Shown here one piece after another: positions 1-64,000 of a stretch of 64,000 bases of DNA. The notes beneath the pieces were generated by a model. That model did no database searches. It saw nothing but the letters and a program-made list of their open reading frames with translations, and was not told the DNA's origin. Both the position numbers and the translations under genes were made by a program. Location: assembly GCF_020085105.1 (NCBI RefSeq), contig NC_058063.1, positions 14,702,762 through 14,766,761 on the forward strand, given 5' to 3'. Within the stretch, counting starts at the first letter, position 1; the number at the start of each line of letters is the position of its first letter. This stretch comes from Siniperca chuatsi. Its lineage: Eukaryota; Chordata; Actinopteri; Centrarchiformes; Sinipercidae.

Positions 1-2777
1 CACGCCTTAAAGACCACTCATACATATGATTTAAGGTTTCCTTGAGCCTCTCCTTGTCATTTTCATGGCTCTTGCATCTGGAAACACGTGATTTTTCTCA
101 GTTTTTTTGTAGATTTGTTCATTGGCCGGACAAAAAGCAATTTTTCAATGCTTTTATTTACATCAATGAGCATGTGGTAAGCTTCTACAACTGTTTCAAT
201 CTTTTCCCATGTCCCATTCTCTCATTAGGAGTAAAAACCATTTATTTTAATTGAGACAGACCCAATTCAAGTAATCGTGACTAAGCCATAAGCCTCAGGT
301 CTATAAATCCACTCACTTGACTGCTTAAGCTCATGGCTCAGAAGGAAAGGGAGTTTGAGATGGAAAGATTCTTGTCCCCATGCGGAAACACCAGTAGATC
401 ATCCTGTCTGTGTTATCTCTATATAGATTTGGCCCACGTACTGTTAACTACATGTGTGTCAATTTGACAAATGTACTGTTTGTCATCTAACACCAGTATT
501 TGTTCATAAAATCAGTTAAAGTGTCACAGAATGAAGCAACTTTGTGATTGGTGTTACACAGATTGACAGTTAATTCTCACAATTCCTCTCTTTTGAGTGC
601 TAAACTGAATTTGTGAAATTAAGAAGTTTTGTTCTGTGGTGCAGGCAATTTTCACATCCAGCTTATCCGCTGAAGCACTAGCACTTATTATAAAAATAAA
701 GGGGGAAATTATTTTTATCTGCAGATTTGAAGAGTGAAAACAGAACCAGAGAGAAAGTGTGTCAATTAAGGAAGTTAAAGTTTCCTGATTAGCAACTCTT
801 TGACTCAAAGTCATTTGATTCAACCAGAGGGTGGTGAAACTTTCTGAAATGAGCAGGCAGTCAAAGGGAGAACCAGTGACAGACAGAGAAAGGTGGGTCA
901 AAAGACACTGGGTCAAATGTTAGACTGGTGAGCAGACAGACAAGCCGACACGAAGGATCGGCTGGGTGTCAGACAGAGACAGGAAATCACAATGTGGCAC
1001 CTGATACAACTCCTACATACATTTACTGCAGCAAACAAGCTCAACTTTTCAAACCAAGTAGCGATCACAGCAACGTGATAATATCATATTCCCTCAGTGA
1101 ACATCACAAGATTAGAAGTCACAAATTAATCAAGTCTGGCTCGTGTGAGTCTGAGTTCACAGCAGAGGGAAGGGCGTCCCTGTCTGTTCGTCTGTCCGTT
1201 ATGTCCATCTGTCTTGCACTCCAGCCACACGGGAAAACCCAGGGGTGGACGAGGGCAGACAGTTTGACAAATGGAGAGGATGATCGGTCAAAGAGGGGCA
1301 CGCCCCCCCCCGTCCTGTTCAAAGCCTCCCACTTTTATCACATGACTGTCATTACAATTAGGTCCCAAACTCATCACATAGCCTGACAGGAAGATAAGTT
1401 TGCAGACTGTCAAGGGAACTAAAGCGCCTGTTTTGCAAGCCTACTCTTTTGAAAGAGAGGCAAATCAGAGGCATGAGGAAAGAGACATTTCCCCTTTCCT
1501 GGACCTGTACGGTTCACAGTGAGTTCAAGCTGCCAAATGTATCTGGGGTGAGAACTGCAGAGGCACGCTATTTGGCAGCGCTGACATAGCCTGTATATGA
1601 CACTGGAAAATAAGCAATATGATATGATCATCTTATACCATGGTCGCTTTGTAGAGTCTACCTTCCAAAACAGAATCCAGTTTATGGCTTTAATTATAGC
1701 CTTGACAATCAGTTCAGTTTGTCTGATAACTGATAACAACCCCAATTTATAATCAAGAGCAGTCAATCCACAGTGTGTATATTTTACAGCCTTTCATACG
1801 GTGGTAATAGAGATAGATTATAGGCTTTCACACACATGACACAATCACAAGGACCCATAAATCCATTAGTGTGATGGTTATCAGCAGAAACAACAAGCAC
1901 AGATAGACACAAAAACCAAAAAAGCAGCATGTTTCTTCTGTTAACCTGAGGAGAGATGTCAGCTCTGCAACCATAGCACTTTCCAGATCATCCTGGTGAA
2001 GACTGTGCACTGTAGATTGCATTCTCGTTTTCACTAGAGGGAAGCCTTTTCATAAAATGTTATATGAGTGCCGGTCTGGACTGACTTGGCTCTGTTTCTT
2101 GTCGGCATCTTTTTAAATCAGCGTTTGCCTCAGGGTATTGTACTTTGATTATAAAAGCAGAGTTGATCATGAGCTTTGAAAACATGTCAAATGCATTATG
2201 TTATGGAAAGTATAAACGCAGCTTGTTGCCTTTATTTACGCTTGCAAACTGTCCCTTGAAAAACATGGGACATTGTAAGAAGGGAATTTTTTGGAATTGA
2301 ATTCTGTCAGTGGGCTGAAGTGAAGTGAAATACCACATTTGGGCACATTCACCCATATATTTTGACTTGCTGTATATGAAACACATTGTATAATGACATT
2401 TTACTAGCAGAGAATAATATCTATGGAGTTCTACGGAAGCCCTGAAAGTACATAATTAGGATTGTTTGTGTCATCCTTTAAATTATAGCACTCTTTTCAT
2501 CAGCAATCCATTGGTTTTGGTTTGCTTTCACTAACTGCATAACTATCATACTTATTAAGACATTACTGTAAGTCAATATATTTTAGGCCAACTTAAAAGT
2601 CAGTTGATTCATCATGATGTAGTGATATTTGTACATATATGTTTTATTTTACTCACCTGCATAGATGTAAAGGATGGACCAGTGCTTTACATCTGTGTAC
2701 CCTCATGAGGTATTCCTTAGGCATGAGAAGATCATAAAACTTAGTATGGATACTAATAAAGCAAAGTAGTTTCAATC
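1..2777. other. Intergenic, no gene recognised
   Basis: AT-rich sequence with only short open frames lacking domain-like composition on either strand. No splice-bounded exon chain, RNA gene or clear repeat could be supported. It could be intronic or intergenic to a gene outside the window. Confidence 0.5.
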
Positions 2778-2841
2778 TTAAGGAATAGTTCAACATTTTG
2801 GGGGAGATTGGCTTTCTTCCCTGCGTGAGAATGTCTGAGCA

Positions 2842-3765
2842 TTAAAGGAAGAGTTTGACAATTTGCTTATTCGCTTTCTTGCTGAGAGTTAGATAAGAAG
2901 ATCGATACCACGCTTGTGTCTGTGTGCTAAAATATGAAGCTGGTTAGCTTAGCTTAGCACAAAGACTGGAAACAGGGAAACAGCTAACCTGGCTCTGTCC
3001 AAAGGTAGAAAAATCTGCCTACCAGCACTTCTAAATCTCACTAATTAATAACTACGTAACACGTTGTATGTTGTTTGCTCAATCTGGTTGCCAGATTGAG
3101 ACTAGCTAGCTATTTCGACTTTTCCAGTCTTTATGCATACTAACAACTAAAGCTTACAAAATATCACATTTTATCTCATTTGTTTAATCCATACACAAAC
3201 AGAAATGTATAAAAAACAATTTATGGTTTGTCGGAGTTACGTGATGTAACTGTTTCTTGGCAAGCAATAGCTGGATACAGTGATTGTGCGCAGCTTCTCA
3301 GAGTCTTGTCGTCACAGTGAGGTTTCCAGGTTTGGTACCACTGTGCATGTACGGAGACCTATACCAAAACCTGTGCTCATAGACTGTATCTGGCAACCTA
3401 TGTTATTGCTAGAGAAGCTGCACACAGACGTGCTTGGCAGACAGATACGCTGTTGTTTGGCAAGAAATTGTTTCAGCATACAACTCCCCTTAAAACCAAA
3501 CCAAATTGTCTCTGTCAATTGTTTCTGTACAGATTACACCAAGAGATAAAATGTATTTATCTGTGAGCCCTAGAAGTTTTATGTTGCAGCACATTTTTTT
3601 AACTTCAGAAAGAGCCAGGCTAGCTGTTTCCCCCTGCTTCCAGTCTTTATGCTAAACTAGGTTAACCATGTCCTGTCTCTATCTCTGTACTTAACGCACA
3701 GACACGATATTGATATTCTCGTCTTACTCTCGTAAAGAAAACAAATAAGCAAGCTATTCCTTTAA
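2842..3765. mobile_element. Foldback (MITE-like) element with about 165-bp terminal inverted repeats, full copy
   Basis: The left end starts TTAAAGGAAGAGTTTGACA and runs through TTAGCTTAGCTTAGCACAAAGACTGGAAACAGGG to GCTAACCTGGCTCTG (quoted in parts at about 2842-3000). The right end, read on the minus strand from 3765, repeats it: TTAAAGGAATAGCTTGC..., TTTAGCATAAAGACTGGAAG, then AGCTAGCCTGGCTCT. The termini are imperfect inverted repeats of roughly 165 bp around an internal segment without coding capacity. This is a non-autonomous foldback layout, seen again at 58583-58993. A further partial left terminus lies at 2778-2840 just before it. The family is, to my knowledge, common in percomorph fish; the superfamily is not clear. 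Confidence 0.75.
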
Positions 3766-5340
3766 AACTGTTTCCTAAAACATGATAGTTGCTCTATTAG
3801 GTATTAGGAGCATTAGGAACCTACAAGAACAGCCAAACAGGCTTCTTGTAAGATTGCTGGCTTAGTCCAGATGGGAGAACGTTAGTGAGGAAAGCAAATG
3901 TGTAATTCTCTCCAATCCTTCAATAACTACCACTGAGACTCCCTTAAGAAGTGTATTGAGCATAACTCCTTGTTTCTCAAGTGTAGCTGTTAAGTAAAGA
4001 GAGGACAGGCACGGGAACTCAAAAACATGACTGTTCTTTTTTCCTCCTTGGATGAATCAGCATTTTAAAGAATAGTCAGAAAGATCAAATTATCAAAATT
4101 CATCATTTTGTATGTCAGTGAGCTGTTGCAGGCAGTTTGTAGAATCATCCTAAAAACTTTGATAACGTCAGACAAGTGAGAGCGATAAAAAAGAGGCAAA
4201 TTAATCATAAAACATGCAAAGAGGAAATCTGAGTCGATTTGTGTTTGCGCTTTTCACTCCATCAGTGCTTTCTTTGGTGACTCAGCTGTGATGCATCCAG
4301 TCACTTTCACTTCTGGAGTACTTCACTGAAAGCGTGTTACTGTGATTGACATCTATGTTCCACCTCGGAAAATCTGAGTCGATGCATGCAGCCCCAAACA
4401 AAGTCTCTTCTCGACCCCTTTTGCATGTGCATAAATCCAAAGCCTGATTTATGGAAGCTATAAGGAGCATAGGCTGCAAGAATCCTCTAACCTCAAGACA
4501 AGTTATTTTGTTTGTTGTCAGGATGTGGTTGAAACATCATCTCCTGAGCCCAAAGATTCAGCATTGCGGTAGGCTAGGCAGGGGGCCAGTGTTTTCAGAG
4601 AGGTTTTGTCACAGAAAAAAAGAGCAAAAACTCCTCCAAAATTCAAACCCTTAAGAGACTAATCAGGAACAGGGTCAAAATGTCATAACAAGGGAACCTT
4701 CCAATAAAAGTAAAGCTCTCCACTTTGTGAAAACCCTCCTGGGATATTCACATCCAGTAAACTAAGAGCATAACTCGTTTATCTTGGCCTGCCGCCCTTG
4801 TCAGTTAAGACTTCTAAAGCCAAAGCTTGGTGAAGGCTCATAGCAAAAGCAGCCTGATAATGTTACAACACAGAGAGTTAATGTTTTTTTAACAAGAGCG
4901 AGTGACAGGCTGTATTATATCATGACAAAAAGATTGATGGACAGTTATTAGTGGGTACAAAGTACTTTGGTCAGCTCAACCCAAACCCAAAGAAATACAT
5001 TTTTGTTTCTTGAGGACATCTCCGATGAATTGTTTCAGTGAAATGAAAAATAATAATTGCTCCTGTGATTATTAAACTAATATTCGTGTATGTTTGCTCT
5101 CATTTTTCCTGTGCCTCATGCACTTGTGAACTTGTAAAACATGATATATTGTATATTTATATGACTTTTATAAAATTCTGGGCTGCTATTGCAATTGTTT
5201 AGGAGATAGTGTTTAGATAGACAGCTTCACTTTGTTAACCACAGCATATTTGGCTGGTGGGGGGTTTGGAGGGAACAAGCCTAAGCCAAGTGAACCTCTA
5301 AAACCTTGACCTTTGCCTCTTTAACGCCCACACACTCACT
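3766..5340. other. Intergenic, no gene recognised
   Basis: Unique-looking AT-rich sequence. Open frames at 4282-4479 and 4451-4654 are short and have no homology I can recognise. No RNA gene or repeat identified. Confidence 0.45.
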
Positions 5341-5353
5341 CTCTCTCCTCATG

Positions 5354-5494
5354 CACACACACACACACACACACACACAAATATATTTACACACAGACAC
5401 TCGCTAACAACCATTTTTCAGCGCCTGCCTCGTCCAAAAAATAAGAAATATTCTCTCTGACACACAAGAAGGGGAAGAGGTCATACGGTGCAAG

Positions 5495-5525
<31 letters not shown>
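5354..5525. repeat. Two CA microsatellites
   Basis: (CA)n runs at about 5354-5379 and 5500-5525, separated by about 120 bp of mixed sequence. Simple repeats only. Confidence 0.9.
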
Positions 5526-5530
<5 letters not shown>

Positions 5531-5909
5531 TCTCTGGCCAAGTGACTGCACCGCTGAGGCCGTGACCCTCTGCGCACTCCTTGTCCTCCTCGTCCTCCTC
5601 CTCCATCTGACCAGGCTGTCTGTTTGGAGGCCAATAGAGGAAAAGGAGGCGGTGGTCAGAGGGGGGCAGGAAGAGGACTGGTGATTAGGATGGGTGGGGG
5701 GTGGGAGGTGTGGGGTGCGTGAACATACCCCTGACCCTCAGTCCCATTCTTGGCAGCCACGCTGCCACTCCAGGAGAGAAAAAGGGAGAGAGGGATGCCC
5801 TGCAAATATTTGTGGTGGATCCACACCCACAGATTAGATAACGGACATCCACACTTTTTAGCCAAGCTAGTGGCATGGCTCTGTGGATGGCAATGTCATT
5901 CGGTCGGTC

Positions 5910-6040
5910 CATCATTTTGGTCCAGACTGAAATATCTCAACAACTACTGGATGGATTGCCTTGAAATGTGGGACAGACATTCATGTTCCCATCAGCTGTG
6001 CTTTGTTTTAGTGCTTATTAGCACTACATTGTGGCATCCA
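5910..6040 (+). repeat. Fragment of the 'TATCTCAACAACTATTGGATGG' dispersed family
   Basis: Contains ACTGAAATATCTCAACAACT, TGGATGGATTGCC and GACAGACATTCATGTTCCC, then jumps directly to the CATCAGCTGTGCTTTG part seen at the far end of longer copies (for example 52919). This is therefore an internally deleted copy. It accounts for part of an open frame at 5750-6196, which I do not regard as a gene. Confidence 0.75.
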
Positions 6041-6880
6041 CATTTCACACCTTTTCTCTTTCTTCTCTTTAAACTGAAGATATTTATTTATATGGCTGTA
6101 TTGGCTAAAATATTTCCTACCTCCTACTACACCATGTTGAGCATGAAAGTTCACCTTGAAAACAGTAGTTCGCAGCACTGCTACCATGACAACTGAGCAA
6201 ACTTCTTCCGCTCATGAAGATGGTGAGGTCGTATGCGAAGCTTTTTTAAAAGCCAGAAAGTGGTACTTGAGTCAAGATTTTTAGTCATTCTTTTCCATGT
6301 TGTGTATCATATATACGGTTTATTATGTTTTTATATTTTGTATTGTTTCAACCACTAAACTCTCTCTATGACAGCTGAGCAAACTCCATTTTTGTCCTTT
6401 CTTGCAAAAAATTTGAGAACAGGAAGGTACGAAATGAAGTTGTGAAAGGCCCTATCCTAACAAATGCAGATAAAGTTAAAATTACAGTTTGGGTTAACAT
6501 GTCAAAAGTGGTGATTTGTGCTCATTTTATTAAAGTTTGCAGTCCACAATGAAATTGCAAATCCTATTTTTGGCCGTGTGCAGGCCACTTGAGCCTGCAC
6601 CTGCACTTTTGCACCATTTCTGCCAAGTGGGTTTTCATCGATTTTGAAGAAATGTTTTGCAAGCTTATGCACCAGAAAGTCAAGATTCTTAAAAATGCAT
6701 TACGTAACAATAATAAATTAGCACTTGACAAAAACTCCCCATCCACGATGCAATGTGAGCATTTTTGAAAAGCTTTCTGTAGAAGACCAAAACCGATGAA
6801 AAAAGACGTGTTTTCAGATTTATCTGCATTTATGTGGCAGGCCTGAGTGACATCGAGAGATTGGGCTGAGCCAGCAACTC
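6041..6880. other. Intergenic, no gene recognised
   Basis: AT-rich sequence without a supported exon, RNA gene or recognised repeat. The reverse-strand open frame at 6564-6746 is short and featureless. Confidence 0.4.
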
Positions 6881-6884
6881 ATGA

Positions 6885-7145
6885 GCAAGTGAGTGAGGCC
6901 GGATACGAGAACAAGTGAGCGAGTGAGCAGTAGTAGTAGTGTGAACAGACGGGTAAGGAAATGGGGTGGCAGGCATTCAGCGGGAAGCTTTAGAAACGCA
7001 GGTGCCTTAATTGTCCTCCAATAAAGCCTCGGCGAGTGGGCAAACCTGTGAATGAGTGTCTGTTAAAAAGAGGGATGAATGAGGCGCACGTGAATAAACG
7101 AATGAGTGAATGAGTGAGTGAATGAGCAAACGAGTGGCTGGAAGA
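6885..7145. repeat. Degenerate GAGTGAATGAGTGAGC-type minisatellite
   Basis: Many imperfect copies of GAGTGA/GAATGA/GAGCAA words (for example GAATGAGTGAATGAGTGAG near 7100-7120) with TAG triplets at about 6931-6941. It merges into a purine-rich stretch reaching about 7360. Reverse-strand open frames here are pyrimidine-tract artefacts. Confidence 0.6.
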
Positions 7146-7366
7146 GTAAGCACTCTGTGGGGAAGCTGGAGGAGATTGTGGATGTAGTGGGGGATCAGAG
7201 GAGGGGGAGTAGGAAGAGACAAGTGATGTGATATATGGGAGGTAAAAAGGCCTAGAAGAAGATGGGGGCAAGAAAAAAAGGAAAGAAGCAGAGATAAATG
7301 GTGAAGGAGCAATAGAAGAAAGGTGGGTAAGAGAGAGAGATGGAGGGAGGGAGGTGGATGAGTGCA

Positions 7367-7441
7367 AAAATCAGGATAGAAGTGGGGAGTGCATGGGAGG
7401 GGGGGGGAGTCAGCAGGCCCATCTCAGACAATGTGACATGG
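7367..7441 (+). repeat. 75-bp direct repeat, copy 1
   Basis: AAAATCAGGATAGAAGTGGG through the G-run to CAATGTGACATGG. It is repeated at 8969-9043 with a single difference (A versus G in the G-run). Nothing else around the two copies matches, so it is a short dispersed duplication rather than a tandem array. Confidence 0.9.
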
Positions 7442-7552
7442 CACACGCTATTAATTCTGGCTCAGTGGAGAGACCCTGCCTCGCCATCTGCTCAGGGTCA
7501 GGGGCGTTCGAAGGGGTCGGCGTCACATCCACCCCCCTACCAACGCACCCAC

Positions 7553-7554
<2 letters not shown>

Positions 7555-7587
<33 letters not shown>
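7555..7587. repeat. CA microsatellite
   Basis: Uninterrupted (CA)n of about 33 bp. Confidence 0.95.
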
Positions 7588-7591
<4 letters not shown>

Positions 7592-8229
7592 GTGACACAG
7601 AATCCCCCTCCCCTCCGTCCTCGCCTGGCAGACACCCGGCCAGGCCTGCGTGCATTTCCATAAAACAATTGCAAGCCAACCTGCTCCCGTGTCGGGTGGG
7701 TGGGGTTAAGAGGGGAGTGGAACGCCGGCTAGCCTCCCCTAACAATGGCCTGTCAGATGAAAAGGCCCTTGGTGAACTTGATATACATTACAAAAGAGCC
7801 ACACCACGGTAGGCCCCGGGCCCAGCCTCGGCGACCTGCGGTTGAATTTGAGCTTGGCGTTCATTTGTTTGTTTGCAGTTTGTACCCTCCACCCCAATCC
7901 CACCACGTTCCTCTTAACCCCACCAAAATTACATACACACATGCGCGCGTGGCAAGCTGGTGTTAGGTGGAGGTGGTGGCTAAAAAAGCAGAAATGCAAA
8001 AATGCCAAATATTCACTGGTTGCAGCCTCTAAAATGTGAGGATTTGCTGCTTTTCTGTTTAATATCATTGTAAATGTAATATCTTTGGACTATTGGTCAC
8101 ACAAAAAAAGCTATTTGAAGACATCACATTGGGCTCAGGGAAATTGCGATGGGCATTTTTTTTCAGTATTTTCTTAATCTTATACAATAAACCATTAATC
8201 AATTATTTTAAAAATGATAAAATAATGTG
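7588..8229. other. Intergenic, no gene recognised
   Basis: Moderately GC-rich at 7590-7830, AT-rich after. Several overlapping open frames exist on both strands, but none has domain-like composition or splice context. Confidence 0.4.
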
Positions 8230-8470
8230 TTTCCAGTGGTAGAAAAAGTATTCATCATTTTTAACTTAAGTAAAAGTAACAATACCACAATGTAAAAATA
8301 CTTATAAGAAGAAGTGCATTTAAATTTTTAAAACACTTTGAGAAAATGTACTTGTGATGTACTAATGTACTCCACAGCGGTATTTTTTGAATTACAGTTA
8401 AAAAATAAACCTAAATGCATAAGTATCAGCGCAGAAGAACAGTGCAGTGATAAGAATATTTCTACTTGCT
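8230..8470 (+). repeat. Fragment of the 'acttaagtaaaagtaacaataccac' teleost repeat
   Basis: GTGGTAGAAAAAGTATTC, ACTTAAGTAAAAGTAACAA, TACCACAATGTAAAAATACTT and AAATGTACTTGTGATGTACT match a dispersed repeat common in fish (typically a 'GGAAGAAGTACTCAGATC' start). Assignment is from memory of the consensus, and the superfamily is not settled here. Confidence 0.6.
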
Positions 8471-8968
8471 AACAGAGAAGCTTCTGTTCTGTAAGGAAGC
8501 CATTGCGTGCAAGACCTGGCAAAGCTACAAGATTTTGGGTCCCTAATTCTATTGGTGCTTAAAGTTGGGATTAGCATTAAACAAGAGAAGATCAGACGGC
8601 TGGAAGAGGTATCTCTGTGTCAACACATGACTTCTTTTCCCTTTTCTTCCGCCTTCTTTTCCCTTCCACCATCCCTTCATCATTTTGTCTAACCTATCCA
8701 ACCATCCATCTATTTCTCACTGCTGTCACTTTTATCGTAAACAAAAGAAAATTTCTTGATTTCTTTGACCTCCTCAGTGTGTTTGTGTGTGTGTGTTCAT
8801 CATCCAGAGATGTAAATGGGTGAGGAGTTTAAGTCCCTCCTGTGCCACCCCCCCCTCGAGCTAAATCCCTTAATCTGCTCTTGGACACGTCTGGAGGGCA
8901 AAACAAACAAATAGGATCCCCCTCACCTTCCTCCTCCCTTCTACCACCAAGTCCACACACACACATAC
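8471..8968. other. Intergenic, no gene recognised
   Basis: Pyrimidine-rich stretches at 8630-8700 and short GT runs. No supported exon, RNA gene or dispersed repeat. Confidence 0.4.
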
Positions 8969-9043
8969 AAAATCAGGATAGAAGTGGGGAGTGCATGGGA
9001 GGGGGGGGGGGTCAGCAGGCCCATCTCAGACAATGTGACATGG
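8969..9043 (+). repeat. 75-bp direct repeat, copy 2
   Basis: Second copy of 7367-7441, 74 of 75 bases identical. It is followed directly by a C-run of about 13 (9045-9057), which copy 1 lacks. Confidence 0.9.
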
Positions 9044-9359
9044 GCCCCCCCCCCCGAGCCCCATCACCGAACATGACATCACTGGGAGGAGACGGTGACA
9101 TTAACCCTCTCAAGGTTAACGAAGAGAGGTTGTGACCAACCGCAATGCTGGCAATTCAAATTACGATGGCAGACGTCTTGGAAAGGCATACCAAAACTGA
9201 ATATTGTCCCCCTCCTTCTTTCTTTGTCAAGCCTGTAACATGATCAAATATTTCAACATACCGTTCCGAGGTGAGAGAATGTGATTCTAGATTTTACCCG
9301 GAAGTTGCTGTGATAAAAGTTAAGAGCATAGCACGATCTCTCCTGCCACACTTCCTGTA

Positions 9360-10330
9360 GATGAAAAACAATACCATTCTGGCCTTTCATTTGATCCAAG
9401 CAAAGCATTTGATACAGTTGATCATACTCATTTCCTTCACTTTCACTTTGCACATTTCGTCTTGATAACACTGCAGTTTCCTGGTTTAGGAACTACCTTA
9501 CTGTTAGATATCAAGCTGGATTGTCAAGCTTGTCAAGAAGTCCTCCAAATTAAACTGTAAAATTGTCCATGTCCTCTAGAATGACACACAGAAGTGTTTT
9601 CTGATCTGACGCCCCTATCGCCAAACCATTACAAATCACTTTTGAAAAAGAAAATAACACTGACTGTCGAACAATAGTCTCCTGTATCAAAGTCCGATGT
9701 TTTGTTAACCCATCCATCCACCTCAACCTCCCCCCATGCAGAATTTGTCGTTCCATAATAATGTCACCTGACTTCCTCCTTTGAGGGCTTCCTCCTAGAG
9801 GGCTTCATCACTTGAATGTAAACATATGTTGTTTTGAGGCGCGTGCTGAAATGAATGTTGCTGTAGTTCTTCTTCGAGGACAGTCTCATATTTGTTAAAG
9901 GTGTGTTGTTTGATTTCTTAAGGATCTGTAAAGGCGTTCCTTACTGGTCTGTTCTAGGGCCTCTGCTGCTCACTCTATACATTAAATATATCTGTTCCTC
10001 TGTAAAATTTTCTAAATATAATTTTTATGCAGATGATACAATTTTGTATACAGTCATTGGCAATATTCAATCTACATCCCGGTTTTCAGGTCTTACAACA
10101 AGCTCATACTGGTCTCAGTCTGGCATTAAATGCAAAAAAACAAAAAAAAACAAGCGTGCCTCATTATGGAGGATCCTAAATTCAAAACAGAGCTCAGGAA
10201 AAAGGCATTTAAATGTTTTGCACTCAGATGGAATAAACCTCTGCAGGAAGCTGGATCACCTGATTTCTTTGGAAGGTTTAAAAATGTTAACCATTGACTA
10301 TTCCTGTACATGCGATGGTTAGATCTGGGT
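9360..10330 (+). mobile_element. Decayed LINE reverse transcriptase (L2/CR1/Rex1-like)
   Basis: Conceptual translation gives DPSKAFDTVDHT at about 9390-9425 (RT motif A region), RLDNTAVSWFRNYLTVRYQ at about 9457-9514, then GVPYWSVLGPLLLTLYI (normally GVPQGS) and YADDTILY at about 10026-10055, the catalytic motif. The parts lie in different frames, are separated by unrelated sequence and contain stops, so this is an inactive remnant. The order matches non-LTR RTs of the L2/CR1/Rex group. Neither a 5' end nor a 3' tail could be placed. Confidence 0.8.
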
Positions 10331-13070
10331 GTGGTGTAGATCTAGTGTTAGATAGGCTTTATCCCATATTGTTATGTTGATGTCCTTTTTTACCCTTTTA
10401 CCATTCTATCCTTATCTTTTATTTGCAGTTTTGTAAGTTTTAATGTTTGTCTAAATGTTGAACTTTTGCTGTCCTGTGTGCACAGTGCACCCATGCAAAA
10501 GAAAGAGAAGCTTGTTAGAAAATCTTGTCTTGTGCGCACATGTTCTTATGTCCTCATAAATGTGTGTCAGGTGGTCTGAATGAGGCTTACTGGCCATTAA
10601 ATCGAAAGTGTGCGTGTGTGAGTGTGTGGAGGGGATGAGTGTTTCATGCAGAGGTCAAAGTTGAAAGGTCAGGAGATCAACGTGAGGCAGTGTCATAAAC
10701 ACCAGCTGGTACATCAGCTGATGACCTCGGGGGGGGGGGGAAGATAGTGTACAAAGGTTAAGAGAAAAACTCACTGAAACAAAACCGCTCCAACAGACGT
10801 TAAATGTTGGTAGACACAGACGAAGGTGGAGCCAAAACACAGCTGAGGCCAAAAGAAAAATGTGTATCTATTTATATACATGTATATGTGTCTCCGTTGT
10901 CTGTATTCAATCCGGCCTCACCCTCTCCTTCCCCTGCCTATAAACCAACCTTATTACCTTTAAATAAAAACCATCTTCCAATCTTTTCCCCCTTTCTTTT
11001 TCTTTCTGTTCATTTTTAGCCTCTTCCTGCCTTCGCTGCGGGTTACCTCTGACTCCTGACTGGGTGGGAGCTGCGATGGGCCAAAACAGTGATGTCACTG
11101 CTGTTATTTTCAATAGGGGTGAGCTCATTGGTTGAAACCACAGAGGAGCTGGCATCCAAGTGTCAGGGAACAAGCGGTCAGGGTTGCAATTGGCCCGGCG
11201 CTGGCCTTCGTTTGCATTACATCTGGGGAAAGGATCTGAGACAAATTGTGGTAGCTCTCAATATTTCTATGTCTTTCTATCTATTACTCTTCTATCTATT
11301 ACTTTAAGGAGTTATAAATGAGTAGGGAGTCATTAAGAGAAAAATAGAGTTATTAAAAGATGGGGACACAAAGAAAAAGAAAAAGAAAAAGAAAAGATAG
11401 AAAGCGACACCAAGACCACAGCAGACAGCGAGAATAAATAACACAGCTTTTCACATTTTAGAGTCTGGCTCAAAGGCCTCAAGGAGCAGATATGAGAGTG
11501 CGGAGGCCAGCAGCCACACGCTAGTTGACCATGACATGGAAAGAGTGACACAACTGTGCAAGATGTGCCAGAGGACTGATAAAACACCAACTGCTCCTCC
11601 TATGATTCCAGTCTAAAGTCATCGCTGTACCAGTTCCTGTTGACTTACATGGATGTTAAATGCAAAATCCGCTCATACACACTTTAAAGTTGTCAAAAAC
11701 ATTTACATTAAGGGCCAGTTTTTGTAGTTTGGTGCAGTACATTTCTTAATTCCACAGATAGTGCCACTTCACGATATGACACAATATTTCTAGTTCAGTA
11801 CAAAAGTTTGGTAGAAAAAAACTTTCTCAGCTAAATACTAAATGCTAAGGGACTGTATGAAAATTACTGGAGTGGGGGGCTGACTCATATTTCATTAAAA
11901 AAGCAAGGCCCTCCCCAGCATTAATAATATTTCTTTAGACACTCCCTTTGATTTAGAAAAACATGGTAATACCTTCCTCCTAATCTCTCAAAATAATATA
12001 TTTATGGAAAACATAACAAAATTATGACTACTCCAGGCCACTCTCTATTTTCTTAATAAAGAGCAGCTAAATAAATGTGATGCTGAACTTGAATTCCATT
12101 ATAGACAAATTTTAAACAACAAATTTTACTTAACTGTAGTTTCACTTTGTGTTATGATACAGAATAAAGCAATGGTGGGTGTAGACTGGTAAAAATGTAT
12201 ACACTCTCTGGATAACATTCAAACAGTAATAACCATAAAGATCCATGTCTATATTCTGTTTCTCAAAACTGACATATTGGTCCTATTAATTTCTAGTTGC
12301 TTGATGAGAAAAATGAAATCCTGACACAGAGACAGTTTTGTTGTCCTCTGCATATGGCAAAACGCACCTTTATGACCTGCGGTGCATACAGATATGTTGA
12401 TGTAACAATTTGATCTTTTTAAATATATTTTACATCTCAAAAGGGAAGAATTAAATACAATATAAATCTGAGGTGAGAAAAGGTTAAAAGACCCTCCCAT
12501 GCTCTCCCAAGAAATACCGACTACCCTCCCTTCAAAAAAGGAAAAATACATAAAGAAGAAATAGATTTGTTTTCATCAACAGTACCCTCAGTATAACATA
12601 ATCCAATGTAGCCACAACACTGAAAAAACTTGAAACTAGAAATGTGCTTTCACATCTCTAATTACACCTGAACTTCCCATGTCCATTCTCTGGGGGTTAT
12701 CAAGGGTATTCTGGGAAATGTCTCGTAAGCTTACGTTAAAGTTAACGGTTTCCAAGGTCAAGAATACATTTTGATCCTCAGCTTTTACGCCAAAAAATGG
12801 AAATTTGAAACTCTACAACAGCTGGCCAGGCTCCAGAACAGCTACTAAATGGATCTTGGTGTGTGTGGTGAGCTTGTTTTTTCAACTGTTCTTTCCAGGG
12901 TCAAAAATGAAAAGCAGGTAAATAACAACACTTAAATGGAAAGTAACACCTGGAAACCACTGAGCATCACAGACAGATGTTATTTATCAGAGGGTGGAAT
13001 TTTCCTTTATTGTGAAGGAGAACAGTTTTTTTGTATATACAGTTTAATCTAATGCAAACATCCTAAATTG
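10331..13070. other. Intergenic, no gene recognised
   Basis: Mixed sequence with a G-run at 10730-10740, a CT-rich tract at about 10918-11030 and an A/G tract at 11366-11400. No exon chain, RNA gene or recognisable mobile element found. Confidence 0.4.
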
Positions 13071-13188
13071 AATGATATACACATCGATTTGTAGAATGGG
13101 AGTTGGTGGAAGTCAGGCCCATTGTGTGTGGCATGCATATACACACACTGGCTGCCAAGCAAAGTCTCAAATAAACAAAATACACACA

Positions 13189-13189
<1 letters not shown>

Positions 13190-13221
<32 letters not shown>
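13190..13221. repeat. CA microsatellite
   Basis: (CA)n of about 32 bp. Confidence 0.95.
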
Positions 13222-13223
<2 letters not shown>

Positions 13224-13364
13224 GAGGCACAATGCATGTCTACAAGAGGAGGCAAATAGTCATACAAACACATCTAAATGCATGTATATACTGTTCAAGG
13301 AGATCAATTGAAAGAGATATAGAAGCATTGATTTTCTGCTCTCTGGATATTAGGGAGACTTATC

Positions 13365-13391
13365 TGTGTGTGTGTGTGTGTGTGTGTGTGT
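13365..13391. repeat. TG microsatellite
   Basis: (TG)n of about 27 bp; a shorter (TG)n follows at 13458-13473. Confidence 0.95.
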
Positions 13392-13576
13392 ATTACTGTG
13401 GTTATTAATGCCTCACATCTGTGTGCCAGTCATCTGTGAATGTGTTTGCATGCCTTTGTGTGTGTGTGTGTGTTTGTGAGGGTCAGTCTGGGCAGCAGTC
13501 CAGGCTGCTAAGAAGAAAAGGAGTGAGTTTCACCACAGGAGGTGGGTCTGGGCACTGTGCCAATCAGCCTAGCACA

Positions 13577-13577
13577 G

Positions 13578-13654
<77 letters not shown>
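13577..13654. repeat. Long CA microsatellite
   Basis: About 78 bp of (CA)n with one CAA interruption near 13594, the longest CA run in the window. It lies directly beside the polypurine block starting at about 13720. Confidence 0.97.
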
Positions 13655-13657
<3 letters not shown>

Positions 13658-13719
13658 CCTGAGGCGGTGGCCCTGTGCTGTTGATGCCTGCAGGCAGGCC
13701 TGACCACTCGCTGCCCCCA

Positions 13720-14270
13720 CAGACACACGAGGACACAAAGAGACCTGGAATGGGAAGGATAGAGCAAGACGAGAAGAGAGGGAGACAGAGGGAAGAACTG
13801 TGGGGGAAAGCAGAGAGAGGACAAACTGATAAGATGGAGACTGAGAGAGACAAGGAAACAGAGGCCGACAATGATAGATGCAGGAAAACAGAAAGAGAAA
13901 GACAGGGAGAATGAGGTGTCGGGAGAGAAAAAACGACAGGTACAAGGAAAAAAGATGGCAGCAAACAAATGGATAGAAGGGAAGAAAGATGACTGGGGTG
14001 TGCTATAAGTAGGTGTGTTTGTTGTGGGAGGTGCAGTGAGGTGTCCAGAGATGTGGAAAGAGCTAAGGGCAAGACTAAAGAATAGGGAGAAAAGATAGAG
14101 AAAGGAGTGGAAAAGCAGTGTTGGAGAATGTTTTTGAAAAAGGAAAAAGGGCTGACAGAGACAGACAAGGGCTTTGGGGATAGTGGAAAAGGGATAAGAT
14201 ATAGGAGTGCCGACAGGGGAATTGTGTGAGAGAGGGTGAGACAAAGAAAGAAAAAGATAGATAGCTAATG
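13720..14270. repeat. Long polypurine block (GA-rich low complexity)
   Basis: About 550 bp strongly biased to A and G on the plus strand (GAGAGA, GGAGACAGAGG, GAAAGAGAAAG words). The complementary polypyrimidine strand creates long open frames at 13564-14280 made mostly of Ser, Leu, Phe and Pro. I treat these as composition artefacts because they run straight into the CA repeat and have no domain features. Confidence 0.8.
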
Positions 14271-14280
14271 TGATATACAT

Positions 14281-14840
14281 TAGTGGTTAGGGGTGGAATT
14301 GAACTGATAGAGATGAGAGAGATGATTGGAAAATTTGGCACACTTTCTACAATTTTTTGGAGAACAATAACAGTGAAGCACTTCACTTATATAGTGTTTT
14401 TATACTGTATAGGGAACAAATGTTTTGATTTTATTTTATTAAGGAATTACATGACCTTTTGATTTTGATTTTGCAGCACATTTTTGTCCTCCTCTTGTAT
14501 CTTATGTTTATTTATCTTATATTTATATTTATCTCAAGGGCCAAGGAGTAATTTAATTGTCATATTGTAATGTCATATTTTCATGATTGTCTGAGCTTGA
14601 TCATTTAGTTTTCTCTTGAAAATGTCAGTATAGATGTTTCAAAAAAGCACCCAAAAATTGGGAAATAAATGAAAAAAAGAGTGAAAAAAGAAAGCATGAG
14701 AGACTCTTGGTATGAAGAGGCTTGAACTCCCAACAAAGTCATCGTTGTTTATTTAACAGCACTAAATGTCAAGGGTAGCTTTTGTTCGGTTGTTGCTCTG
14801 ACCACTGTTGCTTTCACTCCTCTTTTCTGCAGTACAGGCA
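14281..14840. other. Intergenic, no gene recognised
   Basis: AT-rich sequence without supported features. Confidence 0.4.
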
Positions 14841-14960
14841 GGCGGAGAGGGAAGAGAGAGAGATACGGCAAGACAGGAGTTGCTGAGAGAGAAAGAAAGA
14901 GACAGACAGACAGAAAGAAAGAAAAAGTGAGACAGAGGAAGAGAAAAAAAGAACGTCTGT
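14840..14960. repeat. Second polypurine tract
   Basis: GAGAGAGAGA and (GAAA)/(GACA)n words, about 120 bp, ahead of the CA repeat at 15046. Confidence 0.8.
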
Positions 14961-15043
14961 GCTGGTGCCAGAGTGAGGTATAGGGTTTCCTGAGACTTGT
15001 TTTCCTGACTTAGCCGTTCTGTAAGCCCTCCATCCACTTCCCG

Positions 15044-15045
<2 letters not shown>

Positions 15046-15096
<51 letters not shown>
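15046..15096. repeat. CA microsatellite
   Basis: Uninterrupted (CA)n of about 51 bp. Confidence 0.97.
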
Positions 15097-15101
<5 letters not shown>

Positions 15102-16400
15102 TGCCTCTCCTCAAATCACACTACATATCGCAGGAGATAGAGGCTTTTGGAAAACTGAGCCCAGTTCCCTTGGGCTATTCCCAAACCCACACTCCGGTTA
15201 CACCACCACGTTCCAGTGCGCAATTCCTGTGTTGGGGCTGAGTTTACTTAGGCAGGCGCCTCTCTCCTCAAAAACGCTGCACAATCACCCCGAGAGTACT
15301 TAATATCTGTTATTGGAACTCTGCTCCTATCAGTCCCCTTCCATCTAAATATTATTGGAGGCAGAGACAATTAAAGATGCAATAAATATGTGATATAACA
15401 TTGGGAGTGCACAGCACAGAAGTCCATTTCCTTTGCACTTTACATTTGAGATAAATGTGTTAACATGTGAAGTGTGCATATGTAACTATTGGCTCAGTGG
15501 AATTGCTTAACAAACGTATGTATAAAAGTCAAGTTTGCAGTGTAAGTCGTAGTTTAATGTGGCTGACATTGAAAAGTAGTCGGCCGATAAAAAGTTCTCA
15601 CACTTCAGAGTAAGGATGTTTCATCTCAAAGCCATTAAAGATCCATGGAGTTTGCCCATCACGTTAAATTGTCTGTGGTCCATTTACGGTTGATCTGATT
15701 GCTTGCACTAAAACATGGCCGAGAGTCAAAAGATGCATCATCTTTATGCAGAAGTCACGTGGGTTTTCACTGCTAAAGCAACTTGTAACTGCAGGTACAA
15801 TAAACACAGACATACAGATGTACTGCAGGGGAAAATAAGACAAAAGATGAATAAGATAAGATGTAAAATTCCTAAAGGTTAAAAATTGTAAATAATAGAA
15901 AGTAGCTGTTTTATGTTATAAACTATATCCTCATCCTGTTACTCCCCCTAGTACTCTATAGTACTTTATATAGCTAGTGGTGGTTATAGTGGTTATATAC
16001 TGTAGTGGGTCTTGACCTTTTATCCTTGTGACTACTAAAACAATGACTAACTGTGATGCCTCATCACAGGTTATACCAAACCAAATACAGTAAATAGAAT
16101 AATATACTTTATATATAGTGTATCATTTGAATAATATTTTGAAGCCTGAAGAAGCAAAACAACCCAATAATTTTACAGGAAAATAGAGAAAAGTCTGGAA
16201 AAAAATAAGCATAATTTTGCATAGCAGAAGTATTGCATGGTATTCTTTCTTAATTCCTAACCTGTATATCATCTTGCGACTCCTAAGATTTATTTTATCA
16301 CTCTCTTGGGGCTGGTCTTGAACCTCAAGTTGGAAACCACTCCTTTGCGTCATGCAAAGGAGTAGTCTTGGCTATGAACTGCCAATTCAGACCCTGTAAT
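15097..16400. other. Intergenic, no gene recognised; possible conserved noncoding segment
   Basis: Positions 15300-15460 are complex, non-repetitive and balanced in composition (for example CTAAATATTATTGGAGGC, GATGCAATAAATATGTG), unlike the repeats around them, and could be a conserved noncoding element. This rests on appearance only. The rest is AT-rich without features. Confidence 0.3.
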
Positions 16401-16401
16401 T

Positions 16402-16775
16402 AAGACAGATAAGTCTTAAGCGAAGTCCAAGTCCTAAACTTTGTGTTTCAAGTTCTAAACAAGCCATTATGTGTCTGCTGTTGTGTGCTGTCACACACAC
16501 CTTTCCCCTCCTGCTTGCGCAACAAGATTGTCTGCTTTCAGATTAATTTATCCGTTGTTGGGGAACACTGTTTTAATAACATCATTTTCAATCTTTGGGC
16601 TTGGAGAGGCTATCAAGAAATTTCCAAGTCAAAACGTTCAGGTGAAGTCAGAGTGACTGGTGTTAAAGTCAAAATCAAGTTGCAGGTCTTTTTTGATGTT
16701 GTCAAGTCTAAAGTCAGCACAGATTGTGACTCGAGTCAGACTCACATCCAAGTCATTTGACTCGAGTCACACCTC
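16402..16775. repeat. Flanking patches of the AAGTC-type repeat
   Basis: Two patches (about 16402-16460 and 16617-16775) with spaced AAGTC/GAGTC words, including CTCGAGTCAGACTCAC and TTGACTCGAGTCACACC. They are related in sequence to the array at 18714-19738 but less dense. Confidence 0.65.
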
Positions 16776-18713
16776 TTACTGTTCTGACAACTGTACATCG
16801 CATAGCATGACATGATATGATGTAACATAGTATCGGGTGTCACCAAAAGGACCCCGTAATTTCTGTTTATTACAATTTGGGTCTCATTTTCGTAGTTTGG
16901 GCCATTATTTCTATTGCTTAAAAACTGACAAGACAGATGAATAGACAGGTTATAAACAAGCCAACAATTTAGTCAGATTATCTAAACCACATCATTTGGA
17001 GGTAAAACGTGAGCACACCTGAAAAAATTGGTAATATTCCCTCAATGCACAGGAATACTGTGTGAACGCAAAACTGCAATAAACATGCAAAGTCACAGTT
17101 AAACCAGGTAGTCAGTCAGTAAATTATAATGGACATTTACAACAGTCAGTTTGGGAAATGATTTTATATTTCACCTTCATTTCCTCTTCGTTGCTGTTTG
17201 TGTTTCTTGCCCTGTCTGATTTCTTTTTAGCAATGTGGCCGCATTCTCAGATATTAGCAATTAACTTGGTGAGTACAACGTTATTATCAACCAACTTGTT
17301 ATAAACTGAAATGATCCTTTAAGATAAAGTAAAACAAAATACACAAAGCTCAGCACTATACTTAAACAGAAATGCTTTGGATAATTACTTTCAGTCCTTG
17401 CTGTCTGTGGTGGATCTGATATGTTCCACACTACATACTGTAGGTAGCGGGAGGGAGACAGACATCATGGTGCAGTAGTGTGCATTAGGAATCCAGAAGC
17501 CACAAGTACAAGTTGGTTTTCCTTCTCTCTTGTCCCCCCCCCCCACATCCAAAGCCAAACCACTCTTTCTGATACCTCAGCCTCCATCCAAATGATTCAT
17601 TCAACCATCCACCCACTAAAGAAACACTGAAACAAAGAGTGAACGCAACATAAAACAGCCCATACTTTTCCGACCACACGCCTTCGCATTCAGACTGGCG
17701 CACCACCACTCCCCACACACACACACACACTGAAAGTTTCGTGCACCCGCATGCATACCCACAGTACAAAACAAAACAAGACACATTTACTCATCCAGAT
17801 ACACATCAAATACACACATGCCAAATTACACACACTCTTGTTCACCATATTCCACATCATTCCATCTCCATCCGCCTTTTCCTGCACCAAAGCCCAAAGG
17901 CAACACTATTCTTGCCACCACAGGTCCCGGCCCACTTTCAGTGCCGACCTGAGATGACATCATTCCTCTATCCCCCTCGCTCCCTGTCTTTCTACTTCTG
18001 CACCCATCCTACTCGAACAAAGAGCAGCGTTCCAACACAAATCATCCAACCCTGTCCTTAATGACAGGGTAGAGCTAAGTGATGCCAGGGGGCAGGAGAG
18101 CTGGAGGTACTTTGGTCTGGGATGCTGCCCGTTCAGGATTCCTCCCTGAAACATGTGGTTTGTTCTCTCTCTCTGAATGGAGCAGCGATGGAGGGATGGA
18201 TGAATGAGGAGAGCAGGGAGCAGGGAAAAGGGAGACCACAAAGTAAGCTCATAGCCCAAAGGGAGAGATCATTTGCAGCTCAGGTGGGATATGATTCTGC
18301 TTTCATCTCGGGGTGGCTTTCTTGTGCAGATGGCATTAAATAGCAGAAGTATACCCTTTGGACATTATATGAGGATGAGGTTTATGCATGCAATTCAATC
18401 GTTTTTGCAAATTTCCTACTGACATCAGTGCATATGGGCGCTATTTAATCCTGTGGTTAGGTTTAGGGTTATGCACATGACATGACCATGGTTTATTTTT
18501 GACCCTCCATTGCACGTACAGCCGAGGCGAACAAATGTAGGAAATAATGAAGTTCTTGAGCAGTTGTGGAAAGAAAATCCTTTCCAAGGCTTTAAAGCTA
18601 TTCAAAAGGATACAATAATACAATTTCCACAATGTTAACTTAAAATTTATGACGCTGTCCTCAGCAGCTTGGATATATAATTGTGAAAACCTGACAAACA
18701 AGATCTGTGTTTT
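16776..18713. other. Intergenic, no gene recognised
   Basis: Includes a short CA run at 17718-17730 and a CA/CC-rich stretch at about 17690-17860. Open frames on both strands are composition-driven. No exon, RNA gene or mobile element supported. Confidence 0.4.
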
Positions 18714-19738
18714 GAGTCTTTTGAGGGCAAGTCCAAGTCACGTTACAAGTCTTTCAAGACAGGTCCAAGTCAAGTCTCAAGTCATTCGATACTAGTCGCG
18801 TATTAAAGCTTGTAATGGAAAGTTACAAGTCAAGTTACAAATCATGCAGTAGCGAGTCAAATCACAAGTCATTTGAGACTATTTCAAGTCAAGTCTCACG
18901 TCCTTAAAGATAAGTCCAGTTCACATCACAATTAATTCGAGACAAGTCCACGTCAAGTCACAAGTCATTCAATTCAAGTCCAAGTCATGTCTCAAAGCTT
19001 GTAATGGCAAGTCACAAGTCATGCAATAGCAAGTCTCAAGTTAAGTCTCAAGTCCTTAGGGACAAGTTTATGTCAAGTCACAAGTCCTTTGAGAATATTT
19101 CAAATTAAAATAGTAAGTAAGTAATTTGAGAGAAGTCAAGTCTCAAGTCCTGTAATGGAAAGTCTAAAGTCAAGTCTCAATTCCTTAAAGACAAGTCCAA
19201 TTCACATCACAATTCATTAGAAAGTCCAATTCAGGTCTCAAGTCTTGTAATACCAAGTCTTGAGTCAAGTCTCAAGTCCTCAAGTACAAGCCCAGTAAAG
19301 TCTCAAATCATCTGATAGAAGACAAGTTGCATGTCTTGCAATAGTGAAACTAAGTTCAAGATTGGTCACAAGAAATTTGAGACCATGCCCCAAGTCATTC
19401 GTGACAAGTTAGAGTCTTGTAATAACAAGTCCCAAGTGATCTCAAGTCCTTAAGGACAAGTCGCCATCAAGTCACAAGTCTTCACAGGCAACATGTAAGT
19501 CAGTTGCAAGTCTCTTAAGTCTCTGAATGCTGGCTATTAAAATGTCACAGGATTTGAAATTTTTCCTTTCAAAGCTGTGTTCACTTTTGTTTGTTCCCAA
19601 ATTTTATCCGGTCAAAACTTCTGACGTGAATGTTTTTGCTCTCAAGTTTCAGGTGAGGCCAAGTCTCAAGTAAGTCAAGTCTCACAGCAGTCAGGTCCAA
19701 GTCAAGTCCTCACTTTTGTCTCAAGTCTTCAGCTCTGA
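18714..19738. repeat. Degenerate CAAGTC tandem array, about 1 kb
   Basis: Dozens of CAAGTC/AAGTCTCAAGTC/AAGTCCAAGTC words, separated by short spacers such as TCATTCGA or CCTTAAGGACAAGTC. A looser higher-order period of about 25-40 bp is visible by eye. A less repetitive gap lies at about 19515-19655. No coding capacity. Similar AAGTC arrays are, to my knowledge, dispersed in percomorph genomes. Confidence 0.85.
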
Positions 19739-21969
19739 AAGAAATAATATGAATCATATCAGTAAGTTTTGTCAGGCGAAATTCTAAAGGAGTTCTTGAA
19801 AAACTTTGCATGTTGCTCATCAGCAAAAAAATCTAAAAAGGTAGTTGTATGAAAATACAAGAGACTGAGTGATTCCTCACGGATTTTCTTTCTGAGCCTT
19901 AAGATTTTTTTGACTATGTGAGGAAGGCAAATGCATTGAACAGATACAGTAGATTCCCTGCCTAGGCAGAAATACAGATTACCAGCCTTAATAATCATCT
20001 GGACGATTCGGTTGTGTTAAATCTGCTGTAGCGCTCAGAGTGATCCTGGTCTCTGTTTGATTTTAGCCACATGTGAGCCCGCCTGCCCGGTGCTGTGCTG
20101 TAAACCTGTCATTGTTCTGGGTCAGCTCCCTAAGGATGTCCTGAAGGCCCACCACCACCACACACACACAAACACACAAAGACACACACACAAACACACA
20201 CTGCAGCAGGATTGCTCCTCCTCTTCCTCGGTGGGGAATGGGCCAAAAGCGGACAGCCTGTGTTCCGTCAAGGCGTCCAAAATTCCATGACTTTCCCAGA
20301 ATTCCCGTCCCAAGCCAAGTCATATATTCTGTTGTCATCCACAAGGCCCTAATGAAAACCCACGAGGAACACAGAGGCACACCATGTCTGCTCACCCACA
20401 CGCTATTTAAACTAAGATGAAAATACACACCAAATATGACTCATCACGCACCACTGTGGATGCTAAATATCCATTAAAACTATTTCATTCTATACGGCTG
20501 CTGGTATGCCATAGGATATAGGTTTGACTTATTGAATTCATTTGCTCTGTGTTTAAACCACTAATAACAGGATACAGTTAATCTAGCTGCATGAAAATAG
20601 CATGGTATTGTGAGTATTTTCAACACTGTGAATCATTCAGCCCACTGGTACACATTGAGTCCAACTAAAACAAGACTCAGTATGTCATATTAGATCATTA
20701 TATTACACATTTTTATCAATCTTTATTGCATTACCTGCAGTTAAACAGCTCTTTAAAGTTGCATACCTTCTGTATTGTTCACTGCAATATAATTTTTAAA
20801 TGCTGTCTTGGGGTTAAACTGTTTATTTTGATATAGTCCCTCAGACTAAGGGGGAGGAAAGTGTCGTGCCAGGAAATATGAATGAAAACTGGCCCACCGA
20901 GAATAAAAAAGCTGTTTAAAAGGGCTTGCCATGGTTTTTTAATGTAAGCAATGGCTTTGATAGGCCGCAGACTTATTTTCACAAATGAATGTGTCAAGTA
21001 TTAAGGTACCTTATAAATCACTCTCCCTCACTTTCGGCTTCCCTCTTTTCTTAGCCTTTCTGAGAGGTTTGGAAGAGCAGCATGATTGCTTAGAGCTCTG
21101 GCCCTCTTTGTCAGTAACCCTGCCTAAATCAACAGCCGCCCTGCTATTTTAGTGCTTAAGAAATTTTAAAGATTATAATGGGACTGTAAAACGGAAACCT
21201 GCTATATAATGTGATTGACGGCCAAGGCTCGCACAAGCTCAGACAGTGGTGCTGTAATGGTGTGTGTTTGGAATGGGTGACAGTAATATTTCAATCAGTG
21301 TGTGTGCACGTGTGTGTGGTTTTGTAGGACACTGTTAATCAAACAGTAAATGTAATTGTGGTTTCAACATTTTGGTTCCATAGAATCAGTGGAACATGGA
21401 AGAACACGTTGAAAGAGGAAAAGATCGTCTGCGTGATGAGGTCTGTCCATAACAAAAATTTTCCTCCCCATTGAAGAGAAGATGGAGGAAATAATAACTT
21501 TTTTCCAACCTTAAACTCCAACTAATTGCTCAAACATTTCCTCTACAGATCCATATGTGGACATGAGCCAAGCGACAGGCTTTTGGCACTCTTCAAGGCA
21601 CATTTGAGAATTTCCTACTCACCTCATTCAGAGGTGTTGTTTAATCACATTCACTGGCTGCCTGAAGAGCAGCAAAGAAAGAAGGCCCCATTGAGTATAG
21701 GCATAAACACAGTAGAGACCACTGTTCCTTTAATGTGTTTTGTATGTTTCTGTAGGGTCTTTTTGTAATTATTTACTGTATATAGTTGTATCTCTTTCTA
21801 TTGGCCTCATTTTCTACAGGAAACAAAATGAAAATGCTGCTTGTGTCATCATCAGGTGATTGAAGTTTTCACCTTGTTGCTGTTCGGGTCATAAGTGCAA
21901 CAGATAAAGGTCAGAGTATCATAGATTTTCTAGGATAAGAAACAAAAAAAGAAGTGTAGAGAATTGCAA
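19739..21969. other. Intergenic, no gene recognised; one possible conserved noncoding stretch
   Basis: A short interrupted CA stretch lies at 20155-20200. Positions 21100-21290 are complex and non-repetitive and could be conserved noncoding DNA (appearance only). Open frames are short and unsupported. Confidence 0.35.
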
Positions 21970-22690
21970 AGATAAAAGACCTAATGTCAGCAAGCTAACA
22001 TGCTCACTATGATAATGCTAACTACTAATGTTTAGCAGGTGTAACGTTACCAGGTTCCCCATCTAAGTTTAGCACGTTAGCATGGTAACATTTGCTAATG
22101 AGCACAAAACAGAGTTAAGTACAGTACTGAGGCTGAGGGGAATGTCATTACTTTTGCAGGTATTTGGTTATAAATCAAAGTACTGAACAAAGTGAAATTT
22201 TGATCTGATGATGACACTAGATGAAAAGTTAAGGGATCACCAAAGTTATTACAATTCATCCTGAGGGAAACATGCATGTGTGTACCAAATTCCTTGGTAA
22301 TCCATCCAATAATTGTTGAGATATTTCACAAAAATCCCAAATGTAAACCTCATGGTGGCGCTACAGGAAAAGTCTGGAGATCACCAAAATCATGAGGATA
22401 CATCATCTGGGAACCTGTACACATTTTTTTGCCATATCACCCGTTAGATGTTGAGATATTTTAAATCATAAGTGAAAATTTGACAAGTCAGGGCATCACC
22501 GAAGTCAGGATTCATCCTCTGGGGACCATGAATGTCATTCGAATTATCAACTTTAAGGGGGCATCCCTAGTCAGTACAATATTTTTTGGCAATCCATCCA
22601 ATAGTTTTTGAGATATTTCAGTCTAGACCAAAGGGGTGGGCCGACGGTCCGACTGACTGACCAACACTGCCATCCTTAGAGCCATGCCTT
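21970..22690 (-). repeat. Long copy of the 'TATCTCAACAACTATTGGATGG' dispersed family
   Basis: Reads on the minus strand: the GCTAACATGCT-rich end is at about 21990-22090 and the sequence AATCCATCCAATAATTGTTGA (quoted on the plus strand, about 22300) marks the unit start. Within it the unit restarts at about 22310, 22450 and 22600 (each with GAGATATTT), so the copy contains about three sub-units. It ends with GACGGTCCGACTGACTGACC. Confidence 0.85.
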
Positions 22691-22766
22691 GTTGGGTTTT
22701 TTGCATGGCTAAAAACATGCTACCACACTAACCTAAAACAGCAAGGATTGCTCATCACCAGTCACT

Positions 22767-22783
22767 TAAATCAAACAACAAGA
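22767..22783 (+). repeat. Target-site duplication, left copy
   Basis: TAAATCAAACAACAAGA, identical to 23535-23551. The two flank the RTE-type LINE fragment. Confidence 0.9.
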
Positions 22784-23534
22784 GAGAGTGAGAGCAGGGA
22801 GCAGGTGGAGGAAAATCTAGAGAGATGGAGGTCTGCTCTGGAAAACAGAGGAATGAAGCTTAGACAGAATACATGTGTGTCAATGAGAGGGACCCAGGTG
22901 GAACGGTGAGGTTACAGGGAGCAGAGGTGAAGAAGGTGCAGGACTTTAAGTACTTATGGTCAACGGTTCAGAGCAATGGAGACTGTGGAAAAGAGGTGAA
23001 GAGGCGAGTGCAAGCAGGTTGGAACGGGTGGAGAAAAGTGTCAGGTGTTGTGTGATAAAAGAGTATCAGCAAGAATGAAAGGAAAGGTGTTCAAGTCGGT
23101 GGTGAGACCAGCGATGTCGTACAGCTTAGAGACAGTGGCACTGAAGAAAAGACAAGAGGCAGAGCTGGAGGTAGCAGAGCTTAAGATGTTGAGGTTCTCT
23201 CTGGGAGTGACGAGGACGGACAGGATCAGGAATGAGGACATCAGAGAGACAGCTCATGTTAGATGTTTCGGAGATAAAGTCAGAGAGGCCAGATTGAGGT
23301 GGTTTGGACATGTTCAGAGGAGAGACTGTGAATATATTGGTAGAAGGATGCTGAGGTTGGAGCTGCCAGGCAGGAGGTCTAGAGGAAGACCAAAGAGGAG
23401 ATTTATGGATGTAGTGAGAGAGGACATGAAGTTAATTGGTGTGAGTGAAGAGGATGCAGAGGGCAGGGTTAGATGGAGGCACATGATTCGCTGTGGCGAC
23501 CCCTGAAAGGGAACAGCCGAAAGGAAAAGAAGAA
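22784..23534 (+). mobile_element. 5'-truncated RTE-type non-LTR retrotransposon with intact target-site duplication
   Basis: Translation gives KKVQDFKYLWSTVQSNG, EVKRRVQAGWNGWRKVSG, then after a one-base frame slip near 23049 LCDKRVSARMKGKVFKSVV, ELKMLRFSLGVTRTDRIRNE, REARLRWFGHVQRR, RRSRGRPKRRFMDVVREDM and a CGDP end at about 23503. This is the typical C-terminus after the RT domain in this LINE group. It ends in a short noncoding tail (CCCCTGAAAGGGAACAGCCG then AAAGGAAAAGAAGAA). The RT catalytic core and endonuclease are absent, so the copy is dead on arrival. Matching 17-bp duplications on both sides show the exact insertion limits. Confidence 0.92.
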
Positions 23535-23551
23535 TAAATCAAACAACAAGA
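23535..23551 (+). repeat. Target-site duplication, right copy
   Basis: TAAATCAAACAACAAGA, identical to 22767-22783. Confidence 0.9.
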
Positions 23552-24084
23552 ATTGTGCTAATTACTATTCTAAATATTGTGAAAATTACTATGTTACGAA
23601 TGTTAACTCTTAATTACTAGATGAATGTTTATAATGAGCTTGGCTAAAAACAGACTTTAAGAGGTAAAAAACGCAAAACATGTTTTCACACATGCGCCGC
23701 TGGGTGGCCAAATAGCTATATACACTGTTTATAACTGAATGTTCCGGTAACAGTCTAAATTACACCAGCAAACAAGAAGGAGAGAGCAGACAAACCATCA
23801 TTGCATCTGCCCTCTACCATTGGCTCTCTATGCACACGGTTTCAACTAAGAACTGCACCGCAGCAATGAACTGCAATGCCTTCACGACTGGGCAACAGAG
23901 ATGCAACCTAAAACAAACCATAATTATCTATTTGTGGTCCTGCTTCGGGCAAATATGAACATAATACAAAAGCACACACACGATGTTTGGAGTTCCAGTA
24001 AGTTCCACAACCACAGTTTAGTCTCCAGGGGATACTGGGTTCCTCTTAGCTGAACTTCTTCTCTTTCTTTCCTGAATGACACAT

Positions 24085-24089
<5 letters not shown>
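23552..24089. other. Intergenic, no gene recognised
   Basis: No supported features. Confidence 0.4.

Positions 24090-24126
<37 letters not shown>
24090..24126. repeat. CA microsatellite
   Basis: (CA)n of about 37 bp. Confidence 0.95.
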
Positions 24127-24130
<4 letters not shown>

Positions 24131-27060
24131 GCATACACTAAATGTAATTCTAGCTCGCTCCAGACCACACTGTCACTGGGGCAGCTTGCCTTGCCTGCCT
24201 GCTGTGAGCCTGGCCGGTGCCTTTTTCCTAGATATTGCTTCAGACTTATACTATCTGTTTCCACAGCCGTGCGCCTGCTGACCCAAGAATGTGGACAGCA
24301 CTCTGGTACATTGTTTTACAAGGCTAAGCAGTGTGTTTGAGATGTGAATTGTAGACTCTTGCTTGTTTTGTGTGACAAAAACAGTGTGTGCGTTTGCACT
24401 TGTGTGCATGTGCACTGAATTTGTTTTAAAATGATAGTCTGTGATATTCTTGTTTTTTCATTTTTAGCGACATCTTTGGTGAAATGTAGTCATTGCTTCA
24501 GTGATATGCTCGCAATGTACTGTATGATTCGTTCAGATACAGAATGCAGACCGTGGCATCGTGTATATCCTATACCCCTACATGTGTGTTCCAAAGAAAT
24601 GATAAAAAATAAAGTGCATTCATTTTGTCCTGCATTAGCTTTTGAGGGATCCACTCTTTTACTTAAGGCCTTAAAGGGGAACTCCAACGATTTTCAACAT
24701 CAAATACCTTAAAACGACTCCACAGCACAATTTCATAAAGGATGCAGCTCTTTGTATTTTGTTAATTGACTGACTTCAGGGGAAACCCAGGCTCAGGAGT
24801 ACACATAGTGTTTATTAGTTGCTGTGAAGTTGTATTTCCTTTTGTCTACCTTGTCTTGGTCTTAATTAGGGCTGCAACTATCGTTATTTTTTCAATTAAT
24901 GGATTTATTGTTTGGTCTTTCTTTCAGTCTGTGGACTCAGCTATAGCTCTACTCTTTATTTCTTCCTCTGGAATGTTTTTTTTTCTTTTTTACACTTCTG
25001 TTATTTGGTTGGAAATCCTGATGTTTTAAGCTGGACCATGTTGTGTACTAACAAATAGCATATATTTAGCTTTTTTGTAGCTGGATTGCATAATCTGATT
25101 GTAAACATCTGGATGTTTTTCTATTTTGTATTTGTTGGAGTCCTTTTTTAGCTATGAATGACCTCTCTATGGACTGTATTTTATGTTTATGTTGACTTTC
25201 GTTGCTTTGAATCGCCTATGCTGTACACTGTATGAGTCAATCAGAAGATTACTGATTTTTATCTTGAAGAGGGCAAAGTGTAACAAAACGGTGATCCATA
25301 CAACTAAAAAATAAAACAGCTGCAATGGAGTTATGAATGTGGGGATATCCCCACTTACTTTGATGTTTACTTTAGAGCATGCAACCCATTAAATAATGGT
25401 GTACTAGCAAATAAACATAAAAAAGTGTAACATTTGGGAACACAAATAAAAATGAATGCCAGTTATCTGTCTTCAATTACAGTGTGTCATGAAAAAGCTC
25501 CTTAGAGCAAGTTCTTATCTTTGTTCACTTGTTATTTTCTATTTACCACACTTGAAATGGTAGGCGTTTGCTCTGCTCGTATTTTACATCCCACCCCTTC
25601 CCAAATGCTCTCTGCTGTTTCTCCAACCCCCGTGACCCGTCTGTCAAGCCTTGTTCCCATGGCAATTAGTTAAAAACCAATTATCGACCGCTCTTGAATA
25701 CACGCCTAACAAACTGCTCAGGGAAATGATGTGCCACCACATTCTGAAAACCGCCTCAACAGCTAGGAGAGATTTGTGTGATGGGTTAATAGTAGGATAG
25801 TAAAAGTGCTGCGGAGGCGACACTGTTGAGTTCATGTTGGTTTATAGTGCGCTGTGACCCTATTGAACGTTTTATAGTGATGGGTGTCTATCTACATATT
25901 CAGCTGAATGGGACAAGGGCCACATAAAGAGGACTAGACAACACAGAACCATAAAAGCCTGGTACAGACTTCAGAAATGACAGACATAGGGAGCAAGTTT
26001 GTGTTTGAAATGAAATGTCAGTGTCACAGTGATTCAAACACTGATTCATGGCAAGGCAAGACTAAAAAGCTGAAGGCCACGCTGCACAACCTGTTACATA
26101 CTTTGCCAGACAAAGTAACAGCGATTGAGTGTCTTTCTATTCTGTGTGTAGGTGACGCGTCTCCTCAAGAATGCGGTTCTCTTCCTCTCGCCGTTCTCTT
26201 CAATTTCCCCTCTGGTTGCTTACTTCACTCACACAGCCGAGAAGCAGTCGCTTGAGGAATCTGGAAAACACCAGCGGGGAATGAGAGGAATTTCTGCTTT
26301 TCGTTTTTCCTCAACCACCCCCTCACCCCTTGCTCTCTTTAATTTGGATGCCTCTGCGCAGCCGGGCTCTTGAGTTTTCTCTTGTTTCTGAATGCAACCC
26401 AACAATAACAACCTCTCATAAACAATGGGGCTTGTTGATTGGGGGGTTGAGAAGGAGAGTGGCCGTTGCTGGCCCGTGCAGGCAGCTTTGCTGGCAGTGG
26501 GCCTCGCGAACAGTCCTAAAAGTCCGAAAGTACAGGCTATGTCGAGGACTGTGAAAGATTTAAGGGCAACTTTAAAAATGCACCATCTCTGAAGGACCAT
26601 AAACACATGCTTTAGTTCTTTCTTAATCTATCTTTCCTCCAAAAGGACTTTGATGGACCAAACTCTAAGCTGGTCAATGTCAGGAAACCACAAAAGTACA
26701 GGGAAAAAAATATAGTTTTGGAATTCCCTGCTTTTACAGCACCCATGGACTCGTAAAGGGCGTCTGGATCACATCGAGTAGGATTTTGAACAAGACGGCC
26801 ATGGAGTTCTGCCCTGTCCTTTCAGCCTATGGGCGAAACGCAGCTCGAGTCACATGCCATTTAAATGGTCGAGCAACAATTAAACCCTGTGTCTGTGACA
26901 AGGAAAAGATAATACAGAGTGATGTGTCCTGGAATAACTCTGTCTCTACTATTTCCATTTTGGAAGATGATACCACACATTACTGGACGTTGTCCCTCAT
27001 CTGCTGAACCGTTTTTATGACTCTCATACCAACTAAATCAAAATAAAATGTCAAAAGAGA
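24127..27060. other. Intergenic, no gene recognised; repeat fragments and a possible conserved noncoding stretch
   Basis: TTAGGGCTGCAACTATCGTT near 24867 is the start of a dispersed fish repeat. AAAGGGGAACTCCAACGATTT near 24673 resembles the end of another short element. Positions 25600-25760, with CCATGGCAATTAGTTAAAA and CAATTATCG, are complex and carry TAAT/ATTA homeodomain-type cores; they might be conserved noncoding DNA, on appearance only. Confidence 0.35.
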
Positions 27061-27077
27061 TAAACAAACCACTGTAT

Positions 27078-27083
27078 TTTATT
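27078..27083 (-). terminator. Candidate polyadenylation signal of smim20
   Basis: TTTATT on the plus strand reads AATAAA on the minus strand, about 480 bp after the smim20 stop codon. It is the first canonical hexamer I noticed in a suitable place. No transcript evidence is available, so the 3' end is a guess. Confidence 0.4.
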
Positions 27084-27560
27084 ATAATTTCCTTCAGGCT
27101 GCATACCAGAGCAAGGCTTTTGGAAATACAAAAGTTATGCCAAAATATCTAAGATGCACAAACAAAACATTACACAGTCCAGTGCCTTTTGTATCAACAG
27201 ATTGGCATGGAGCTCCCCCTTGTGGACAAAAGAGAACTAGCAGCACATCATCTACTATTTTTGGAAACTTGGAAGATGGGTGAACTGTGGTAGAAAGTAA
27301 ACCTTATGCTACTTGTCTCATGTTCATCACACTTCTTACAGATTTTTTTATGTCTGTCATCACAATGCATTACCCATTAAAGCAAATATTATATTAACAA
27401 GTCATTTAAAGAAGCATGTTTAATCACTTAACCAAAAAACACATTCTGGAAAGCATTCACTCACGCGCACACTAAGCATTCATCAAAAAGGCATTCTCTG
27501 TTCAAAGTCTTCATCAGCAGCAGTGTCTGGAATTAGTGCAGGGTTAGCTGTCATTGTTCA

Positions 27561-29065
27561 TCATTTTCCTGCAGGCTTGAATGGATCAGACCATATCTTC
27601 ACACCTTTAGGCAAAAAAATAAAACAAAACAGTGTCAGCATGTATGTAACTGCATTGCACCACGGTTAAGGCATTGACTTACACATAACAGAGTGCTCAC
27701 TGCTCTTACCACACCTGTTTCAACAGTATATGCAATTAAATCAAATTTCCATTTATCATACCTGAATACTTGAGTGTGGCTCACCATATAGAACAAAAAA
27801 GTGGGTGCCTATAGGTTTAAATTCAGTAAAACTTTTGTATATTTGGAGGGGAGTGACTATCAAAATTGTCCTTATATTGTAAACCCCATACATCTGGTGC
27901 TCCCTCAGTAAAACAAACAAGATATGTTTGTAAGTACTGCGCCAGACAAAAACAAAAAGGAAGCAAAACTGCATTAAGCCAGTCCATCTGTGTAGGATAG
28001 ACAAATGGTTGAGAGGTCTTTGAAAATTACATTAATATCCCATCAAAGAAAGTCCAATACATTCTGACTGATTGCAAAAATGTTATAAAAATTGTCTTGC
28101 TTGCTACTGGTGTATTTATTACAATGTTTTAGTCTACACAACCTTCATCAGGTATAAAATACACCCGTTGTGTAGTCTGAAACATCTACTATGCGCTCTT
28201 ACCCACAGGTTGAATATCTGCCTGGTTGACTCCTGCCCGGTTCATCTTTTGGACTTCTCCTAGCAAAGAGAGACAGTTTACTCAGAATATTTCAGCGGTC
28301 AAAATCAATGTCATGAACAAGATTTTCACATTGCAGCTTTATTGTTCTCTTTAGTCTTTATCCACAATCTGCTGTATGTCCTGACAATATCTTTCCATCT
28401 ATGCTGGCCAGAACTGGCTCAGACTACAAAGGCTGCCCAAAAGTGGAGTGGCTGTACCAGACATACAGTGAAACCACAACTATTTAGCTAAATTAATTTT
28501 CCTGGCATCACTCTGCCTTTGTCTTAGTTGGTTTAACTACATGTTTATGGTTTTGGAAAAGTGGAAAGGAAAACTCTGGGTGTCCAGTTAGAAACTCCTA
28601 TTGATTTCTTGCAAGTCTAGGTGGACAAGTTGGCCACATTTAGCGAGCTAAACAGTTTAGGTAAAAAGATTGAGAAACTGCCATAAAACAAAGGTTAGCT
28701 AACTTAAACTTGTAACGTTACTAACTCTAAACATCCTATTAGCCAGCTAGATAGCTAGCTAGCGAGATAAAACTACTAGCTCTAGCTTAGTTAATTTTTC
28801 GCCAAATAAAGCAACACTTAGCTTAGCTGTAGCTGGAAAGAATTAGCACAATGCAAAAATCTTTATGCACCGCAATATACTAAATGACATTGAGCTAGAC
28901 ACTGTAAACTGTCTGACTGTGAAACTGAAATTTTAGGAAAGCTATTAGCCACTTACTGTACTCATCTTTATGCGTGAGAGGGTAGAAAAATATGGGGTAA
29001 AAAGCAGCGGCAACAGCCGTTACAAAGCCTCCAAATACCAATGCTATTTTCCTATTTTTTGACAT
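27561..29065 (-). CDS. smim20: Small integral membrane protein 20 (MITRAC7 / phoenixin precursor)
   Basis: Three coding exons on the minus strand: 29065-28957, 28259-28203 and 27604-27561. Donors are A|GTAAGT and G|GTAAGA, acceptors CTAG|GAG and AAAG|GTG, and phase is kept throughout. The product is 69 residues (human SMIM20 has 67). It starts MSKNRKIALVFGGFV, has one hydrophobic segment at about residues 7-30, then NRAGVNQADIQPVG and ends VKIWSDPFKPAGK. The N-terminal membrane segment and the AGxxQxDxQPxGxKxWSDPF block are diagnostic of SMIM20, a mitochondrial inner-membrane protein that stabilises newly made COX1 during cytochrome c oxidase assembly. In mammals the C-terminal 14-20 residues are also the peptide phoenixin. 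Here the amide-donor Gly after SDPF is replaced by Lys. The ATG has A at -3. The gene lies head to head with man2b2, and every exon is too small for a simple ORF scan. Identification is by recalled family motifs; no search was run. Confidence 0.93.
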
Positions 29066-29312
29066 TTTAATGTAACATCGGATGTGACACCCTCACCTCC
29101 AAATGTACACAGTGTTTACAGTAATTGTTTCCGGTGTAAAGGTCCTTGCCAAAACCACGCGTTAACAAAAGCGGCGTCAAATTAGTTTGTTTTTTCTGGG
29201 CTTCCGTAGTGAATAAAATTTGAGTCACATGCTGCAGCACAACAATAATAAGGAAGTCTGGGGGAAGATTTGAGAAGTTATTTAACGCTTCTCTTCTTTC
29301 ACGGGCCAAAAA
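29066..29312. promoter_or_regulatory. Shared bidirectional promoter of smim20 and man2b2
   Basis: The 247 bp between the two divergent start codons must hold both 5' UTRs and both core promoters. I see no TATA box in a sensible place. CpGs are scattered (CCGG, ACGCG, GCGGCG near 29130-29175) and there are GGAAG/CTTCC cores that fit ETS factors, which are common in bidirectional promoters of mitochondrial genes. GTCACATGCT at 29224-29233 is an E-box matching 8 of 10 positions of the TFEB/MITF lysosomal CLEAR element (GTCACGTGAC), which would suit the lysosomal gene man2b2. The geometry is seen directly; factor assignments are inference. Confidence 0.65.
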
Positions 29313-32300
29313 ATGCGATTTTTAGTGTTTGTGTTTTTTCTTTGTTGCTGTTTGTCGTATGGCGTGACCGGCGAAAACAAGCCAATTCAAACATATGTAA
29401 TCCCTCACAGTCACATGGATGTTGGCTGGGTGTACACTATTCAGGTAGGTTTCTGTCACCATATTCTTAATAAGTTGTTAAACTTGACAAGCATATAGTG
29501 TACACCATGCTCTTTCCTTTCACCAAATCACTGTTACCCAATTAATGTGGATGAATGTATAGATTTTACATAATGTATAGTGACTATTTTCCATAGGAGA
29601 GTATGCATGCTTATGCAGCCAATGTGTACACCAGTGTGACTGAGGAGCTGTCAAAGGCTGAAGACCGCAGGTTCATCGCTGTGGAGCAAGAGTTCTTTCG
29701 ACTGTGGTGGGATACTGTGGCCACAGACTCCCATAAGAGACAAGTAAGGACACACGATGGGTCAATACTCTGTACTGACATAAAATAGTGCAAGATAGTA
29801 TGGATAAATCACCTATAAGCTAAATATTCTTAAATGGGTACTCCCGTATTGCACTTTCATAAAGTTTGGGAACTTACAAGAAACAGATTGCTAAAACAGT
29901 GGTCAAAATCAATGCAGCGGAGGTGGAGATATCCCGATTTTAGTGCCTGCTTTTACAGGCTGAGTAGTTCTTCTCATGACAAGTGAACTGATCTTCATGT
30001 GTAAAATTGTTGGAGTGACCCTTTAAATACACAGTAAATAATAAACATGTTATGGCTTGGTTGGCTTTCTAGGTGCAACAGCTTGTGAAAGAGGGTCGAC
30101 TTGAGTTCATCATCGGGGGCCAAGTGATGCACGACGAGGCTGTAACAGATCTAGATGATGAGATATTACAAATGACAGGTAGTACAACACATTTCGTGCC
30201 AGTTTGTCAGTTTGAAGAAGAGATATGTAGTAGCCTTTGTTTTCTCTTGCTCTGTGTGTCTCTGTGCTGTTTCAGAGGGACACGGTTTCCTCTACGAGAC
30301 GTTCGGGGTTCGCCCTCAGTTTTCCTGGCAGGTGGATCCATTTGGAGCCTCTGCCACCACGCCGGTCCTCTTTGCCCTGGCTGGGTTCAACGCCCACCTT
30401 ATATCCCGCATTGACTATGACCTCAAAGACACCATGCAGAAAAACAAGGTATTAGTTGACGCCTCAGTCCAAAAACTACTGCCATCAGTAAAGAGAAGAA
30501 CATTCACAAATTGTATAAATGTCAGCACAGATCATGTTGACAACCCAAAGAACACATTTATTTTGAGTTGTTCTTATACACTTTCATCAAAAAAGGTACA
30601 TTGTCATTTAATCTGTATACTTAATTTACTACTTTGAAATTGTACTGAATAGTTACTGCATGTTGTTTATCTATTATTTTGGTACAGAAACTACAGTTTG
30701 TATGGAGAGGTTCTCCCTCTTTAAAAGAAAAGCAGCAGATCTTCACTCACACTATGGACCAGTTTAGCTATTGCACCCCATCATACCTGCCTTTCTCCAA
30801 CAGGTAGTCCACGTTTAGAATCTTTATTGGTTCATGTCATGTTCCCTATTTCTGTAATGAATCACCATCTACTGTAAATTACTAGTAATGTATTAAGAAA
30901 GTTGGTAACAGACAGAAGGGCCTTGAACTACTAATTTTAATTTACCATAATTCCATATCCATATTGATAAAATTAGTATAACTGAATAGACAAACAGATT
31001 TTTCATTAAAAGCAAACATGTTCTTACATCGCAGCTCTGGTTTCTATTGGAATGGAGTTGCCTTGTTCCCCGATCCCCCTAAAAACGGAGTTTACCCCAA
31101 CATGAGCCTGCCTGTCAGCAAGGAGACAGTACACGCCTACGCCAAGACTATGGTGGAGAACATCAAGCAGAGGGCTGCATGGTTTAGGACGAACCATGTG
31201 CTCTGGCCATGGGTGAGTAAATAGAAACTTGTTATCCTTTTATTCAGAGTCAAAGCCACTGGAGTATTTGTATCCAGGGTCCTGCAATTAAGGGTTTTTT
31301 TTTAATTGAAAGTAGTTCCTTTGTTTTAAGTGGATGTTATGTAAGTGTTGGTTGATGGCTGAGAAGCATCAGTTTTTTAATTTTTTTTTTTTCAACATAC
31401 CCTTACTTGTGTACATGTGTACCTAATTAGTAGATGAACATGTAAATAACATCCCCTGCACTATCCTCCTGTTTCAGGGCTGTGACAAACAGTTCTACAA
31501 CTCATCTGTCCAGTTCAACAACATGGATCCTCTAATGAAGTACATAAACCAGAACAGCAAAGAGTTTGGGGTGACAGTCCAGTATGCCACTCTTAGTGAA
31601 TACTTCCAAGCCATCTACCAATCAAATCTTGTCTGGGAGCTCCGTGGGAGTGAAGATTTTCTACCATATTCCACTGGTGTGAATCTGTATCCTAAAACAT
31701 AATATAAAGAAAATGAGGCACAGTCCAACACACGTTTCTTGTTGATATCATCTACTTTGGCTGATGTGTTTTATTTCCTAGAACCGTACCAGGCATGGAC
31801 GGGGTTTTACACCTCCAGAAATGTTCTGAAAGGAGTGGCACGACGGGCCAGTTCCCAGCTGCAGGCAGCGGAGACTCTTTTCACCCGGTACCGACTCAGC
31901 TTCCCTGACGGACCTGTAGCTAAAGACTGGGCCCTGGACAAACTGAGGGCGCTTCGCTGGGCTGTCTCAGAGGTCATTTGTCAAAATATTTGAGTCCTTT
32001 AACAGAAAATAAAGGAAATTAAATATGTTCGTGGTCAAATATGTGATAAAGATGAGAAAAGTATGTGTTTGTCATATAGATATTTGACTTTCAGATGTGT
32101 TTCAGATTAACATAAATCATTAGTTTGATTTTAATGCAAAATGTTATTTACTGGTGTGTGTTTTTAGGTTCAGCACCATGATGGCATCACTGGCACCGAG
32201 TCTCCCAAGGTGGCAGACATGTACCTGCAGCATCTCATGCAGGCCATGATGGGAGTGGAGGAGCTTCTGGCTGCACTCTTCCTGCTACCCCACAACCTCA

Positions 32301-35300
32301 ACATACCCAGCATCCTCAGCAGGCACTACCACAGAAAAGGTGTGAACATTTTGCAAGTGGACTGTAGCTTACATTAGCATGCTAATGTTGGTGCAGCACT
32401 CCCCCTAAAATTACAAATTGTGTTTTATACATTTCTGTTTGTGCATGGATTAAACAAATGAGGCACAACATGCTAATTTGTGAGTTTTAGAGGTACTGGT
32501 AGGCAAATGTTTTTTAACTTTGGGGAGAGCCAGGCTAGCTGTTTCCTTTAACAGAAGAGCTGATCAACCTGAAAAATTTCCTTTCAGAATCATTTGTGCT
32601 TAAGGCTCAATGCTAACACTAGCTTGAAGATTAGTCAACAAGGGGGCAACATTTGGGCTACTATTTCAATAAATTAATCCTTAATTTCCTTATACCAGGT
32701 GTTCATCTGTCTTTGGAGCAACATGTCATCGTTTACAACCCATTAGCATGGAACACCACCACTATAATCAACGTCACTGTAACCTTCCCAACTGCAGCCG
32801 TCTTTGATGATGATGGGCAGCCTGTGCCTGCACAGGTAGTGTGTTGTTGTTGTTTTTTTTAATGAAAACTATTGGTAACACACAGCAGTATCTATCTAAA
32901 GTTTGCTGACATTAGCCACCATAAGCTCCTGGTCATACCAGACCAAGAAAGGCTGTAGCAGAAAAAACTCTGAGCGCATTGAAATAAGCAAGAGCTTTAT
33001 TGCTTATGAATTTGTAAGAGAAAAACATGTGGTATGTCTTCATTCAAAGGTTACATAGTCTCTCTTTAAATATTGAATTCTTACAGTATTACTATATGTT
33101 ACTTGTCAAGAAAATACAGACAGTGGAACATAATTCAAAAAGTTATCAACTGTCCTTCATACTAAATTAACATTTTTATATGTTTTATAGTGACAAATAA
33201 GAATGTATACATATTCATTCATGTGTAAATGAATCAGTTTTGCATTTCAGAAACAGAAAATCTCTTTAATATATACTGTAATAATATTTTCCTCTGTCTG
33301 TTACAGATCCAGAGGTCAGCACAGTCCAATGTGACCTACGACCTTTTCATCATGGTGGAACTTGGAGGCCTTCAGCACAGGAAATACCTGATTAAGTTGT
33401 CGGAGAAGCAATCCTCCGTGAGGTCCAAGAGTGGCTGGACTTATGAAGCTAAAGGGGTTCTGTTTGAGAGACGCAACATCCGGGACTGGACGAACACAGG
33501 AAGGAGGCTTCTGCCTGTTCTGAATGAATGTTACAAGCTGATGTTTGACCAGGATACCAATCTACTACACAGCATCACTTATCTGTAAGATTTTAAGCCT
33601 TGTTTGCCTCATGTCGCACCCCATGCATATATACTATAAGTAGTATTTGCACTATACATAGGGAGTAGTTAACTTACATATCTGTACATGTTATCACACT
33701 AATTCCTCCTGTTTAGATAACACACTGTAATGCTTTAACATTGTTGACTTTAACATTCTGACCTTTGACCTCTCTGTCATCCTCGGCAGTCAAGAAAACA
33801 GGAGCGTAAGGATCACTCAGGATTTCTGGGAGTACCATGCAAATGGAGATGTAAAAGCAGGGCCCATCTCTGATAACTACATCTTCAGCGCTAACGGTTC
33901 AGCTGTGCGGGCCTACGAGGCTGTGGAAATGGAGATTATCCCTGGGAAGATTGTGACTGAGATCCGGCAGCACTTCTACAGGTGGGTAAAATTAGCCAGT
34001 TGTTTTGCTTCTTGCGTCCGTCATGGTTTTATTAGAATCATTTTTCACAATATGAGTGACATTCACTCTTACAATTTGACACGTTCCATCTTCTAGAGAG
34101 GAAAGTGATAAAGACTACGCCTACTCCATCACCACCTGTGTCCCAGAATGCTTTGGGAGCAGACTGCCGTGTCACAGGCTGGAGCAGACCTATTCGCTGG
34201 GCCCCCTCCGTCTCAACACAGAGGTCATCCTCAGAACCAGCTCCTCCTTGAAGAACAACAGGACCCTGTACACAGATGATAATGGCTATCAGATGATGGA
34301 GAGGACATATAGGAAGTTCACTAATAACACTTTGGCAAGAGTAAGACTTTTGATAAACCAAACTTTAGACTGCCAGGGATTTTCATGACTGTCAAATTCT
34401 GTAATGAGCCCCAATGCCAGAAAATGTACTGGCATTATTTAAAAAAAAAAAAAAAGAATGACATATGATCTGCATTTTGCAGAACTACTTCCCCATGGTT
34501 CGGGCAGCCTACATTGAGGATGACCTCAGCAGACTGGTGCTCGTCAGCGACAGAGCTCACGGTGTGTCCAGCCAAGCCAACGGACAGCTAGAGGTACAAA
34601 AAGGCATGCAACACGCACACATATTTCTCAGTTGGTGTCTCCTCACACAGAAACGCATGTTAACATCCCCCCCCCCAGGTCATGCTCCATCGCCGTCTTT
34701 GGAACAACTTAGCCTGGAACCTCGGCTACAACCTGACCCTCAACGACAGCTCGGTCGTAAGGCCCACCCTGTGGATGGTGCTGGGCTCCATCAGTGCCAC
34801 CTCCAAGCTTTACCAGAGGGAGGCAATAGAGCTGCAGCACAGACCTGTCGTCGTACCCATAGACCAACCTCGTGAGTGCTATTATAGTTTTTTGCATAAC
34901 ATTAAAAACTCAATTTGGTGTCACTTTACAGTTGTAATGAGTAAACCTGGGCTACAGCTGAATAATGTAATACCTTATACTTAAATCTCTGCAAAGAAAT
35001 CCTCTTGCATAGGTGAGAATTCATGGTCAACTACAGAGAAACCTTTCTGGAGCTTTAGAAATGTATTTACTTGTTTAAGGACATCTTTCAGCTGGATGAT
35101 TGATTACCAAGACGGGCATTTTAAGTACAGGCTCTCTTCACCCTCTTTTAAGAGTCAAGTTTATTTGTGTTGCACAAATATCACTGAGATGCAAAAAAAC
35201 AAATGGCAAAATAAGGAAAAAGAAATAATATAAACCTTGGGACAGCCAATTCAAAGAGAGATGCCGGAAGCTGGAAGTACAGTAGGATTTGTAGGTGGGA

Positions 35301-36500
35301 AATGGGCAGAAACATCGAACACATAAAAAAACAAATAATGTTCAATCACAACAAATAGCTTACAAAGAAGCAGTAAGACAAGACAAGACAGGAAATAGGT
35401 AAAGCGTTAAATTGAAGTGCATCCTAATATTCGCTCACCAGTGCAAAATACATAACATAAAGGCATAACAGCAGCAGGTATACATGAGTCCCTTGTCCTT
35501 CCACTGATTTTCAGCACTAATGGTGCATTTTGACGCCCTTACAACTATATATTTTGTGTTGACTGACCAAACTCCCCAATCTCTTGTACCTGTAGAGAGG
35601 CCCTGGCAGGAGAAGGAGCCGAGAGGAAGTTCTCCTATGCGTTCGGTGGTCCTGCCGCCCAACCTCCACCTGCTCAGTCTCAGTATCCCTGGATGGAACT
35701 ACAGCTCTAATCACGATGTTCACCTCAGCCACATACACTCAGGTGAGCTGTGAGAAATACTGGGCACACGCAAGTCTCATTTTTAGTGGAAATATTGTGA
35801 TGTTTTTAAGGTCCTTGCTGACTTTTCTTAGGCAATTGATAGACCTTTGTTTTATCCCGGGGATTCAATTCTGAAAAGTGTCATTTTTTTAATGATATAC
35901 ATCTAGGTAAGGATTTGCACTCAGAACCAGACTACGATCGGGTCCTGCTGAGAATCATGCATATCTTCGAGGAGGGAGAAGACCCCGAGCTTTCAAAGCC
36001 AGTCACCATAAACTTGAAGGTGTTAATAAAAATACATCTTTCTACATTTCTACACATTAATGTCATAGTATTATGAGGAAAGTAAGAGGAAAGCCTTAAA
36101 ACAGAATTCACCTAATCTTTTTCTTTTTCAATGGTCATTTCCTGTGTGAACAGGATGTTCTGCAGGGCATAGGGGAAGTAAAAGTGCTGGAGGAGCGTTC
36201 TCTCACAGGAACCTGGGATATCACCAGTCTGCAGCGATGGAAGTGGAAGACTGCAGATAACTTAGAAACAAGTGAGAAAGACTTAGTTTTTTGGCACTGG
36301 CGTTTAAATACATTTAAATAGACATTAATATGTACATTTTATGAAATACTAGTTTCTGTATCCCTTTTACATGCCTTGTTGTTTGTGTTTTCTCAGACAA
36401 TGAAAGGTGTTGGAGTTGTGGAGATGAAGCTTTCACTGTGACCATCTCACCCAAAGAGATCAGGACCTTCTTCATTCACTTTGCCTCCAGGAACTTTTAG
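29313..36500 (+). CDS. man2b2: Epididymis-type alpha-mannosidase 2B2 (lysosomal core-specific alpha-1,6-mannosidase, GH38)
   Basis: Nineteen exons: 29313-29444, 29597-29743, 30073-30178, 30276-30448, 30688-30803, 31035-31212, 31478-31676, 31782-31972, 32168-32339, 32699-32835, 33307-33584, 33790-33981, 34097-34340, 34483-34593, 34679-34871, 35596-35742, 35907-36019, 36154-36271, 36397-36500. They total 3051 nt, encode 1016 residues (human about 1009), and phase is kept at every junction. A signal peptide (residues 1 to about 20, [13 protein letters not shown]) is followed by the GH38 catalytic domain. Zinc motif PHSHMDVGW gives His34 and Asp36, WQVDPFG gives nucleophile and zinc ligand Asp149, and QHHDGITGT at 416-424 gives the last His ligand. 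The C-terminal half forms the beta-rich region with several N-x-S/T sites, as expected for a lysosomal or secreted glycoprotein. GH38 enzymes of this branch remove core alpha-1,6-mannose during N-glycan breakdown. WQVDPFG is followed by AS rather than the HS of Golgi-type enzymes, which I recall as normal for MAN2B2. Exon 8 ends in a weak donor (GAG|GTCATT). Confidence 0.96.
32485..32552 (-). repeat. Foldback-family fragment in man2b2 intron 9
   Basis: AGAGGTACTGGTAGGC and AGAGCCAGGCTAGCTGTTTCC match the inner edge of the inverted repeat of the element at 2842-3765. Remnant only. Confidence 0.6.
35145..35400. repeat. Possible LINE 3' tail in man2b2 intron 15
   Basis: AAGAGTCAAGTTTATTTGTG followed by TGCACAAATATC, A-rich DNA and AAGACAAGACAAGACAGG resembles the minus-strand tail of an L2-type LINE common in fish ('caagtttatttgtatagcac'). 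Resemblance only. Confidence 0.4.
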
Positions 36501-36780
36501 GCTAAACTGTCTTTTGTCTTCTGTGAAGATAGCCAATCTTCAGACATAATATGACTTTTAAAGATTTGATCCTTTGCTTACACTGTTAATTAATGCTCTT
36601 TTTGCACAATATGTTAATATGTTGAGAAGCACTGATGTGTTGATTGGTGTGAGAATTCCCACTTTGTGTCCCTGTTGGCTTTCTCTGAATATTGATTCTT
36701 TTTGTCATGTTTGTTCAAATGTCTGATAAATGCAGGCCAACCAATGCCACAGTAAAGTTTGTCTTATATTGGTGATTTGT

Positions 36781-36786
36781 ATTAAA
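36781..36786 (+). terminator. Candidate polyadenylation signal of man2b2
   Basis: ATTAAA, the commonest variant hexamer, lies 281 bp after the man2b2 stop in an AT-rich stretch. I saw no AATAAA between the stop and this site. Transcript data would be needed to fix the end. Confidence 0.4.
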
Positions 36787-38097
36787 TTATGGATGAGAAA
36801 TCCAAACACGGTGGCCCATTCATTCCAGAGAAAGCTGCTCAAAAGTCTCTTCTACCATGGATGCCTTTAACACATTTGCTTCAGTGTCTGTAAAGAATCT
36901 TAAAGTCTGTTTTGTGTATGACCTGTAGCCGGTTATTACAGAGGAGATGGTGCATTTTAGCCATTGCTGCAGGCAAGCTAAGGCTGGCTGACGCCCACAA
37001 ACGAAAAGTCACAGACAAAGAGAAATATAAGCATTGTAAACAGTCTTCAAATCCCTGAACAAGAGAAATTATTTAATTTATCAGTACACGGAAAGGTGGA
37101 AAAAGCTTCTACTAACTTCATAGTTTATTTGCTTGTCAAATCCAGGTAATCCAGGTTTTGTTTGTTGCTTACAGCTGTTTGTACTGTAGGATTCTTTCTT
37201 TTGAGTTTATCAAATACCTGTAGCTATCATACAGCAGAATGACAAGTGTATCTCCAAAGTGAGAGAGGCAACATGGCGCAGCAGTGACTTCATTAACATT
37301 TTTATTTTACTGTTAGTAAAGGTCTGATCCGTTTACTCTGGAAAGAAAAAAATATGTTTTCTGTCCTGTCTGTTATTACGGGCATTTTTCAGTTTTGTTG
37401 CTTAAATTCAAAGTCTCACAGTATGTGCAGTAGCATTATTGTGCGCATGGATGCGTTCACATATACAGGACTCAACCTCTATAATCGTTACAGTAAAAAA
37501 CTAAATATAACAATGAAAACACATTTTCTTGGACCATAAATCACGATAGATAAACCTATTATCACACATGACAGGAATTTCAGTGTTTAGAAAATCATAA
37601 ATTCAACTATTAAAAACAGCATATTCACGGTGATGTATAGTAATTATTTGGGGTATTGTGTTGTGGGACTTCATGCTTAACCTTTCCCCTTCAAAAACAC
37701 CGTGGCCTCTCCTCCCGGGCTATTTAAAGGGTCAATTCACTCAGATTATGATTAAAATGACTATTTTCTCAATAGCCTCTAGTGGTATCAGTCCATCATT
37801 TGAGGTGCTCACAGCATTTAAATAAATCATTTAATATTCAACATAGCTTTCCAGAATCAGTGCCCAATACAATAGAAGTGAATAGATAATCCACATAACT
37901 AACTGTCTACAATTGTCATGGGAATATTTTCTACTGAAGAAATAGTCCCTATGAAAACAGAAATTTTCACCTCCATTGTATTGGGTTTGAGGCAGAAATC
38001 TCAGAGACAGATATATTGCCTGACATTGGTTTACCTCCGCTAACATACATTTTAAACCCCACCACCGCCAAAAAACAAAACTAAAACAAAACTTGAA
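36787..38097. other. Intergenic between man2b2 and the unknown gene
   Basis: AT-rich sequence. Positions 37728-37825 (AAAGGGTCAATTCACTCAG...) look like the end of a short dispersed element. No exon or RNA gene supported. Confidence 0.35.
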
Positions 38098-38390
38098 AAC
38101 CCTGGAAACGGGGGGAAAGGTAGCCTGGCTTTTTCCAAATGGTTTTGAAAATCTGCCTACCAGCACTTCTAAAGCTCAATAATAAAAGCAAGAGGTTGTG
38201 GTTTTACAGGGAGTTAAGTCCCCAACACTTATGCTAACACTTTATGTCTTTATGCTAAGCTAAAATAATCACCGCCTTGCCCTAGCTTAGCTAATTCTTA
38301 ACAGACAGAGAGTAGTATCGCTCTTCTCATCCTACTCTCGGCAAGAAAGAGAATAAGTGTATTTCCCAAAATGCTAGACTACTGCTTTAA
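38098..38390 (-). mobile_element. Partial foldback-family copy
   Basis: GGTAGCCTGGCT, TGCCTACCAGCACTTCTAAA, TTATGTCTTTATGCTAAGCT and CTCGGCAAGAAAGAGAATAAG match the right half of the foldback family. The left terminus is missing. It lies about 460 bp upstream of the unknown gene's start codon, so it may be near that gene's promoter. Confidence 0.7.
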
Positions 38391-38853
38391 ATACAGAGGC
38401 CCAAGAAGTAGCTACAGTCTAATGTCAGAGTCAGCACATGACTCTGGGGCCAAAAATAAAGACTCATGTTTAGTCTAGAAAGCTAAACCATATATTTAAT
38501 ATTATCATGGCAATATCTGCACATTTCAGTTATATGGCCAGTGATATTTTTGCCTCAACAAAGTGAAACTGTATCATGTTTGTTGTCACATTGCAGCTTT
38601 AAAAGATAGTCTGCCAACATGGCCGCTAGGGGCTTCCGCATCCCCATTATCAAACCAACTTCATGCTGCAACAGTGAATATCGAAAAGGCAACACCCGAG
38701 CAGAACAAAACCTCGCGCTGTCTGTGTACCACCGCAGCAGCTAACCAGATAAAGAAGTCGTATTAAACAGCACAATGTAAGGTTTTAGTGTTAGCCTATA
38801 ACACGTCATGATCGCCTGTGTAGCAGCCGACGTTGTCTGCAATTCGGTGCAAG

Positions 38854-41800
38854 ATGAGCAGTGTAAGTTGTTTCCCTCATAATGTGCTGTTTTCTCAGCT
38901 GCAGGATTTTGAATTAGGAATCGGAATCGAAAGATTGTGTTTGAAGCGAGTCGGCCTCATGCATTTTGTTGCATGTAATGGCACGCTTTACACTCCATCT
39001 CTGCATTATCCCTTATTTTGCATCGCTTAATATAACTAGTTAAGTCTTTATTGTCGATAGAGATGCGGGATGCTGCGAGGAGGCGTTGCATGTGTTGCTA
39101 GGATACTAGACTGGGAGGGGGCTGATGGGGCTCCCTAAGGTGCTGGAGGATTTTAGGTCAGGATTGAGGACGATTTAGCTGTAATGCTTTTTTAAATTGT
39201 TTTTTATCTTACATGAATATCTTCCCACCCTGACTACGTGTAAATAGAAAAGAGAGAGGGAGCAGAGGAGGAAACTGCAGCACTTTCTAAGTGACCTGGC
39301 TTTACTTGGGTCATTACAGGTCAGTGAATGCACATCCAGAGAAGATTAAACACACACATTTAAGAGTCACACTGTTTCTTGCAAATAATCTTGTTTCTGT
39401 TACAGGGATTTAAATACTTCCAGCCTTGGCTCAGAGGGAAAGAAGAGTTGCTGCTGACAGTTGTTAATGAGGATCTGGTTAGTTTCTGTACAGACAGAAA
39501 AACACATTCAGTACATCTTAATAAACACACAGCTTAGGAGCCAAAGAAACTGAATGAATACTACACATTTTCGGCAAAAAGTGTGCTAGAAAATAAACAA
39601 AGTCCTTGGATTTATGAACTATAATACTATGCACAGAATGCTGCTTGGTTTGACTGACTGAGTGACTGCAGGAATGACCCTGTCCTGTCCCGCAGGGTTG
39701 GCGTTCCCCAGGTTTTGTGGTGTCCAGAGCCTCCTCCTATGCCTCCACCAGCAGCTGTAACAGCAGTGATGTCTCCCCCAGCAGCAGCTCCCCCAGCCTG
39801 GACAGCCGGAGCAGCTCTCCCCTGCCTGGGGAGCCCCCGGGCCCACGAGACCCCCAGTCACAGCACACACACACCAAGCCGCAGCAGCCACAGACTGCCA
39901 GGTGACTGATGCCACTTTGTGTGACTGCAAATAGCAACATGTATGTACTGTATATGTGTTTAGTTTCAGGGAAGCTCTTGATGTTTGTGACATTTTCAAA
40001 TGTATTAAGTTATCTCATATTTGTGATGTTTTCATATCTGAAATTGGGCAGCAGCTTTATGAAGTAGCATGCTGGCATCCACTGTTGCATCACTTCCTGT
40101 TAGTGCTGTACAAAACAAATCAAAATAGTATGTTTTTATTGATGTGAGCTGTGGCTTTTTTTTTTTTTTTACATTGACTGTAAAGTGAAAATATGATAAG
40201 ATAAGCCTTTATTGATCCCCAGAGGGGAAATTCAGTTGTTGCAGCAGCACAAGGACAGAAATAAGTACAGAGAAATAGAGAAAGTAAATAATAAATAATA
40301 AAAGGTATATAAAACTAAAATAAGAACAGAAGTAAAAACTATACAAGAGCCATTCAAGACAAAATTACAAGGAAAAGTGTCAGTGGTGTGATTAATAGCA
40401 GCAAGTCAGCAAGTCCACTATATGTAAATAGCTACACCAGACTAATATACAACTAAGGAATGATATTGATTGTTTGTCTGTATTTATATAGAAATATAAT
40501 ATATATTGTAATAGACAGCATAACATAATATAGTACAGTATAATATAGTATGAAATATAAGATATAGAATAAGGTGAAATGTAGTAATATAGTATAACAT
40601 AATATATGGTATAGTACAGCAATATAACATAAAATATCAAATGTAATATAGTATAGTATAATAAATATAGTATAATATATAACAAAATATATAAATCAGT
40701 CCAACAGAGAGACAATGGAGAGGGAGGGTAGTGTGTCCCGAGTGTAGTGTCCGCAGACACTGTGGAAACTGGGTGCGTGTGTGTGTTGTATGTGTGTTTG
40801 TGGTTTGGAGAGGGACAGGCATCCTGGTCAAAGTGACTGGCATAGTCTATTAGCATATAAAATGATGAGCAAGCCACTATCATGACGCCTTGATGCAGTA
40901 ATTATGCAGCCTAGAATTAGCTAACATTGCCCAGCTGGTGTGACAAGCAGAATGGTTCCACTCGGTCACTATAGTGCTGAAGATCAATCAGTCAATCGAC
41001 AGCTGTTTTAATAATCGATTCATAGTTTAAAGATTTGGTCAAGCAAGAAAGCCAAACATTTGGTGATTGCAGATTATCATTTGCTGATTTTCTCAATTTC
41101 ATATCATTGTAATGTGTTTTATAATGTCCATTCTTCACATGTATTTCTATGGGACACACAGATGTAACCCTGCAACATACTTGTGACAGCTCTCCAGGGC
41201 CATCAAACTCATGTGATAAACTTATAATGTCTTGCGTGCGGATACTTTAGTGTCCTCAGGGACCCCAGCAGTGAGGAGCACCTTCTCCCAGCCTCTCCCA
41301 GTGAAAGAGAGATAGCAGTGCCTGTAAGTGCTTAAGCCAGTCTTACTTTTTTCCAAAGCCAAGTGTCTGACAGTGAGACACGTTTTTCAGAAAGCCAGTC
41401 CTGTTCCACCTCTAACCCCACACTCACAGCCTTCACTTTGCCCCTCAACAGGAGGTGAATTGCACTCTGTTTTTACTGGCCGGCTACGTCAAGTACGGAC
41501 GCCCCTACGCCTGGATACGCTCCAATCACGAGCGCCTGGTCAACATTGGAGGCACAGATTCGATGGTCAAGGACACGCCCATGAAACTCAAGTCCATCGC
41601 AGACTGGCAGACACGAGGTATGGAAACAATGTGAGGAATACAAACAGGAGAAAGTTATTGTTTCACTGCACTGATTCAATAATTACACCATTTTCCATGA
41701 GCTAAATCAGACACAGATGTCTTTGCTTGAGTTTAACCTTCTTAGAGACTACTGTGTGCTGTGGATTGGGTTTGTGGAAATAGCTCTAGGTGGTTGAAAA

Positions 41801-42462
41801 AATGTCTATACACTGCCAGACTTATACAAATGTTTATTACAAGTTCAGAAAAATGTTTTTCTGTCTTGATGTCGCCTTGTGTTATTTTTTTTTTTTCCAG
41901 GTATTCATGTGTGGGACGTCGTCAGTGAGCTGGTGTGCCTGTGCACCGTTCCCTCTCCTTCCAACCCTTTCGCCCTGGACATGCGTTACATCAAAAGTCT
42001 TCCCCTGCCTGACCTCTTCCTCGTCACAGGCGCTCTCCTCAACTTCCTGGAGATGTACGTGGTTTACGGAAACCGGGACGAGTTGCACTATGACAAAGGT
42101 AGGAGTTTTTTTAATTTTATGGTTTCACAGACTGCTACTTGTCAAGATTTTGTCCCACAGAAAGTTATAGAGAAAGACTTGTGGTGATTTTAATGCACTA
42201 TTATTATTGAAGCCAGCAGGTGATGCTGTTTAGCTACATGACAAAGGGATGAGCCTTGCAGCCTAGCCTTTCTCCCAATCTGCACTTTGAATTTTAAGGC
42301 ATCAATGAACGTTTTTGATGATCTCCTCTCCTTCCAGTGGTAGAGGAGGTGAGGCCTCTGAGGCGTCTCCATGTCCATTCCCTGCTGGAGTTGCAGCGAC
42401 ACAGAGAGAGCTCCAGATTGGCCAGCAGTCCCACGGCGCAGGACTCTTCTGGAGAAGAGTGA
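38854..42462 (+). CDS. Conserved protein of unknown function, 282 residues
   Basis: Seven coding exons: 38854-38862, 39406-39477, 39696-39901, 41251-41323, 41452-41617, 41901-42098 and 42338-42462. All have GT..AG borders and phase is kept, giving 849 nt with the TGA stop. The first coding exon holds only Met-Ser-Ser. This ATG is chosen because an in-frame TAG lies at 38821-38823, no other ATG intervenes, and -3 is A. Residues 4-30 begin GFKYFQPWLRGKEELLLTVV. Residues about 37-120 are Ser/Pro-rich and probably disordered. Residues 121-240 look like a folded domain, with NCTLFLLAGYVKYGRPYAWI, then VWDVVSELVCLC and a hydrophobic stretch LPDLFLVTGALLNFLEMYV. The tail is charged and ends SSGEE. 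There is no signal peptide and no clear transmembrane span. I do not recognise the family. Preserved frame over seven exons, clean splice sites and Ser/Pro coding bias argue for a real gene. Confidence 0.88.
40195..40420. mobile_element. LINE 3' tail fragment
   Basis: GATAAGATAAGCCTTTATTG followed by ATCCCCAGAGGGGAAATTCAG is the stereotyped end of a fish LINE/SINE family (reads GGGGATCAATAAAG on the other strand). It lies in intron 3 of the unknown gene and is followed by A-rich DNA. Confidence 0.65.
40495..40695. repeat. AT-rich degenerate TATAATATAG repeat
   Basis: About 200 bp of loosely repeated ATAATATAGTATAATATA words in intron 3 of the unknown gene. The 163-residue reverse open frame across it is a composition artefact. 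Confidence 0.75.
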
Positions 42463-42907
42463 CTATGATTGTTCGTATATGATCCACATGAAAATGAGAT
42501 ATCCTCTGTGCACTTTTACTGACTTCTTGTAGAAAAAGAAATAGAGACAGCAAATAGGTTCAAATGTGATAAATCTCATCTGACATACTGTATTTAGGTT
42601 ATTCGTTTTATTTTAATGATTTTTTCTGTGTTGTGGTGTTTAGAAGTTTTGTAAGAACACATTTGCAAAGTGTACCCGTGTGTAAAACTCGACTCATGAT
42701 GAGTGTTTATGTAACCTGTACGCATGAAATGTCTGAAGAGAGCGCTTGTCACAGCACTCGTATTGTGTACACATTGTACAAACGTATTTGTTTCAAGGCT
42801 ACACTGTCCAGCTAGAACTGTATCTACATCTTCAGTTGGAAGGTAGTCACATGTACCACAAGTGAGTTGAGTGAGTTTTTGAAAACACTGGAGAAATAAC
42901 CCTGGGA

Positions 42908-42913
42908 AATAAA
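42908..42913 (+). terminator. Polyadenylation signal of the unknown 282-residue gene
   Basis: A canonical AATAAA lies 446 bp after the TGA at 42460-42462 and is followed by T/GT-containing sequence. It gives a plausible short 3' UTR ending near 42930, before the CA repeat at about 43003. Confidence 0.6.
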
Positions 42914-44910
42914 TCGCGTGACTGAGATTAAACATCCCAGGACCTTTCTGAATGTCTTGCCCTGCCACCCCCCAAACCGTTCAATCCCGCTCTCTCACTC
43001 ACACACACACACACACACACACACACAGGAATTCTGTTTTTCTTCAGGCCAAATATAACATTTTAAATGTTTAGTTTTCAAGCCTGGAAACAGGATCATT
43101 TAACAGGGTCAAAAGCTGCAGAAGTTAAAGCTGGTTAAATATTTGTCCTCTTCAAAGTTACAGCAGTGTGAGAACATGTATAGACACAAACAAATGTTGT
43201 ATAAAAAGTTTTAATATTTCATAAAATACATATTTAATTGAATATGTACAATGACAAAACAGTACATTGATAAAATATGCCTTAAAGCAAGCACTTTAGC
43301 CCCTTTTCTGAGATTGGGGCTGTGCCGTTTGTAACTGAAGATACATCACGAGTACAAAATGTTAAAATTAACTGATAAAAAACCTGCCAGTCAAAAAATA
43401 CCTTTCCTGTTAAAAAAAAAAAAAAGGCAACATTTCTAGCTTAGTTTTGGTCAGAAAACAAAATGACAAGTGAGTGGTAGCCTCAGGGTGTACCACTAAT
43501 CCTCAAGTCTCTCATTTGTAAACGTTAAGACAGAAATCATGAGAGCATGTTATGCAATACTGCACATATCAGCGCGTATAACCGTCACTGTAACTGAAAT
43601 AGTTAGGGCACCTTTTATGGCTTTGGTAAGTCGAGGGCTCAGAGTTAAAAGCACGTTGTAGCATCTACTGACGAGGCTGCTCAGTATGCAAAGTCATGGT
43701 TGGACATGGAGACGAATTTGGGGCTTTTAAAGAAGATTCTCCATCTCAAATTTCCCCAACTGGAATGCAGGTGCATGGCCACACATTCCACAAAGAGGCT
43801 CCACACGTGAACACAGCGTTCCCAGTGTTCGGACACAAACACGCCCTGCAAGTCACGGCAGAGTGTGTTTTTCCACATAAATGCAAATAATTAATCGCAG
43901 TGGACAGTTGGGATCTGTTTTTGTTTTGCAGGATGCTGCGTGAAGGGAGGATTTTGTTTACCCTGCAGGTTTTGCAAGGGTTTATCCCCCCCTCCCCTCC
44001 CATATCATTGTTGGTCAGGTCTGATTTCTTGACTAGGAATTAAACTGATGTGTTTGCATGTCAAATTTTACAGTTGGAAATTTAGAAAGTGCTCAGAAAT
44101 GACATACTGCAAATAACTGCATTCATGTGCATTAGAGACTATAAATCAGTTTTACTTTGTTTGTATAACATGCCTGCATTTTTCCTCTGTAATCTTGCCC
44201 AAAACTCTCACAGCGTATATTAAAAGTGTGGTTTTGTCCATCCACTTCATAAATAAAGAAGAGAAACATGCTTGCTAGTGCCACAGGGTTAAAAATAAAA
44301 TAAATTCATCATGACCTGTCACATGTCAGTTAAATTAAAAAATTTTAAAAATTTAAAAAAAAGAAAAAAGAAAGTCAGCCTTCCGAAAAAAAAAAAAAAA
44401 AACAACAAGACTCTCGTTGTCTTTTTCCAGTTTTTGGTTGTCATCTGTGGATCATTTGGGCAACAGCTGGTATCATTGTTGGTTTAATTGTCTCTTTCCA
44501 ACAGACCAAACTCTTCAGTGGCAAGTAAACTACTTAAAAACAAACAAGCCAACCAGAAAAGAGCTATGGAAATCTAGCAGTCCGGTCCTCAAATGGCTTG
44601 CAGCCAGTCACAAGTCCTCACATAGCTGTTGACAGGTGAACAAAGGCAGCTGTCAACAGCATTTTGTGCTCAATTGGACGGCACTCTTGCAAAAGTCAGA
44701 CAACTTTTGCTGCGTCAAAAACCTTCAAGTCCATCCTCTCACAAGTAGAGTCCTCACATGTCCAAATGTGGACTTTACCACTTCCCGGTTTCATACCCTT
44801 TGTCCTTTCCCTCTGTCTTGTAATCACTCCCTCCCTCCCGTCAGTGCAGTCATCCTTGAGGTTGTCGTCAGGTTAATGTGGTCCCGTGTTTGAAGGATTC
44901 AAGCCGGGGT
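42914..44910. other. Tail-to-tail intergenic stretch, probably 3' UTR of the PTB gene
   Basis: The upstream gene ends near 42930 and the PTB gene's stop is at 44911. A short CA repeat lies at about 43003-43027. The rest is mostly single-copy-looking AT-rich sequence with A-runs at about 43413 and 44385-44402. TTTAAT (ATTAAA on the minus strand) occurs near 43211 and 43233 and could end a long PTB-gene 3' UTR of about 1.7 kb. Open frames here are short and carry no recognisable domain. Confidence 0.4.
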
Positions 44911-47900
44911 TCAGTTCCAGCTGTCAGAGGCAGATCCTCTTCTGCTAATGCCCCTGAGGGGGCTGCGAGACACTGAGCCCCTCTTCTTCCAGCGAACTAA
45001 AAACACAAAGAGTCAGGGATGTTAGCTTGGCAGGTGCAACTGAAAAGTGAACATTGGTGTTTAAATGTTAATGATGAACATCTAACCAGCCCCAATAGTT
45101 TGTCAACCTTGATTCTAAAGTGTCCTAGTGAGGCTATTCATTTACTACTACCTACATCAGCCCTTGGTTTTCATTACTTTCACTAAATGTGCTTGCTTGA
45201 GTGGAACCTTTAGAAATCTTATCTTTCTAAACCACTTGGAGAGCAACAGAGGAGAGTATGATAAGGGCAATGAATCAGGGAAATGGTTTTTTATCGTAAA
45301 CCATAAAAAGGGCCTTTAGGTTTAGAAAAACTATTCTGCCCTACAAAAGGCAAAATGCCGTAGCTACATATTTGATCAAAATTGAGCCAAGACAAGAATC
45401 TGACTTTTTGACATCTGTTAAAAAAATATCAAACTTATTTTGTCATAAAAATGGGTAAAGAAACAGCATGTGAAAATTGCTGAACTAGAAAACAGTTAAA
45501 AACCAAACTGCAGTGACTGCACTCCCCCAAGTTCAGGCTAGCTGGGAAGATAGCCTTAGCTAAAACTAATTTTGTTTCCTCTAACTGAAAAATGCTCCAA
45601 CTTCTTAGTAATTGAGATTATTATACCACAAAAATAAGGCAGTAAATCTAATAACGGAGGAAAAAAGTAACACCAGATTAACTAGTCCTGCTAAATAAGG
45701 TAATTAGCCTAGCTTAGCAGAGTAGCAGCAACTGCCACCCCTGCAGCCTCTGACTCTGGTGGAATTCACATGATTTGATGTGGTCAAGCTACATTTAATG
45801 AAATACATTTAAATACTGGATTTAAAGATGTATTTATTAAACTAGCTCATTGGTTCAAATAGACAAGAAAGCTAAACAAGACGATAGAGTGCAGTATCTA
45901 AATGTTTTTGTAAAGTCTGACTGATTAATAATCATCATAAAAATGCATTCAAATATGATTTTACAACTTATAATCTGTCACAGTTTGGCTAAGAGCCTTC
46001 AAACTTCAACGTCAGTGTTTCTGTAGTTACTGCTCTCTGCCTTGATAAGGCAGTATTGTCACCTCACCTTTTCCCAGACTGGCAGGCAGCGTGGAGCTCT
46101 TCGTGTTGGCAGGAGAGTTGGATGACTCCTCCACTTGTTTCCCCTTCACCTCTCCTGGCTGCAGCGTGGCCGAACCGTCCTGCTGCCAGTCGCTCAGCGC
46201 CCGCTGGAAAGAATGTGCCAGACAAGCCGTCATGTCTCGTGCGCGCTCTGCCCGGCTGCACCAGAACACCCGACACTGCAGCTGCTGCCCCTGATGTTTG
46301 CAGATGTACAGGAAGACATTGGGCCGCTTGGCATCCGCAGCACAATACGCAATGTCCTGCAGGTACGTCTTAGTGAGCTGCCGACCTGTACTCAGTTCCT
46401 TGACCTCGACGTATCTCGGGCGCACCACCAGGGCGTGATCTTTGCTCAGTTTCTTCCCATTAGCAATACCTTCTAGCAAGTGGCTAATAGCGTCCTGTGC
46501 CTGCTCTCGATCCAGAGAGAAGATTTTCTCCGTGCCCAGGTAGTGGACCTTGAAGAGAGGGTCACCGTGGGATAAAGACTCTGTGCGGTCGCGCCGAAAG
46601 CGGCGACGTAGTGCAGCAGGAGAGTTCTTAAGAGTCTGCATGAGGTGAAATGTGCTGAGGGACATTGTACGTTTCAGGCTGGGTTTGGAGGAAATTTTAG
46701 CTGAGGTGTATCTGCCAGTGGTCAGCTGGTCCTCTTCAGAGCCTCTCCCACTCTTCCACCTTTCTTCTATAAATGGAGCGTAGTTGCATCCACTGCTTTT
46801 ATCTGAAATGAGGCAGACAGTGACGTTAGCAGATCCATTGCAAAGACACATAAATAATTGAGCAAGACAGATGCTTAATCTTTGTTCAGGAGTTAAATAA
46901 GGTAAAGGAGAGGGTACATCCTGGAAAGGGATTGTTTTGACACTGAGGATTTTCTTAGATATGAAGCAAATCTTCAGTTGTTACGGTTTTAGTGCAATCT
47001 CATGCTTTCAGCTCCTTAATGAGGAAAAAAAACAAAACAAAAAAACAGTGCAGTCAGCACAACTTGTGCCGCAGCGTGGAAAAACAAATGCTACCAAACA
47101 GGATCAGTTACAGAGGTGACGCATTCAGTGAGGAATATTCATTCACCACAGACACCAGCCATTAAATATTTACAGGTCAGGTTTGACAGCAGTGAATCCA
47201 TAAGAAACGTACAAACACACTGACGAACAGGAAATGTGCCAAAATAAAAAGGAAGGTTGCTTTGTGACACAAAAAGGTAATCACAGGTACAAATCCTTCT
47301 TTAAACTCACGCCAAGTATTACAAACACTTGTATCACCATACTATTAGTTACTGGAGTATTTAAAGGCTTCTGTGACCTTGTTAATTCAAGTCTTATGCA
47401 ACCTCCACATCTGGCCTCCCATTGTCTCCCATCCTCCAGACCCACAGAACTGCCTGTTCTCCATTGTGTTAATCTTTATTTTTTCCCCTCTCTCTTTTCT
47501 TGACCATTCTTTCAACATCCTAGCTCCGTCCTCAGAAGTGAGCTGCAGAGAGAACCACCGACTGTTCCAAGGTGGTGGCCATTGTTAGTCAAGCCTCCTG
47601 TGCAGGAAACAGCTTTGCATCCACCCACCCTAAATATTTCTCCTACAAACAATGACATGCTTTTGCGAGTGTGTCACATCACAGAAGGGATGCAAGTTGA
47701 CCTAAAGCCTAAGCCGACCCAGGACATGCACACATACAGTTACACGTGTGGATTACAACCATGTACACATACTGACAGACACACACACACACACAGCTTT
47801 CACTTGGAAACACACACACACACAGAGATATCTACCTATTTTGCATTAAACCAAGGCTACTGTACAACACTGGTTTTCCCTGTCACTGAGCACAAGGCTA

Positions 47901-48597
47901 AGCTCAATAATCAAATAAATACGATCCAAATTTACATCCAGATCATGTGCATTAAAGTAACTTCATGTGATCAACAACTATCTTTCAGTTTTCTGATCTG
48001 TGCAAAGAGCTTGTCACATCCTAACAGTTAATCCTGTTGTTGGAAAGCGCCTTTGGAAATGGCCAGAACATTTCTGCTCATACCTTAAACAAGTCTGTAG
48101 AACAGTTAAACATCACATGGAGAGATTCGTGCCCCAAACTTCATTCTAAATATATGGCAAAAAAAATACAGTGCAGAAGTCAACTAAGGGGTTATATTAA
48201 AAATCCATTCTTCATTTCAGGCTGCACCCAACAAAGCAGAACTTATTTAGATGAAACATACATGAAAGGAGTTTGGCTCACCTGATCTAAAAAGCAATTG
48301 ATGGAGCAATGGCAAACAATCTTTAAAAACATTTTCTTCAAGTCATATTCGCCTTATGCCGAATTAAAAAGCAGAGCCTAGTGAATACTCAAACAACTCA
48401 AAAATATGTTGTGCGACGTATATTCTCAGGAAAAAGCGATATAACTTTAAATTGGCAGACTTTAGAATGTGGTTCGCCGAGCCCCGGAGCGTCCCGCAAG
48501 ACGCCACACTTCGGGGCAAAAATAACTGCCACCAATCGGAATTCAAAATATTCTTATTTACTTTTCCAAAATTAGTCTTACCTGGCCACAGTTTCAT
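44911..48597 (-). CDS. PTB/PID-domain adaptor protein, 278 residues
   Basis: Three coding exons on the minus strand: 48597-48582 (MKLWP), 46802-46068 and 44996-44911. Donors are CCAG|GTAAGA and AAAG|GTGAGG, acceptors TTTCAG|ATA and TTTTAG|TTC; phase is kept and the frame closes at TGA. A PTB domain spans about residues 86-213: FKVHYLGTEKI opens strand 1, DIAYCAADAKRPNVFLYICK is the typical central block, and QCRVFWCSRAERARDM leads into the C-terminal helix LAHSFQRAL. This is the DAB/LDLRAP1/GULP1/PID1/FAM43 class, which binds NPxY-type tails or phosphoinositides; which member it is I cannot say. The basic segment at 68-78 (LRRRFRRDR) may bind membranes. The tail at 251-278 (RWKKRGS..SRRGSAS) holds two Arg-x-x-Ser-type sites suited to basophilic kinases. 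The start ATG has a weak Kozak context (T at -3), but no other in-frame ATG exists upstream before a stop. Confidence 0.88.
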
Positions 48598-48779
48598 GCA
48601 AACAACGTCCTCGTGCGCCACAGGTGAACCGCAGAGTCCCGTGATGTTTTTAAACACACCGGCCAGGTGGAGGTCTGCTATACAGCACGTTTACACAAAA
48701 CCAGTTTGACTGTCAATTAATATAAAAAAAATACATCAATTAACCGTCCGGTATCGACAAACGTCGGTCATCCGATTCT

Positions 48780-49010
48780 CTCTATCTGGCTAAACTTTCA
48801 GTTTTTTCACCGTGAGCTCAGTGTTCCTCGTGCGCACATAAGCGACTTTGAGACGTATGCAGATGGAGACAGCGTATGTAGGCTGCTGCCTGAATCATGC
48901 TCTCCTTTTCTCTGCTCTCTGTATGAAATGAGTGACTCAGAGAGCTCGTGGGAAGACCGTTTTAAACAGCGTGGGCGCGAGCTCGTCACACACGTGGACG
49001 AGCACATGCG
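48780..49010 (-). promoter_or_regulatory. CpG-rich promoter region of the PTB-domain gene
   Basis: Immediately upstream of the PTB gene's first exon the sequence becomes CpG-rich compared with its AT-rich surroundings (GTGCGC, GGGCGCGAGC, CACGTG, ATGCG). GCGTGGGCG at 48969-48977 is a perfect EGR/Zif268 site, and CACGTG at 48991-48996 is a canonical E-box. Both are seen directly. That they drive this gene, and that it therefore responds to growth or activity signals, is inference. Confidence 0.5.
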
Positions 49011-49121
49011 TCTGGGCAATGAGGAGGAGGAAGTCTGTGGGGGGAAGTAGGGATGATTTATAAGAGAAGAGGGATTTACAGTACATGGAAGGGTGGATAA
49101 CAATTGACCAACATTTAGCAT

Positions 49122-50160
49122 TGATGTTTTAAGGAAAATTTATGGCATACCTATGGAGTCATATTATTATCATACCTCACAAATTTAGGCTACATACATA
49201 TTTAACATAGTTACATAGTTTTTTCCAGTTTATGTCTCCTTAAGTGTCTTGATTGTTAAAATCCTCTCATTTCACACTTTGTGACAGTATCATATACTGT
49301 AAATTCTATATCAGCTCTTTGAAACATTGAAACAAATGATGTTTACACTGAGTGAAACATTCAAACCCAAGACTTCATAGTATTTATGGGTCATTAAATG
49401 GAAATATTCTAGGTGTCTTGTGCAGCATTTTATACAAATTTCCCCCAGAATTCAGCCTGGCATATTTGGTATTTTTGGAATCTTTGGGATCTCCACCAGA
49501 ATTTAAAATAAAGTAAAATGTAGGTTTAAACAATGTTACGTATTGTAATGACTGGCCTACCAGCAGGCCACTGCTTGTTAAGGTGTTAAAACATACATTT
49601 GTACAAAATATAATTGAGTCTTTGCCTTATCACCTTTTATTAACCAAAAAGCAGAAAAAAAACGGTGATATCAAAAGTATACAGTGATATAAAACTGAGA
49701 GAAGCAGCAAATCCTTATATTTGAAATGTTGATTTGTTGTTAATTTTCTGTCAATCAATCAACTGATTAATATTTATATTTATATCATTTCAGCACTAAC
49801 TGAAGGGCTTTGTTTAAATGAATTTTGATAAAATGTTATAATTTCGCATTAGCATGACTAATGAAAATGTTTAAAATTTAGGCTATTTGTGACTATATTT
49901 TGTTGTCATCATTTCATAAGCCCATGACACTATGTTCTACCAACTGAAAGTTTCACGTTACTTTCTACGTGTATAACACAAGCCTGAGGAAACAACTGAA
50001 ACCCACTACCTTTCATTACCATCACACTGCGTCACAGCCCCTCTCTAATGGGGATCACTGGCCTCACTGGTCCTGCTTCAAGTGTTTATTCTGGGGGCAT
50101 TTTGAACAGTGGCAGAGGGAAAACCTTAAACGGTTCCATGTGTGTATGCGTCTGTGCATC

Positions 50161-50164
<4 letters not shown>
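49122..50164. other. Intergenic, no gene recognised
   Basis: AT-rich. Positions 49690-49800 (GAGAAGCAGCAAATCC..., TCAATCAATCAACTGATTAA) resemble the reverse of the 'GGGCTGCAACTA' dispersed repeat. No exon supported. Confidence 0.4.

Positions 50165-50202
<38 letters not shown>
50165..50202. repeat. TG microsatellite
   Basis: Uninterrupted (TG)n of about 38 bp. Confidence 0.97.
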
Positions 50203-50203
<1 letters not shown>

Positions 50204-50670
50204 CTGGGTGTGCCTGATGTGGAGAAACAGTAGGGCCCCTGTTTCTTCTGGGTTTGGCCCAACAACAGTTAAGTTCTGAACGTCACACTTGCCTCAGTGC
50301 CTAGCAGGACACACTGGAACTATTCTTGGGGTACCGGTGACATAATGGAGCATCTCAGACAGGCACCCACCCTCCCTACGGATCTCACAGCAAGAACAGA
50401 GTCAGCATCCAAACTGTGGCATAGGCATGAGTGCAGCTGCAGTTCTTGTTTTGACATGTTGCATTGGAGTATTTGGTGCTCCCATTGAGTGAACCATTCA
50501 TATACCCATCATGAGGTCTTATTGCCCACTTGACTGATAAAGATTGTAGGGGTCATATCACTGTTGAGACAGAAGTAGAGTATAGAAGTGCTTAAAACTC
50601 ACTGTTTATTAAAAGCAATCAGCAATGTACCTTGTATTCTAGCCCTATTTGGTATTTTTAGTCATGTTAA
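50203..50670. other. Intergenic, no gene recognised
   Basis: No supported features. Confidence 0.4.
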
Positions 50671-50674
50671 CATT

Positions 50675-51480
50675 ACTCAATGTTTGTCCACAACTATTGG
50701 ATGGATTGCTGTGAAATTTTGTACAGACACTCATGGTCCCCAGAGGATGAATCCTACTTACTTTGGTGATTCCCTGACTTTTCCTCTAGTGCCACCATGA
50801 GGTTGACATTTATGGTACAGAGTGAAATATCAACAACTATCAGATAGATTGCCATGACATTTTCTTTTTTCCCCATGAAACTTTTCACGTATTCAGTGAA
50901 ATATCAACATCAACTTGAAGGTTTTGCACCAAATTTTGTACAGATATTTATGGTTCCCAGACAATGTATTTGAATGATTTTGGTGATCCTATGACTTTTC
51001 CTGTAGTGTCACCATGAGGTTGACATTTTTGTTTTTCAGTGAAAAGTCTCAACAGCTATTAGATGCCATGAAAATTGGTACAGATACTGATGTTCCCATC
51101 AAGATGACAACTCTGGTGAACCTTTGACTTTTCACCTATCACCATCATCAGGTGAAAATTTTAACTTGTCCAATACTTTGGCTTATAACCAAATACCTCC
51201 AAAGCTAATGACATTGCCATCAGCCTCAGCTGTACCTTGTTTTTAGTGTTAATTAGCAAATGTTAGCATGCTAACACACCATAGATGGTGAACATGATAA
51301 ACATTATACCTGCTAAAAACATCAGCTAAACTTTGATAGTAAACATTATACCATTATATATCATTAACATTATCTTCTAAACATGAGCATGTTAGCATTC
51401 TGATGTTAGCATTTAGCTCAAAGCACCGCTGTGCATAAGTACAGCCTCACAGATATCACAGCTAGCATGGTTGTAGTAGT
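50675..51480 (+). repeat. Long copy of the 'TATCTCAACAACTATTGGATGG' family with internal sub-units
   Basis: The opening unit (ACAACTATTGGATGGATTG, then CATGGTCCCCAGAGGATGAAT, then CCTCTAGTGCCACCATGAGG) restarts at about 50829, 50905 and 51045 in diverging form. It is followed by the GCTAACACACC/GTTAGCATTCTGATG end and AGTACAGCCTCACAG at about 51440. Same orientation as the copies at 52605 and 55305. Confidence 0.85.
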
Positions 51481-52180
51481 CTTTTTAATATTCCCAAGCA
51501 GCAGAATTTGCAGCTATGTAAATCCTCAATATTAAATGTCAATCCCTCAGAATTAAAGAGTCTTTTTTTATACTCCACAATCAGCCACAAGACATTATCA
51601 AAAGTGGGTGTGCCGCTATTACAGACACACCCATTGTTCAGAAACTAATTGGCAGCCATTAATTCAAATGTCTTCACTGCTATTTGTGCCTGAAACCAAC
51701 CAGGTTTACAACCCTCTCAGGAGGTTATTACAAGTCAATGTGGGGAAACAAAGACAATCTCTGATTACAGCAAGAGGCAGAGTAAAGGAAAATGGCAATT
51801 TATAACACTTCATGACAAAACAGCTCCTTGAATGGTCAAAGTCAGCACAGTTCACAGTTGAGCTGGGAGAAAATTTAGGGATTTCGAGGAACAAAAACAG
51901 AGTGTACCTTTAACAAGACAGGAGCAGTCGCTGAGAAAGGGAAAATCAAATGTTTGGTGATGAAATTAGCTTTTAATTCACACTAAAGATGGGGCATAAC
52001 CGACCCAGATCGGGAGATTACGACTCTTGTGAACCAGAGAGTCCTAAACACCAGAGGCTTGTTCCAAGAAGCAGGTTTATGGAGTTATTTGCTTCTTAGA
52101 ACAGTTGCCATTGCATTCACAGGGTTGTGACCTCTGTTCTGGTTGTCATACAGTGTCTTGACAAGTTGAACAGGGCTGTA
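51481..52180. other. Intergenic, no gene recognised
   Basis: No supported gene. CCAGAGGCTTGTTCCAAG at about 52050 may belong to a short dispersed element. Confidence 0.35.
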
Positions 52181-52184
52181 ACAA

Positions 52185-52250
52185 TGCTATTCCCTACGGG
52201 GATCAATAAAGTATTTCTGATTCTGATTCTGATTCTGATTCTGATTATTG
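52185..52250 (+). mobile_element. LINE 3' tail with (CTGATT)n
   Basis: CCCTACGGGGATCAATAAAG followed by TATTTCTGATTCTGATTCTG and further CTGATT copies to about 52247. This is the usual 3' end of an L2/Rex-type LINE in fish with its hexamer tail, the opposite strand of the 40195 fragment. No body of the element is recognisable upstream. Confidence 0.75.
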
Positions 52251-52604
52251 TGGGAAGCATGACAAACACAGAAAATTTAGGAAGTAAATTGACACTATAC
52301 AAGCTGTCATCCATTTGTGGTAGAAATGTTTTATGCTCAGTTCACTTTTTCAAAACTGCTGCAAATCAAATGTGGCATTAGCACTTACTGATGTATATCT
52401 GCAGTAGCTAGGCTTGTCAACAATGAAGGCGGCATTCCAGTTTGCAATCGCCGATTTCTATTGAAGCAAAAAGTATGTTACAGTCTGTCCCTGGCAGCAT
52501 TACAACTGGTGCTATAAAAAGAATGCCATGAACTTTTACCTTCATATGATAATTACTAGAACTGTCAATCACTTTTTAGCTATGTTGCAAGTGTGGATGG
52601 CTGT
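52251..52604. other. Intergenic, no gene recognised
   Basis: No supported features. Confidence 0.35.
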
Positions 52605-53110
52605 GTCAGTCTATTGGCTGGTTGCCAATTCGTCCAGACTGAAATATGTCAACAATTATTGGATGGATTAGGACAAACGTTTGTGCAGTCATTCGCGGTC
52701 CCCAGTGGATGGAGCGTCCTGACTTGGTCTTTGGTGGTCCCCTGACTTTTCCTCTCGCACCACCAAGAGGTTGACATTTTTGGTTTTTAGCTACATTTCT
52801 AAATTACTATTGGATTTTGCCATTAAATTTGGTACAGACAATCATGTTCCCCATAGGATGAATTCTAATTGCTTGTCCAATGCTTTGGTTTATGACCACA
52901 CACCTGAAAAAACATTCCCATCAGCTGTACTTTGTGTTTAGTGTAGCAAATGTTAGCATGCTAACACACTAAACTAAGATAGTGAACATACTATTATATA
53001 TAACATTAACATTTTACCTGCTAAACATTAGCACGTTAGCATGCTGACATTAGCATTTAGCTATAAATGTCACTGTGCCAGCCTCATAGAGCCGCTAATG
53101 GCTGTAGACT
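52605..53110 (+). repeat. Copy of the 'TATCTCAACAACTATTGGATGG' family
   Basis: TCCAGACTGAAATATGTCAAC, TATTGGATGGATTAGG, CCAAGAGGTTGACATTTTTGG, then CATCAGCTGTACTTTGTG and the TTAGCATGCTAACACACTA end. A shorter arrangement with two opening units. Confidence 0.85.
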
Positions 53111-55304
53111 CTTAGTAGTGTTAAAATACTTACTGAAATAAATAATAGTAAACGCAGAACATTTTTCCACCTATTTAAAAAAAATGAAGTAAATAAATAT
53201 TTGAAATGTTTACAGCGCACAAAGTATCATTGCCATTATGGTAGTATATAATAAAACGAACTATGTAGCTACCATTGTTTTAGAATCTTGATGTGTTAGC
53301 CTCATTAAGTTATTGGTCGTATTTATTTTTATGGTTAGATAACTCTTGGGTTGTTTTAAGGTGCCAGTTAGGTTGTGTCTAGGATGAAATATTTTGTATG
53401 ATTGTACTAACATTTTCCACTTCTGTTTAATTTTGATTTTGTGGCATATTTTATGTTATTATCTTGGCCAGGAGACTCTTGTGAATTGAGATTTTGTCAT
53501 ATTATTATTTACTGTGTCCATGAAAAATATAAAACACATACTCCTAATTGAGTCAAAAGAAAGAGAAACTGAATGATTGCAGTCAACCATGCATATAAAA
53601 AAATATTGACTTGACAACAGCATCATCATAAATATAATAACAACAACCATTATTATCCTTGTAATCATCATTAAGGATATTTTTAATCGCACTTAGGCCA
53701 CCCTGGTTAAATAAATGCAATGTCTGAACAAAACACTTAATAGTAATCAAAGAAAATCCTCATTCATGCTCAAAACCATTAAACTGGAACTTCTACAATG
53801 TGCCATATTTGAGCCAAATGCCAATATCATGTCTGATTGTTACAGCAGTGTCTTTTTGCCAACCTTATAATTTCTAGTCACACCAGCCTTTGTTGTTATT
53901 TACTTGAATACCACACACACCCATACAGCATGTTCCAGCAGAGTGCTTACCTGTAAGGGGAAGTCAGATGAGGCGTGGAGATATGAAAACAGGAATGGTA
54001 ACTGTATATTTCTGGGTCGCTCTGCACTGTCCTCAAGTATTTAATAGGGAACATGACAGGAGGAGTTGTTTTTTGGGTCCATGTATGGTGTGACAAGTAT
54101 CCGTGTGTGTTAAAGTGTCATCCACTTCAGGTCTTGCAATCACATCAGAGGTGCATTGCATAAATTCGTCTGTCAATCTTAAACTGTTATCTGTTTTGAT
54201 TGTGAGCATGACTTTGCCTTTTCATGGCAAAGTACAGCAGAAAACAATAACTAACTGATAAATAACTGACTGTTGATGTCAAAATAAATGCTGAAGTTCC
54301 AGTGAGTTGGTGGGTTACTCACACTTCTACATAATGGTTGTATTCACAAGTTCATGTTGATCATTAGTGTTGGACATATGGCATAACTGATGTTATGAAG
54401 AATACAACTAATAAAGGATGTTGGTATTCTTGTGAAACGGTAAGAGAGTGAGTGTGAACAATTAATCCCACAACTTATTTGCATGCACCCACTTAAGTGA
54501 CAATAGCTGCTTTTCCAGTGAAAGTGACCAGATTCAAACATCAATCCAGGTCTTTATCCACTCTCAGGTTACACCTTTCCTGAACGAGTACAACAGGCCT
54601 CTGGTTTCATAGAAGGAAAGGGCTCATTTACTCAAAAGAGAAGTCATCGGTGGGGGTTCATTGTGTCTGCTGGCCTCATAGTCAGGTTTTCCTGTTATTC
54701 ACTTAAATTCAAAGGAATCAAATCTGAGGAAATGACTAAAGAGGGAGAAAGAGAAGAACTGACTGGATACCGTTGGCGATAAATTGGAAAGTACTCATGA
54801 TAAATTGTGAATTCATAGTCTGAGAGGTTTTACATCTTTACAGGGGCTTTATTGCCACCACACAAACCTACTTCAACTCACACACACATCCCATTTTTTG
54901 GTTGCAGCCCAAGCTTTGATGCCTCATTAGAGGCTTTAAGGGAGAGGCAAATTCCTCAGGATGTTGCTACAGTAGCTTATGTGCTTCTGTGTGTTTGGAG
55001 TTTAGATCTTCTACATGTATTTCACAAGCTGCTGCTTTTGTGGAAATACAGGAATTTGTGGAGCTGATGTACAGCCCTTTGTTTGTTTACTGTTGTTTGT
55101 AAACACCGCAGAGACAAGGTCATGTCCTGTTTTTAGGACCTGTGCATGGATAATATAATATCATCATGCAACATTTCCAATCAATCAAATGCAATCGTTT
55201 CACCCAGAATTTGTAATAATTCTAAATAAATCCTGGAGTTAAATTTAATTTTTCTATATCTCATGATTTCCTTTGTTTTTGTTCTTTTTTAGCTATGCTA
55301 GCAG
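53111..55304. other. Intergenic, no gene recognised
   Basis: AT-rich, with short open frames only. No recognisable exon, RNA gene or mobile element. Confidence 0.4.
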
Positions 55305-55620
55305 CGTAGTTCCAAGGCAATGTCGGTCTGTCTGTTGGTCAGTCCACCACTTTGGTTCAGACTGAAATATCTCAACAATTATTGGATGGATTGCCACTGA
55401 ATTTTTATACAGACATTCATGACCCCTGGAGGAGGAATCCTAATGACTTTGGTGAACCCCTGGATTGTCTTCCAGCACCACCATGAGATTGACATTGTTG
55501 TTCTTTACCGAAATGTCTCAACAACTATCGGATGCATTGCCATTCAATTTGGTAAACACATTTTTGTTTCTCACCGGATTAACTTCATCCAGGTCAAAAT
55601 TAAAAAAATTTTAAGATTAA
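55305..55620 (+). repeat. Copy of the 'TATCTCAACAACTATTGGATGG' family, 3' end missing
   Basis: Starts GGCAATGTCGGTCTGTCTG and GGTTCAGACTGAAATATCTC, with two opening units (about 55370 and 55510); the GCTAACATGCT end is absent. Confidence 0.8.
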
Positions 55621-58582
55621 GTATTTAATCCAATACTTGACATTCCCTTGTGTCTCAGTTGTACTTAATGTATGCAGCGTTCATGTCATGTCATACTGGA
55701 GTTACTGTAATTACTATATCAGGAAGTGCTAATCTGTGTGCTTACCTGTGTGCAAATATGTAAGACAGTTTAACATTTGCACAGCAGCCCTAAGGCTTAT
55801 AGGAGTATTATTTCGCTTTAAAACAATTTAAAAGTAAGGCATGTTTGCATTAGCAACAGGTTTACAGGTGAATTGGTGTTGTCTGTAAACTGGGTTGACC
55901 TCAGCTTTGACCTGCCCTTAACTCTAAAACAGGACAGGAAATGTACCTTTTGCAATGCACAGACCAGGTATCAAAACGGGAAGCTGCTGGGGGGTCAATA
56001 AAGGTGTTATCAGTGAAACAGAAATATGAGGTCTGTAAATAACACTTTTTTGTTTGAGTTGTGAGGGAAAGGGGGTCATTTATCCCAGATTAATAGCACA
56101 GATGGGATGTTTGCCAGTAGTTTACTGAGAATGAACCTGGAGCCATAATTGTACCTCATCCAAGAACATTTAACTGGCTTCTGATTCTGGAGCTGCGCCA
56201 GAATCAGAAACACCTGTCTTTTCCTTACCAGAAACCTAGTTATATATTTAACTTTACCGAAAATGTACCTGCAGTGTTATTGTTTAATCTTCTACTGCAC
56301 GTCCCACTCGGCCAGGACCCCATGGTGAACAAGTGGCCAAGTGACCTGACCTTCACAGGAATCACATGACTCAGACTGTCTGAGGGAAGTCATGAGAGGC
56401 AGGCTGACCAGTAAAAAACAGAAAACAAAAAGCAACATCTGCCCGCCTGACTGCTTCTACACACAACCCGGCTGCAGATGTCCTAATAAGGGATGTTAAT
56501 GGGCCGGTGTGGAGCAGAGGGTATGACACCATGTCTGCCTTTTTTTCCTCTAGTTATCTTTACATAAGGGTTGCATCAGTCTGCTGATGAGCTAATTTCC
56601 TCTTTTTTCCCCCTTTGTCAGACTAAGCTAACTGGCTTGGTTTAAGTATAACATGAGCAGGCTAGACAGGAGGAAGAGTTTTTCTTGGGGAATTCCTTAC
56701 ATCAAAAGGCTTATTTTAAAGTTTTAAAGTCATTCTGCTAAAGACTTTATTGAAATATGAGATTATTGCAGCCATTTGCAGCAGGGAAACTTTATGCCAA
56801 AGAGAGACCAACCAATTATGTAACATCCTAGAATAAATAAAAAATGTGACTTTAATGTTTTCTCTTGTGGCCACTGTATTCCCAGAGTGAGCTATTCATG
56901 ATAAGCAGAATAGAAGGCGTCGAGCCACTTGAATAGCTCTTATCACAATGCTTTCCCTGTGCTAGGCTGTGTTTTCTATTCATGTGCAGACACACAAATG
57001 TGGTGAAGTAGCTAATTATGGAGAGCACTTTGAATTTTGAAAGCAAAATAATGTCCAAAAATGGAATTTATGGATGCTAAAGGAGGGAGGGAGGAAGGTG
57101 TCAGCAGCGATTGCTCTTTTGTTTTGACTGTATTTCAGTCCCTTCCACTGCCTTTGTTTTTGCCACTTTTAGCTTTTTAGAATTTGATAAATGTGGTGTT
57201 GACTGCTTTGTTGTGGAAATGCTCTTGAGCCCAGGGACCAATCAGAATCTAGACTAAACAGGAAGAGGAGGCGGCTTCCTGTCCTGGCCTGAAGGAGCTG
57301 ACATTGTAAAGTACAGTATGTGACTCTACTGAATCCCTATAGCAGTGTACTAGAACAACTTTCTCAAACAGACAGTCAGAGAAACAATAGCTTGACAAGA
57401 TCAGTAGCCAGGTCAAAATGAGTCAGTCCAATAAGTGAATAAAATAAGGTTTATTTGGATGTAAAGGCTCAAACACTTCATACGTCTTCTATTCATCATC
57501 AGTCAAGCAGCTTTTTCTCTTACTCACCAGACTACAGGCTTGTTTTTCTAGATTTGTGGGTGTCTAAGATCATTAGAACATTATAGCAGACCCAGACGAC
57601 ATGTTAAATGACCTTTAAAAGCCAGGTTTAAATGTTTACCTTTCTGTTATAACGCCAGGACAATGAACTCAACAGCATGTTAATGACGCTAATAGAACTT
57701 GGCTGTAAAGTAAGGTCTGTAAATCGACCTTCTAAAGTTGGCACACAGAATGGCATCTTTTTTTATTTATTCAGAGGTGTGAATAATGTCAGTGTGAAGT
57801 AATAAGTGGTCTATTCATCAGTGCTGAATAGAAAAGAATTTACTCTTTTAGTGCTTGCAAGTGCTTGGAATCAGTCTGCATCACAGACACAATACTGTGT
57901 ATGACAATATTATGTCCTAAAGTGACAAATGACAACTTTTGTTGAGCTAAAAAATCTAAGAAAAACAGGCCTGTTTTCAGCTTTGTGACATAATGCAATG
58001 GGTTTTTTAATGTTTTATTTATCTTAAGAAGTACAGTAAGAGAATTTTCTAAATTCATAAAGGAACACTTAATCCTTATGAAAAATTCTAAATCACCATA
58101 ATTGGAGATATACAGTGTATGGTTTTCACTGGGCAGCATTGGTTCGTTATTGATGCATTAAATTGGTTCTTGAAAGATCTCTATAAATAATAATCACATT
58201 GGAGAAAACTATAACCTTATTACTGTTAAATAAGGTGCTTCTTTTGAGCAGCTGGTACAAACATATCCTTAGACTGCATTTCTATAGGTATCTACAGCTC
58301 ATTAACTTTATTGCCTGTAACTCTGACTGCTTTCCCTCTGTCCTTTTGTCTTCTCCCCCTCTCTTGTTTGACCTATTGTCTTATTTATTTGTAATTCTGA
58401 ACATATTTATTTACTGTTATCTGTCTTTTTTATTGTCTGGCTAAACTGTTCTGTTCTTGTGGGTCAGAAGGGGGAAGTAAAAAGGGACAATGTTTGTTTC
58501 ATACATGTATTCTGTTTATTTTAATGAAGAAAAGACCTTGATCAAAAACAAAAAGATGACTTTCCCTGCAGCAATAACATTC
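55621..58582. other. Intergenic, no gene recognised
   Basis: Contains the short imperfect palindrome TTCTGATTCTGGAGC/GCGCCAGAATCAGAA at about 56180-56210. No exon, RNA gene or recognisable mobile element. Confidence 0.4.
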
Positions 58583-58993
58583 TTAAAGGAATAGTAAGAC
58601 ATTTTGAGAAATACACTTCACAATTCACTTTCTTGCCAAGAATTAGATGAGAAGACTGATACCACTCTCATGTCTGTACGGTAAATATGATGCTACAGCC
58701 AGCAGCCAGTTAGCTTAGCTTAGCATAAAGACTGGAAACAGGGAGAAGCCCTCCCAGATTAAACAAACAAGATATAATATGTTAATTTGCTTGTGGTCGG
58801 ATTTTGGTACCTTCGGATAGAGCCAGGTTAGCTGTTTCCACCTGTTTCTAGACTTTATACTGAGCTAAGCTAACCGGCTGCTGGCTGAAGCTTTATATTT
58901 GATGGACAATTAAGAGAGTGGTATCAATCTTCTCATCTCACTTTTGGCAAGAAAGGGAATATGTGTATTTCCCAAAATGTCGAACTATTCCTC
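58583..58993. mobile_element. Foldback (MITE-like) element, short complete copy
   Basis: TTAAAGGAATAGTAAGACATT at the left and AATGTCGAACTATTCCTCC at the right are inverted repeats that extend inward about 165 bp (CTTTCTTGCCAAGAATTAGA against CTTTTGGCAAGAAAGGGAAT; TTAGCTTAGCATAAAGACTG against TTTATACTGAGCTAAGCTAA). Only about 80 bp separates the arms, so the RNA or single strand could fold into one long hairpin. Confidence 0.85.
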
Positions 58994-60128
58994 CCCAAAA
59001 ATACGGCCGTACACGTCATCTGTGCAAGTAGCTTCTTACGACCCATATTTTCATTTATTAAGGAAGGAATAGGGTTAAGAATAGATATGACAAACAATAT
59101 TTGATTTTGGCACGTCATCAGTGATATAACCTGGGGTCATTGGGCGTTTCCGGTCTTTCAACATCTAACACCCTCACTCAGGGGACCCATGAATTGTGTC
59201 CCAGCAACACTACCCCAGTGATCATAGACTAATATAACCTTATCACTGTTAAAAGATGACTTCTTCTGCTACAACTGTAAGTAAGTAGATATGACATCGA
59301 AAACACCAACCATCATTTTCTCAGGGTTTTATGCAGCATTTGTGACTCTTTACTCACTCTTACTCACAATCCTGACTAATATTGTCTACAATGCTTCTGC
59401 TTCTAGCTGCCTTGTGAGTCCTAAAGTGCGTCTGTAAAAACTGTCAGGGTCTTACGCACGTCATCAGCAGTACCAGAGAGGCCACTGATGAAAACGATGG
59501 CAATGCTCTGGTTTTCCTACTTGCGTCGTATGAAAGGAGTCATTAGTCAGTCTTAAAGAACCACACCGTCTTGCTAGAGCTATTAATAGCCACACTGGCT
59601 TTTTCAGAGAGAAAGCTGGCTAAAATCCCCCTTTCACTGCTCATTTCCTCCCCACCCTCCAGTCTGCAGAATGCCATGTACTGTGACAAATCTCTCATAA
59701 ATGTTTTTTTAGCCCCGAGCAACCACATTCGTCTAATTATACTGTGACTTGTGTATAGAATCAATACAAAAATAACCAAAGGCAGTGAGGAAGTAGTTAT
59801 AAGCATGTTATTAGTAATTCTAAAACATTAAACATGAAGCAGTAGACTTTAGATTAAAAAAGAATTGCCAGGGACCCCTGTGAGATATGACTGCTGAATC
59901 TTTCATCAATTATTAGTTCAAACCAGATTTCACACATGGCCAAACCAGCTGTAGTTGTTGTGTTTTCTGGTTTCACTGAGAATCATTACACTATTCTTTA
60001 ACCAAAGGATCACACAAAGATTAACTTAAACTACAGCTCTTTGGCTTTGTGAAGAGATATAACCATGAAAATACATCAAGTAGTAGTTCAGAAACACTGC
60101 TGCACTGTAAAAAACAACAAAAAAAAAA

Positions 60129-60130
<2 letters not shown>
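58994..60130. other. Intergenic, no gene recognised
   Basis: No supported features; short open frames only. Confidence 0.4.

Positions 60131-60198
<68 letters not shown>
60131..60198. repeat. Perfect (AT)34 microsatellite
   Basis: 68 bp of uninterrupted alternating A and T, preceded by an A-run. Open frames across it code only Ile-Tyr and are artefacts. Confidence 0.98.
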
Positions 60199-60203
<5 letters not shown>

Positions 60204-60479
60204 CATATTATGGTTCCAGTTCATTTGCTTTGTATTCTAAGAAAAGCTTGTGAATGAATATGCAAATCCTAAAGGCTTTTGTTTTTGTGTAAGCACAAAG
60301 GTCTGGCTTGAACAGAGGCGTCACAGCCTCAGCTTCACAATATGGGCCTCACAACACAGTTTGGAGTTAAACGACATAAGGTGCATTCCATATAATCGCA
60401 TGTTCATCGATACCAGCTGGGAACCTTTGTTATCACATCATATCACTTTTATTTCCTTTGTTGCATATTGAGGAACTTA

Positions 60480-60715
60480 CAACTTACTACTGCACTGAAA
60501 TTACACACTAACTGTATTTTATTCTATTTGTATTTGATTTCATTTTATGTATTTTTTTTCATTTTATGTAGTTTTTAAAATCTCATTTTATTCTATTGAT
60601 TGATTTTATTCTGATTTGTATTGCTTGAATGTCATTCTAATGCTTTTCTTTGCCCATGTAGAATTGCCTGTGTTTGAAATGTGCTATATAAATAAAGCTG
60701 CCTTGCCTTATTTCC
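60480..60715 (+). mobile_element. LINE 3' end fragment
   Basis: TTGAAATGTGCTATATAAAT followed by AAAGCTGCCTTGCCTTA at about 60675-60711 is the stereotyped 3' end of a fish L2-type LINE. The AT-rich ATTTTATTCTATT repeats just upstream may be decayed body. No ORF remains. Confidence 0.6.
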
Positions 60716-62520
60716 TCCAATTAAACTAAACAAATTTATTTTCATTATCATTTTTTTATACTGATTTCCCAACAATGACATCATTGTATAATAATAATGG
60801 CATCATATGGTGATTAAACTTGTGCTTTCAACTTCTCAGTGTTGCAGTGAAACAACACTGTGGGAAATGTGATTTTGTAATGTCACAAACTGGATGCTTG
60901 AATCAGGGAAATGCATATGACAGGCCTCCACAAGGAAAGACAACCCTCGCAAGATGAATAATGTTTTGATACTGTATACCATTAAGAGATACTGCTAACT
61001 TAATCCATTTTATATCTTTATCTGTTTGGCGTTGTGACTGTTTCATTCATTCAGAGGTAATTTTTCTGCGGTGTATAACTTGTCTCTCTCAGTTCCTCAA
61101 ACTTAGCACTCTGGGTGTTGGGGACTTGCCTGTGTGAAACACTTCATGAGATCATTCTTATTTCTGGCGCCGAAGTTCACAGTTTGATGACATGTCCACA
61201 CTGTGCATCATCACAGGCAGCTTTAACTAAATATAGTACTGACAGCTTCTGTGAATTTTTTTAGTTTTATCGATTTCTGAAAAAAAAAGAACAAATCTTA
61301 TAGAGTTTGATGGAACAGCCCTCCACCCACACACAATAACCTGCATAGACACACAGAGGCCTACAGTGTGTATCAACTTCATTATGAATAAAAATTATCT
61401 TCAGCTAGTAACTCAAAATTCAGTGTTATAGTGTTTAATAAAGACATTTTGCCTAAATTTCAGTCTAAAACTGTCCATTTTATGTTTCTGTGCGCAGTTT
61501 GAAATAAGGGCAAAATAGTTTAGCACTGTTTAGATCTATAGCAACTCCACTCACGAGTTAGGATCATAAAACTTCTCCAGAGATATACAATAGTTGTATT
61601 TTGTATGCACTGAAAATTAAATGAAAATGATCAAAGGCTAATGAGAACAAAGTGTTTCAGCCTTAGCAATGACTGAACTGCAAAGAGACATGACAAGATC
61701 AAAAGTCAGAAACCTTGCTAGGGGCCTCTAGAGGCTGTAAGTTTTATTACACCCCACACAACTGAAGTATTGGATGGAGCAGATGGAGCAAACAAAATAC
61801 TAATGATTTTGCTCCTCTGATTTTGGGCAAAAATGTAAAGATTATCCTGAGGAAAAGGCCATGGGGTTCATCTAAATCAAAGGGGTTTATTCCATTATAG
61901 GTATGGATGTTCTCAGCAAATTTCATGGCAATTTGGGTAAATTATGACTTATTGAAATTTTAGCCAGAGGGTGGTGCTGGGAGAAAGTTAAGGGAGTGCT
62001 TCAAATGGAAAAGGATAATCCTCCGGGGAGCATAAATGTGCTCAGTAAGTCTGTCCATTATATTTAGATAGATGTTGTATACAAATAAGAAAATGTGGGA
62101 AAACTGTGGCCCTAGGTGAAACAACAACACAAGTAATAAGTCAAGGGGAAACTTTGACCAGACAGTGACACTACACATAAGGTCAGGAATTCGTTCAGCC
62201 CAAATTTCATGGCGTTCTGGCCAGTAATACTTGAAGATATGTCACTCTGAACCACAGTGTTGAACAGACCGACTGACTGACCCAGAGCATCAATTAGTTT
62301 GTAGGAAAAATTGTTCAAAACCCCACAAACTGTAGCTTTAAGGATTTTTTACATAATTTTTTTTTTTTATCTTAATGTATATTGCACAAGAATGAATTAA
62401 TCTTTGGCACATCTTCTCTTCGTAGAAAAAAACAAGCCACTTACTAATGCTTTAGTAACTTATGCTTTATAGATAAGTTAAAATCCATTAATAATTAATT
62501 ACCTAAACAAATTGTGAATA
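60716..62520. other. Intergenic upstream of the SAT-like gene
   Basis: AT-rich. Positions 61900-62290, read on the minus strand, have ATGAAATTTGCTGAGAAC and GGTCAGTCAGTCGGTCTGTTC and look like a distant relative of the 'ATCTCAACAACTATTGG' family. A T-run lies at 62360-62370. No exon supported. Confidence 0.4.
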
Positions 62521-62559
62521 ATGGGGGTGAGGATGTTTTATAATTCTTTAATGCACCTA

Positions 62560-62761
62560 TTAGTCCACACGGGGAGCTGTTTCCCCCGGTCACTTGCTTG
62601 TTGGAGGAGGGCACTCCCTCAGCTCACTTCTCTTCCTCTTTGGGGAGTTGAGTTGAACGGCACAGCTGAAGTCCTCCCTGTCCCTTTTCACGTTACATCC
62701 GTCCGGACCCCAACCGGAGAACCGCCGCACTGTGAGCATCACATCATCAGATCCACACAAC
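62560..62761 (+). promoter_or_regulatory. 5' UTR/promoter of the SAT-like gene
   Basis: The base composition changes here from AT-rich repeats to mixed GC-rich sequence with several CpGs (CGGGGAG, CCGTCCGGACC, AACCGGAGAACCGCC). No ATG occurs between about 62600 and the start codon, which supports the chosen start. An ATG at 62521 opens an out-of-frame reading frame that overlaps the start, but it matters only if transcription begins upstream of it, which cannot be told. Confidence 0.45.
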
Positions 62762-64000
62762 ATGGAGTACTCTATCCGTGCAGCCAACGTGGAGGACTGC
62801 AAGGACATCGCGCGGATGATAGTGGTGAGGGCACACGTGTGCGCGTCCAGGCAGTGCAGGGCAGCTGTATATGAGTCACAGGCTTACGTCAGGAGATCGC
62901 TTCATGTACACGATGTTGTTGTTTTTAGATGATTGAGATATTATTGAATGAACTGCAGTGTTATTTGAGCGCACGTGCACCAGGAGTGCCACTTTTAGGT
63001 TATAGTCATTTGTTTCAGCGCAAAGGTGATTTTTGACAGTTAATAAGAGCTGATGTTATTTTTATTTGTTCACAGGAATTGGCTGAATATGAGAAAATCG
63101 CAGACCATGTGAAAGTCACACAGAGAGGTACTGTATTTGTTAAGAACACAGTTCTCTGCCTTGACCTTACGTTTAAATGTATCTGACCTTCATGAAAAAC
63201 AAGATGAAATCCAATCAGGGCCAGACAATGTCCTCATAGAGATGGAAAGTTCATTCTTGACCTTGGAAAAAGTACTTCACCATGAGGTCCATTTAGCAGC
63301 TTTTGATCATATCACATAAGTGTACTTTGGCCAGTTGTCCTGAATTTTTTGACACTTAAATTTCCATTTTTTTTCCTGAGCACATTTAGGACTTTTTGTC
63401 CCATGTTGGCTACTTTCTTGAATTCTTGAAGATGATGAACTGAGAAGATTACGATCGAAAGCTCCAGAACAGCTTTGAAAAGGAGCGTTATGGTGAGATT
63501 TTTGGCCGCTGTCTCCGAGGTAAACAATGAACGTTCAATATAAACATTTACACCAGCATAAACAATTCCATGACAATCAGTCGAGATCATGATACATTCA
63601 AAAGCCACTAAATGGACCTTGTGTTGAGGTTGTTTTAACCATGGAAAGACCACAGGACGTGTGACATTAATTTCAGGAGAAACTATCACCATCATATCAC
63701 ATGTAAGTTAACAGTGTGTTTGTATTTCATGTGCAGACTTGGAGCAGGACGGCTTCTCCAAGAACCCGTTCTTCCACGGGATCATCGCTGAAGTGCCAGA
63801 ACAGCACAAAACCAAAGAAGGTGAGGGAGAACCGTCAGCAACGCTGTTTACTTCACTTACAACTGTCACAAACAAGCAAGCAAGCCAAATGGCAGCTACT
63901 GACGTTTCAGTGGCGTGTTTCATGTAGATCAACTATATCTAGCCAACCAAAATTATTGTTTCAAACTGTTTTCTAGATGGAAATACTACTATTTTGTCTT
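62762..64000 (+). CDS. Diamine N-acetyltransferase (SAT1/SAT2-like), 5' part only
   Basis: Three exons are clear: 62762-62824, 63076-63127 and 63737-63820, with GTGAGG/GTACTG/GTGAGG donors, CAG acceptors and phase kept. They encode MEYSIRAANVEDCKDIARM, then VELAEYEKIADHVKVT, then QDGFSKNPFFHGIIAEVP, about 66 residues. This is the N-terminal GNAT region of spermidine/spermine N1-acetyltransferase, which uses acetyl-CoA to acetylate polyamines (SAT1) or related amines such as thialysine (SAT2) in the cytosol. The acetyl-CoA loop (RGxGxG) and C-terminus lie beyond the window. A possible fourth exon starts at 63977 after TTTCTAG, but its first residues (DGNTTILS) do not match the expected family sequence, so the true acceptor may be further on. 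The ATG has A at -3 and G at +4 and is the first ATG in the 140 bp upstream. SAT1 and SAT2 cannot be separated from this fragment. Confidence 0.9.

Follow-up and report, generated by a model that had tools for sequence, protein, structure and literature searches.

A Siniperca chuatsi smim20 gene with lysine in place of the amidation glycine after the phoenixin SDPF core

The minus strand of a 64,000-nucleotide stretch of Siniperca chuatsi DNA (the window; C22:14702762-14766761 in an assembly of 718,788,923 bases and 65 contigs) holds a complete three-exon smim20 gene in which lysine directly follows the SDPF core; glycine with basic residues is absent at that site. As no glycine stands directly after the phenylalanine, an amide on that phenylalanine cannot form. 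With good confidence we regard the gene as an ordinary smim20 (MITRAC7), found once in the assembly, whose SDPF core is probably kept for COX1 assembly and whose tail gives no classical phoenixin amide.

Results

Splicing and translation of the window yield a 210-bp frame ending in TGA that encodes the 69-residue protein MSKNRKIALVFGGFVTAVAAAFYPIFFYPLTHKDEYREVQKMNRAGVNQADIQPVGVKIWSDPFKPAGK. Coding exon 1 (28957..29065, minus strand, as are all parts of the gene) encodes MSKNRKIALVFGGFVTAVAAAFYPIFFYPLTHKDEY plus the first base of an arginine codon; it is defined by splicing and translation, hydropathy and a genome match, and includes the best hydrophobic 19-residue stretch of the protein (residues 7-25, Kyte-Doolittle mean 2.02). 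Intron 1 (28260..28956, 697 bp) and intron 2 (27605..28202, 598 bp), both phase 1 with GT..AG borders, enclose coding exon 2 (28203..28259; splicing and translation, genome match), which reads (R)EVQKMNRAGVNQADIQPV(G). Coding exon 3 (27561..27604, first base 27604) reads (G)VKIWSDPFKPAGK-stop, and joined to exon 2 it gives DIQPVGVKIWSDPFKPAGK. A first-pass annotation, made from the sequence alone, had read SDPF-KPAGK-stop at 27561..27604, an interval that equals this exon exactly, and the carboxy terminus is indeed DIQPVGVKIWSDPF-KPAGK-stop. The stop codon lies at 27563-27561 with a second in-frame TGA directly after it. By consensus match, AATAAA at 27078..27083 (minus strand, 478 bp past the stop) is a possible poly(A) signal, and ATTAAA, beginning at 27424, is a further one. 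Upstream of the core, a single Arg44 precedes AGVNQAD (MNR/AGVNQAD), the equivalent of the PNX-20 start, so that a basic residue is present there.

Residues 2-58 match PF15061 (DUF4538; E 2.1e-25, score 88.6 bits, cut-off 27), the sole Pfam match at E up to 1; the profile stops before IWSDPF and thus gives no information on the tail. A search of solved structures with the protein returned no chains at E up to 10. The accessible text of PMC12069048 places SMIM20, from fish to mammals, ahead of RBPJ, CCKAR, TBC1D19, STIM2 and PCDH7 on its 3' side. RBPJ was the one gene of these five that we looked for, and an RBPJ-type domain (BTD, PF09270) lies on the same (minus) strand at C22:14659297-14660341, about 70 kb 3' of smim20. 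RBPJ-type loci also occur at two other places in the genome (C3:16925334-16925791 and C2:3017649-3021218), and the smim20 protein search matched the window locus only.

The 5' side of smim20 faces an alpha-mannosidase gene on the plus strand, which we take to be MAN2B2. The two genes lie head to head across 29065-29313, with 247 bp between start codons and possibly a shared promoter; the alpha-mannosidase ATG was placed at 29313 by eye, and a GH38 N-terminal domain match covers 30073-30414. Elsewhere, 65 open frames were listed in the window, and 4 of the 10 scanned against Pfam gave a match. A 317-residue open frame at 46027-46980 (minus) carries a phosphotyrosine-interaction domain (PF14719, E 8.2e-12), and an exon-like open frame at 41870-42187 (plus) matches PF25377/DUF7886 (E 4.9e-19). 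Open frames at 23000-23506 and 9867-10322 (both plus) resemble, by eye, pieces of non-LTR retrotransposon reverse transcriptase, the second with YADDT. No tRNA was found in the window by ARAGORN with the bacterial code, and no Rfam family at gathering score.

A scan for W[ST]D[PA][FYW], SDPFG, SDPYG, DPFGRK and FG[RK][RK]-stop, run over the whole window on both strands in all frames, returned two matches, smim20 exon 3 and an unrelated FGKK-stop at 41357 (minus); neither SDPFG nor SDPYG occurs in any frame. The first-pass annotation had held that the classical SDPF-amide could not be made from this gene, and lysine in place of glycine after the phenylalanine bears this out. A sequencing error or frame slip behind the missing glycine was judged unlikely: turning AAG into any glycine codon takes two substitutions within one codon, and an insertion or deletion of one or two bases directly behind TTC produces no Gly-basic end.

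A second gene or an alternative exon that encodes an amidated SDPFG form would reconcile this tail with a classical hormone, and a published account that gives goldfish two smim20 genes, as far as its available text goes, lends the idea some precedent. When the 719-Mb assembly was searched with the smim20 protein, all three matches at E up to 1 were the gene's own exons (E 7.3e-17, 9.7e-4 and 0.178), in a search that scores best candidates only and an assembly that may be incomplete, so that a strongly diverged copy could escape; exon 3 alone reaches only E 0.178, and such a copy would therefore need to show through exon 1. The tail core, written as the degenerate DNA pattern Lys-[Val/Ile/Met]-Trp-Ser-like-Asp-Pro-[Phe/Tyr], had four exact matches genome-wide, one of them smim20 exon 3. 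The other three (on C4, C8 and at a second C22 site) read KIWSDPF-H, KMWSDPF-K and KIWCDPF-P. We take them as chance, since none resembles smim20 upstream, none has glycine next and the reversed pattern, run as a control, gave nine matches against four. The second SDPFG paralogue that the annotation proposed to look for was thus not found in the assembly, by protein search at E up to 1 or by exact DNA pattern. With a single smim20 locus, a window that encodes SDPFG or SDPYG in no frame and no exact genome match with glycine after K[VIM]WSDP[FY], a second amidated gene or exon is largely refuted for this assembly; it would have to lie in sequence absent from the assembly or have diverged strongly, and we give it almost no credence.

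The phoenixin-like peptide itself is well kept. Relative to human PNX-14, 10 of 14 positions agree by eye, the figure already given by the annotation; its description of the other four as conservative holds for three, position 5 having changed from Pro to Val. The window peptide is identical to zebrafish PNX-20 at 18 of 20 positions, to goldfish PNX20a and PNX20b at 17 of 20 each, to puffer PNX-14 at 12 of 14 and to the animal consensus core at 10 of 13.

The tail does hold a glycine further on. As it ends in Gly-Lys-stop, trimming of one lysine would expose that glycine and lead to a putative ...SDPFKPA-amide. A carboxypeptidase-trimmed glycine end is a substrate of the amidating enzyme, which is established chemistry, and this terminus needs carboxypeptidase trimming only. 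Lys65-Pro66 is a poor convertase site owing to the proline, so the KPAGK tail would tend to remain attached. With the arginine immediately before AGVNQAD, one can draw a route in which the precursor would enter the secretory pathway, be cut after Arg44, lose its last lysine to a carboxypeptidase and be amidated at glycine, giving AGVNQADIQPVGVKIWSDPFKPA-amide (23 residues; predicted monoisotopic mass 2435.296, [M+3H] 812.773) or a shorter form from Asp51. Published secretion predictors disagree on PNX precursors (PMC9004410). The newer signal-peptide programs find no signal peptide in them, the human one included (PMC9004410), and the zebrafish and fugu precursors are given in that paper as being without an amidation signature. 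On balance the extended amide is chemically possible but unlikely. Phoenixin literature under open licence (text without figures, hence weak evidence of absence) yielded no discussion of amidation at a Gly-Lys end instead. Of 18 papers there listed for SDPFK, SDPFG, SDPFE or SDPFD, PMC9004410 alone, with SDPFD, deals with phoenixin, judged by title and abstract. That fish with a Gly-Lys tail make such an extended ...SDPFKPA-amide, missed by an endocrinology that injects mammalian-style SDPF-amides, strikes us as a long shot.

Discussion

The absence of glycine after SDPF is not new. The annotation had correctly given the mammalian end as GRK, which agrees with the accessible text of PMC12069048 for mammals and birds, but it implied a loss that would be notable for a fish; in the portion of PMC9004410 available, citing Yosten 2013, the precursors of zebrafish, fugu, Xenopus and Silurana are already stated to lack the amidation signature. 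The same portion describes the signature as missing from most of the precursors studied there, the ancestral bilaterian form as probably non-amidated, and the PNX-14 region as better conserved than the rest of the protein in the species tested there, a choanoflagellate among them, with a consensus end of SDPFD and an amidation site that comes and goes. On that pattern, the window gene need not have lost anything.

What such a gene is kept for is best explained, in our judgement, by the mitochondrial protein. According to PMC7582755, human MITRAC7/SMIM20 is an assembly factor located in mitochondria that binds COX1, with too little of it leading to COX1 degradation and too much holding COX1 back. 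The fish product would likewise be a small single-pass mitochondrial protein that stabilizes freshly synthesized COX1 while cytochrome c oxidase is being assembled. The SDPF core of its tail would be retained for this role and the residues beyond it would be free to vary, which would account for the absence here of the glycine found in mammals and birds; any released peptide would then be something other than the classical phoenixin-14 or -20 amide. By analogy with the human protein we infer that its Siniperca chuatsi counterpart has this function and that the function is what places SDPF under selection. A tail that keeps its core but not its amidation site would be more in line with the mitochondrial function than with an amidated hormone, and helps to separate the two roles proposed for SMIM20. 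Of the two options left by the annotation, an extended amide or selection on the mitochondrial protein alone, inference and literature make the second the more likely. A similar caution comes from PMC8187511, which points out that the mitochondrial role may be what smim20 mRNA reports on.

Several reports count against a mitochondria-only account. Cleavage of the propeptide is stated as shown for the human precursor (PMC9004410), fish given PNX peptides by injection respond (PMC7156445, PMC9177834 and PMC12069048, as far as their available texts report), and in zebrafish liver cells knock-down of smim20 lowers vitellogenin mRNAs, which the authors read as a peptide effect. Human galanin, moreover, is active without an amide, so smim20 of Siniperca chuatsi may have a peptide role as well, exerted by a free acid or an extended form; a peptide that works without an amide would also be consistent with a conserved PNX-14 region. 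The corresponding proposal is a phoenixin that leaves the cell either as a free acid or with KPAGK still attached and needs no amidation to be active in fish, much as galanin needs none in humans, a comparison raised in PMC9004410 itself. The predicted [M+2H] values of such free acids are 1071.055 for the 20-mer and 800.922 for DIQPVGVKIWSDPF. The zebrafish study reported responses to AGVNQADIQPVGVKVWSDPY, which the window peptide matches at 18 of 20 positions, and its main text uses neither 'amidat' nor 'NH2'. Against this, the mammalian non-amidated form is described as inactive in the accessible parts of PMC7664650 and PMC12069048, and a clean SDPF acid would call for cleavage at Lys-Pro. 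GPR173, the receptor put forward for phoenixin and found by PMC9004410 in Bilateria only, did not respond to PNX-14 in that paper's assay, and its authors, in the text available, doubt the pairing. We therefore consider a hormone acting without its amide quite improbable, and favour the reading of the gene as a mitochondrial smim20.

These considerations bear on how fish phoenixin is studied. The puffer study injected DVQPVGMKIWSDPF-amide and the goldfish study PNX20a and PNX20b, both with NH2 ends, according to the parts of these reports available. Such SDPF-amides would not be obtainable from a gene with the window's tail. If a fish precursor cannot yield an SDPF-amide, injecting one would test a compound possibly foreign to that fish, and the case for phoenixin as a hormone of vertebrates in general would be weaker. 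PMC9004410 has already published both the variability of the amidation site and the reservations about the receptor, so the window gene adds one more example and a precise mass to search for.

Set beside known systems, the gene resembles SMIM20/MITRAC7 in its PF15061 match, its predicted hydrophobic segment near the amino terminus and its RBPJ-type linkage, and its three coding exons and two phase-1 introns are the SMIM20 layout described in PMC9004410; it differs in its tail, KPAGK where mammals and birds have GRK. With the mammalian phoenixin-14 and -20 amides it shares the W-S-D-P-F core and the arginine before AG, but not a glycine directly after the phenylalanine. Zebrafish PNX-20 ends in tyrosine whereas its equivalent here ends in phenylalanine, and the zebrafish and fugu precursors, by the statement of Yosten 2013 as cited in the accessible text of PMC9004410, are akin to the window gene in having no amidation signature.
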